IMG/VR virus record: IMGVR_UViG_3300003322_000136
Coordinates: 1 to 34,724 of that record
Length of the DNA: 34,724 nt
Strand: one strand, 5' to 3'
Source: a virus
A model generated the notes under the pieces. That model did not search any database. It was not told the origin of the DNA and saw nothing but the letters and a program-made list of their open reading frames with translations. The position numbers were made by a program, and so were the translations under genes. Every line of letters begins with the position of its first letter. Positions within the stretch are counted from its first letter, which is position 1. Below, one piece after another: positions 1 to 34,724 of this stretch.

Positions 1-1
1 A

Positions 2-115
2 CACGGTGCTAGGAAGACGCTTACGGAAAACCGGCAGCTCAGGGCTGAGATCAAGAAAACTCAACAGATGGTCCAGACGATCATCGACTCCCTCGGCCCG
101 CCCCGAAAGCGCTAG
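2..115 (+). CDS. C-terminal end of an unidentified protein (cut by window edge)
   Basis: An open frame enters from the left edge and ends with TAG at 113-115, giving a 37-residue charged tail rich in Lys, Arg and Gln that could form a helix or coiled coil (TENRQLRAEIKKTQQ). No motif allows a family call. It runs in the same direction as the repressor that starts 118 bases downstream, and the LexA-like box lies between them, so it is probably the last gene of a separate unit. It could also be a chance frame, since only 114 bases are visible. Confidence 0.4.
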   Translation, partial: HGARKTLTENRQLRAEIKKTQQMVQTIIDSLGPPRKR

Positions 116-146
116 CTTATCCCCGTTTTATTGCACGCCTGAAATA

Positions 147-162
147 CTGTATGTTCATACAG
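147..162. promoter_or_regulatory. LexA-like SOS box before the repressor gene
   Basis: CTGT-ATGTTCAT-ACAG fits the gamma/beta-proteobacterial LexA consensus CTGT-N8-ACAG, and the outer flanks (TA on the left, TA on the right) extend the symmetry to 20 bases. It lies 71 bases upstream of the repressor start and overlaps a weak promoter-like pair (TTGCAC at 131-136 and TTCATA at 154-159). A second box of the same type precedes imuA at 17229. Host LexA or the phage's own LexA-like repressor could bind it; the sequence cannot tell which. Confidence 0.8.
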
Positions 163-232
163 TATAGGTTTGCTTGTTGGGCAAGGTCAAGTAATTCTGT
201 ACCTTTGCACTCAACCTTTCTATACTGCTCGT

Positions 233-988
233 ATGGATGACCTTAAACAACTGTTAGCGGACTGGATCCGCCAGGCGCGCAAGGGCGCCGGGCTTTCGCA
301 GGAAGACCTGGGAGCGAAGTTAGCACTCGAACTCGGTGACGAGCGCGGGTATACCAAGGCCAACATCTCTGGCTGGGAAAACCTTAAGCATAGCCCAAGC
401 CTGAAGCAGGTGATGGCAATCGCGAAGGTCACGGGCGCCAGCCTTCCTCCGTCGATCTTGAAGCCGATGCTGTCAGGCGAACCAGGCACTACGGCGGGCC
501 CAGCGGCTGCGAGCGCAGCTCTTCTACCACCTGGCGCGAAACCAATTCGAATCGGTGACGAACCGGACACGATTCCCATCCGCTTCGTTAAGCTCAAACT
601 GCATGCCGGGATAGCCGGTTACGAGACGGTGCCTGAGTCAGAGGACGGCGGCATGCTGTCGATGCCCCGGGCGGTGGTTGAGAAGCACAACCTCGTCCCG
701 TCGCATCTGCTTGCCCTCCGCGTTTCGGGCTGCAGCATGGAGCCCATGCTATTCGAGGACGACGTCGTGATTATCAACACGGCCGACCGGCGACCAATCA
801 GCCGTGAGGTGTACGCCCTCAACTTCGATGGAGAGGCGTGCGTCAAGCAACTGCTTCATCAGGGCGGACAGTGGTACCTACACTCGTTGAACCCAGACTT
901 CGGGCCCATCAACATGCGCAGCGGGCACTGCGACATTGTAGGCCGCGTGATTTACCAGCCTGGACGGGTTGTGACCGGCCGCTTGTGA
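233..988 (+). CDS. LexA/CI-type phage repressor (HTH + S24 self-cleaving peptidase)
   Basis: Predicted 251-residue lysogeny regulator. The N-terminus is an XRE-type helix-turn-helix (about residues 8-65, with LSQEDLGAKLA and a NISGWEN recognition-helix region). The C-terminal half is an S24/LexA-like autoprotease: catalytic Ser168 in SGCSMEP and Lys205 in CVKQL, 37 residues apart exactly as Ser119/Lys156 in E. coli LexA, and candidate Ala-Gly cleavage sites at 125-126 or 128-129. Such repressors cleave themselves on RecA-ssDNA and so tie induction to DNA damage. I chose ATG 233, where the HTH domain begins; an upstream in-frame start at 170 would add 21 residues unlike the family. The gene points the same way as the early operon, rather than away from it as in lambda. 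No cro is visible beside it. Confidence 0.9.
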   Translation: MDDLKQLLADWIRQARKGAGLSQEDLGAKLALELGDERGYTKANISGWENLKHSPSLKQVMAIAKVTGASLPPSILKPMLSGEPGTTAGPAAASAALLPPGAKPIRIGDEPDTIPIRFVKLKLHAGIAGYETVPESEDGGMLSMPRAVVEKHNLVPSHLLALRVSGCSMEPMLFEDDVVIINTADRRPISREVYALNFDGEACVKQLLHQGGQWYLHSLNPDFGPINMRSGHCDIVGRVIYQPGRVVTGRL

Positions 989-1136
989 TAATCCGTGAGT
1001 ATTTTGACAGATTGACAGCGTATCATGCCACGGCAAAAGGCCACAAATACATGCCAAATGGAAGGCTCACTAGTACGCCTTCTGATATTCAAAGAACAGC
1101 CATGATCAACCAAAGACATCTTTAAGGCTAATAATC

Positions 1137-1628
1137 TTGTCAAGTTTGTTGCTATATTCCACTAATCCATGGATCACTCTTGAGATTGGCCGAAAGTACC
1201 GCAATAATCGGTACTATGTATGGTGCAGCGAGACGTATGATCCTCGTAAGGCGGCAGTGGGGACATCCGCGTCAATGATTGCGCCGAGCTCTAGCCCGAA
1301 GGGAATCTTTGATAATTTGTCTTGCGATTGTGCCAACGAAGATGTGCATAGCGCTCTCATCAAGGGCTACCGCAAGACCTACAAAAGGCTTGCGAATGCT
1401 TGGTTAGCTGATGGCTCAATCGATAATTCTCAGCGGGACGACATTATCGCAACCATACAATCCAAGAGTTGGAATATATGGAAGCCAGTATTGTTCCTTA
1501 TTCCCAGAACATCAGTTTCCGACCCAAGTCGTATTAAGCCGGTTTCAGCAAAAAGTAGGGCCGCATACGGCCCTGAATTTCAGATTCATGATTTGCACTC
1601 ATCTGAATTCGAAATCATCGAGAGGTAG
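1137..1628 (+). CDS. AT-rich cargo protein A, unknown function
   Basis: A 163-residue soluble protein that I do not recognise. It opens with LLLYSTNPWITLEIG, has several Trp/Tyr residues, and ends with an acidic tail. There are no signal peptide, membrane segments or nucleotide-binding motif. The start is uncertain: TTG at 1137 follows a weak AAGG, and in-frame TTGs at 1146 and 1149 are alternatives. Base composition is clearly richer in A+T than the surrounding phage, which suggests recent acquisition. Only 2 bases separate its stop from the next gene, so the two are surely co-transcribed. Lying just downstream of the repressor, the pair is a candidate lysogeny-expressed moron, for example phage exclusion or another fitness trait (inference only). 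Confidence 0.75.
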   Translation: MSSLLLYSTNPWITLEIGRKYRNNRYYVWCSETYDPRKAAVGTSASMIAPSSSPKGIFDNLSCDCANEDVHSALIKGYRKTYKRLANAWLADGSIDNSQRDDIIATIQSKSWNIWKPVLFLIPRTSVSDPSRIKPVSAKSRAAYGPEFQIHDLHSSEFEIIER

Positions 1629-1630
1629 CC

Positions 1631-2575
1631 ATGTCGCAATCTATTCTTTCCGAATACGATAATGTTACTGCCGCAGGCATATTAGCCCGTGCAGCACTAT
1701 CTCTTGAAGACAGCAATAATCCAGATGCAGCCACTCGCTTACCAAACGAGAGGATGATTCGAGCACAATTGCTTGAAGAAATTCGACGTAATCTTGGAAT
1801 TCGACATACAATTGAATCCAGATCAGATGTCGAAATGATAGTCGATGCGCTTGATAGCGAAAGCGAAAAGTTGTTCGCGCCAATTAATCAGGCGGCGGTG
1901 TTGGACAACCTCTCAAAAAAAGGGGAGTTACCCGCTGATCTCTACGAAGTATCTGTGGATGAAGGCATAGATGACTTCTTTGGCAAGAAGGCTGAAAACG
2001 AGAAGAAACTCATAGCCAGCACAGTCAAACACGGGGATGAGCAGCAACACTTTACCCAGAAGCATAGTGAGCACGGTGAAATACCGTTAATTTCACTTTA
2101 TTGCAAGCACTTCGAAAATAAGTACCCGGCAAGAAATTTCACATTGCTTGTCACTGGACTTCGCAATGGTACGCTTATGAGCGTCAGTAACGCTTGGCGG
2201 CTATATGATGATGTCTTTGCCAAAACTAAAGCAGCTCCAACATTGCTTGACCTACTCGAAACTTTTGCCAACGAATATGGAATGAATGTCTCGACTGGCG
2301 GAGAGACCGACAAACTTATTCTTCAGTGTCAGATACGTGGAAAAATCGAAGACAACGTAAATGTGGAACTTGAAAATCCATCAGGAAGGTCGAAAGAATT
2401 CAAATTTGTTATTTCTCATTTCATAAGCCAAGCCAAAAATGGCCAAAAGTGGGGCTCCTTGGTTTATGCGATAGATCTTAACAAGTATAAAAGGGCTTTA
2501 CTTTCTCATGGGTGGGAAGGTGAGCAACTAGTAGATTTTACAACAGCTATTGAAACTAGGCCAAAAATCACCTGA
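1631..2575 (+). CDS. AT-rich cargo protein B, unknown function
   Basis: A 314-residue protein, likely soluble and largely helical in its N-terminal 140 residues, with a more mixed C-terminal half containing VTGLRNGTLMSVSNAWRLYDDV. I see no Walker, nuclease, HTH or membrane motif. ATG 1631 follows GAGAGG at the end of the previous gene. It shares the low G+C of its partner and is followed within 35 bases by a strong terminator, so the pair forms a closed two-gene transcription unit. The two-gene design and position next to the repressor resemble phage-borne exclusion or toxin-antitoxin modules, but nothing in the sequence proves this. Confidence 0.8.
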   Translation: MSQSILSEYDNVTAAGILARAALSLEDSNNPDAATRLPNERMIRAQLLEEIRRNLGIRHTIESRSDVEMIVDALDSESEKLFAPINQAAVLDNLSKKGELPADLYEVSVDEGIDDFFGKKAENEKKLIASTVKHGDEQQHFTQKHSEHGEIPLISLYCKHFENKYPARNFTLLVTGLRNGTLMSVSNAWRLYDDVFAKTKAAPTLLDLLETFANEYGMNVSTGGETDKLILQCQIRGKIEDNVNVELENPSGRSKEFKFVISHFISQAKNGQKWGSLVYAIDLNKYKRALLSHGWEGEQLVDFTTAIETRPKIT

Positions 2576-2609
2576 ACGGATGCTAATTATTCCGCTCTCA
2601 CTTCAATCG

Positions 2610-2632
2610 GCCCGCGTTTTGCGGGCTTTTTT
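2610..2632 (+). terminator. Rho-independent terminator of the AT-rich cargo unit
   Basis: Perfect stem GCCCGC / GCGGGC with a four-T loop region (GTTTT follows the first arm) and a run of six T on the plus strand, starting 35 bases after the cargo B stop. It ends where the opposite-strand gene terminates, so it separates convergent genes. Confidence 0.88.
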
Positions 2633-2972
2633 ACACCCATGGCGCGGGCTTACGTCCTCGGTAGCGTCGGGCCTGACGCAGCACGAAGCCCTGAATAGGC
2701 GTCCTGGGTGCGGTCGTCAAAGTTGTTTCGGGCGCTGCCACCTCAACTGCAGCGCATCGCGCTCCTCCCCGGGCCTCTTGCTTCGCCGCGCGAATACCCA
2801 CTAGGGCGTCCTCGATCATCGCTGGCGTGATCTCCATTGCCCCATATCTCCACGTCCAGCCAGCCTGCAGCGGATACGGTATCCCGAAAGCCTCGGCCTC
2901 GCCCCTCTTCAGCGCCTTCGCTTTCTTGCCCCTTTTTTCGAGGTAGGCCGACAGGGTCAATTTTTCCGGCAT
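2631..2972 (-). CDS. Small leftward phage protein, function unknown
   Basis: A 113-residue protein from the ATG at 2972, preceded by an AAAGGG-type ribosome site. The first 70 residues look conserved in style (MPEKLTLSAYLEKRG, then EAFGIPYPLQAGWTWRYG); the rest is Ala/Arg-rich and low in complexity. An upstream in-frame start at 3068 would lengthen it by 32 residues, but without a ribosome site as good. It is the only leftward gene in the first 16 kb and diverges from the early operon, the place a Cro- or repressor-like gene would take in a lambdoid phage, yet I see no HTH. Confidence 0.6.
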   Translation of the reverse strand: MPEKLTLSAYLEKRGKKAKALKRGEAEAFGIPYPLQAGWTWRYGAMEITPAMIEDALVGIRAAKQEARGGARCAAVEVAAPETTLTTAPRTPIQGFVLRQARRYRGRKPAPWV

Positions 2973-3435
2973 TCCGCGCCCTTTTTCGTCCGCACCTTGT
3001 ATAGGTATTGTTGAAGTATCAATTCTTGGCTGATCCAAGAGAAAAACTAAGAGCTTAAGGTATCTCAAGATACCCCAGCAGAGCTTCTGGTTCCGGATGG
3101 CACCCTCCCAGAAGGCCAGTCAAAAGACTCGCTTTCGTGGAGAGCGCCGTACCCCATGCTTTCGCTTTCGGACGCGCTTGGCGACAGACTTTCCAGGTGC
3201 CTCCACCTGTCCCCCGGCGCGCTCTATCCCTACCACCCACGCGTTGCCCTTCCGGCTTCCTTGGCTTCTTGGGCCTGGACGTCGGCGGTTTCCCCTCCCT
3301 GCTCCAGGCTTGCGATCGATAAAAATCAAACTCGACGAGTTTATTTTACACGAGAAATCAACCTAGGGTTGACTTCATAATTCAACCTATGGTTTACTAG
3401 CTACATCGACGCAGCGAACTCAACCAGGAGCCGCA
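2973..3435. promoter_or_regulatory. Divergent control region upstream of the early operon
   Basis: A 463-base stretch without a convincing gene. The middle (about 3080-3310) is G+C-rich with only basic, low-complexity frames on both strands. Its two ends hold symmetric sites: a perfect 16-base palindrome at 3059-3074 (GGTATCT-CA-AGATACC), a 15-base palindrome at 3328-3342 (AAACTCG-A-CGAGTTT) and two related operators at 3358 and 3382. It probably carries the leftward promoter for the 2631-2972 gene and the main rightward early promoter. Confidence 0.6.
3358..3396. promoter_or_regulatory. Tandem operators over the early promoter
   Basis: TCAACC-TAG-GGTTGA (3358-3372, perfect symmetry) is followed 24 bases later by TCAACC-TAT-GGTTTA (3382-3396, one mismatch). 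A TTGACT at 3369-3374 could be the -35 and TTTACT at 3393-3398 a poor -10, so the two operators would cover the promoter of the rightward operon that starts at 3436. The sites are unlike the CTGT-N8-ACAG boxes, so a different DNA-binding protein (or the HTH of the 233-988 repressor with its own specificity) must read them. Confidence 0.6.
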
Positions 3436-3594
3436 ATGATGCAGACCAGCAAGCCGGAGAAATCGCAGGTTCGTAGTTGGATGCAGCAGCGCCAGGTGGA
3501 CAGAACACCGCCGCCGGCACCGGAGCAGATCCGGATGGAGCTGGGCTGGAAGATGGTTGAGGCAGAGCGAGAGACGAATAGGACCAAACGATGA
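3436..3594 (+). CDS. First small gene of the early operon
   Basis: A 52-residue charged protein (MMQTSKPEKSQVRSW start, Arg/Glu-rich end). It has a strong AGGAG ribosome site; the second ATG at 3439 has the better spacing of 8 bases. Its stop overlaps the next start in an ATGA junction, which supports real translation and coupling. It is the first gene after the tandem operators, a position often used by small regulatory or host-takeover peptides. No family recognised. Confidence 0.65.
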   Translation: MMQTSKPEKSQVRSWMQQRQVDRTPPPAPEQIRMELGWKMVEAERETNRTKR

Positions 3595-3875
3595 ATACCC
3601 CCAACGACGAAGTGAAGACCATGACTGGCGAGCAAATCCGTGCCGCCTTCATCAAGGCGATGCGGTTTTCCGACGAGATGGACGCCACCGGCCAAGTCGA
3701 AGGACTGGACCGTAGCTGGCATCGACTGAGCGCCTTCGTGACTTCGCTCGGCATGGAATTCGACGACGTGGTGCCAGGCCTGCATCAACAGGTGCTCGCC
3801 TACCAGCTGCGCGTGAACAATGGCGAGAACAGCCTACGTGACGCGCACCGTCTGGCCCAAGGGGGCACGAAATGA
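3591..3875 (+). CDS. Small early phage protein, unknown
   Basis: A 94-residue soluble protein, mostly helical, with no motif I recognise. It is joined to both neighbours by ATGA stop/start overlaps (3591-3594 and 3872-3875), which shows it belongs to a translationally coupled early cluster and supports the start at 3591. Confidence 0.7.
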   Translation: MNTPNDEVKTMTGEQIRAAFIKAMRFSDEMDATGQVEGLDRSWHRLSAFVTSLGMEFDDVVPGLHQQVLAYQLRVNNGENSLRDAHRLAQGGTK

Positions 3876-4312
3876 CCAGCCAGCGCAAGGAATGGAGCAC
3901 CGACTATCTGCGTCAGGCGTTCGATGACGAAATCGAACTGGCATGGGCGATGCTGCGCCGTCGCTACGTCACGCCGAGCCCGATCGAGCCGCGCGGAGAT
4001 CTTCGTCCTGCTCCTCGCCACGGCGGTTCGCTGATCAGCCCAGGCGCCGCACGTCTGACATTTTCTGCAGGTGAGCCGGCGGCGCCTCCGCACTGGCGCC
4101 GCTCGTGGAGCGCAGCTGGAGCCCTGATTGCGAATCTCGGCCTGAGCATTCGCATCGACGCCGAAGAGGGCTGCGTCTCGGTCGGCAACGGCAGCCGCCG
4201 CCGTGACGTCACGGAATCGTATGCGGACCACCCCGATAAGGAATCTGCGATCTGCGCAGCGATCGTGCGCGCCGCGATCCGCGTGTGCAACGAAGCGCGC
4301 GAGCTGTACTAA
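3872..4312 (+). CDS. Early phage protein, unknown
   Basis: A 146-residue protein. The N-terminal part (TDYLRQAFDDEIELAWAMLRRRY) is helical and acidic/basic; the middle is Pro/Gly-rich and probably disordered; the C-terminal third is a compact domain ending in a helix with Cys residues. No known motif. Start overlaps the previous stop (ATGA). Confidence 0.7.
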   Translation: MTSQRKEWSTDYLRQAFDDEIELAWAMLRRRYVTPSPIEPRGDLRPAPRHGGSLISPGAARLTFSAGEPAAPPHWRRSWSAAGALIANLGLSIRIDAEEGCVSVGNGSRRRDVTESYADHPDKESAICAAIVRAAIRVCNEARELY

Positions 4313-4344
4313 CCCGAAGCACCTCATAACCACCGGAGATCACC

Positions 4345-4476
4345 ATGCGCTTCCGTATCACTATTCGAACCGCCGATGACGTCACGACTGATTCTGTGAT
4401 CGGCGACCGCGACCAACTGCTCGACGCTGCGTACGACGCCGGCGCTCTGGGCGTGACTCTGGTGGCCGAACAATGA
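4345..4476 (+). CDS. 43-residue early peptide, unknown
   Basis: A short acidic reading frame (MRFRITIRTADDV start) with a clear CCGGAG ribosome site 6 bases before ATG 4345 and a stop that overlaps the next ATG. The alternating hydrophobic pattern RFRITIRT followed by a helix LLDAAYDAGALG suggests a tiny beta-alpha fold. Good spacing and coupling on both sides support it as a true gene although it is very short. Confidence 0.65.
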   Translation: MRFRITIRTADDVTTDSVIGDRDQLLDAAYDAGALGVTLVAEQ

Positions 4477-4595
4477 ACGCCGCAACCATGAGTCGTGACC
4501 ACATTTCGGCCCGCTTGGCTTCGTACGGAATCCGCTGCGCCGCGGCGCTTGGACTGGCACTTTTGATCATCCTGAACAACGCGGGAACGCAATGA
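4473..4595 (+). CDS. 40-residue single-pass membrane peptide
   Basis: The frame starts at ATG 4473, overlapping the previous stop, and contains one hydrophobic stretch near the C-terminus (CAAALGLALLIIL). It ends in another ATGA overlap with the next small membrane gene. Function unknown; paired tiny membrane proteins in an early operon may act on the host envelope or in superinfection exclusion (speculative). Confidence 0.6.
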   Translation: MNAATMSRDHISARLASYGIRCAAALGLALLIILNNAGTQ

Positions 4596-4723
4596 TCCGC
4601 CGTCTCGCCACCGCAATGGTCGGTGTGATGGCTTTCATGATCTTCCTCGCCGAGATCCAGCGCATGGATGACGAAGCGGTAGATCGCACCGAACAGCAGC
4701 GCAACTTCAACGCGCCCCAATAA
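4592..4723 (+). CDS. 43-residue membrane peptide
   Basis: Starts at ATG 4592 overlapping the previous stop. The N-terminal half is hydrophobic after two Arg residues (TAMVGVMAFMIFLAEI), the C-terminal half is polar and charged, a topology expected for a small inner-membrane protein with a cytoplasmic tail. No recognised family. Confidence 0.6.
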   Translation: MIRRLATAMVGVMAFMIFLAEIQRMDDEAVDRTEQQRNFNAPQ

Positions 4724-4746
4724 CGACAACAGAAGGAATCAAAGAG

Positions 4747-5652
4747 ATGTGGTTTAAGAACCTGCAGGTGTATCGCCTTCCGCAAAACTGGGACATGACA
4801 GCCGATCGCCTGGCTGACGCCCTCGCCTCTCAGGCCTTCGTGCCAGCGTCCAGCAACGAACTGCTCCGCCAAGGCTGGAAAGCGCCGCGCGGCACGAGCA
4901 CGCCGCTCGTGCACGCCGTGAACGGTCAATTCCTGCTGACGCTCGCCACGCAGAAAAAGATCCTGCCGGCGAAAGCGGTCAACGAGCTGGTCGACCAGAA
5001 GGCTGCGGAGCTCGAAGAACAGCAAGGCTTCCCGCCGGGTAAAAAGGCCCGCAAGGAACTGAAGGAACGAGCTACCGACGAACTGCTGCCGCGCGCATTG
5101 CCAGTTACGAACTATGTGCATGCGTGGATCGACCCGGTTAACGGCTGGCTCGTCGTTGACTCCGGGAGCCCGACGAAGGCCGACGACGTCATCAAGTTCC
5201 TGCTGAAGGCCGTCGACAAGATGCCGCTCGAGTCGCTGCGTGTTCAGCGCTCGCCGGTAGCCGTGATGACTGCCTGGCTGAAGCAGGACGAATCGCCGTT
5301 CGACTTCGGCTTCGCTATCGATCAGGACGCGACGCTGTGCGCTATCGGCGAGGGCAAGGCTCAAGTCGGCCTCAAGCGTCACAGCCTGGATCCGGAAGAT
5401 ATCGGCCCCCACATCGCGGCCGGCAAGCAGTGTGTGCGTCTGGCGATGACGTGGAACAGCCGGATCTCGTTCGTCCTGACCGATGGCCTCGCGATCAAGA
5501 GCGTCAAGCCGCTGGACGTCATCAAGGAAAACGACGCCGTCATCCGCAGCGACGTCGAGCGCTTCGACAACGACTTCGCCCTCATGACCGGCGAGTACGC
5601 CAAGCTCCTCGCCGACCTGGTCGAGGCACTCGGCGGCGAGGTCCGGGGATGA
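4747..5652 (+). CDS. rdgC: Phage-encoded recombination-associated protein RdgC
   Basis: A 301-residue protein of the usual RdgC length (E. coli 303). The beginning MWFKNLQVYRL and the later GWKAPRG, VNGQFLLTL, KKILPA and LTGEYA-like C-terminus follow the RdgC family closely. RdgC forms a ring around double-stranded DNA and restrains RecA filaments; phage copies may limit RecA activity or protect phage DNA during recombination. It starts at ATG 4747 after an AAGGA site and is joined by ATGA overlap to the next small gene. No RecT, exonuclease or SSB gene is seen beside it. Confidence 0.93.
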   Translation: MWFKNLQVYRLPQNWDMTADRLADALASQAFVPASSNELLRQGWKAPRGTSTPLVHAVNGQFLLTLATQKKILPAKAVNELVDQKAAELEEQQGFPPGKKARKELKERATDELLPRALPVTNYVHAWIDPVNGWLVVDSGSPTKADDVIKFLLKAVDKMPLESLRVQRSPVAVMTAWLKQDESPFDFGFAIDQDATLCAIGEGKAQVGLKRHSLDPEDIGPHIAAGKQCVRLAMTWNSRISFVLTDGLAIKSVKPLDVIKENDAVIRSDVERFDNDFALMTGEYAKLLADLVEALGGEVRG

Positions 5653-5828
5653 GGAAGCGCCGGATCCGCCGCAACTTCTCGGCCGACACGTCAGGAATGA
5701 CGGCCGAGGACCGCAGGGCGATGCAGACCTACCGAACGAACCGCGGATCGCGCCGTTACTACGAAGACCTCGATGCGATCAACAGCGGCGAAAAGCTGAA
5801 ACCGAAGACCGACGACGAACCGAAGTAA
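5649..5828 (+). CDS. Small basic early protein, unknown
   Basis: A 59-residue, strongly charged protein (MRKRRIRRNFSADTSG start, Lys/Asp-rich end) whose ATG overlaps the rdgC stop. The basic N-terminus could bind nucleic acid. It lies between rdgC and the first DGR target and is followed by a 14-base gap with a strong AAGGAG site for that target. Confidence 0.7.
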   Translation: MRKRRIRRNFSADTSGMTAEDRRAMQTYRTNRGSRRYYEDLDAINSGEKLKPKTDDEPK

Positions 5829-5842
5829 AACAAGGAGAAAAC

Positions 5843-6451
5843 ATGAACCACCAAAACGAAGCAACTGCTGCTCTGGGCGCCCCGATGGAAGGCGGATTTT
5901 ACGCGGGACGCTTCATGATCGATGGCGTTCCGTATGCACTGATCGTTGCCCCGAAGGCGGAAGGCGAGCGCTCCGATGTCGCTTGGCTCGATTCTGAAGA
6001 CCGCGTCGGCGGCGCCGACAGCTACTGCGACGGCATGCGGAACACGGTTGCGATGGCCGAAGCCGGCAGCGAGCTGGCCGACTGGGCGCGCGGACTAACG
6101 ATCAACGGCTTCACGGACTGGTATATCCCAAGCCAGGACGAGTTGGAGATCCTGTACCGCAACCTGAAGCCGACCACACGTCAGAACTACCTCTACGCGC
6201 GCTCCGGCGTCAACGCCTCGGCCGTGCCGCCGACCCATGCTTACACCGCCGACACGCCGGCGCAGACCGCGGCGCCGGACTTCGCTGCGGGCGGCGAGCA
6301 AGCGTTCGCAGACGAATGGTACTGGTCCAGCACGCAGCACGCTTCCGGCGCTGACTATGCCTGGTACCAGACCTTCGACTACGGCTACCAGCTCACCAAC
6401 TACACTTCGGCCGAGTTGCGCGCCCGCGCCGTCCGCAGATTCGCAATTTAA
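5843..6451 (+). CDS. DGR target protein 1 (DUF1566/C-type-lectin-like fold)
   Basis: A 202-residue protein whose C-terminal 36 residues are encoded by a variable repeat (VR1, 6333-6441). Residues around GFTDWYIPSQDELEILYRN and DEWYWSSTQHAS match the DUF1566/Lcl and formylglycine-generating-enzyme-like C-type lectin fold used by DGR variable proteins, and the ending RARAVRR is the usual buried C-terminal strand. Substituted positions lie in AWYQTFDYGYQLTNYT, the expected ligand surface. No signal peptide or membrane segment is seen, so its binding partner may be inside the cell or on a virion. Strong AAGGAG ribosome site. It is co-directional with target 2, avd and the reverse transcriptase. 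Confidence 0.92.
   Translation: MNHQNEATAALGAPMEGGFYAGRFMIDGVPYALIVAPKAEGERSDVAWLDSEDRVGGADSYCDGMRNTVAMAEAGSELADWARGLTINGFTDWYIPSQDELEILYRNLKPTTRQNYLYARSGVNASAVPPTHAYTADTPAQTAAPDFAAGGEQAFADEWYWSSTQHASGADYAWYQTFDYGYQLTNYTSAELRARAVRRFAI
6333..6441 (+). repeat. DGR variable repeat VR1
   Basis: 109 bases aligning without gaps to the template at 7485-7593. There are 15 differences, 14 of them at template adenines (changed to G, C or T); the only other is G to T at 6406 (template 7558). The first 14 and last 35 bases are identical; the G+C-rich 3' block (6407-6441) is the likely initiation-of-mutagenic-homology region. Confidence 0.95.
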
Positions 6452-6478
6452 CCCTTCATCCATTTTTCGGAGTCCCGA

Positions 6479-6940
6479 ATGACTACCATCACCCTCGCGG
6501 CCATCGAAGCCGCACACCAACAGGTCAGCGAAATGATCGAGGCCTTCAAGGCCCAGGCGCCGCGGATCGTACGAGTTCCCCAGGCGGAGATAGAGCTGCA
6601 GCCGGGCGAGCATTACGCCGGCGTCATCCTCGGCGACGACGGCGCGCCATCTCACCACCTGATCTTGCTGCCGGGCGATGTCGACGACGTCACCTGGGAT
6701 CAGGCGAAGGCGTTCGCGGCCGAGGTTGGCGGCGAGTTACCGACGCGGCGCGAGCAGTCGCTTCTGTTCGCCAACCTGAAGGACCAATTCGAGCAGCGTT
6801 ACTACTGGTCTGGCGAGCAGCACGCTTCCAACGCTGAGTATGCCTGGGACCAGAGCTTCGGCAACGGCTACCAGGACTACGACGGCGGCAAGTCGGCCGA
6901 GTTGCGCGCCCGCGCCGTCCGCAGATTAACCATTCAGTAA
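6479..6940 (+). CDS. DGR target protein 2 (C-type-lectin-like fold)
   Basis: A 153-residue second target. An N-terminal helix (about residues 5-28) is followed by a compact lectin-like domain: EHYAGVILGDDG, TWDQAKAFAAEVGGELPTRREQ, and YYWSGEQHAS before the variable segment encoded by VR2. It ends RARAVRRLTIQ like target 1. The two targets are clearly related over their C-terminal halves but differ in their N-termini. Start ATG 6479 follows CGGAG and lies 27 bases after target 1; the CCGAA of the short hairpin at 6466-6479 reaches its first base. No export signal. Confidence 0.92.
   Translation: MTTITLAAIEAAHQQVSEMIEAFKAQAPRIVRVPQAEIELQPGEHYAGVILGDDGAPSHHLILLPGDVDDVTWDQAKAFAAEVGGELPTRREQSLLFANLKDQFEQRYYWSGEQHASNAEYAWDQSFGNGYQDYDGGKSAELRARAVRRLTIQ
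6817..6928 (+). repeat. DGR variable repeat VR2
   Basis: 112 bases matching template 7486-7594 with 12 substitutions, all at template adenines, plus one extra codon (GGC) inside the template's AAC run (four AAC then AAG in the template; five variable codons then AAG here). The shared 3' block is identical through the final A at 6928. Confidence 0.94.
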
Positions 6941-6957
6941 TTTAGTCATTTTTCAGC

Positions 6958-7311
6958 ATGGCACTCCACACCCAGCTGCCGATTTACAAGGTCGCCTACG
7001 ACCTTCTCGACGTCGTCACGGACCTCGCCAAGAACATGCCGCGTGATTTCAAGGCATCGATAGGCGGGAAGATTCGGGACGAGGTCGTCGAGATCGTGAC
7101 CTTGATCTACCGGGCCAACGTGGCCCGGGAGAAGGCGGCCCACCTGCAGGATCTCATCGAACGCCTTCAGGTGGCTGAACTGCTGATTCGTCTCTCGCGC
7201 GACAAGCGCTTGATCTCGACAAAGCAATATGCCGCTGCGGTCGAACTGACGACGAGTATCGGCAAGCAGGCAAGTGGTTGGCGCCGTTCCGCATCGCCCG
7301 CTTCACGGTAG
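6958..7311 (+). CDS. avd: DGR accessory variability determinant (Avd-like)
   Basis: A 117-residue helical, basic protein of the four-helix-bundle Avd family (like 23S-intervening-sequence proteins): PIYKVAYDLLDVVTDLAKNMPRDFK, then two helices with EIVTLIYRAN and LQDLIERLQVAELLIRLSRDK, ending KQASGWRRS. Avd forms a barrel-shaped pentamer that binds the reverse transcriptase and the template RNA and is needed for adenine mutagenesis. It lies between the targets and the template, the canonical DGR order. The ribosome site is weak, perhaps coupled to target 2 termination 18 bases upstream. Confidence 0.92.
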   Translation: MALHTQLPIYKVAYDLLDVVTDLAKNMPRDFKASIGGKIRDEVVEIVTLIYRANVAREKAAHLQDLIERLQVAELLIRLSRDKRLISTKQYAAAVELTTSIGKQASGWRRSASPASR

Positions 7312-7484
7312 TCAAGGCTGCTATGACTGAGCGATTTTTTAATCTGGTCGTGCCGCTGGCTCATAAGGCCACCGCAATGCGCACCGCAGAAACTACCCGA
7401 CATAGTTCGGGCAGGTCTGGCGCAGTTCCCTCACTGATCGGCCGCACAGGCCTTCGGCGAGGCGACGTAAATAGCACGAATAAA
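7312..7484 (+). other. DGR spacer between avd and template repeat
   Basis: About 170 bases between the avd stop and the start of template homology. The reverse transcriptase frame stays open throughout (in-frame ATGs at 7323 and 7377), but the amino-acid sequence is low in complexity. In Bordetella phage DGR, the RNA upstream of the template is unmutated; the downstream spacer primes cDNA synthesis. I see no clear promoter. Confidence 0.5.
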
Positions 7485-7594
7485 CGCAGCACGCTTCCAA
7501 CGATGAATATGCCTGGAACCAGAACTTCAACAACGGCAACCAGAACAACAACAACAAGTCGGCCGAGTTGCGCGCCCGCGCCGTCCGCAGATTA
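7485..7594 (+). repeat. DGR template repeat (TR)
   Basis: 110 bases containing eleven AAC triplets, which in the target frame encode Asn-rich text (NQNFNNGNQNNNNK). AAC codons are typical of DGR templates because mutation of their two adenines can reach many residues and never gives a stop. The last 35 bases are identical in template and both variable repeats. The template also lies inside the open reading frame of the reverse transcriptase, in a different frame from that used by the targets. Confidence 0.96.
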
Positions 7595-8705
7595 TCCCGG
7601 TCGCCACCATGCTGACTTTTCATTCTCCGAACTCGTACAGGCGTATCTTGACTGCCGAAAAACGAAACGGAATTCGGCCAGCGCCGCCGCGTTCGAGCAG
7701 GATCAAGAGCGCAACCTGGCACGTCTACGCGACGAGCTGCTCGACGGCAGCTATCGGCCTGGCCGCTCCATCTGCTTCGTCATCACACGCCCGAAGCCGC
7801 GCGAGGTGTGGGCCGCCGAATTTCGCGACCGTATTGCACATCACCTGCTGTACAACCGCATCTCGCCGCGTTTCTACGCGTCGTTCATCGCCGACACCTG
7901 CGCCTGCATTCCTGGACGTGGCACGTTGTACGCGGCGCATCGTCTTGAGGCGAAGATCCGCGGCGCGTCACAAAACTGGAGCCGGCCGCTCTGGTATCTA
8001 AAGTGCGATCTGGCGAACTTCTTCGTCTCGATCGATAAGCGCGTGCTGTGGCAACAGATCGCCGCGCGCGTCACCGAACCTTGGTGGCTGTGGTTGGCCG
8101 GCGTAATCCTGTTCCATGATCCGCGCGAGAACTTTGAGCTTCGCGGCGACCCCAAGTTACTGGATCGGGTTCCGCCTCACAAGCAGCTGGCGTCTCAGCC
8201 CGGCCATCTCGGCCTGCCGATCGGCAATCTGTCGTCGCAGTTCTTCGCGAACATCTATCTCGACGCCCTAGACCAGCATGTGAAGCATCGAGTGCGCGCA
8301 CGTCATTACGTGCGCTACGTCGACGACTTCGTGCTCCTGCACGAGTCTCCCCAGTGGCTGAACGGCGCACTTGCCAGTATCGACGAGTTCCTGCCGACCC
8401 GCCTGGGCGCACGCCTTAATCCAACAAAGACGATTTTGCAGCCGGTGGCGCGCGGCGTTGACTTCGTGGGGCACGTCATCAAGCCATGGCACACGAAGGC
8501 CCGCCGGCGCACCGTCCATCAAGCCGTATCACGGCTTCTCAACATGGACGCGGACGACGTGTACGCGGCATCCAACAGCTACTTCGGAATTCTTCGCCAG
8601 TCGGATAGCAGTCATGCCGATCGAGCTCGCGTAGCGCGGGCAGTGTTACGGCGCAGCCACTCCGTCAATAAAGAATTTACCAAAGCGTATCGAAAATCCA
8701 AATGA
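7503..8705 (+). CDS. DGR reverse transcriptase
   Basis: Group-II-intron-like reverse transcriptase of DGR type. Motifs in order: PGRSICFVITRPKPREVWAA and FRDRIAHHLLYNRI near the N-terminus, CDLANFFVSID (motif A), IGNLSSQFFANIYLD (DGR-type motif with SSQ), YVRYVDDFVLLH (catalytic YVDD at 8316-8327), then LNPTKTILQ and FVGHVI. There is no maturase or endonuclease domain. The start is a problem: the family core begins near 7620 (FSFSELVQAYLDC), yet the only in-frame ATGs are at 7503/7509 within the template or further upstream. ATG 7609 is in another frame and would give MLTFSFSEL only with one more T in the TTTT at 7617-7620. The stop overlaps an in-frame ATG of the following gene. Confidence 0.95.
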   Translation: MNMPGTRTSTTATRTTTTSRPSCAPAPSADYPGRHHADFSFSELVQAYLDCRKTKRNSASAAAFEQDQERNLARLRDELLDGSYRPGRSICFVITRPKPREVWAAEFRDRIAHHLLYNRISPRFYASFIADTCACIPGRGTLYAAHRLEAKIRGASQNWSRPLWYLKCDLANFFVSIDKRVLWQQIAARVTEPWWLWLAGVILFHDPRENFELRGDPKLLDRVPPHKQLASQPGHLGLPIGNLSSQFFANIYLDALDQHVKHRVRARHYVRYVDDFVLLHESPQWLNGALASIDEFLPTRLGARLNPTKTILQPVARGVDFVGHVIKPWHTKARRRTVHQAVSRLLNMDADDVYAASNSYFGILRQSDSSHADRARVARAVLRRSHSVNKEFTKAYRKSK

Positions 8706-8731
8706 ACGACCAAATCCAAAGGAGCGCCAAC

Positions 8732-9964
8732 ATGAGTGAGACCAGCCCAGCCCGACGCGTCAATGACAAGCGCGCGGATAGCGAAGTAGATTGGAACGAT
8801 GCGCCGCAGTTCAACGCGCTCGGCATCGCCGAGACGTGGTCCGTGATCGTCGAGGCCGAAGGTCAGCGTGTGCTGTGCATCGGTGACGAGAGCGTCTCCG
8901 GCCTAGACGGCGACAAATTCGACCAGTTCAAGGAGACGGTCCGCAACTGCGCTATGCACCTCCTCGGCTTCATTGGTGCCGGCCCTATCCAGGCATCTCC
9001 CGCAAGCGGTAGCGTAGATCTGGACAAGCTGGAAGCGATCCGGCAAGCAGCGACTCCGGGCCCGTGGGTCTGGTGGACGAGCAATAGCTACATGCGCCTC
9101 TCCGCGCGCGGCGACGGTGACGTGGCATACGGCCATCGACTGCATGACGGCGTGTGCACGATCACGATTTCGAAGGAGAACGCGGAATTCATCCAGACGT
9201 TCAACCCGGCGCTGGTAAGTCGCTTGATCGCTCTTGCTCGCTCCAATACTCCCGCAGCATCTGGTGACAAACAGCCGTTGGCTTGGGCGCGTAGGTGGCA
9301 TGTGGACGGCGAGAAGCCTGCCAAAGAGAAGAACGCGGGCGGACGCTGGGCGTGGCCTCAGAAATTCAAGTTCCACGCCGTCACGCCACACAAGGTATTC
9401 AAGGACGATGTGCCTCTCTACATGGGCGCAGCATCTACCGCTAGCGTAGCGGCGCTGCAAGGGCTGACGGATCAAGTCAAATTGCAGCGCCGCATAATCG
9501 AAGCGCAGGCGCACGAAATCGCATCGCTCAAGACTGCCGCACTTCACGGCGGCGCAGCAGGTAGCGCATCCCCTGCAGCGGCCGACGAGAACGAGACGCA
9601 GGACGAGCAGGCTCAGCGGGAGTTCATGCACGCCACGCAAGTGTTCTTCCGCGCCGGCCTGCTGGCGTGCCGTGAATACATGGCGCGCTTCGTTGAGGCA
9701 GAAAGCACGAGCATTGCCGCCTCGATCCGCGCCAACTGGTGGCCGTCGCTCGGCAAGGACTTCGGGCCGCCGCGCAAACTCAACTGGGAAGAACTGACCG
9801 AAGGCGAGTTCGATACCCCGAGCTTCCGAGTAAAAACCACCGACGAGGTTTCGCCCACTCAGGAAGCGTTGCCTATCGCGCTCGGCTTCTTGGTGTCGAT
9901 CGGATCTCCCGAGTCGGCCGCAGCGCAGAGCGTGAGCGATGCTGGAGGTGCCGGAAATGAATGA
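8732..9964 (+). CDS. Ea22-like mosaic early protein
   Basis: A 410-residue protein built of loosely linked pieces. Residues about 100-170 (LDKLEAIRQAATPGPWVWW through NAEFIQTFNPALVSRLIAL) match the Ead/Ea22-like early-protein pattern of lambdoid phages. A second segment (QPLAWARRWHVDGEK to DDVPLYMG) is a common phage early-protein tail, followed by a coiled-coil-like helix and a further C-terminal domain. Function of the family is unknown. I chose ATG 8732 because AAAGGAG lies 7 bases before it; ATG 8702, which overlaps the RT stop, is the alternative. Its stop overlaps the next gene. Confidence 0.75.
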   Translation: MSETSPARRVNDKRADSEVDWNDAPQFNALGIAETWSVIVEAEGQRVLCIGDESVSGLDGDKFDQFKETVRNCAMHLLGFIGAGPIQASPASGSVDLDKLEAIRQAATPGPWVWWTSNSYMRLSARGDGDVAYGHRLHDGVCTITISKENAEFIQTFNPALVSRLIALARSNTPAASGDKQPLAWARRWHVDGEKPAKEKNAGGRWAWPQKFKFHAVTPHKVFKDDVPLYMGAASTASVAALQGLTDQVKLQRRIIEAQAHEIASLKTAALHGGAAGSASPAAADENETQDEQAQREFMHATQVFFRAGLLACREYMARFVEAESTSIAASIRANWWPSLGKDFGPPRKLNWEELTEGEFDTPSFRVKTTDEVSPTQEALPIALGFLVSIGSPESAAAQSVSDAGGAGNE

Positions 9965-10115
9965 CGATCTGCAGGCCGTCCTGGCGTTCCTGATGGGCGA
10001 GGCGCCGCTCGAAGGCGTCATGTTCGGCAAGAAGCATCCGACCAAGGCCGGCTTGTTCTGGTGGCGCTTGAACCTGCGCGCGGCGCTGGCCAAGGCGAGA
10101 GAGGCAGCGCAGTAA
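9957..10115 (+). CDS. 52-residue early protein, unknown
   Basis: A small protein (MNDDLQAVLAFLMGEAPLEG start) with a GLFWWRLNLRAALAKAREA helix at the end. It overlaps the stop of the preceding gene by 8 bases, and its TAA shares its last base with the next ATG. Such dense packing supports it as a real gene. Confidence 0.7.
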   Translation: MNDDLQAVLAFLMGEAPLEGVMFGKKHPTKAGLFWWRLNLRAALAKAREAAQ

Positions 10116-10852
10116 TGGACTTTTACACCGGCTGCCATCAGCCATCCGATGCGAAGCGCTTGGTGCGGCCATTCATCAGCCGCAACCGGCTGCGCGGTCG
10201 GAAGTCGGGATTTGAGGTAGGCGACTGGATCATGGACTCAGGCGCCTTCACACAGATCCTAAAGCATGGCGGCTACACCGAAGGCGTCGATGAGTACGCG
10301 CAGCAGATCAAGCGCTGGTCGAACAACGGCAACCTTCTGGCAGCTGTAGCGCAGGATTACATGTGCGAGGCCCACATGCTCAAGATCACCGGCATGACGA
10401 TCCCCGAGCATCAGCGCCTGACGGTCGAGCGGTATGACGCACTGATCGCCTGTGACACCGGCGGCGTCTACATCCTGCCGGTACTGCAGGGCTACGAACC
10501 GAGCGACTACGTTCGCCACATCGAAATGTATGGCGACCGGCTGAAACAAGGCATGTGGGTCGGCGTCGGGTCGGTCTGCAAGCGCAACGGGAACCCGGCG
10601 GCCATCGTGCGTGTGCTGCAGGCGATCAAGGACGCACGACCAGACCTGCGCCTGCATGGCTTTGGGCTGAAGTCGACGGCGCTGGCATCGCCACACATCA
10701 CGGCGTTGCTGCACACGGCGGATTCGATGGCGTGGAGCTTTGCAGCGCGACGAGAGGGCCGGAACCCGAACGACTGGCGCGAGGCGACACGGTATGCGGA
10801 AAACATTCAGGCGCGGCTACACCATCAGCCGCCCCAGCAATCACTATTTTGA
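10115..10852 (+). CDS. DpdA/TGT-like deazapurine DNA base-exchange enzyme
   Basis: A 245-residue protein with the hallmarks of the tRNA-guanine transglycosylase superfamily in its short phage form (DpdA-type). DSGAFTQI matches the TGT DSGGF substrate loop, AVAQDYMCE takes the place of the FDEC region, GVGSVCKR matches the glycine loop that binds the base, and HTADSMAWSF carries the likely nucleophilic Asp. DpdA enzymes swap guanine in DNA for a 7-deazaguanine such as preQ0, making phage DNA resistant to restriction. No queuosine-pathway genes (queC/D/E, folE) are present in the window, so it would have to use host precursors. Start ATG 10115 overlaps the preceding TAA. Confidence 0.78.
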   Translation: MDFYTGCHQPSDAKRLVRPFISRNRLRGRKSGFEVGDWIMDSGAFTQILKHGGYTEGVDEYAQQIKRWSNNGNLLAAVAQDYMCEAHMLKITGMTIPEHQRLTVERYDALIACDTGGVYILPVLQGYEPSDYVRHIEMYGDRLKQGMWVGVGSVCKRNGNPAAIVRVLQAIKDARPDLRLHGFGLKSTALASPHITALLHTADSMAWSFAARREGRNPNDWREATRYAENIQARLHHQPPQQSLF

Positions 10853-10862
10853 GGACTGAACC

Positions 10863-11321
10863 ATGACCGACAAGAATAGCGCCACCGGGGCGCAGATTGA
10901 CCTGGACAGACTGAAAGCAGTGGCCGAAAGCGATACCAGTATCTTAATTCCATCGTCTACCGTGCTGGAACTGATCGCCCTTGCCCGCGCCGGGCAGCAA
11001 GCAGGCGATGAATGGGCGATCTACCTGAAGGAAGGCGAAACTCCACTGGATCGGCTGAAGCGCGAAATGAAGGATTGCGAAGCCGTGAACGCCCTGTTGG
11101 CGAAAGAGCGCCAGATCAGCGCCGACCTCCGCGCCCACCTTGCCAGCGCACAGAGGGATGCAGGGCGTAGAGCCATCGCAGCGCAATGCGCGGTAATACA
11201 GGGCTTTGCTGATGCCATGCTGGAGAACGGCGTGATCGCACATGTCGACGCTTTCAAGGCTGTGACAGCCCATCTCATCGAAAAAATGCGCCACCAGCTC
11301 ACCAACACCACCGGGAACTGA
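10863..11321 (+). CDS. Ea22-like early protein
   Basis: A 152-residue mostly helical protein. The opening (IDLDRLKAVAES then STVLELIALARAGQQAGDEW) is the same kind of module found in the 8732-9964 protein, and the centre (LDRLKREMKDCEAVNALLAKER) is a probable coiled coil. ATG 10863 follows GAGGA. No enzymatic motif is visible; likely one of the interchangeable ead-type genes of phage early operons. Confidence 0.65.
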   Translation: MTDKNSATGAQIDLDRLKAVAESDTSILIPSSTVLELIALARAGQQAGDEWAIYLKEGETPLDRLKREMKDCEAVNALLAKERQISADLRAHLASAQRDAGRRAIAAQCAVIQGFADAMLENGVIAHVDAFKAVTAHLIEKMRHQLTNTTGN

Positions 11322-11324
11322 ACT

Positions 11325-11591
11325 ATGAACGACGATATCCACAACGCGGCATGCGACCTGTACAACGCGGGCGCATACAACGAGAGCATGGAAAAGCCGC
11401 TGAACTCACTGGCCGCAGCAGTCGATGCTGAGCTTGCGGCGGTGCTGGGAAAAGCAGCAAAGCTGGCTATCAAATTGACCGCCGTCCCGCGCGACGTGCT
11501 CGGACCGGCGACTGCCCACATGAAAGCACAGGCTGCCGTCGGGGAAAAACTGGCCGCCGCTATTCTCGCCCTCGCTACCACTCGGAACTGA
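11325..11591 (+). CDS. 88-residue early protein, unknown
   Basis: Alanine-rich helical protein (MNDDIHNAACDLYNAG start). It starts 3 bases after the previous stop and ends 1 base before the next ATG. No family recognised. Confidence 0.6.
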   Translation: MNDDIHNAACDLYNAGAYNESMEKPLNSLAAAVDAELAAVLGKAAKLAIKLTAVPRDVLGPATAHMKAQAAVGEKLAAAILALATTRN

Positions 11592-11592
11592 T

Positions 11593-13089
11593 ATGACCAA
11601 CAACACCTACAACAACGGCCCCGAAGGCATGCCGCGCGTTAAGCGCATGACCGACTCTGTACTGGGATGCCTGATCGATGGCTCTCGGTTTCGCTACCTC
11701 GCAAACCGCTACGAAGGCGAGGACCTCGACCGACTGCACGCCTTGATGCATGACGTAGCAGAAGAAGCCCTGGCGCGCGTCCCTGCATGGCGTGCCCACA
11801 TCGACGCCCAGCTTGCGGCAGCGCGGGCGGCACAAGGACTGATGCAAGAGCTTGTCAAGCTGTGGGACAGCGACACGATTTATGGTGACGACTACAACGA
11901 AGCCATGTGTGCACTTGAGCAGCGTATCCGCGCTCTCGTCACCCAAGCCGCACCCACTCAAGCCGCGCCGAGCGTTGCCAGCGCTATTGCGGTCATTGAC
12001 CGTGGCGACGAGGACGAAGGCCCGGAGACGCCGGGCCGCTACTCGCGCGAAGAAGTTCTCGACATGCTGGAATACGAGATCGTCACTGAAAGCGGCGCGC
12101 GTAAGCTTCGCGATGGTGAAGGCATGGAATTCAACCTGACCGATTTGGCTCTGCTTGCGAACCGCGCCGCTCATCTGGCCACCGAAGCGCAATCAGCCAT
12201 CCCGCGCGTGAGCGAACAGGACGAGCGGGCGCGATTCGAGGCCGCGTGCGCAAAACTGGACATTCCAACCAACTCTGTCGTTGCAGAGAAACTGTGGAAG
12301 GAGGCCCGCGCTTCTCTCGCCCATAGCGCACAAGCCGCGCAGGGCAGCAGGGTGCAGGCTGATGCCATTGAAGAAATCAAGCGTCGACTGAAAAAGATGA
12401 TCGGAAACCACGGCGCCTACGAAGAAGGTTATGGCTGGGCGCTGGAGATGGTTGAAATCGTGGAATCCGAATTCGCCGCCCACCCTGCGCCATCGGCAGC
12501 ATCGGCACAGGGCGATTGGATCGCTGACGCAGTGCGCGATGTGGCAGAACTGCCCGACCGCGACAGCCCCGCCGATCAGCCGGAAATGATGCTGGTGAGC
12601 GCCGACGAGTTGACCGAAATCCTGCAACGGTATGCAGGCGCCGCACCTGCACAGGTAGCGCAGCCATCGCACGAAACGATTGTGCAGGAAGGTGCGAGCC
12701 TCGTGTGCACGGCTTGCGGGACGGCTGCACAAGTAGCGCAGAGTGGCAAGCGTGAGCTGATGGATATCTGGAATGCGGGGGCGGCACAGGTGGCGATGCG
12801 CGCCGTGCTGCTGAACGCCAGGGCCGTCATCAAGCGCTGGGAATCGCCGCTGTGGCGCCAAGAAGTCCACACAGCGGAATTTATCAACCAGTTGCGCAAG
12901 GCTGTCGACGCAGCCGAATTGAGCATGCTGCCGGTCGCCGCCCCTGTAGCAGCATCTCAGCCGCAGCAGGCGGAGGCCCCTCACCACTTCGCGTGCGAGC
13001 GTAAGGGCTACAACCCTCTGTGCGCCGGCTGCGATGCAGAACAGGGTGCCCATCAGGCTAGAGCCCATAGCGAAGGAGATGCATCGTGA
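11593..13089 (+). CDS. Large mosaic early protein with C-terminal Cys motif
   Basis: A 498-residue protein made of helical modules joined by Ala/Pro/Gln linkers (AAPTQAAPS, AQVAQPSH, AAPVAASQPQQ). Recognisable pieces include YSREEVLDMLEYEIV with LTDLALLANRAAHL, a segment VCTACGTAA, and a C-terminal FACERKGYNPLCAGCDAEQ with four Cys that may bind zinc. Repeated linkers suggest growth by shuffling of short early-protein domains. Function unknown. Start ATG 11593 follows CGGAA; the next gene overlaps by 4 bases. Confidence 0.65.
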   Translation: MTNNTYNNGPEGMPRVKRMTDSVLGCLIDGSRFRYLANRYEGEDLDRLHALMHDVAEEALARVPAWRAHIDAQLAAARAAQGLMQELVKLWDSDTIYGDDYNEAMCALEQRIRALVTQAAPTQAAPSVASAIAVIDRGDEDEGPETPGRYSREEVLDMLEYEIVTESGARKLRDGEGMEFNLTDLALLANRAAHLATEAQSAIPRVSEQDERARFEAACAKLDIPTNSVVAEKLWKEARASLAHSAQAAQGSRVQADAIEEIKRRLKKMIGNHGAYEEGYGWALEMVEIVESEFAAHPAPSAASAQGDWIADAVRDVAELPDRDSPADQPEMMLVSADELTEILQRYAGAAPAQVAQPSHETIVQEGASLVCTACGTAAQVAQSGKRELMDIWNAGAAQVAMRAVLLNARAVIKRWESPLWRQEVHTAEFINQLRKAVDAAELSMLPVAAPVAASQPQQAEAPHHFACERKGYNPLCAGCDAEQGAHQARAHSEGDAS

Positions 13090-13382
13090 GCGGCACGACG
13101 AGACAGGAACGCACACAGGCCATCGTCGACGCGTTCTACGAGGCCCACGGCCCATGCTGCGCCGGATGCGACTTCTGGCGGTGGCATAACTCGCTAGCCG
13201 GCGAGTGCATCCGCACAGCGCCGACATCGGGCGCGGAACGCTTCGCAATGCTCGGCGCGACCAGCTACAGCTTGCTGCCGGGCGCGGGCCACATCATGAC
13301 GCTGCGCGACCATGTGTGCGGGGAGTTCAAAGACGAATCGGGCGACCAGGCTAGCGCCCAGAGCGAAGGAGAAGAAGCATGA
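13086..13382 (+). CDS. Cys-rich small early protein
   Basis: A 98-residue protein starting at GTG 13086 in a GTGA overlap with the previous stop. Spaced cysteines (GPCCAGCDFWRW, GECIRTAP, DHVCGEF) suggest a structural zinc site. The linker at the end (ASAQSEGEEA) resembles the end of the preceding large protein, as if the two arose from shuffled parts. Function unknown. Confidence 0.65.
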   Translation: MSGTTRQERTQAIVDAFYEAHGPCCAGCDFWRWHNSLAGECIRTAPTSGAERFAMLGATSYSLLPGAGHIMTLRDHVCGEFKDESGDQASAQSEGEEA

Positions 13383-13747
13383 AAGTCAGAGAACTGACCG
13401 GCGCGCAGCTGGATTACTGGGTTGCAAGGGCGGAAGGGTGGACTCTCAAATCAGCGGCGCCGTACAACGGCCTGCTGTATGCAACCGCAGAGCGGCCATC
13501 AGAGTGGCGGTGGCTGGATATGTTCAAGCCATCCACCGGCTGGGCGCACGGCGGCCCGATCATCGAGCGCGAACGGATCGGTGTAGCGCCATCCGGAGAC
13601 GGCTCATGGTCTTCGTTCAAGGTCCTGAAGAATGAGGACGCTTGCATTTCTATGTCCGGCCCCGATCCCCTCACCGCCGCGATGCGCGCTTATGTCGCGT
13701 CGAAGTTTGGCGACGAGGTCGAGGTCGGGGCATCTCAGGAAAACTAA
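13379..13747 (+). CDS. NinX-like phage protein (DUF2591)
   Basis: A 122-residue protein with the DUF2591/NinX layout: MKVRELTGAQLDYWVARAEG at the start, FKPSTGWAHGGPIIERERI in the centre and LTAAMRAYVASKFGDEVEV near the end. The family is frequent in nin regions of lambdoid phages; its function is unknown. GGAG lies 8 bases before ATG 13379, and the start overlaps the preceding TGA. Confidence 0.88.
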   Translation: MKVRELTGAQLDYWVARAEGWTLKSAAPYNGLLYATAERPSEWRWLDMFKPSTGWAHGGPIIERERIGVAPSGDGSWSSFKVLKNEDACISMSGPDPLTAAMRAYVASKFGDEVEVGASQEN

Positions 13748-13760
13748 AGGAGCGGCGCCA

Positions 13761-14360
13761 GTGAGTAAAGCTTACGAAGCGATGCAGTTCGCGCGCATGG
13801 TGCATCGGCATCAGGTGCGCAAGTACACCGGCAATCCCTACGTCGACCATCTGGCCGAGGTGGCAGGCATCGTGTCCACGGTAGCCATCGAGAGCATGGA
13901 AATGCAGGCAACCATGATCGCTACTGCGTGGCTGCACGATTGCGTGGAGGACCAGGACGTAACCGGCGCTGAACTGGCGCGCAAGTTTGGCCCTACGGTC
14001 CAGGCTGGCGTGCTGGCTCTGTCGGATCTGGAATGCGGAAGCCGAGCGGAGCGCAAAGCAGCAAGCCGGGCGAGGCTTGCGCGCGCTCCGTGGTGGGTCC
14101 AGACGATTAAGTGCGCGGACCTAATCAGTAACACGTCCAGCATCGTGAAGCACGACCCGAAGTTCGCCGCCGTCTACCTTGAGGAAAAGAGGCTTCTGCT
14201 GGACGTGCTGACGAATGCCGACCAGCGCTTGTTGGAAATGGCGCGCTATCAGGTCAGAGCATCTCAGGTTGGCGCGGCGGGAGAAATGCATTTGGATCGG
14301 ATACAGACTGCTGTGGTACTGCCGCGGTGTTCGGTTCTGGACGAAGTTAAGGGAGATTGA
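13761..14360 (+). CDS. HD-domain hydrolase, MESH1/SpoT-like (alarmone hydrolase candidate)
   Basis: A 199-residue protein close in length to stand-alone small alarmone hydrolases. The HD catalytic set is complete: HRHQVRKYTGNPYVDH (residues 15-30), WLHDCVEDQDVT (His59-Asp60, Glu63-Asp64) and IKCADLISNTSSI with the distal Asp and Asn. This family hydrolyses (p)ppGpp, and some members act on other nucleotides. A phage could use it to blunt the stringent response or to detoxify alarmone-making defence toxins. GTG 13761 was chosen because AAGGAG lies 8 bases before it and the domain begins there; upstream starts overlap the NinX-like gene in another frame. No synthetase domain is fused. Confidence 0.85.
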   Translation: MSKAYEAMQFARMVHRHQVRKYTGNPYVDHLAEVAGIVSTVAIESMEMQATMIATAWLHDCVEDQDVTGAELARKFGPTVQAGVLALSDLECGSRAERKAASRARLARAPWWVQTIKCADLISNTSSIVKHDPKFAAVYLEEKRLLLDVLTNADQRLLEMARYQVRASQVGAAGEMHLDRIQTAVVLPRCSVLDEVKGD

Positions 14361-14361
14361 T

Positions 14362-14601
14362 ATGGCAGCGGTATTTCTGAGTGATGAAGAGATCGCGCAG
14401 CTGACCGAGAAAAAACGTCATTCGACGCAACGAAAAATCCTTAATGCGCTTGGAATCGCGCACAAGGTCAGGCCGAACGGCACGCTAGTCGTGCTGCGGT
14501 CTCACGTCGAGAAGCTACTGGGCGGGCATGTCGCCGGGCCAGTAAAGAAGGAACCTGAACCAAACTGGGATGCATTGAATGGGACGAGAAAGAAGCAGTG
14601 A
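14362..14601 (+). CDS. DUF4224 protein, excisionase candidate
   Basis: A 79-residue protein with the DUF4224 signature: VFLSDEEIAQLTEKKRHSTQ, then NALGIAHKVRPNGTLVVLRSHVE, a small winged-helix-like fold usually placed directly before phage integrases. It overlaps the integrase start by 23 bases, so the two are co-translated. It probably works as a recombination directionality factor or DNA-binding helper (inference from position). ATG 14362 has a GGGAGA site. Confidence 0.85.
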   Translation: MAAVFLSDEEIAQLTEKKRHSTQRKILNALGIAHKVRPNGTLVVLRSHVEKLLGGHVAGPVKKEPEPNWDALNGTRKKQ

Positions 14602-15631
14602 ATTGGCGGGACTCCCGCCGCGGTGGAGAGTTGTCCGTGGCGTCTATTACTATCAGGTGCCGCAAGATCAAAAAGAAAGCTGGGATGGTAAGGCGACCTT
14701 TCGCCTCGGTGACACACTAGACGAGGCGTACGCAGTCTGGACCCAACGGGTCGGGCATCATGGCGAAGCGAAGACGATCGGCGACCTGCTCGACCGCTAC
14801 ACTCGAGAGGTCGTACCCGGCAAAGCTCCCCGCACTCAGACCGAGAACCTGAGGGCAATCATGCGCCTGCGTGCGGTGTTTGGTAAGCGATCGATAACGT
14901 CAATTCGCCCACAGCTGATTTACCAATATGCTTCTAAGTCGGTGACGCGCACGCAGGGCCGTAGGGAGATTCGGGTCTTTTCCCATGTCTACACCAAGGC
15001 GGTGGAGTGGGGTTTGATTGATCGCCACCCGTTCAAGGGTGAGGTCAGGCTGGAGGGTGATCGCCCGCGTACGCGGTACGTCGAGGATTGGGAGTTCGAA
15101 GAATGCCTCAAGCTGGACAGCAAGCGAAAGAAAGGCAGCGTGCTGATGATCCAGGCATACCTGCGCATGAAGCTGCTTACGGGCCTGCGCCTTGGTGACT
15201 TGTTGCGACTGACAATGGACTCGCTTCGCGAAGACGGCATCCATGTGCTGCCCCGGAAGACGGCTCACACCACAGGCAAGCGGATCATTATCGAGTGGTC
15301 CCCTGCCCTTCGCGATGCTGTCGAGATGGCGAAGCAGTCACGCCCGTTTGTTGGCGGCGACTACCTGTTCTGCAACCGCCGCGGCGAATGCTACTTCGAC
15401 GACGAGCAGGACACGTCATATGGCTGGAATTCTATGTGGCAACGCTTCATGGAGCGCGTGCTGGCCGAGACGAAGGTCAAGGAGCGATTCACGGAGCACG
15501 ACATCCGGGCGAAGGCTGCGAGCGATGCAGAGACCCTGGAGCATGCGCAAAAGCTTCTAGCGCACGCTGACTCGAAGATCACAGACAGGGTCTATAGGCG
15601 AAAGCCCGAGAAGGTCAAACCGCTGCGATAG
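14579..15631 (+). CDS. int: Tyrosine-family phage integrase
   Basis: A 350-residue site-specific recombinase. The N-terminal arm-binding/SAM-like region includes TIGDLLDRYTREV; the catalytic domain shows Arg in LLTGLRLGDLLRL, HDIRAKAASD (second Arg of HxxR), His in LLAHADSKITDR and the nucleophilic Tyr in RVYRRK twelve residues from the end. It is the last gene of the rightward operon, and tRNA-derived attachment sequence begins about 60 bases beyond its stop. Co-translated with the DUF4224 protein. Confidence 0.96.
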   Translation: MGRERSSELAGLPPRWRVVRGVYYYQVPQDQKESWDGKATFRLGDTLDEAYAVWTQRVGHHGEAKTIGDLLDRYTREVVPGKAPRTQTENLRAIMRLRAVFGKRSITSIRPQLIYQYASKSVTRTQGRREIRVFSHVYTKAVEWGLIDRHPFKGEVRLEGDRPRTRYVEDWEFEECLKLDSKRKKGSVLMIQAYLRMKLLTGLRLGDLLRLTMDSLREDGIHVLPRKTAHTTGKRIIIEWSPALRDAVEMAKQSRPFVGGDYLFCNRRGECYFDDEQDTSYGWNSMWQRFMERVLAETKVKERFTEHDIRAKAASDAETLEHAQKLLAHADSKITDRVYRRKPEKVKPLR

Positions 15632-15691
15632 TAAACCCTGGGATTTATAGCAAAAATCGGAGTGGGCACTATCGCGGAGAGCCGCTAGAAA

Positions 15692-15736
15692 TGGCCTGCC
15701 CAGCTGGGTTCGAACCAGCGACCCTCAGCTTAGAAG
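15692..15736 (-). tRNA. Partial tRNA-Arg(UCU) 3' end, probable attachment core
   Basis: Read on the minus strand, 45 bases run from a CTTCTAA anticodon loop (anticodon TCT) through the 3' anticodon arm GCTGA, the variable loop, a perfect T-arm (GCTGG TTCGAAC CCAGC), an acceptor strand TGGGCAG and CCA. The 5' half is missing: the bases before the loop do not pair with GCTGA. Phage genes lie on both sides, so this is not an intact tRNA but the tRNA-derived core that phages carry in attP, or a relic of one. Confidence 0.75.
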
Positions 15737-15789
15737 TCAGACCCTCGACCATCGTTTTCTTTATATGATTCAATGACTTAGAGTCCGAC

Positions 15790-15868
15790 TGCTGCGCTAT
15801 TCCTCGCTCCTATGTGCGCTCGTATGTCCTTGTTTTTATTGAGGTCGACGCAGTTCAATAGCGCAGCA
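15790..15868. repeat. 12-bp inverted repeat in the attachment region
   Basis: TGCTGCGCTATT at about 15790-15801 and its exact complement AATAGCGCAGCA at 15857-15868, spaced by some 55 bases. There is no T run, so it is unlikely to be a terminator. It is a candidate pair of integrase or accessory-factor arm sites. Confidence 0.5.
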
Positions 15869-16007
15869 TTTTGGCCGGGCGGCAGCTTTCAAGTCTACGG
15901 ATTAAAGCAAGTAAATCAATGTCTTAGCAAGTTTTTGATTCCGCATAAGATGCGCATAACTTCAATTCTTTGCCTTATTCGTCAAGCCCGCTTAAAGTGG
16001 TTGCGGA

Positions 16008-16031
16008 AACGATTCTAGGCACGGAATCGTT
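16008..16031. promoter_or_regulatory. 8-8-8 inverted repeat upstream of a small gene
   Basis: AACGATTC-TAGGCACG-GAATCGTT: two perfect 8-base arms around an 8-base spacer. The geometry resembles a tyrosine-recombinase core site, but its place 31 bases before the start of the next small gene also suits an operator. A TTGACA at 16030-16035 overlaps its end. Confidence 0.5.
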
Positions 16032-16061
16032 GACACATTAACAACCATGAAAGGACATTCC

Positions 16062-16286
16062 ATGCCTGTCTTCGCGACCGACGACACTATCGCCGTGTTC
16101 CCCTTCAAACTGTACAACATTGTTCAGGACGATTACGTGGTATCAAAGAGGCTTGGCACGGCGCAAGCGATTGAAAGAATCGGGGCCGTGATGGCCGGTC
16201 CAAGCTTCTCAATCCCGGCTGCTCACGTGAACAGCGACGGCCTTACTGAAATTGGCTACAACGGCTACGAGAACCGCGTGCCCTGA
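16062..16286 (+). CDS. Small orphan protein between the two tRNA relics
   Basis: A 74-residue soluble protein (MPVFATDDTIAVFPFKLYN start, GYNGYENRVP end) with no recognised family. AAAGGA sits 6 bases before ATG 16062, which makes it a better start than ATG 16047. The stop ends exactly where tRNA-His similarity begins. As the only gene between integrase and the late operon, it is a candidate moron, or a leftover of an earlier integration event. Confidence 0.6.
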   Translation: MPVFATDDTIAVFPFKLYNIVQDDYVVSKRLGTAQAIERIGAVMAGPSFSIPAAHVNSDGLTEIGYNGYENRVP

Positions 16287-16287
16287 A

Positions 16288-16342
16288 GAGTTCGGGATTG
16301 TGATTCCTGTCGTCGTGGGTTCGAGTCCCATCAGCCACCCCA
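16288..16342 (+). tRNA. Partial tRNA-His(GUG) 3' end, second attachment-like core
   Basis: The plus strand contains an anticodon arm CGGGA TTGTGAT TCCTG (anticodon GTG, five base pairs including one G-T), a T-arm GTGGG TTCGAGT CCCAT, acceptor strand CAGCCAC, the His-specific C73 and CCA. The D arm and 5' acceptor strand are absent; the upstream sequence is the end of a protein gene. It is the 3' piece of a tRNA gene such as phages carry at att sites, on the opposite strand to the tRNA-Arg piece. Confidence 0.75.
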
Positions 16343-16471
16343 AGAATTCCTTCAGATTCAACTACTTACGGGAATCTAAATTTTTCGGATAGCGAAATTT
16401 CCAACGAAGTTCGGAATTTTCCAACAGACGCCCGAAACTAAGCCACCCTTGCGGTGGCTTTTTTGTTGCCA
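16343..16471. other. Spacer with paired direct repeats after the tRNA-His relic
   Basis: AT-rich, without a gene. It contains ATTTCCAAC at 16397-16405 and TTTTCCAAC at 16417-16425, two helical turns apart and both preceded by CGAA/CGGAA, which could be arm sites for an integrase. A terminator closes it. Confidence 0.45.
16442..16464 (+). terminator. Rho-independent terminator
   Basis: GCCACC-CTTGC-GGTGGC followed by six T on the plus strand. It would end rightward transcripts (integrase, the 16062 gene) and lies between the convergent rightward and leftward transcription units; the leftward side has no T run. Confidence 0.85.
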
Positions 16472-17212
16472 TCAGCGTATCTCAGCCACAGCACGATCCG
16501 CCGCGAGAACAGGCGTTGCTGCAGGCGCTTCGGCCGGGCGATGTTGGGGCGTCACGTGGCGAACCGGCGCAACCTGCATCGGCAGGAACAGCAGCTCGTC
16601 GCGCGCGGGGCCCTGTCTTTTCACGAACCCGACGTTGACCCCGCCCAGTGCCGGCGTCAGGCTCAGGCGCAGCGGCGCGGGCGACGCGTCCGTGGCCGCA
16701 GCGAGCGGCCGCATCATGAAGAACAGCGTCTCGCCGGCCTGCGCGGCCAAGTGCAGGCGACGCAGGTTGTCGCCGCGTACGGGGAGGTACCGCGCGCAGC
16801 CCGATCCGACCTGATCCGGCCAGAACAGCAATGCGCCGCAGCTTCCGCTGCGCAGGACCTGCTCGGCCGCCCACATCATATCGCCCGTGCGCTCGGTGCG
16901 GATCCACAGCACCGATTCAGGCGGCAGCCCCAGTGCGGCCAGGGCAAGCGCTTGCGGCGCGTGCGGCGGCTGCAGCAGCACGACCCGGCGCTCGGCCACG
17001 GTCCGCAACGCGGGAGCGAGCAGGCGCATTTCTCCGATCCCGTTCTGTTGCAGCAGCAGGTCGACCATCGTGCTCATCGGCCAGCCGCCGCCCGGCAACT
17101 GGTTCGACAGGCTCGGGTGCCCCGTGTCCACGCAGCGCGTGCGCGCGCGGGCCAGCTGGGAGGCTCGCCACAGCGACGGATGAAGCGCTTCGGGATCGGG
17201 GAGTGTTGTCAT
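16472..17212 (-). CDS. imuA: Solitary ImuA-like protein (RecA/SulA-like SOS protein)
   Basis: A 246-residue protein matching ImuA: LWRASQLARAR at the start, NQLPGGGWPMSTMVDLLLQQ in the Walker-A-like position, then GIGEMRLLAPAL, ESVLWIRTE and an ALLFWPDQV strand, ending with a Pro/Ala-rich tail. In bacteria ImuA works with ImuB and DnaE2 in damage-induced mutagenic synthesis; those genes are absent here, and downstream there is only a terminator and a tRNA relic. GAGGT precedes ATG 17212 and a LexA box lies 17 bases further up. The phage copy could act with host ImuB/DnaE2, or as a RecA or division modulator (inference). Confidence 0.9.
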   Translation of the reverse strand: MTTLPDPEALHPSLWRASQLARARTRCVDTGHPSLSNQLPGGGWPMSTMVDLLLQQNGIGEMRLLAPALRTVAERRVVLLQPPHAPQALALAALGLPPESVLWIRTERTGDMMWAAEQVLRSGSCGALLFWPDQVGSGCARYLPVRGDNLRRLHLAAQAGETLFFMMRPLAAATDASPAPLRLSLTPALGGVNVGFVKRQGPARDELLFLPMQVAPVRHVTPQHRPAEAPAATPVLAADRAVAEIR

Positions 17213-17228
17213 TGCTACCTCGAAAGTA

Positions 17229-17244
17229 CTGTATGTGCGTACAG
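17229..17244. promoter_or_regulatory. LexA-like SOS box at the imuA promoter
   Basis: CTGT-ATGTGCGT-ACAG with TA flanks on both sides, 17 bases upstream of the imuA ATG. It differs from the repressor-side box only in the centre of the spacer. On the minus strand it is preceded by TTGATA, a plausible -35. It also lies just ahead of a small rightward frame, so it might control both directions. Confidence 0.85.
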
Positions 17245-17265
17245 TATATCAAGTCCCAAGACAGC

Positions 17266-17532
17266 GTGAAGTTGACGTTTCGCAACATCGAAGGCGTGGA
17301 CAGCCGTCAGACTGAGGCGATGACCCGACGAATCGACCGCCTCACGCAGGTATATATCGATGCCGTGCTCAACAGCCTCCCCAGCATCGGGCAGCGCGGC
17401 GCCGCGCTTATGCTGCGAGATCTCGGTGTACCTTTGGAAACGGCGGTGCGCGTGCTTACGCAGCCTGGGATGAGACGTCGGTCGCTGGGACGTCGGACAC
17501 TGGCTGCAGGTCCGACGTCGGCGGCACGATGA
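17266..17532 (+). CDS. Small rightward protein divergent from imuA
   Basis: An 88-residue frame from GTG 17266 (ATG 17233 lies within the SOS box). The first 60 residues read like a true folded protein (VKLTFRNIEGVDSRQTEAMTR and YIDAVLNSLPSIGQRGAALM, helical); the last 25 are Arg-rich and overlap the leftward gene at 17456-17602. No ribosome site is clear. If real, it is the only rightward gene in the late region and is driven from the imuA box. Confidence 0.45.
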   Translation: MKLTFRNIEGVDSRQTEAMTRRIDRLTQVYIDAVLNSLPSIGQRGAALMLRDLGVPLETAVRVLTQPGMRRRSLGRRTLAAGPTSAAR

Positions 17533-17602
17533 CGAGCTGGCCGTCGATCACCTGCATGACGAGCTCGTCGGCCTCGTGCGTGATGATGCGGTAGTCCGTC
17601 AC
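17456..17602 (-). CDS. 48-residue protein after the spanin genes
   Basis: Starts at GTG 17602 in a GTGA overlap with the Rz stop and reads VTDYRIITHEADELVMQV, then IDGQLVIVPP and an acidic, Ser/Pro-rich tail. Coupling and sensible composition support it. Unknown function; last gene of the lysis cassette before imuA. Confidence 0.55.
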   Translation of the reverse strand: MTDYRIITHEADELVMQVIDGQLVIVPPTSDLQPVSDVPATDVSSQAA

Positions 17603-18090
17603 GGCACCAGCCCGTTCTCGCGCACGAACGCTTGGCAGGCGCGGCCCGTGGCCAAGTCCTGCTCGACATCCTCGATCAGCTGCTTAAGATCTCGGTCAGC
17701 CGCTGCTGAAACCAGCCCGGCGGATGGATCGGTGCCGTTGCCGCCGGCGGGGCCTTCGGCTTCGGCGGCGGCGGGAGGTCGGTCGGGACATACTGCGGGG
17801 CCGACGCGCAGCCTTGGAGCAGCAGCAAGGCGCCGACGCAGATCAGCAATTTCACCGTCTTTCTCCTTCGTGATGTGGGCGTTGGTTTCGTCCAGGCGCG
17901 TGGCCTGGACGGTGTTCTCGCGCGTCCGCTTCAGCACGGCAGCGGCATCTGCCTGCACACGCTCGGCGACCGCCGCGGCGTGGCCGGCGTCGTACCGCAT
18001 GCCGCCGTAGTACACGACCCCGCGCCACGCCCCAAACGCGAGCAGCACGGCCAGCATGGCGCCGATGAGCACGGTTTCGATGCGGCTCAT
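17599..18090 (-). CDS. Rz: Rz-like i-spanin
   Basis: A 163-residue protein with one N-terminal membrane segment (VLIGAMLAVLLAFGAW after Arg) and a long periplasmic helical domain (AAAVAERVQADAAAVLKRT through KEKDGEIADLRRRLAAA), the layout of inner-membrane spanins. It would pair with the outer-membrane lipoprotein Rz1 to fuse the two membranes at the end of lysis. ATG 18090 overlaps the lysozyme stop (ATGA). An upstream extension of the frame is unlike spanins and lies inside the lysozyme gene. Confidence 0.85.
   Translation of the reverse strand: MSRIETVLIGAMLAVLLAFGAWRGVVYYGGMRYDAGHAAAVAERVQADAAAVLKRTRENTVQATRLDETNAHITKEKDGEIADLRRRLAAAPRLRVGPAVCPDRPPAAAEAEGPAGGNGTDPSAGLVSAAADRDLKQLIEDVEQDLATGRACQAFVRENGLVP
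17676..17855 (-). CDS. Rz1: Rz1-like o-spanin lipoprotein nested in Rz
   Basis: A 59-residue frame lying wholly inside Rz in another frame. It begins at GTG 17855, has a short signal peptide ending in a lipobox (GALLLLQGC, lipidated Cys), and then a proline-rich body (TDLPPPPKPKAPP, PIHPPGW). That is the classic Rz1 design: a small outer-membrane lipoprotein that binds the periplasmic end of Rz. AGAAAGACG precedes it, a weak ribosome site. Confidence 0.85.
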   Translation of the reverse strand: MKLLICVGALLLLQGCASAPQYVPTDLPPPPKPKAPPAATAPIHPPGWFQQRLTEILSS

Positions 18091-18578
18091 GGCAGACCTC
18101 GCCGACACAGTTCGCGCTCTCGCTCGCGTCGACGCGTCAGCCCCGCTACCTCGCGACCGCCAGCCCGGTTCCACAGCAACAGCGCGTCGCACGCGCCGGC
18201 TATGTCGCCAGCATTCGCACGGCCCGCCATGCTCGATCCGCAGAACGCCTGCACGCCGATGTTGTAAGCCGCGTCCACGAACGCCACGCGCTGGCCATCC
18301 GTGAGCCGGTCCATCGGCATGCACTTGGCGATGCCGGCGGCGTGCCGCTCCAGGTCGCGGTCCAGCTGGGCGTCGCACTCGGCCGGCGTGTACGTCTTGC
18401 CGGCCTGTGCGTTCTCGGTGGCGCCGTCGCAATACGTCAGCACACCACCGATATCGCGGTAGGTCGTGAGGACGCGGCCCTCCTGCACTGGCGTGAAGGC
18501 CAGCAGCGCGGCGGCCGCGACGGCGCCGACAGCGGCTATAAGGCCGCGCCGTGGCTTCGTTGTCTGATCGCCCGCCAT
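18087..18578 (-). CDS. SAR-type endolysin, glycoside hydrolase family 24 lysozyme
   Basis: A 163-residue phage lysozyme. After a basic start it has an uncleaved, Ala-rich, weakly hydrophobic segment (GLIAAVGAVAAAALLAF), typical of signal-arrest-release endolysins. Catalytic residues follow T4 lysozyme spacing: Glu33 in VQEGRVL, Asp42 in YRDIGG and Thr48 in VLTYCDG; Cys50 could take part in SAR activation. The C-terminal part has FVDAAYNIG and LTRRRERERELC. I took ATG 18578 as the start because the hydrophobic anchor begins directly after it. Confidence 0.92.
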   Translation of the reverse strand: MAGDQTTKPRRGLIAAVGAVAAAALLAFTPVQEGRVLTTYRDIGGVLTYCDGATENAQAGKTYTPAECDAQLDRDLERHAAGIAKCMPMDRLTDGQRVAFVDAAYNIGVQAFCGSSMAGRANAGDIAGACDALLLWNRAGGREVAGLTRRRERERELCRRGLP

Positions 18579-18579
18579 G

Positions 18580-18834
18580 TCACGCACCTCCCGCTTTCTT
18601 TGCGAGCAGGGCTTCGACCTGCCGCCAGCTGCGGTACATCTGCAGCCCGAATTTCGCGCCGACGATGGCCAGGCCAACGTAGCGGAACGTGTTCGCCCCC
18701 AAGTGCGGCGCCAGGACCGGCATCCAGCCCTCAACGGTTGAAATGATCTTGTCCGCAAACGGGTACAAGACCAGCAGCACGGCCCAGACGTACTTGCCTG
18801 CCCGTTGCAGGCTTGCCTTGATCCGGGCCATCAT
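18580..18834 (-). CDS. Small membrane protein of the lysis cassette (holin candidate)
   Basis: An 84-residue protein with one clear hydrophobic segment (YVWAVLLVLYPFADKII) and a second weaker one (FRYVGLAIVGAKFGLQMY), and a Lys-rich end. It sits directly before the lysozyme gene, the usual holin position, and its start overlaps the preceding stop in an ATGATG junction. The exact holin family is not recognised; it could be the pinholin that triggers SAR endolysin release, or an antiholin. Confidence 0.65.
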   Translation of the reverse strand: MMARIKASLQRAGKYVWAVLLVLYPFADKIISTVEGWMPVLAPHLGANTFRYVGLAIVGAKFGLQMYRSWRQVEALLAKKAGGA

Positions 18835-19034
18835 TGCTTGCACCCCAGCTGCGCATTGAGCGCGCGCTCTTCACGGCGATCCTTGCGGGCCATGTAGACG
18901 ACGTTCGCGGCGCAGGTCACCAGCGCGGTGACGATGCCGGCGATGATGCCCCACTGAGTGAGGGTGAGGGACGCGACGATTGCGACGACGGCGCCGGCGT
19001 AGCTGCCCGCTTCGGGTGCACTTACTTGAGTCAT
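18831..19034 (-). CDS. Holin-like small membrane protein
   Basis: A 67-residue protein with two adjacent hydrophobic segments (SYAGAVVAIVASLTLT and WGIIAGIVTALVTCAANVVYMA) followed by a charged cytoplasmic tail (RKDRREERALNAQ), matching short two-segment phage holins. It overlaps the preceding gene's stop and the following start by 4 bases. Holins set the time of lysis by permeabilising or depolarising the inner membrane. Confidence 0.75.
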   Translation of the reverse strand: MTQVSAPEAGSYAGAVVAIVASLTLTQWGIIAGIVTALVTCAANVVYMARKDRREERALNAQLGCKQ

Positions 19035-19519
19035 GTTTGCCTTTCGATGGGCGTAAAAAAACCCGCCGTTGCGGGTTGCCTGAGGAACGTAAGGGCCGCA
19101 TGCAGCGTCCCGGGATCGAAGCGCTCCGGATTCGGCATGCCCAGTGCCGCGGCGACTGCCTCACTGCAGAACCACTTCATCTTGTCGTCCCCCACCGGCG
19201 ACAGGACAAAGTGGAGGTTGCCGAGCAGGTCGTAGGGCTGTAGCTCGTGCTCGTCGAACCAGCGCAGCGCCGGCAGGGCCAGATGATCCGGCAGATCGAC
19301 GAAGTCCCACAGCGCCAGGTCGAACGTGAACCACTTGAAGCGCACGCCGCCGTCCATGTAGGACGCGGATGCGGCCTGGCTGTCTTTGCCTGGGCCGCCG
19401 TCGAAGAAGATCAGCTCCACGTGCGAGTACATACTGCGCGTCCACCAGCGGACGATGCGGTTGTAAAGGCCTGGGATGCCGGCGTGCGTGCCCTTGTAAA
19501 ACGCTGCCTTGAAGGTCAT
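19031..19519 (-). CDS. Permuted papain-like (YiiX/NlpC-P60 type) hydrolase candidate
   Basis: A 162-residue protein. YSHVELIFFDGG supplies the catalytic-type His and KWFCSEAVAAALGMP the catalytic-type Cys, the His-then-Cys order of circularly permuted NlpC/P60 (YaeF/YiiX) folds. It lies between the tail-fibre genes and holins, so it may cleave peptidoglycan or lipids during infection or lysis, or process a tail protein. ATG 19519 lies 4 bases after the preceding stop; a longer start at 19570 would overlap that gene. Its last 15 codons overlap a terminator-like hairpin. Confidence 0.75.
   Translation of the reverse strand: MTFKAAFYKGTHAGIPGLYNRIVRWWTRSMYSHVELIFFDGGPGKDSQAASASYMDGGVRFKWFTFDLALWDFVDLPDHLALPALRWFDEHELQPYDLLGNLHFVLSPVGDDKMKWFCSEAVAAALGMPNPERFDPGTLHAALTFLRQPATAGFFTPIERQT
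19055..19075 (-). terminator. Terminator inside the end of the hydrolase gene
   Basis: On the minus strand CCCGC-AACG-GCGGG is followed by seven T, a sound intrinsic terminator, yet it lies 20 bases before the hydrolase stop codon. It would truncate the message and separate tail genes from the lysis cassette unless antitermination or translating ribosomes prevent folding. Confidence 0.75.
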
Positions 19520-19523
19520 GGAC

Positions 19524-20090
19524 TCACCATTGAATGGCCGCGACATCTTCCGGCGTGCTTGCGGCTGCAAGCTGCGCTTTCAGGGCCTGGGCGTGGTTGA
19601 AGTTCTCGGTGCCCTGCGCTGTCATCGAGGCGTACATAGCCCGGAAAGCGCCGACATCGGGCAGCGGGATCATTGTGTTGTCCGTCGTCTTCCACGCGCC
19701 CGGGAACCCGTCGGGGAACACGCCAAACAGCGCGATGTTGTTCGCGACACCGTCGATGTCAGAGCGGGAAAGCGCATCGCACGCAATAGCCTTGCCAGCA
19801 TGGGGAAATGTCGACAGGTTCGCAGCGGCGCGCCAGGCATTGATCTGTTGGTTCTTCTCCGCCTTCATGACATCGATGTCTGCCGCCGCCGGCGGCAACG
19901 GCTCGACACCATCACGCACCTCGTTGGCACGGTAGTGGGGCCAATCGACAACGATCGCCTCGTCGACCTCGATCATGCGGTCAACGTGCGCCTCAGGCGG
20001 GACTTGCATATAGCAGCCGTCGAGCGTACCGTCGTCGAGATACGTCACATAGCGTACCGGGGCTAAGACTTCCATAGTATTGTCCATCAT
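19524..20090 (-). CDS. DUF4376 tail-fibre-associated protein
   Basis: A 188-residue protein. The C-terminal half has the DUF4376 pattern (AWKTTDNTMIPLPDVGAFR, then TAQGTENFNHAQALKAQLAAAST and EDVAAIQW). The N-terminal part (VRYVTYLDDGTLDGCY) resembles tail-fibre accessory proteins. It follows the fibre gene directly with an ATGATG overlap, the position of fibre assembly or capping proteins. Confidence 0.85.
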   Translation of the reverse strand: MMDNTMEVLAPVRYVTYLDDGTLDGCYMQVPPEAHVDRMIEVDEAIVVDWPHYRANEVRDGVEPLPPAAADIDVMKAEKNQQINAWRAAANLSTFPHAGKAIACDALSRSDIDGVANNIALFGVFPDGFPGAWKTTDNTMIPLPDVGAFRAMYASMTAQGTENFNHAQALKAQLAAASTPEDVAAIQW

Positions 20091-21094
20091 GCGATTTTCA
20101 CGATGAGGAGCTCGGCGCAGACTTCGCCCAGGCCCGTCGTGGCCGGTAGCCCGCCGGTTGATGCAGAGCTAACGTAGTGATCAAGTGAAAAATCCGTCGG
20201 CGCCGACGTTTGCAGCACGGTACGCAACATCGCCCGCACACCGGCGTAACCGCCGCTCGCATAGTTATTAACGGCCTCCGCCCCGCCGATGTCGTATGTT
20301 GCACCGCCGCTTCGATTGAATAATCGAAGCTGATGACGTATAACGCCTCCTGCTGTCAGGTTCACTGCCGGGGCTGACGCCAAAATCGTATACAGACCAA
20401 CAGGCAGGCGGAAAGTGTTGGCTCCGCCCGTACCCAAGCTGGCGCCCGTGATCCCATTCCACGCGACAGTGTTCAGCACGCGCATATTCCATGCAGACGC
20501 CGTTAGCGATGGGCCGTTTGAACCCGAACTATAAAGTTCACGCAACAGTAAGGCTTGCGAGGAACCGACATCCCCTCTGTCACCCGTGCGCTGAAAATAG
20601 ACCAGCACAGGATCGTTGTTAGCGAACGGTGACGCCGTGCCCGAACTGGACTGTATCGACGTCACAGCAAGGTCGACATAGCCGGTGTACGTTGTGAGCG
20701 AGGTAACGCTCAGCACCATCCATTTTGTCGCGTCGGTTTGTTTCACCAGCCGTAAGGTGCCTTTCAACACGCTAGTCGAGTCGTCGAACGTTTGCAAAAT
20801 TGCGTCGACCGAGCCGGAAGCCAGCGAACGATTGAGGTACACATGCGCTGGGGCCGGTGCATTATCAACAGAGCACATACCTGTTGTCGCAGCCACGGCA
20901 CCGGTACTAAACGTGTACGGAATCGCATACGCTCCGCCAGCTGCGATGCTGTTCAGATTCGCCTGGATCGCATTGGTCTGCGCTCCCCACGTCGGCAGGT
21001 TCGTCATCAAATACGCCATCGCCGCGTTGAACGTGTCTTGATCCATCGTTCGCGCTGGCAGCAGCGCTGGGTCGAGCAGTGTAGTGATTGCCAT
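20087..21094 (-). CDS. Tail fibre / receptor-binding protein candidate
   Basis: A 335-residue protein rich in Ser, Thr, Gly and Ala. The N-terminus (TTLLDPALLPARTMDQDTFN with NLPTWGAQTNAIQANLNSIA) is the baseplate/fibre attachment module of many phage tail proteins; the rest has alternating polar and hydrophobic segments as in beta-structured receptor-binding tips. The C-terminal region with GGVIRHQLRLFNRSGGATY and LGEVCAELLIVKIA is jelly-roll-like. No DGR variable repeat is found here. One-base overlap with the gene before it. Confidence 0.75.
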   Translation of the reverse strand: MAITTLLDPALLPARTMDQDTFNAAMAYLMTNLPTWGAQTNAIQANLNSIAAGGAYAIPYTFSTGAVAATTGMCSVDNAPAPAHVYLNRSLASGSVDAILQTFDDSTSVLKGTLRLVKQTDATKWMVLSVTSLTTYTGYVDLAVTSIQSSSGTASPFANNDPVLVYFQRTGDRGDVGSSQALLLRELYSSGSNGPSLTASAWNMRVLNTVAWNGITGASLGTGGANTFRLPVGLYTILASAPAVNLTAGGVIRHQLRLFNRSGGATYDIGGAEAVNNYASGGYAGVRAMLRTVLQTSAPTDFSLDHYVSSASTGGLPATTGLGEVCAELLIVKIA

Positions 21095-22641
21095 TAAACG
21101 GTTCCTTGGATTTGCAGATTCATTGCCGACTGTGTCGGGTACGAGATGACGCTCTTAAAGCTGGTGTATGTCCCGAAGAGGCAGGCTGAGCCGTACGCGG
21201 CCGCGCCGATCCAGGCCACGGGCTTTTGACGATAGTTCTCGAGCGACTCGATGACACTGTCGATGTACGCGTTGTCGATCAGTACGTCGACGTCCATGAT
21301 CTTCGCGAAGTTGCGCTTCTGGACGTTGCTCGTGCCGTCGAAATTGAAGTTCACCGTCGAGTAGTCCTTGATCTCGCGAGACAAGCCATACTGCGACAGC
21401 CCGACGTCGACCAATGGGCCCAGCACGCACATTCCGCACTTCGGCGTGCCGCCCGGCTTTCTCAGCGCAATCGTCACCAGCCCGGTGTAATACGGTGGCA
21501 GCTGCACGGACACCGCGTAGGACTTCTTGCGGATCCGCTTGAAGCACCAGTTGTAGAACGAGCTTCCCGAGTCGGAAATGATCAGGTTTTTCGTCTCCTG
21601 ATACACCAACCCATCGTTCGGGTCGTAGCAGGAAATACGCACGTCGCTCGCATCAGCATTGCCGATATAGACGCCCTGCGCGAGCGCCTGAGCCGTCAGC
21701 ACGACGATGATCTCCTCGGCGTTGCTGGTCTGCGTGTTGTTGTACTGATCCAGCATCGCCCAGCGGTTCGTCACGCCGTTCGGCGCCCAGGCCGTGGTAT
21801 CGGTCAGTGGTTTGCCGACGTTGCCGGCGATGAGGGACACATACGTGTTGTGCGTTGCCGGATCGTGAACCACAGCATCCTTCGCATACGTCGTCGTGCT
21901 GTTGTAATTCGGCTCCGTAATTGGGACGTTCGAATACACCAGGCCGGCGCCAGGAGCGATGACGTCGGCAGCCCGCGTGCCTTCGGCGTAGGTGGTCAAG
22001 CGATCGAGCTCGATCTGATCGCCGAACACGAGAATATCCGAGCTACCGCCTTGACTATACGCGATGATGGTTTTGTTACCGCCAGGGTCGCCAAGGAACG
22101 TGACGTAGAGGCGATACCACCCCCCGCCTTGCGGCAATGCTCGCGCTTCGATCGTCCCGCTTCCGCCGATCACCGTCATGGTGTCGAAGTCGAAAACAGC
22201 CTGCTTAAACGGCGCCTCAAGGCCAAACGCGAGCCCCCCTCCGCTGGCCATCGGCTTGACGAACATGCTGACGGTGTATACTTGCGCGCCCATGTCATAC
22301 CGGCAGCTGCTGCCGTTGACTCGAATGTACTTCCCGTTGCCCGGCCCCATCACCCATCGTGACGCGCGCCCTCCGCCCGTCGGGTCTGGATACATGGAAT
22401 TTTCAAACGTTCCGCCGTTCGTCGACCATCCGCTAGTTACCGGGCCGGGGGAAAACACTCCGTTCGTAACAGCCGGCTCCACTAGTGCATATGGAGCCTT
22501 CGTCAGGTCGCCTGGGTCGTATGTCACCGCCAAAGTATTGGCCGGCACCTGCACCAGCGTGCCGGTCCGGTCAAACACCCACTTGGGCGACGGACGTGTG
22601 AAAGCCACATCGCCGAAAGCAACGGGATCGATAATCATCAT
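21094..22641 (-). CDS. Tail/fibre structural protein with carbohydrate-binding-like domain
   Basis: A 515-residue protein. Residues 50-230 look like a beta-sandwich carbohydrate-binding or head-fibre domain (GWSTNGGTFENS, YTVSMFVKPMASGGG, GGWYRLYVTFLGD, FGDQIELDRLTTYAEGT). The C-terminal half (VGLSQYGLSREIKDYSTV, RNFAKIMDVDVLIDNAYID, YRQKPVAWIGAAAYGS) is found in siphophage tail-tip proteins. It lies between the tape measure and fibre genes, so it probably belongs to the distal tail. Confidence 0.8.
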   Translation of the reverse strand: MMIIDPVAFGDVAFTRPSPKWVFDRTGTLVQVPANTLAVTYDPGDLTKAPYALVEPAVTNGVFSPGPVTSGWSTNGGTFENSMYPDPTGGGRASRWVMGPGNGKYIRVNGSSCRYDMGAQVYTVSMFVKPMASGGGLAFGLEAPFKQAVFDFDTMTVIGGSGTIEARALPQGGGWYRLYVTFLGDPGGNKTIIAYSQGGSSDILVFGDQIELDRLTTYAEGTRAADVIAPGAGLVYSNVPITEPNYNSTTTYAKDAVVHDPATHNTYVSLIAGNVGKPLTDTTAWAPNGVTNRWAMLDQYNNTQTSNAEEIIVVLTAQALAQGVYIGNADASDVRISCYDPNDGLVYQETKNLIISDSGSSFYNWCFKRIRKKSYAVSVQLPPYYTGLVTIALRKPGGTPKCGMCVLGPLVDVGLSQYGLSREIKDYSTVNFNFDGTSNVQKRNFAKIMDVDVLIDNAYIDSVIESLENYRQKPVAWIGAAAYGSACLFGTYTSFKSVISYPTQSAMNLQIQGTV

Positions 22642-25600
22642 GCTGGAATAACCTTTGTCGCGAGTGGCTTATCGCCGTTACTTGCAGCGTCCAGGGCATC
22701 GGCAGACTTCGCCGAGCTCTTTGCAATCGCCATGTTTTCAGCGCTGTTGGCGACACGGAGCGCTTGGACCTCAGCCCGAAGCGCCTTGATCTCGGCAATC
22801 AGCGCATCGTTGTTGCTCGATGGGCTGGCCAGCCGCGCGAACAAATCCGACGTCTGGCTTGCATTGAAGATGCGGGCCGGCCCCGTTGCCTCGAGCTCCG
22901 GACCGTTCTCACCAACGATGCGCCAGCCACCAGCGAAATCGCCACCGGTCGCGAAGCCTGGGATCTTATAGCCCGGGTCTTTCTGGGCAGCCTTCATCCA
23001 GTCCGCGGTCTCGCTGGCGTCCATCGTTGGCCCGTATGCCTTCATCCAGAACGCCAGACCTTCAGCGTCCGGAGCCCGGCCCAACACGCTCTGGTACAGC
23101 GTCTTGAGGCTCGCTTCGGTCGAACCCTTGATGCCATCAACGATCTGCGAAACCGGTGCGCCGTTCGCGGCAGCGTTCTGCCACCACTCCAGCCCAGCGG
23201 CATCTGGCGCACGGCCCAGGTACTGCTGGTAGGCACCGTTGATCGCAGACGTGGCACTCACGATCGGGTTGCCATTCGCCGCAAGAACCGCCGATGTCAA
23301 TGCGTCCATCGCCTGGATGAGAGTCAGGCCGTTGGTGTTAATCCCTTTCAGGATGTCGACCTGCTCTTGCGCTCTTTTAAGCTGCTCGTCCAGCGAGTCG
23401 AGTTGATCCTGCGCCGCCTTCAAAGCCTTCTGCTCGATCGACAACTGGTCGTCCGTCAGGTCGCCAAGCTGTGCGATGTCGTTCTGCGTCTGGTACAGGT
23501 CACGAAGATAGTCCGTGTACGACGAAAACTGGCTCGTCGCGTCCTGCGTCACGGCGCTCAGTGCATCCTTCAGATCATCCGAACTCGGCAGAGGTCCGCC
23601 GGCCTTGGCAATCGCCACCGCGGCGCGAATCTGCGCCTGGCCAACGGCGCGCTCAGCCAGCTTCTGATCGGGCGACTTCAGGCTGTCGAGCGTGCTCCGG
23701 AGGGACTGCGATAGCGATTGCAGTTTCGTCACCGCGGCCGTGTGTGCGTTAACCACGGTCTGCACCGCAGCCTTCTCACGCTCGACCACTTTTTGCAACA
23801 CCGAGAATGCCCCATCCACGTCGCCGACGAGAGCTCCCGCTGCCGCCTTCACGGATTTGATCACCTGCACCTGGTCAAACAGAGCACGGTTGCTTTCTTC
23901 GAGCGCGTCACGCTGCTTGGCCAGCAGCTGAGTCGACGTCATGGTCAACTCGTCCAGCTGGCTTTGGAGATCCTGCCTTTCCTGAAGCGCCTTCGTTGTC
24001 GTCTCTGGATGCACCTGGGCGAAAGCATCAGCGAGTTGCATCATTGCGACGAATTGCTGTTGGCCGGCCTCGGTCGTCAGGTCGAGCGAACTGACGACGT
24101 CCTTGAACTGTGCACGCGTCTGCACAGAAGACAGCCCGAGGTCCGCCATCGCGGCTTCTAGCGCCTTCTGCACCGGCGCCAGCCGTTCGGCGTCGGTCAG
24201 GTACGCCTGCGCGTAGCTCTGCGCCTCTGCCGACAACGTCGACGCGCTGCCGGCCAGGTCGATCAATCGCTCCCTCGCCTTCGCCGACTCGATGCCGGCC
24301 GTGCCGAAGGCGTCGGCAGCAGACTTACCGATCAGCTGCGCAACTTGGTCGGTTACTTGAAAGTCGCCGGCGAGCCGTTCAAGTGCCGCCGCGGCCGTCT
24401 CGCCCGACTTGGTGAAGTCGGACAGGTTCGGAGCAAGACGGGTCGCGATTTCATCGCTCACGCCGCTGAAGAAGTCGGCGATCGCGTGCGCGTCCTTCGC
24501 CTGGTCACCCGTCAGTTTGATGTCGAACGTCTTGCTATAACTAGCGATCGAGTCGGCCGACAGGCCCAGTGATTTTGCAAAGCCGGCGGTTGCTTTCTCG
24601 ATCGACGTCAAGCCTTCGGTAAGCTGCTTGCTCAACTCGGCGCTAATCGCCTGCGTGTCGGTCCAGTTGCGGTCGCTGGTGAACCAGCCGCCGTCCTGAT
24701 GCAGGTTCTGGTAAGTCACCCCGCTAACGCTATCGGACGTCAGCATACCGCGCAGGCCCTGGCTGGCGACTTCCGTCGGGCCGTGGCCGAATCCCTTCTT
24801 CAGGATGGCGAAAGCCGCGATCGCGGCCCCTACGTAAGGCAGAGCGGCGGCCACACTCGCGCCCAGACTTGCGGCGCTTGCCTCCGCAGCCATGCCTGCC
24901 GCCGAGAACGTCTCGGCTGCGGTAGTGGCCATGCCCGCGGAGCTGCCAGCGAACCCGGCACCGAACGCAGACAGCGAGCTCGAGCCTACGAAGTTGCCGG
25001 CGCTGGCGATCATGCTGCCTGCGCCGCTCGACAGGCCGCCCTTAAGCAAGGACGCACCGTTAATGGCCGTGCTCGCTGCGCTCGTCAGGCCGGACGCCGT
25101 GGACGCTCCTGCGCTGGCCAACGTCGAGCCGACGTAGTCAGCCTGCATCTGAAAAACCCACTTCTTAATCGTCATCTGGTACAGCAGCTCGAGCAAACCG
25201 TTTTTCAGCGTATCGCGCAGGCGGTCGAACACCGATTTCCCGCTGTCGAAGATGCTGATAAACGTGTCGTGCGCCGTACTCTCGATCTGGCTCCACAACT
25301 CCTTCTGCCGGGTCAGTTCGTCCTTCAGCAGCGCCTGGTCCGCCAGCGCGCGTAGCGATTCCGCCTGCTTGCGGCTTTCATCGCCGAGACGCTTGGTATC
25401 GTCCTGGATGTCCAGCACCGTCGCCCACTGATCGAGAAGGGCCGCACGGTCGCGCAGGCGCTGCGCGGTGACCTCGGCAATCTGCTTCGACGTCATGCCG
25501 AGCATGTCGATCTCGTCCTGCCCATCGCGCACCGCGTCTTGCTGTGACTTCGACTGGGCCTGAGCGGCCTCGAGGAGGTCCGCATAGTTGCCTGCCGCCT

Positions 25601-27323
25601 CGCGGTATCGCTTCTGGTCCAGCTCGAACAGGTCGTTGCCGCGCTGAAGTTCCCGATCGGCGATAGCTTTGTTCGTCTGCGCAATCTGGTCCGTTATAGC
25701 GCGCACCTTACCTTGGTTGTCTAACTTGCGGCCCTCAAGCTGCTTCTGCTTTTCAAGTAGCCCCAGCTGATCGCGCATTTTTTCCAGATCCTTATCGGCC
25801 TTCTGGTTAATGGCGTCCTCTTCGTTCAGTTGGCCCGTGCGCCGTAAAAAGTCAATTTGCCGCTGCGCCTGTTCATTGTCATAGTCACGCGCCGTCGCCT
25901 GCCGCTGGAGCGCTGCGGTCTGCAGGTCAATGTTCTTTACAGCGTTCTTGTAGACCGTCGTGCTCTCGGTAGCGTCTTTGTTGACCTGTGCGACATAGCG
26001 GTTGTACTCGGCTTGGCTGATGGCCCCAGTATCGAGTGCCGCCTTCAGCTTCGTTAGTTCGCCCGCCGTTTGCGCGTTGACGCCATTCAGGCGGTTGCGC
26101 AGCTCGAGCGTGTCCATGAGAGCCTTGTCACGTTTTTGCTCGTCCGTAAGCACTAGCTGAAATTGCGCAAGCCGATCCGTCGTGTTCTTCTTAAGGTTTG
26201 CCGTCTCGGCATCTTGCGCGGTCTGCGCGTTCTTCGCCGCACCGAGAATGGCATCGCTTTTCGCATCGACCGCTTTGCGTTCCTGCTCCGCCTCTGCGAC
26301 CCGTGTCCGTCCGATGTCCTGGACGGCTTTCAGTGAAGAGCCATCAACCAGCCCTTTCATCCCACCATTGAACAGCGTGGCAGCTTGCGCAGCAAACGCG
26401 CCAATGTCTTTGCCAATGGTCTGGAAGACGTAGGCGATGTTGACACCGACCACGGCCAGCGCTTCGAACGTGGTTGTCAGGATCGCGTGGACTCCCGTGG
26501 CTTCCTTGACCGCTTGACCTTCCTTGCCGGCGGCACCGCCAACCGCGTCGAGTATCGCACTCAGGTCCTGCAGGGCGCCGCTGACGGCCAGCACGCCCGA
26601 CATCATCGCTTCGCCGATACCATTCGAAGAAATCGTGCGAAGAACGCTCTGCCACGTATCGCCCAGATTGCTGATCGCACCGTCGAGCGTCGCTGCGCGC
26701 AGCTCCATACCGCCACCAAAGTCGGTCTCGCCGATCTTGCGCAGGTAGTCCTGGATCTCCTTCGCGTTGTTTCCGATATTGGCGGTCATGCCCTTGAACG
26801 TCAGGGCCACCCGGTCGCCATTCTGCTTCGCCGTGATGCCGAATTCTTTCAGGCGCTCGAATTCGCCGGTAGCGGCATCCGCCACGGCCTCGACCATCTG
26901 GTTCAGGCCTTTGCCCATCGCCGCAGCCGTATTGCCGTAAGAGCGCAGCGCACGCTCCGACGGATCCAAACCGAGGTTGCGCATTTTGACGAACGCCTCG
27001 GTCGCTTCCTGTACACTGTACGGCGTCGTGGCCGCGAAATCCTGCAGAGCCTTGAATGCCGCCGCCGCATTCGCAGTCGAGCCCGTGGCCGTGATCAGGG
27101 ATGCGTTCAACTTGTCGAATTCGCGCTGCGCTTCGACGACCTGGTGCACGAGCGCGGCGAACGAAATGCCTGCGGCCATGCCAATAAGCGCTCCCCGCGC
27201 CATCTTCGCCATCTCGGCGATCCCGTTCACGGCACCGCCAACAACGCGGCGAGCATCATCCATATCGCGCTGCAGGCGCGCGATGTCGGCGCGCAGGCGG
27301 ATTTCCATGTCGCCGATAATCAT
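22638..27323 (-). CDS. Tail tape measure protein with DUF4214-like repeats
   Basis: A 1561-residue protein, the longest in the window, which sets tail length. The N-terminal 230 residues are the tape-measure domain (LRADIARLQRDMDDARRVV, FAATTPYSVQEATEAFVKM, GETDFGGGMELRAATLDGAI). Long coiled-coil regions, an Ala/Gly/Ser-rich hydrophobic stretch (about 760-870) that could be membrane-active, and near the C-terminus two copies of a DUF4214-like unit (YQQYLGRAPDAAGLEWW and YQSVLGRAPDAEGLAFW) precede the usual GG-rich IVGENGPELE tail. ATG 27323 has GGAGA 7 bases upstream; the TTG at 27335 does not. Confidence 0.95.
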   Translation of the reverse strand: MIIGDMEIRLRADIARLQRDMDDARRVVGGAVNGIAEMAKMARGALIGMAAGISFAALVHQVVEAQREFDKLNASLITATGSTANAAAAFKALQDFAATTPYSVQEATEAFVKMRNLGLDPSERALRSYGNTAAAMGKGLNQMVEAVADAATGEFERLKEFGITAKQNGDRVALTFKGMTANIGNNAKEIQDYLRKIGETDFGGGMELRAATLDGAISNLGDTWQSVLRTISSNGIGEAMMSGVLAVSGALQDLSAILDAVGGAAGKEGQAVKEATGVHAILTTTFEALAVVGVNIAYVFQTIGKDIGAFAAQAATLFNGGMKGLVDGSSLKAVQDIGRTRVAEAEQERKAVDAKSDAILGAAKNAQTAQDAETANLKKNTTDRLAQFQLVLTDEQKRDKALMDTLELRNRLNGVNAQTAGELTKLKAALDTGAISQAEYNRYVAQVNKDATESTTVYKNAVKNIDLQTAALQRQATARDYDNEQAQRQIDFLRRTGQLNEEDAINQKADKDLEKMRDQLGLLEKQKQLEGRKLDNQGKVRAITDQIAQTNKAIADRELQRGNDLFELDQKRYREAAGNYADLLEAAQAQSKSQQDAVRDGQDEIDMLGMTSKQIAEVTAQRLRDRAALLDQWATVLDIQDDTKRLGDESRKQAESLRALADQALLKDELTRQKELWSQIESTAHDTFISIFDSGKSVFDRLRDTLKNGLLELLYQMTIKKWVFQMQADYVGSTLASAGASTASGLTSAASTAINGASLLKGGLSSGAGSMIASAGNFVGSSSLSAFGAGFAGSSAGMATTAAETFSAAGMAAEASAASLGASVAAALPYVGAAIAAFAILKKGFGHGPTEVASQGLRGMLTSDSVSGVTYQNLHQDGGWFTSDRNWTDTQAISAELSKQLTEGLTSIEKATAGFAKSLGLSADSIASYSKTFDIKLTGDQAKDAHAIADFFSGVSDEIATRLAPNLSDFTKSGETAAAALERLAGDFQVTDQVAQLIGKSAADAFGTAGIESAKARERLIDLAGSASTLSAEAQSYAQAYLTDAERLAPVQKALEAAMADLGLSSVQTRAQFKDVVSSLDLTTEAGQQQFVAMMQLADAFAQVHPETTTKALQERQDLQSQLDELTMTSTQLLAKQRDALEESNRALFDQVQVIKSVKAAAGALVGDVDGAFSVLQKVVEREKAAVQTVVNAHTAAVTKLQSLSQSLRSTLDSLKSPDQKLAERAVGQAQIRAAVAIAKAGGPLPSSDDLKDALSAVTQDATSQFSSYTDYLRDLYQTQNDIAQLGDLTDDQLSIEQKALKAAQDQLDSLDEQLKRAQEQVDILKGINTNGLTLIQAMDALTSAVLAANGNPIVSATSAINGAYQQYLGRAPDAAGLEWWQNAAANGAPVSQIVDGIKGSTEASLKTLYQSVLGRAPDAEGLAFWMKAYGPTMDASETADWMKAAQKDPGYKIPGFATGGDFAGGWRIVGENGPELEATGPARIFNASQTSDLFARLASPSSNNDALIAEIKALRAEVQALRVANSAENMAIAKSSAKSADALDAASNGDKPLATKVIPA

Positions 27324-27362
27324 GCGGTTCTCCAATGAAAACTGGCGCCGCGCAGGCGCCCT

Positions 27363-27713
27363 TCAGTCTTTCTTGTGCATCGCCTCGAGCGCGACGGCAT
27401 CGAAAGCGTCGATCACTTCGAGCTCCCAGGCCGTGAACGTCACGCCATACAGCGTCTGGTACGCCAGGATGTCCTGCGGCGTAATCGGGCCCGGGCCGTT
27501 CATCGTCATGGAGCGGCCGATGCGGCGGAAAGCGTCCCAGATGGGGCGCCCGATGCGTGGCCACTCGATATTCAGACGCGGATCGCGCTCACCGGTGTTC
27601 TTCGCGGCGCGCTGCAGGTGCGTGCGCAGCGTTGCGCCGTCGCCGAGCCGCGCCGCCAGCTCGTACTCGGCGCGGCAGCACTCCGTCAGGCTTTCGCGGA
27701 GTCGGCGATAAAA
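27363..27713 (-). CDS. Tail assembly chaperone, -1 frameshift extension (T part of G-T)
   Basis: A frame open from upstream of the slip site to 27363. From the slip it reads FYRRLRESLTECCRAEYELA to NIEWPRIGRPIWDAFRRIG and ends AMHKKD. It has no convincing start of its own and overlaps the end of the 27686-28135 gene in the -1 frame, the organisation of lambda G/G-T chaperones, where a small share of ribosomes shift frame to make a longer protein that binds the tape measure. It lies directly before the tape measure gene, as expected. Confidence 0.8.
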   Translation of the reverse strand, partial: FYRRLRESLTECCRAEYELAARLGDGATLRTHLQRAAKNTGERDPRLNIEWPRIGRPIWDAFRRIGRSMTMNGPGPITPQDILAYQTLYGVTFTAWELEVIDAFDAVALEAMHKKD

Positions 27714-28135
27714 AGCTCGGTCTTGTGGATGCCGGCGCGCACCTGGCCGCGCAACCACTGCTTGGTCGGGTCCGTGAGCAGCGCGCGCACGTTTGCCGGC
27801 GTGCACTCGACCGTCTGGCCACCGCGGGCGACGTTCCAGCCGAGGACCGAAGCGACCAGGTAATCGGTCTCGTCTTCCAGGTCTTCCAGCGGATCGGACG
27901 ACGGCATTTTTCCGGTGGCTGCGAACTCGGCGCGCAGCTTGCGGGTGCGGGCCAGATCGATGCGCTTGCGCGATTCGTGTTCCGGGCTGGCCAGTTCGAT
28001 GTACGTGCTGGTCGGCTCCTTCGTTTTTGGATTCACGAGGACGAGACGACCGGTCGGCACGTCGTCGAAGGCGTCGATGTCCAGGGATGCCACCAGTTTG
28101 GTCAGCAGGTCGGAGGGTTGAGCGATTGCGTTCAT
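27686..28135 (-). CDS. Tail assembly chaperone (G-like)
   Basis: A 149-residue protein between tail tube and tape measure. It begins MNAIAQPSDLLTKLVASLD and includes PTGRLVLVNPKTKEPTSTYI, EFAATGKMPSSDPLEDLEDE and a C-terminal LRGQVRAGIHKTELF. Size and position fit the G component that coats the tape measure during tail assembly. The start at 28135 is preceded by AGAGAAA. Confidence 0.8.
   Translation of the reverse strand: MNAIAQPSDLLTKLVASLDIDAFDDVPTGRLVLVNPKTKEPTSTYIELASPEHESRKRIDLARTRKLRAEFAATGKMPSSDPLEDLEDETDYLVASVLGWNVARGGQTVECTPANVRALLTDPTKQWLRGQVRAGIHKTELFIADSAKA
27707..27716 (-). promoter_or_regulatory. Probable -1 ribosomal frameshift site
   Basis: Zero-frame codons on the minus strand are GAG CTT TTT ATC. 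The five-T run (27710-27714) allows the peptidyl tRNA on TTT to re-pair one base back and read TTT TAT CGC in the frame of the extension. The zero frame stops 19 bases later, at 27688, which is the usual arrangement in tail chaperone genes. Confidence 0.65.
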
Positions 28136-28245
28136 ATTTTCTCTTTCGCGGAGAGGTTGATGTGCTGCCCGTGCCGGCCGCCGCGCCCGCGAAAGGCGAC
28201 GGCGACCAGTCGGTGCCTGTGTTGCCGCCATTGCGGCGAAAGGGG

Positions 28246-29466
28246 TTAGACGGCCGAGTCCTGGATAGCGATAGTCGTCAGGTCTTCCGGCTGGCCGGCG
28301 CCGCCGTCGGTGTTCAGCAGCGCTTGGAACGGGATCGTCTGGATCAGGATCTTTTCGCCATCGTCCTTCGAGGCGCCGTTCACCTTCAGGCGATTGATGG
28401 CGAAGGCGATGAAATCCGAACTGGCCGTGTTGTCCGCCGTGAAGGCCAGGTAGGCGCTCGTCTCGGTCTCGTTGTAGAAGGCGTCGCGCAGCGCGGTCGA
28501 ATCGAACTTCGCGGTGACTTGGCCGGTGACGATGACGCGACCGGTGGCGACCTGGTCGGCCACGTTGGAGCCGATGCCCGGCTCGCTGGACTGCGCGCAC
28601 GAGATCTCGATGCTCGCGCTCGTGATCGTGCCGCCGCTCACGCTGCCGACCTTCACCACGCCGTTCACGGCCGCCATCACGCCCGTCACGGTAACGGGCG
28701 TCGGCGACGTGAAGTACTGCGCGGTGCCGGGCGTCGCGTCCTTGCCGCTGAACTCCACGGCGATCGTGGCCATGCCGGTAGCCGGCAGCGTGAACGTCAC
28801 CTTCGACACCTTGCAGCCGGTGAACACCTCGCTCGCGCCGGTGGCGCCGACGTCCGGGTGCCAGTGTTCGATCGAGAACGACTTGTCGGTGTGGCCGGCT
28901 TGCGGAACCATCGTCTTCTTGCCAACGACCGTCAGGGTCGCGCTTGCGATCGGGCCTTCGGCCGTGAGGCTCGAGCCGTTCAGGGTCGCGCCGGTCAGGC
29001 CCAGCGCGGTGACCGCAGTGACCAGGATATTTTTGTTCAGGTTGTTCGCGTTGAAGGCACCCGCCGTCAAGCGTACGACGTCGCCAATCTTGACGCCGTC
29101 GGTCAACCACGAACCGGCCGCGCGCGTGACCGTCCAGGCGCCGGCGACACCACCGACCGTGATCGAGGCGCCCGTCACGCTGACGCCGGCGACGAAGTCC
29201 TTCTTCACGGCTGCGGCGATGAAATCGCCATAGGTCTTGGCGGACAGCTCGCCGCTGATCGAGCCACCGACTTTGCGCAGACCGTGGCGGAAGTCGGACA
29301 CTTGGAAGTCCGGGCGGATTTCGTTCGACTGGTAGGTGTCCTTCGTGAGGTCGAGGGACGAGGTGACGCGGCGCAGCGACTGCGCGCTCGCGGCCGCTGG
29401 CATGACGCCGTAGGTGGTCTCCGCTTTGTAGGTGACCTGTTTATAAACTCCGCTGCCGGTGCCCAT
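28246..29466 (-). CDS. Major tail tube protein
   Basis: A 406-residue protein. The N-terminal domain (TYKAETTYGVMPAAASAQSL, RRVTSSLDLTKDTYQS, NEIRPDFQVSDFRHG with GGSISGELS) is the lambda-V/TP901-type tube fold found in many siphophages. The middle contains Ig-like beta-rich inserts, with a C-terminal SFDI-like tube segment. Encoded just upstream of the chaperones. A good GGAGA site precedes ATG 29466, and a terminator lies directly before it, so this highly needed protein may have its own promoter. Confidence 0.9.
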   Translation of the reverse strand: MGTGSGVYKQVTYKAETTYGVMPAAASAQSLRRVTSSLDLTKDTYQSNEIRPDFQVSDFRHGLRKVGGSISGELSAKTYGDFIAAAVKKDFVAGVSVTGASITVGGVAGAWTVTRAAGSWLTDGVKIGDVVRLTAGAFNANNLNKNILVTAVTALGLTGATLNGSSLTAEGPIASATLTVVGKKTMVPQAGHTDKSFSIEHWHPDVGATGASEVFTGCKVSKVTFTLPATGMATIAVEFSGKDATPGTAQYFTSPTPVTVTGVMAAVNGVVKVGSVSGGTITSASIEISCAQSSEPGIGSNVADQVATGRVIVTGQVTAKFDSTALRDAFYNETETSAYLAFTADNTASSDFIAFAINRLKVNGASKDDGEKILIQTIPFQALLNTDGGAGQPEDLTTIAIQDSAV

Positions 29467-29484
29467 GGTTCTCCTTCAGGAATG

Positions 29485-29514
29485 AAAAAGCCCGCAAGCG
29501 GAAGCTGTGCGGGC
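29485..29514 (-). terminator. Terminator between neck and tail-tube genes
   Basis: On the minus strand GCCCGC and GCGGGC form a stem around 18 bases, followed by five T. It splits the late operon into a head/neck part and a tail part, or lowers read-through. Confidence 0.7.
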
Positions 29515-29537
29515 CCGGGTTGAAACTGCTGTATTTA

Positions 29538-29939
29538 CTAGTTGAACTCGTGGTACGTGACCTTGAAATCGATGCTCTGGTAGCTGTTGCCGGCATCGTC
29601 GGCCAGGTCGGGCCCGACCGTGTCACGCACGATGCTGATGACGTCGATACCGGCGATCGCGCCGCGCTGGAAGTTGCACGCGCGCCGCACGAGGTCGATC
29701 AGCGACTTCACTTCCGGATAGGCCTTGCCGACGGCTGTCACCTGCACGCGGCTGGTGACGATCGAGTACTCGGCCTGGCCGTCGATCGCGCCGACGGAGA
29801 CCGAGCTCACCTCAGTAATACCGAGAGCGGGCAGCGGCGTCACCCCCTTGATGACGCCGGCCACGATCTGATCCGCCGACACGCGCGCCAGCACGGCCGG
29901 CGCGCCGACCAGCAGAGCGCGGATAACCTTGACGCTCAT
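29538..29939 (-). CDS. Tail terminator / completion protein (DUF3168-like)
   Basis: A 133-residue protein with the DUF3168 layout (RALLVGAPAVLARVSADQIV, GQAEYSIVTSRVQVTAVGKAYPE, LIDLVRRACNFQ) and a C-terminal SIDFKVTYHEF strand. This family caps the tail tube and joins it to the neck. It overlaps the HK97 gp10-like gene by 4 bases. Confidence 0.85.
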   Translation of the reverse strand: MSVKVIRALLVGAPAVLARVSADQIVAGVIKGVTPLPALGITEVSSVSVGAIDGQAEYSIVTSRVQVTAVGKAYPEVKSLIDLVRRACNFQRGAIAGIDVISIVRDTVGPDLADDAGNSYQSIDFKVTYHEFN

Positions 29940-30418
29940 GATTCCTCCGGTGTCGGGACGTTAATACCTTCCTTCGTCAGGCGCTGCCGGATCTTCGCCG
30001 CGGCTGCGGCGATCGCCGCCGCCGCCGCCGCGTCGAACGCCGGCCGCATGAACGGATGCGGTTTCGCGCCCGGATGATCGACCTCACGTACCGTCGTGCC
30101 GCCGAACGACAGCGCGTGCTGGGGCTTGGCCTTGATCTTATGGGCGGCGGTACCGAATTCGACCCAGTGCCAATGCGGCGCCGCGCGGCCACCGGCCTTC
30201 ACCGACGCATACACGGCGCCGTTTTTTGACCTGGTGGTGACACGAATGCTCGCCTTCAGGGCGCCGTCGTCGACGGGAACGCCATGCGTCGCAGCGGCCT
30301 TGAATACGTTCGCGCCAGCGCGCATCGCGGCGCGCATAATGTTCCGCTCGACCTTCACCGGCAGTTGCTGCAGGAACGCGTCCAGCGCGCGCCCACCTAT
30401 GATTGCTTCGTCAGCCAT
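29936..30418 (-). CDS. HK97 gp10-like neck protein
   Basis: A 160-residue protein with the HK97 gp10 family features: LDAFLQQLPVKVERNIMRAA near the start, then ASIRVTTRSKNGAVYASV, HWHWVEFGTAAHKI and HPFMRPAFDAAAAA. It works in joining head and tail. It overlaps both neighbours by a few bases. Confidence 0.9.
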   Translation of the reverse strand: MADEAIIGGRALDAFLQQLPVKVERNIMRAAMRAGANVFKAAATHGVPVDDGALKASIRVTTRSKNGAVYASVKAGGRAAPHWHWVEFGTAAHKIKAKPQHALSFGGTTVREVDHPGAKPHPFMRPAFDAAAAAAIAAAAAKIRQRLTKEGINVPTPEES

Positions 30419-30767
30419 GGCTATATCCCTCCAGCATCCATTCGGCGTTGCGCCGATCGTCCAGCAGCGCCGGCCCGGCGATGATCTGCATGACGCGGCC
30501 GCCCTTGCCGTGCAGCGTCACACGCATGGCGGTCGTGATGCGGTCGTCGATCTCGATGCGCAGGCGGGTGCGCGTCACGGCCGTGACCATGCCGTTCGCC
30601 GTGCTCTCGCCGCGGCTCGGCAGCTGGTCCTGCACATTCGCCCAGACGTGGTCGGCGACGACCTCCCAGCCACCTGCGCCCGGGATTTCCGTGCCATAGT
30701 CCGGGTCCCGCGCGGCCGTGTGCCGCTCGATCGTGACCTGTTCATCCTTCCGAAACAGCGCCGTCAT
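30411..30767 (-). CDS. Head-tail joining / head closure protein
   Basis: A 118-residue small beta-barrel-like protein (DEQVTIERHTAARDPDYG, then GGWEVVADHVWANVQDQLPS and TRLRIEIDDRITTAMRVTL). Size, strand pattern and place between the connector and the gp10-like gene fit the head closure family (SPP1 gp16/HK97 gp9 type). Confidence 0.85.
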   Translation of the reverse strand: MTALFRKDEQVTIERHTAARDPDYGTEIPGAGGWEVVADHVWANVQDQLPSRGESTANGMVTAVTRTRLRIEIDDRITTAMRVTLHGKGGRVMQIIAGPALLDDRRNAEWMLEGYSHG

Positions 30768-31303
30768 CCCGGCACCCAGTAGCGGTCAAGCTTTCGGCAC
30801 AGAAACTGGGCGTTCGGGTTTGGGAAATAGTCGTTCTCGATCATGCCCAGGATGTAGCCCTTGATCGCGGCCGGCACCGACGTCTCGTCCGGACCGTAGC
30901 CGCACACGTACTGCACCTCGACGGCATTGATGCGCGAGGCCGTCGCCGGCCAGGCACGGCCAGGCACGGGCACGACGCAGCCCGGCTCGCTCTTCGTGTC
31001 GACCATGTAATCCTGCGGGTCCAGCGTCTGCATCACGCCGTCCGCATCGTAGAACTTGACGTGTGCGACGCTGGCCAGCGGCGCGTGCGGCAGCCGGATC
31101 GCGTCCGGGAACGCATCGAGTGTCACCTCCCAGGTCTGCGTGATCAGCGCGCGTCCGGTCCGGTGCTCGGCATCCTCCGTGAAGTCCTGCACCTTCTGCT
31201 GCAGTTCCACGTCCAGAGCCGTGCCACTCGTGCGCGCAGACGCGCGCGCCGCCGCCATCGACACCGCCAGCGCCGCCGGCGGGACGATCAGTCGATCAAT
31301 CAT
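30764..31303 (-). CDS. Head-tail connector (phiE125 gp8/HK97 gp6-like)
   Basis: A 179-residue protein. Features of the adaptor family include LQQKVQDFTEDAEHRTGRAL followed by TQTWEVTLDAFPDAIRLP, PLASVAHVKFYDADGVMQTL and a C-terminal AIKGYILGMIENDYF. It forms the ring below the portal. ATGA overlap with the next gene. Confidence 0.88.
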   Translation of the reverse strand: MIDRLIVPPAALAVSMAAARASARTSGTALDVELQQKVQDFTEDAEHRTGRALITQTWEVTLDAFPDAIRLPHAPLASVAHVKFYDADGVMQTLDPQDYMVDTKSEPGCVVPVPGRAWPATASRINAVEVQYVCGYGPDETSVPAAIKGYILGMIENDYFPNPNAQFLCRKLDRYWVPG

Positions 31304-31379
31304 CGGTTATTCCTTTGCATGCCGCCGGCCGGGCACCGCTGGTCGCTGCCGGTCGGCTTTCGTTGTAATGCGAGGATTA

Positions 31380-31571
31380 CTACTTGACACGCGTGCGCTT
31401 CGCGGACGCCGGCGGAACTTCTTCGCCATCGGCAGGCGCGGCCCACCCTTCGCTGATCGAGACGTCGATCAGGTCCTGGTCGTCGGTGTCGATTACGGCA
31501 CCTGCCTCGAAGTGCTCGACCTCGACGCCGCGATGTGCCCAGCTGAAGTCTTGTTGTGCGATCAGTTTCAT
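31380..31571 (-). CDS. Small acidic protein downstream of the capsid gene
   Basis: A 63-residue acidic protein (MKLIAQQDFSWAHRGVEVEH start, with FEAGAVIDTDDQDLIDVSIS) preceded by TGGAGC. Small genes of this size and composition are common between capsid and connector genes; some code for head decoration or completion factors. It ends in a basic tail. Confidence 0.75.
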   Translation of the reverse strand: MKLIAQQDFSWAHRGVEVEHFEAGAVIDTDDQDLIDVSISEGWAAPADGEEVPPASAKRTRVK

Positions 31572-31589
31572 TGCTGCTCCAGGAAAAGG

Positions 31590-31611
31590 ACGGGCCGCCG
31601 CAGCGGCCCGT
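31590..31611. terminator. Strong hairpin after the capsid gene
   Basis: ACGGGCCGC and GCGGCCCGT pair perfectly around a four-base loop. On the minus strand it is followed by CCTTTTCC, a weak T tract, so it may be a partial terminator or an mRNA-stabilising 3' hairpin that raises capsid message over downstream genes. Confidence 0.6.
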
Positions 31612-31625
31612 CACGTGTTGATGGA

Positions 31626-33047
31626 TTACGATGCCGCGATCTTCAGCAGCTTGATCGCCTGCGAATTGCGCAACTTGCCGCCCACGCGCTTACGCACGTA
31701 GAACTTCACGAAGCCCGGTTGCGTGATCTCGTCGCGGGTCATGCGCATGCCGACGCGATCGCAGATCAGGTAGCCTTCCTTGAAGTCGCCGTAGGCGAGC
31801 GGGAACGAGTTGGCAGCGACCGCCGGCATGTCTTCGGCTTCGACCACCGGGTAGCCCAGGAAGGTATCCGGCTGGCCCGCGGCGACGGCGTTCTGCCACA
31901 TGTACTGGCCGGTGGAGTCTTTGTACTTGCGCAGCGACGCCAGCAGCAGCTTGGCCGTCACCCAGCAAGCATTCGCACGGTAGCGCGCCCGCAGCGCGTA
32001 GACCATGTCGTAGAAGGTGTCGAGGCTCGTCGGCATGGCGCCGGCCTGTCCCGAGGCGATGTACTGCAGGGCGCCGAACGCGCGGCCTGCATCGCCGGTT
32101 GAGACCGGGGCCAGACCAGCGAGGAAGCCGGTTGGCTTCTTCGTGCCATTACCCGCAACGAATGCGGCGCCTTCACCCTGTGCGATGGCCTCGGATGCCG
32201 ACTGTATCAGCCAGGACTCGACGTCGAAGAAGAGGTCGTCCAGCGACTCTTCCGATGCCTGGGGCTTGGCCGAGGCCATGCCGAAAGTCGGAACGACCTC
32301 CTGCAGATCGGGGGTGTTCGTCTGGTTCCGGGTATCCGTCTCACCAACCCATTCGAAGCTTGCACCGTTGACATCGAACAGCTCGTGGTAGTCCGTGGTA
32401 CCGACCGGGCGAACGGTAGCGATCTGGCGAATCGGCGAGATGTCGACGGACAGGCGCGCGATCTGCTGCTCGATCGACTTCGGGACGGCGTAGCCGCCGG
32501 CGGCGCCGGAGGTCGTGGCCGCCTGAGTCGAGCGCGTCTCGAATTGCGCCCAATCCGCGTCGTCGTCGCCAGCCGGGGCAGCGCGCATCTCGACCTTCTT
32601 CAGTTCCTTGCCGCGACGGTACAACGCGTCGCGGCGCTCCGGGTCGCTCGGGTTGCGCATCCAGGCCAGGAACGCGCCCTTGTACGCGATCGCTTCCGCG
32701 GATTCCTTCTGGTCGACCTCGCCACCGCCCAGCGCACCGGGGCGGGCCATCTTGCCTTCCAGTTTTTCGAGCCGACTCTTCTGCTCGCTCAGTGCGTCCA
32801 GCGCCTGGTCCATCTTGGCCAGCTTGGCGTCGAATTCGGCGGTCGACTTGCCGGATTTGATCGCTTCAATGCGCTCGTCATTCGTGCGCTTGTATTCGGT
32901 GAACGCAGTATTGATCCTGTCGATCGCCTCGGCCACCGAACGCAAGGTCGGCTCATCGCGCTTTTCGTACGGAACCACCGCGGCCTTGGCCTGGAACGCG
33001 GCGAAGTGTGCGGCCATGGTGGCGGCCAGCAGAACGGTTTTCTTCAT
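31626..33047 (-). CDS. HK97-family major capsid protein
   Basis: A 473-residue capsid precursor. After an N-terminal region and a coiled-coil delta domain (about residues 35-100, EAIDRINTAFTEYKRTNDER), the mature shell begins with the HK97 fold: GGYAVPKSIEQQIARLSVDI, SPIRQIATVRPVGTTDYHEL, QEVVPTFGMASAKPQASEES, EAIAQGEGAAFVAGNGTKKP, and a C-terminal YPVVEAEDMPAVAANSFPLA with RDEITQPGFVKFYVRKRVGG. ATG 33047 is preferred; a GTG at 33062 overlapping the protease stop is possible. The first 22 residues look like a signal peptide (MKKTVLLAATMAAHFAAFQA). Confidence 0.96.
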   Translation of the reverse strand: MKKTVLLAATMAAHFAAFQAKAAVVPYEKRDEPTLRSVAEAIDRINTAFTEYKRTNDERIEAIKSGKSTAEFDAKLAKMDQALDALSEQKSRLEKLEGKMARPGALGGGEVDQKESAEAIAYKGAFLAWMRNPSDPERRDALYRRGKELKKVEMRAAPAGDDDADWAQFETRSTQAATTSGAAGGYAVPKSIEQQIARLSVDISPIRQIATVRPVGTTDYHELFDVNGASFEWVGETDTRNQTNTPDLQEVVPTFGMASAKPQASEESLDDLFFDVESWLIQSASEAIAQGEGAAFVAGNGTKKPTGFLAGLAPVSTGDAGRAFGALQYIASGQAGAMPTSLDTFYDMVYALRARYRANACWVTAKLLLASLRKYKDSTGQYMWQNAVAAGQPDTFLGYPVVEAEDMPAVAANSFPLAYGDFKEGYLICDRVGMRMTRDEITQPGFVKFYVRKRVGGKLRNSQAIKLLKIAAS

Positions 33048-33058
33048 GTGATTTTCTT

Positions 33059-33763
33059 TCACGAGGTGAGGGATTGGAGCAGCCGGTTGGCCGCCTTCAG
33101 CGCCGCAGCGGCTTCATGAGCGTCCCGCTCATCCAAAGCGATGCGTTTGACCTCGGCGATCAGCGCCTTGGCCGCGTCCGCCGAGAAGCCCGCATCCCGC
33201 AGGGCCTGTTCGGCTTGACGAATGGTCTTGACGCCCGCGACATCCGACGCCTTGACACCGGTAATGCGGGCCTTGTCGTTCGCGGGGAACGTGACGAGGG
33301 AGACTTCCCAGAGGTCGACTTCGGTCAGCGTGCGCACGTCCGTCTCGCGGTCGTAATCCCACTTCTTCGCGATGAAGCCGATCGACAGGCCGTTGATGGC
33401 GCCCATCTTCAGAAGGGCGTGCGCCTCCTTGCCCTTGACCGTGTCCAGGGCCAGCTGGCCCTTGATCTTCAGGCCCTTGCCGTCTTCGACCATCTCGGTC
33501 CAGACGCCGATCGGCGCGCTCGGGTCGTGCTGCCAGAGCATGGCCGGCATCGTGCCTGCGGCCTTGTGTGCTGCCAGCGAGGAAACGTAGGCGCCGCGCG
33601 CGATGACGTCGTCGTAATCGTCGCGCACGCCAAACACCGAGCCATAGCCCTCGACGGTGCCGTCGTCGCCAGCGGTCTTGAGCTCGAATGCGATGTTGCG
33701 TACCTCGCGGCCGCCGGCCGTGTCCCGGCGCTCCAGGTCACGCGGGAGGGTTCGTTTTTGCAT
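33059..33763 (-). CDS. HK97-family prohead protease
   Basis: A 234-residue U35-type serine protease. The pattern FELKTAGDDGTVEGYGSVFG, then DVIARGAYVSSLAAHKAAG, LWQHDPSAPIGVWTEMVEDG (catalytic-type His) and GAINGLSIGFI (catalytic-type Ser) is typical. It trims the capsid delta domain and itself. It overlaps the portal gene by 26 bases. Confidence 0.95.
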   Translation of the reverse strand: MQKRTLPRDLERRDTAGGREVRNIAFELKTAGDDGTVEGYGSVFGVRDDYDDVIARGAYVSSLAAHKAAGTMPAMLWQHDPSAPIGVWTEMVEDGKGLKIKGQLALDTVKGKEAHALLKMGAINGLSIGFIAKKWDYDRETDVRTLTEVDLWEVSLVTFPANDKARITGVKASDVAGVKTIRQAEQALRDAGFSADAAKALIAEVKRIALDERDAHEAAAALKAANRLLQSLTS

Positions 33764-34724
33764 CGTTGGTTCCTTGTTTGCCGCCTTGGCTCATGTTCAG
33801 GGGCGTGAGGGGTTCGTTCAGGCCGTCCAGCGGGTCCATGCCTTCCATGTCGCGGATTTCGTTGCGGGTATAGACGCCGAGCTCGACCATCGTGCGGGCC
33901 CACTGCGAACGGTCTGCCATCGAGCCCTGCGTCAGGTACCGGACGTCGAACTCTGCAAACAGCGGCCCGGAGCCGTCCAGCAGCATCTCGTCGATGCGCT
34001 GCGTCCAGGCACGGTGCCACGGCATCAATGTGTGCTTCACGTGCGCGGCGAAGAACGCCTCCGAGCTAGCGAACGTGGCCGACTTGTCGCTGTGGCCGAT
34101 CATGATCGGGAACACGCCGTACACGCGGCAGATTTCCTCGATCTGCAGCCGGCGCGTCTCGACGTGCTGGGCGTCGACGCCGGTCAATGCGGTGGAGACC
34201 CATTTCGCGTTGTTGTCGAGGACGAACGGATCCCCGGTGCGGTTCACCCCGGCGAACTTCCGGATCCAGGCGGTCAGGCGCTCGTGCTGCTTCTCGTCGA
34301 GCACCTTGTCGACCGTGTACACGCCGCTCGGGCGCAGGCCGTTCTCGTGCATGGCCGCCTGGCTGCGCTCGGTCGCCATCGCCAGGCCGATTGCAGAGCG
34401 CGCGAGCGTCACCGCGTCCATGCTCTTGGTCCAGTTCCACTGCAGTCCGTTGAGCACGAAAACATCGTCGGGCTCGAACTCCCCGATCAGTCCGAACTCG
34501 TCCCAGCAGCGGTACCGCAGCTCATAGCGGGACACGCGGCGCACGTCCCATTGCCCGGGCTCGATCGGGATCAGTTCCTGCACCCGTCGGTTATCGCCCC
34601 GGACCTTGATCGACAGGCCGGTACCGGTCAGCGCAGCGTGCGCGGTCATCATGCGCCGCCACTCCAGCGAGGTTTGCCATTCGTTCGGCCGACGCGCGAG
34701 CAGGCGGTATTCCGGGATGTTGAC
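33738..34724 (-). CDS. Phage portal protein (HK97 family), 5' end cut by window
   Basis: The frame continues to the window edge, with upstream codons reading EYRLLARRPNEWQTSLEWRR, a typical portal segment, so this is a truncated gene rather than one starting at 34652. Visible features are ELIPIEPGQWDVRRVSRYEL, DVFVLNGLQWNWT, EKQHERLTAWIRKFAGVNRT and RLQIEEICRVYGVFPIMIG (portal hallmark) and a C-terminal VELGVYTRNEIRDMEGMDPL. It forms the twelve-subunit DNA gate of the head. Terminase should lie beyond the edge. Confidence 0.95.
   Translation of the reverse strand, partial: VNIPEYRLLARRPNEWQTSLEWRRMMTAHAALTGTGLSIKVRGDNRRVQELIPIEPGQWDVRRVSRYELRYRCWDEFGLIGEFEPDDVFVLNGLQWNWTKSMDAVTLARSAIGLAMATERSQAAMHENGLRPSGVYTVDKVLDEKQHERLTAWIRKFAGVNRTGDPFVLDNNAKWVSTALTGVDAQHVETRRLQIEEICRVYGVFPIMIGHSDKSATFASSEAFFAAHVKHTLMPWHRAWTQRIDEMLLDGSGPLFAEFDVRYLTQGSMADRSQWARTMVELGVYTRNEIRDMEGMDPLDGLNEPLTPLNMSQGGKQGTNDAKTNPPA

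Follow-up and report, generated by a model that had tools for sequence, protein, structure and literature searches.

The window analyzed here is the whole 34,724-nt stretch of the viral record IMGVR_UViG_3300003322_000136, to which all coordinates refer. At 5843-8705 it carries a diversity-generating retroelement (DGR) that is complete, as a preliminary description had proposed: two targets with the C-type-lectin fold, an avd gene, a template (TR), and a reverse transcriptase (RT), in the order target 1-target 2-avd-TR-RT and all on the plus strand (Table 1). The window also encodes an S24 repressor and a tyrosine integrase; the phage is temperate.

Table 1. Coordinates of the DGR cassette and its RNA elements in the window
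Feature	Position	Strand	Remark
Target 1	5843..6451	+	202 aa, Lcl_C / C-type-lectin-like domain
VR1 in target 1	6332..6441	+	15 differences vs TR, 14 at A
Target 2	6479..6940	+	153 aa, C-type-lectin fold
VR2 in target 2	6817..6931	+	one AAC-derived codon longer than TR
avd	6958..7311	+	117 aa; PF22296, PHROG 3206
RT-15 structured RNA (RF03018), 5' module of template RNA	7292..7486	+	
RT-15 clamp strand UUAAUCUG	7339..7346	+	covariation 7340:7594
Candidate RT start: ATG conserved within RT-15	7377..7379	+	
TR, also +1-frame N-terminal leader of RT	7484..7597	+	
TR 3' end (CAGAUUA)	7588..7594	+	pairs with RT-15 7340-7346
Reverse transcriptase domain	7608..8705	+	ORF open from 7278

Target 1 matches Pfam PF07603 (Lcl_C, E 8.2e-12) and PHROG 4245, and its model (pLDDT 81) has PDB entry 8q4e as best match (E 3.9e-3). 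Target 2 scored under the cut-off in Pfam; its AlphaFold model (pLDDT 94.2) shows a C-type-lectin fold for which Foldseek returned the Lcl C-terminal domain 8q4e first (E 4.8e-5), followed by intimin and mannose-binding protein. By Pfam Lcl_C and AlphaFold/Foldseek together, the targets are C-type-lectin-fold proteins with the VR at the C-terminus, as is typical of a DGR. Profile searches, which had been expected to find both a DGR RT and Avd, did so. The accessory protein matches PF22296 (E 1.1e-15) and the Avd family PHROG 3206 (5.1e-35), its score against NF033474 being under that model's cut-off, and the RT matches PHROG 1423 (E 8.6e-120) and Pfam RVT_1 (1.8e-16), with the DGR RT entry 8ub7 as best PDB match (1.7e-38). 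The YVDD (RYVDDF) and SQ (IGNLSSQFFAN) motifs read earlier from the translation are both present and mark the enzyme as DGR-type; against the retron St85 model it scores 40.8 vs a cut-off of 235, outside the retron type.

Alignment of the three repeats recovers the template in both targets together with the adenine-specific signature ascribed to them. TR 7484-7593 aligns with VR1 without gaps, and 14 of the 15 differences lie at template A, the remaining one being G>T, which reproduces the earlier count. For VR2, aligned with TR 7486-7597, the 12 differences at template A stand, but the preliminary description had overlooked a 3-nt insertion (CGG) inside the repeat and a single non-A change, T>A at position 7595, outside the repeat core. 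In the insertion region VR2 reads GAC TAC GAC GGC GGC AAG vs AAC x5 AAG in TR, and the insertion is explained by one AAC unit more than the present TR holds; all differences in the VR2 core are then at A. With 34 A among 110 template bases, a binomial estimate by hand puts the chance of 14/15 at A, and likewise that of 12/12, under about 1e-6. The same pattern, diagnostic of a DGR, holds for the family, with 5688 mismatches at A vs 258 at non-A positions in 455 VRs and, for the first 174 VRs, per-site rates of 0.41 at A and 0.0075 at other bases. Slippage in the AAC repeat as a regular length-diversifying device was rejected; in-frame unit gains occur in few of 266 non-redundant VRs, so the extra unit of VR2 is best regarded as a curiosity. 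The sharing of one template by two targets, which had been singled out as remarkable, is ordinary: two VRs are present in 152 of the 218 loci of the RT-15 family (see below), and such sharing had already been described in 2012 (PMC3521204).

Two features had gone unnoticed, the RT-15 RNA at 7292-7486 and an RT frame, open from 7278, that crosses TR. The RT-15 match scores 169.9 bits (E 2.3e-41), above the Rfam gathering score of 82 bits; its helices show covariation across 70 aligned loci, and in the window the RNA adjoins TR on its 5' side. TR, with VR pairs, starts within ~8 nt of the RT-15 end in 218 of 227 usable RT-15 loci, part of this set having been picked by a motif containing AAUCUGG, and in three loci whose TR and RT are separated by inserts of 308-535 nt, the RT-15 RNA, TR, and the clamp described next stay together. 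The RT-15 family is large, comprising Burkholderiales, Pseudomonas, and other phages and prophages. RT-15 is an orphan in Rfam, and RT-16 is a second; the RT-N RNA motifs reportedly originate in one earlier study, and a 5' DGR RNA may have been mentioned in earlier literature.

The clamp consists of a single strand within RT-15 (7340-7346) paired to the 3' end of TR (7588-7594). RNAalifold recovers this clamp unconstrained, with a covarying pair just outside its five-letter core. That pair, 7340:7594, is formed at a frequency of 0.96 vs 0.44 expected in 134 non-redundant loci (the shuffle maximum is 60%, and 0 of 20,000 shuffles reach the observed value) and is the sole outstanding cell of a 12x14 pair matrix (next, +0.15). 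Its pair type changes about 28 times on the RT tree, and in G/C state 8 of 8 independent pairs change the same way (p 0.008). The core itself, AUCUG/CAGAU, is nearly invariant; a compensation test on these five letters alone found none, and TR-side core changes in the main family (CAAAU, CAGCU, CAGAA) are mostly uncompensated. Compensation is seen only in the distant locus L269, whose clamp, altered in sequence (AUCAUUUG/CAAAUGAU), still spans 8 bp. Only about half of the loci form the 7341:7593 pair (0.53, with 0.47 expected), the window has U opposite U at 7339:7595, and G7347, beside the clamp strand, is invariant in 88 RT-selected loci. At sites where the VR and TR bases differ, the TR base pairs in 92.5% of cases vs 31% for VR; judged by this comparison, the VR copies do not share the clamp pairing. 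In RT-16, found in archaeal genomes, the 3' end likewise adjoins TR, and the sequence flanking TR on the 3' side pairs with the RT-16 5' end (7.2 bp on average vs 5.6, a value reached in 0 of 20,000 permutations). The window element (7340-7346/7588-7594) has the retron combination of a 5' structured RNA and a helix closing the template 3' end. At the level of comparative sequence analysis, adenine-only divergence, a constant RT-15/TR junction, and a covarying clamp are established.

The RT frame remains in frame through TR in the window, with candidate starts at ATG 7323, 7377, 7503, and 7509, and from TR up to the RT domain's edge it contains no ATG, GTG, or TTG after the repeat. An RT start downstream of TR was also rejected for the family, as that interval is free of start codons in 118 of 134 loci. 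Of 43 length changes in this interval, 39 are multiples of 3; frame conservation of this kind demonstrates, as far as sequences can, in-frame translation from TR into RT. The RT-15 ATG at 7377 is present in 114 of 134 loci, in the RT frame in 100, and open in 98. It was rejected as a universal RT start because it is in frame in those 100 only and some clades can start only within TR. A possible Shine-Dalgarno sequence, AAGG at 7365-7368, spans the loop and 3' arm of a hairpin within RT-15. It is conceivable, if unlikely, that RT-15 and the clamp form a cis-regulator of RT translation that buries AAGG and ATG 7377, the TR-end pairing tuning expression rather than priming. Both elements sit in RT-15 helices, across the 100 of 134 loci with the ATG in the RT frame its distance takes more than 20 values, and in L069 the leader frame continues into an inserted methyltransferase. 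However, RT-15 and the clamp are retained in the 34 of 134 loci in which this ATG is out of the RT frame, as well as in loci starting only inside TR; the clamp end coincides precisely with the template 3' end, and RT-16 in unrelated archaeal loci carries the same clamp.

To our knowledge, DGR priming has been worked out in detail for BPP-1 only. In the RT-15 family a gap of ~8-15 nt (median 8 nt) separates TR from the RT domain, which leaves no space for a folding, cDNA-priming 3' spacer (Sp) of the BPP-1 type. Synonymous codons downstream of TR show no constraint (obs/exp near 1, compared with 1.8 within the TR end), which, taken with the short gap, speaks against a spacer concealed in the RT gene. 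No structured spacer RNA was found 3' of TR, RT-15 being 5', whereas the controls placed on the same scale, BPP-1 RF03022 and BalMu-1 RT-14, are both 3' of TR. A BPP-1-like stem-loop just 3' of VR was likewise rejected, 235 VR flanks being no better than shuffled in a scan that recovered the 8-bp BPP-1 stem as a positive control. We therefore regard it as improbable that the element is an ordinary BPP-1-type DGR in which a functional spacer lies within the RT coding sequence and RT-15 is an upstream stabilizer or terminator of cDNA synthesis. In favor of that reading, the known structured priming RNA of BPP-1 is 3' of TR (PMC12875486), as are RF03022 and RT-14, and the TRs of VP58.5 and phiARM81mr also lie in an open RT frame, with about 110 nt following. 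Here, in addition to the lack of excess synonymous conservation in the RT codons after TR, the large TR-RT inserts noted above are tolerated, and the TR 3' end covaries with a partner in RT-15, not downstream.

Recent VR replacement is seen in the pairs of relatives L014/L016, L007/L008, and L010/L021, the window element being represented by one genome. L014 and L016 have identical 1219-bp cassettes, yet one of their three VRs differs at 14 sites, all template A, and pooled near-identical pairs give 56 differences at A vs 1 at G. These comparisons support DGR activity in nature for relatives of the window element. That the window cassette is a fossil, now dead, whose A-only pattern records past activity is very improbable, since the non-A change in VR1 and the VR2 unit absent from the present TR, which would fit such a history, stand against intact ORFs throughout, a retained catalytic YVDD, a window clamp of 7 contiguous pairs, VR identity with TR at nearly all non-A sites, and the recent replacements in relatives.

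Taken together, we think it likely that this temperate phage carries a working-type DGR whose template RNA comprises RT-15, TR, and RT, with a 5' clamp holding the TR 3' end and retron-like priming. One adenine-rich template would diversify two paralogous C-type-lectin-fold proteins. In an RNA ordered RT-15, TR, RT, strand 7340-7346 would clamp the TR 3' end and, by this pairing, hold the template start against RT-15. RT-Avd would bind RT-15, cDNA would start at the clamp from an RT-15 2'-OH, most likely that of G7347 or G7346, TR would be copied leftwards from about G7587 with errors opposite A, and the cDNA would then replace VR1 or VR2. Primed in this way, RT-15 would act from the 5' side as Sp does from the 3' side in BPP-1, with retron topology. 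With the start codons of RT located in RT-15 or TR, one RNA stretch would be both template and mRNA, and RNA-bound RT-Avd would probably restrain its own translation.

We lean toward the broader view that DGRs have two RNA topologies, 3' spacer priming (BPP-1, RT-14) and a retron-like 5' RNA with clamp (RT-15 in Pseudomonadota phages, RT-16 in archaeal genomes). If so, a second DGR class would have RT-15 and RT-16 as its template RNAs, and the design common to DGR and retron RNAs would stem from either descent or convergence. The BPP-1 rule that a structured 3' spacer primes cDNA cannot hold for the RT-15 family. Were the 5' clamp the priming platform, two Rfam orphans would gain a function, the priming step could be tested by simple base swaps, discrimination of the template from its near-identical target would be explained by the lack of maintained complementarity in the VR copies, the RNA designs of DGRs and retrons would be linked, and a compact template module for targeted diversification would be at hand. 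Translation of TR as the RT N-terminus also raises the question of message versus template for one RNA.

The element resembles BPP-1 in its RT (best PDB match 8ub7), Avd, and TR upstream of RT, in adenine-specific transfer into a C-type-lectin VR, and in a GC-rich repeat end. BPP-1, however, has one target, the tail protein Mtd, whereas the window element has two, away from tail genes. BPP-1 has 144 nt between TR and brt, with RF03022 3' of TR, and a stem-loop 3' of VR; here RT-15 is 5', there is neither a 3' spacer nor such a stem-loop, and, unlike in BPP-1, TR is read in the RT frame. Retrons have an a1/a2 helix and prime from a guanosine 2'-OH (PMC8989520). Like them, the window element has a structured RNA that precedes the template and whose 5' part forms a helix with the template 3' end, a conserved G beside this helix, and a downstream RT. 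Unlike them, it has an RT of DGR type together with Avd, TR/VR repeats, and mutagenesis at adenines; its clamp measures 7-8 bp, and a 2'-5' branch is hypothetical. The available part of PMC3521204, which covers DiGReF group 3 and multi-VR DGRs, does not mention a structured 5' RNA or a TR-end clamp, and, relative to group 3 as presented there, the TR/RT overlap is here shown to be translated through frame-preserving indels. Closest are the DGRs of Burkholderia phage Magia, whose annotation names just one target, Shewanella phage QDWS, and Pseudomonas phages Cruim01, LPPA56, and Haboob. These belong to the same family, with RTs 57-64% identical over 69-99% of the ORF; they differ in a TR of about 90-105 nt and in other start codons, and share the gene order, two VRs, and RT-15 5' of TR.

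The complete diversity-generating retroelement (DGR) with two targets and one template that a preliminary description had reported is borne out: the target genes, avd, the template repeat (TR) and the reverse transcriptase (RT) were all found on one strand, which is opposite to that of the structural genes. Target 1 is an Lcl_C protein, and a C-type lectin fold is predicted with high confidence for target 2. Near the DGR in this 34.7-kb viral record, a DpdA-like protein of a DNA deoxypurine modification family (PF23859, E 8e-40) lies at 10061-10852.

The DGR and its gene neighbourhood in the window
Feature	Position	Remarks
S24/HTH repressor	170-988	window
RdgC	4747-5652	window
DGR	5843-8705	two target genes, avd, TR, RT, all one strand
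Integrase	14579-15631	window

Realignment of variable repeat VR1 to TR returned the counts described previously, with 14 of 15 differences at template adenines. For VR2, the 12 differences at adenines also stand, but the description of all its differences as adenine-specific had left unreported an insertion of 3 nt and a single non-A difference at 7595, past the core. The insertion corresponds to one additional AAC unit; letters within and beside it then differ at A only. This AAC-derived codon beyond TR (VR2 6872-6895) resembles single-unit gains in a few related loci, e.g., L028, L039, L040, and L141; CAG(AAY)n runs in TR vary from 0 to 4 units. Pooled over the family, mismatches number 5688 at A and 258 elsewhere. 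Near-identical relatives show recent diversification: the 1219-bp cassettes of L014 and L016 are identical, but one of three VRs differs between the two at 14 sites, all A. The VR adjoining avd carries single-base indels in L011, L021, L023, L037, and L040 that would shift the target frame and are candidate assembly or RT errors.

Scans returned 268 relatives in viral contigs and 339 in genomes, and 80 of either set were retrieved; known phages in the family are Magia, QDWS, Cruim01, LPPA56, SC_8_H2H8, Haboob, and phPA-G. A DGR with two targets is ordinary, and two VRs per TR are the rule in this family (152 of 218 loci, with three in 35 and four in 5). Target-1 homologues occur in Pseudomonas phages PMG1, phi_D3, Medea1, Aurca01, and PMBT3, none of which is among the RT matches listed; these targets may have outlived their DGR or may depend on a different element. 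Shewanella phage QDWS and 'Hujiaoplasma phage zrk29-1' (OK094664, OP650936) have an equal length of 47,902 and a nearly equal match despite named hosts from different phyla, so one host label is probably wrong.

Immediately 5' of TR, the orphan Rfam RNA RT-15 matches 7292-7486 (E 2e-41); it overlaps the final 20 nt of avd and extends as far as TR. A profile search gave 231 RT-15 loci, 227 with sufficient 3' sequence, and in 218 of these a TR/VR pair is present with TR starting at the RT-15 end (median offset -2); most of the remaining 9 have no upstream room for VRs. The median spacing from TR to RT is 8 nt, and no synonymous constraint was found in the RT codons 3' of TR. In three loci with inserts between TR and RT (308, 535, and 310 nt), RT-15 and TR are still joined. 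A DNA methyltransferase (PHROG 954) at L069 4150-4989 lies between TR and RT and forms an in-frame fusion with the RT-15/TR leader, which looks as though it provided the methyltransferase start codon, and a 91-aa gene of a family without assignment lies there at L061 4717-4992. At L154 6657-7100, RT-15 and TR/VR are present with no RT within 8 kb downstream, suggestive of a template that has decayed or is served in trans. Other DGRs close to this RT lineage (L273, L274, L277, L279, L283, L286, and L093) have TR ~17-54 nt before RT and gave no Rfam RNA match; they are candidates for more 5'-type template RNAs.

Unconstrained RNAalifold of RT-15 and TR from 70 loci paired RT-15 7339-7346 with the TR 3' end, 7588-7595; in the window, this clamp comprises 7 contiguous pairs (UAAUCUG/CAGAUUA). 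Across 134 non-redundant loci, 7340:7594 is paired in 96% vs 44% expected (none of 20,000 shuffles >60%), as U-A in 50, G-C in 39, C-G in 28, U-G in 6, and A-U in 5. The pair type changed ~28 times along the RT tree, where its G/C state was concordant in 8/8 independent comparisons. Complementarity of the clamp end is not maintained in VR copies: at sites of VR/TR difference, the TR base is paired in 92.5% and the VR base in 31%. A distant relative recognized by the Rfam model only (L269, RT identity 45%) has an 8-bp clamp with changed letters.

From 7278 onwards, the RT reading frame stays open across RT-15 and TR. A start codon after TR is absent in 118 of 134 loci, the sole start being in RT-15 in 26 and an ATG in TR in 17. 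The conserved RT-15 ATG at 7377 shares the RT frame in 100 of the 134, over distances of 183 to 252 nt. Of 43 changes on the tree in the distance from the TR end to the RT domain, only 4 are frameshifting. TR is thus translated as an RT leader rich in Thr, Ala, and Pro, in a frame shifted by one from that of the targets. The TR/RT overlap was already noted in 2012 (PMC3521204); the frame test is the addition of the present analysis.

RT-16 is an orphan RNA independent of RT-15; in one archaeal phylum, 103 of 371 genomes score above its cut-off. It also adjoins a TR, and the RT-16 5' end pairs with the bases directly downstream of that TR (the longest helix averages 7.2 bp, vs 5.6 bp in re-paired loci, 0/20,000; two control regions gave 0.013 and 0.41). 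No mention of the 5' RNA or the clamp was found in the DGR papers searched, which covered part of the recent literature.

Rfam RNAs are located 3' of TR in the Bordetella phage BPP-1 (RF03022) and in BalMu-1 (RT-14), whereas the RT-15 family has no such room after TR. In BPP-1, the primer for cDNA synthesis within the TR end is an internal adenine of the 3' spacer (PMC12875486). In retrons, the RNA ends pair (a1/a2), and priming occurs from a guanosine 2'-OH next to the helix (PMC8989520). The RT-15 clamp reaches to one base 3' of G7587, which is the first TR base beyond the helix, and places the invariant G7347 where the retron priming guanosine sits beside a1/a2. On this basis we infer that RT-15 would be a 5' priming platform used by RT-Avd, with binding, primer, and cDNA ends all putative.
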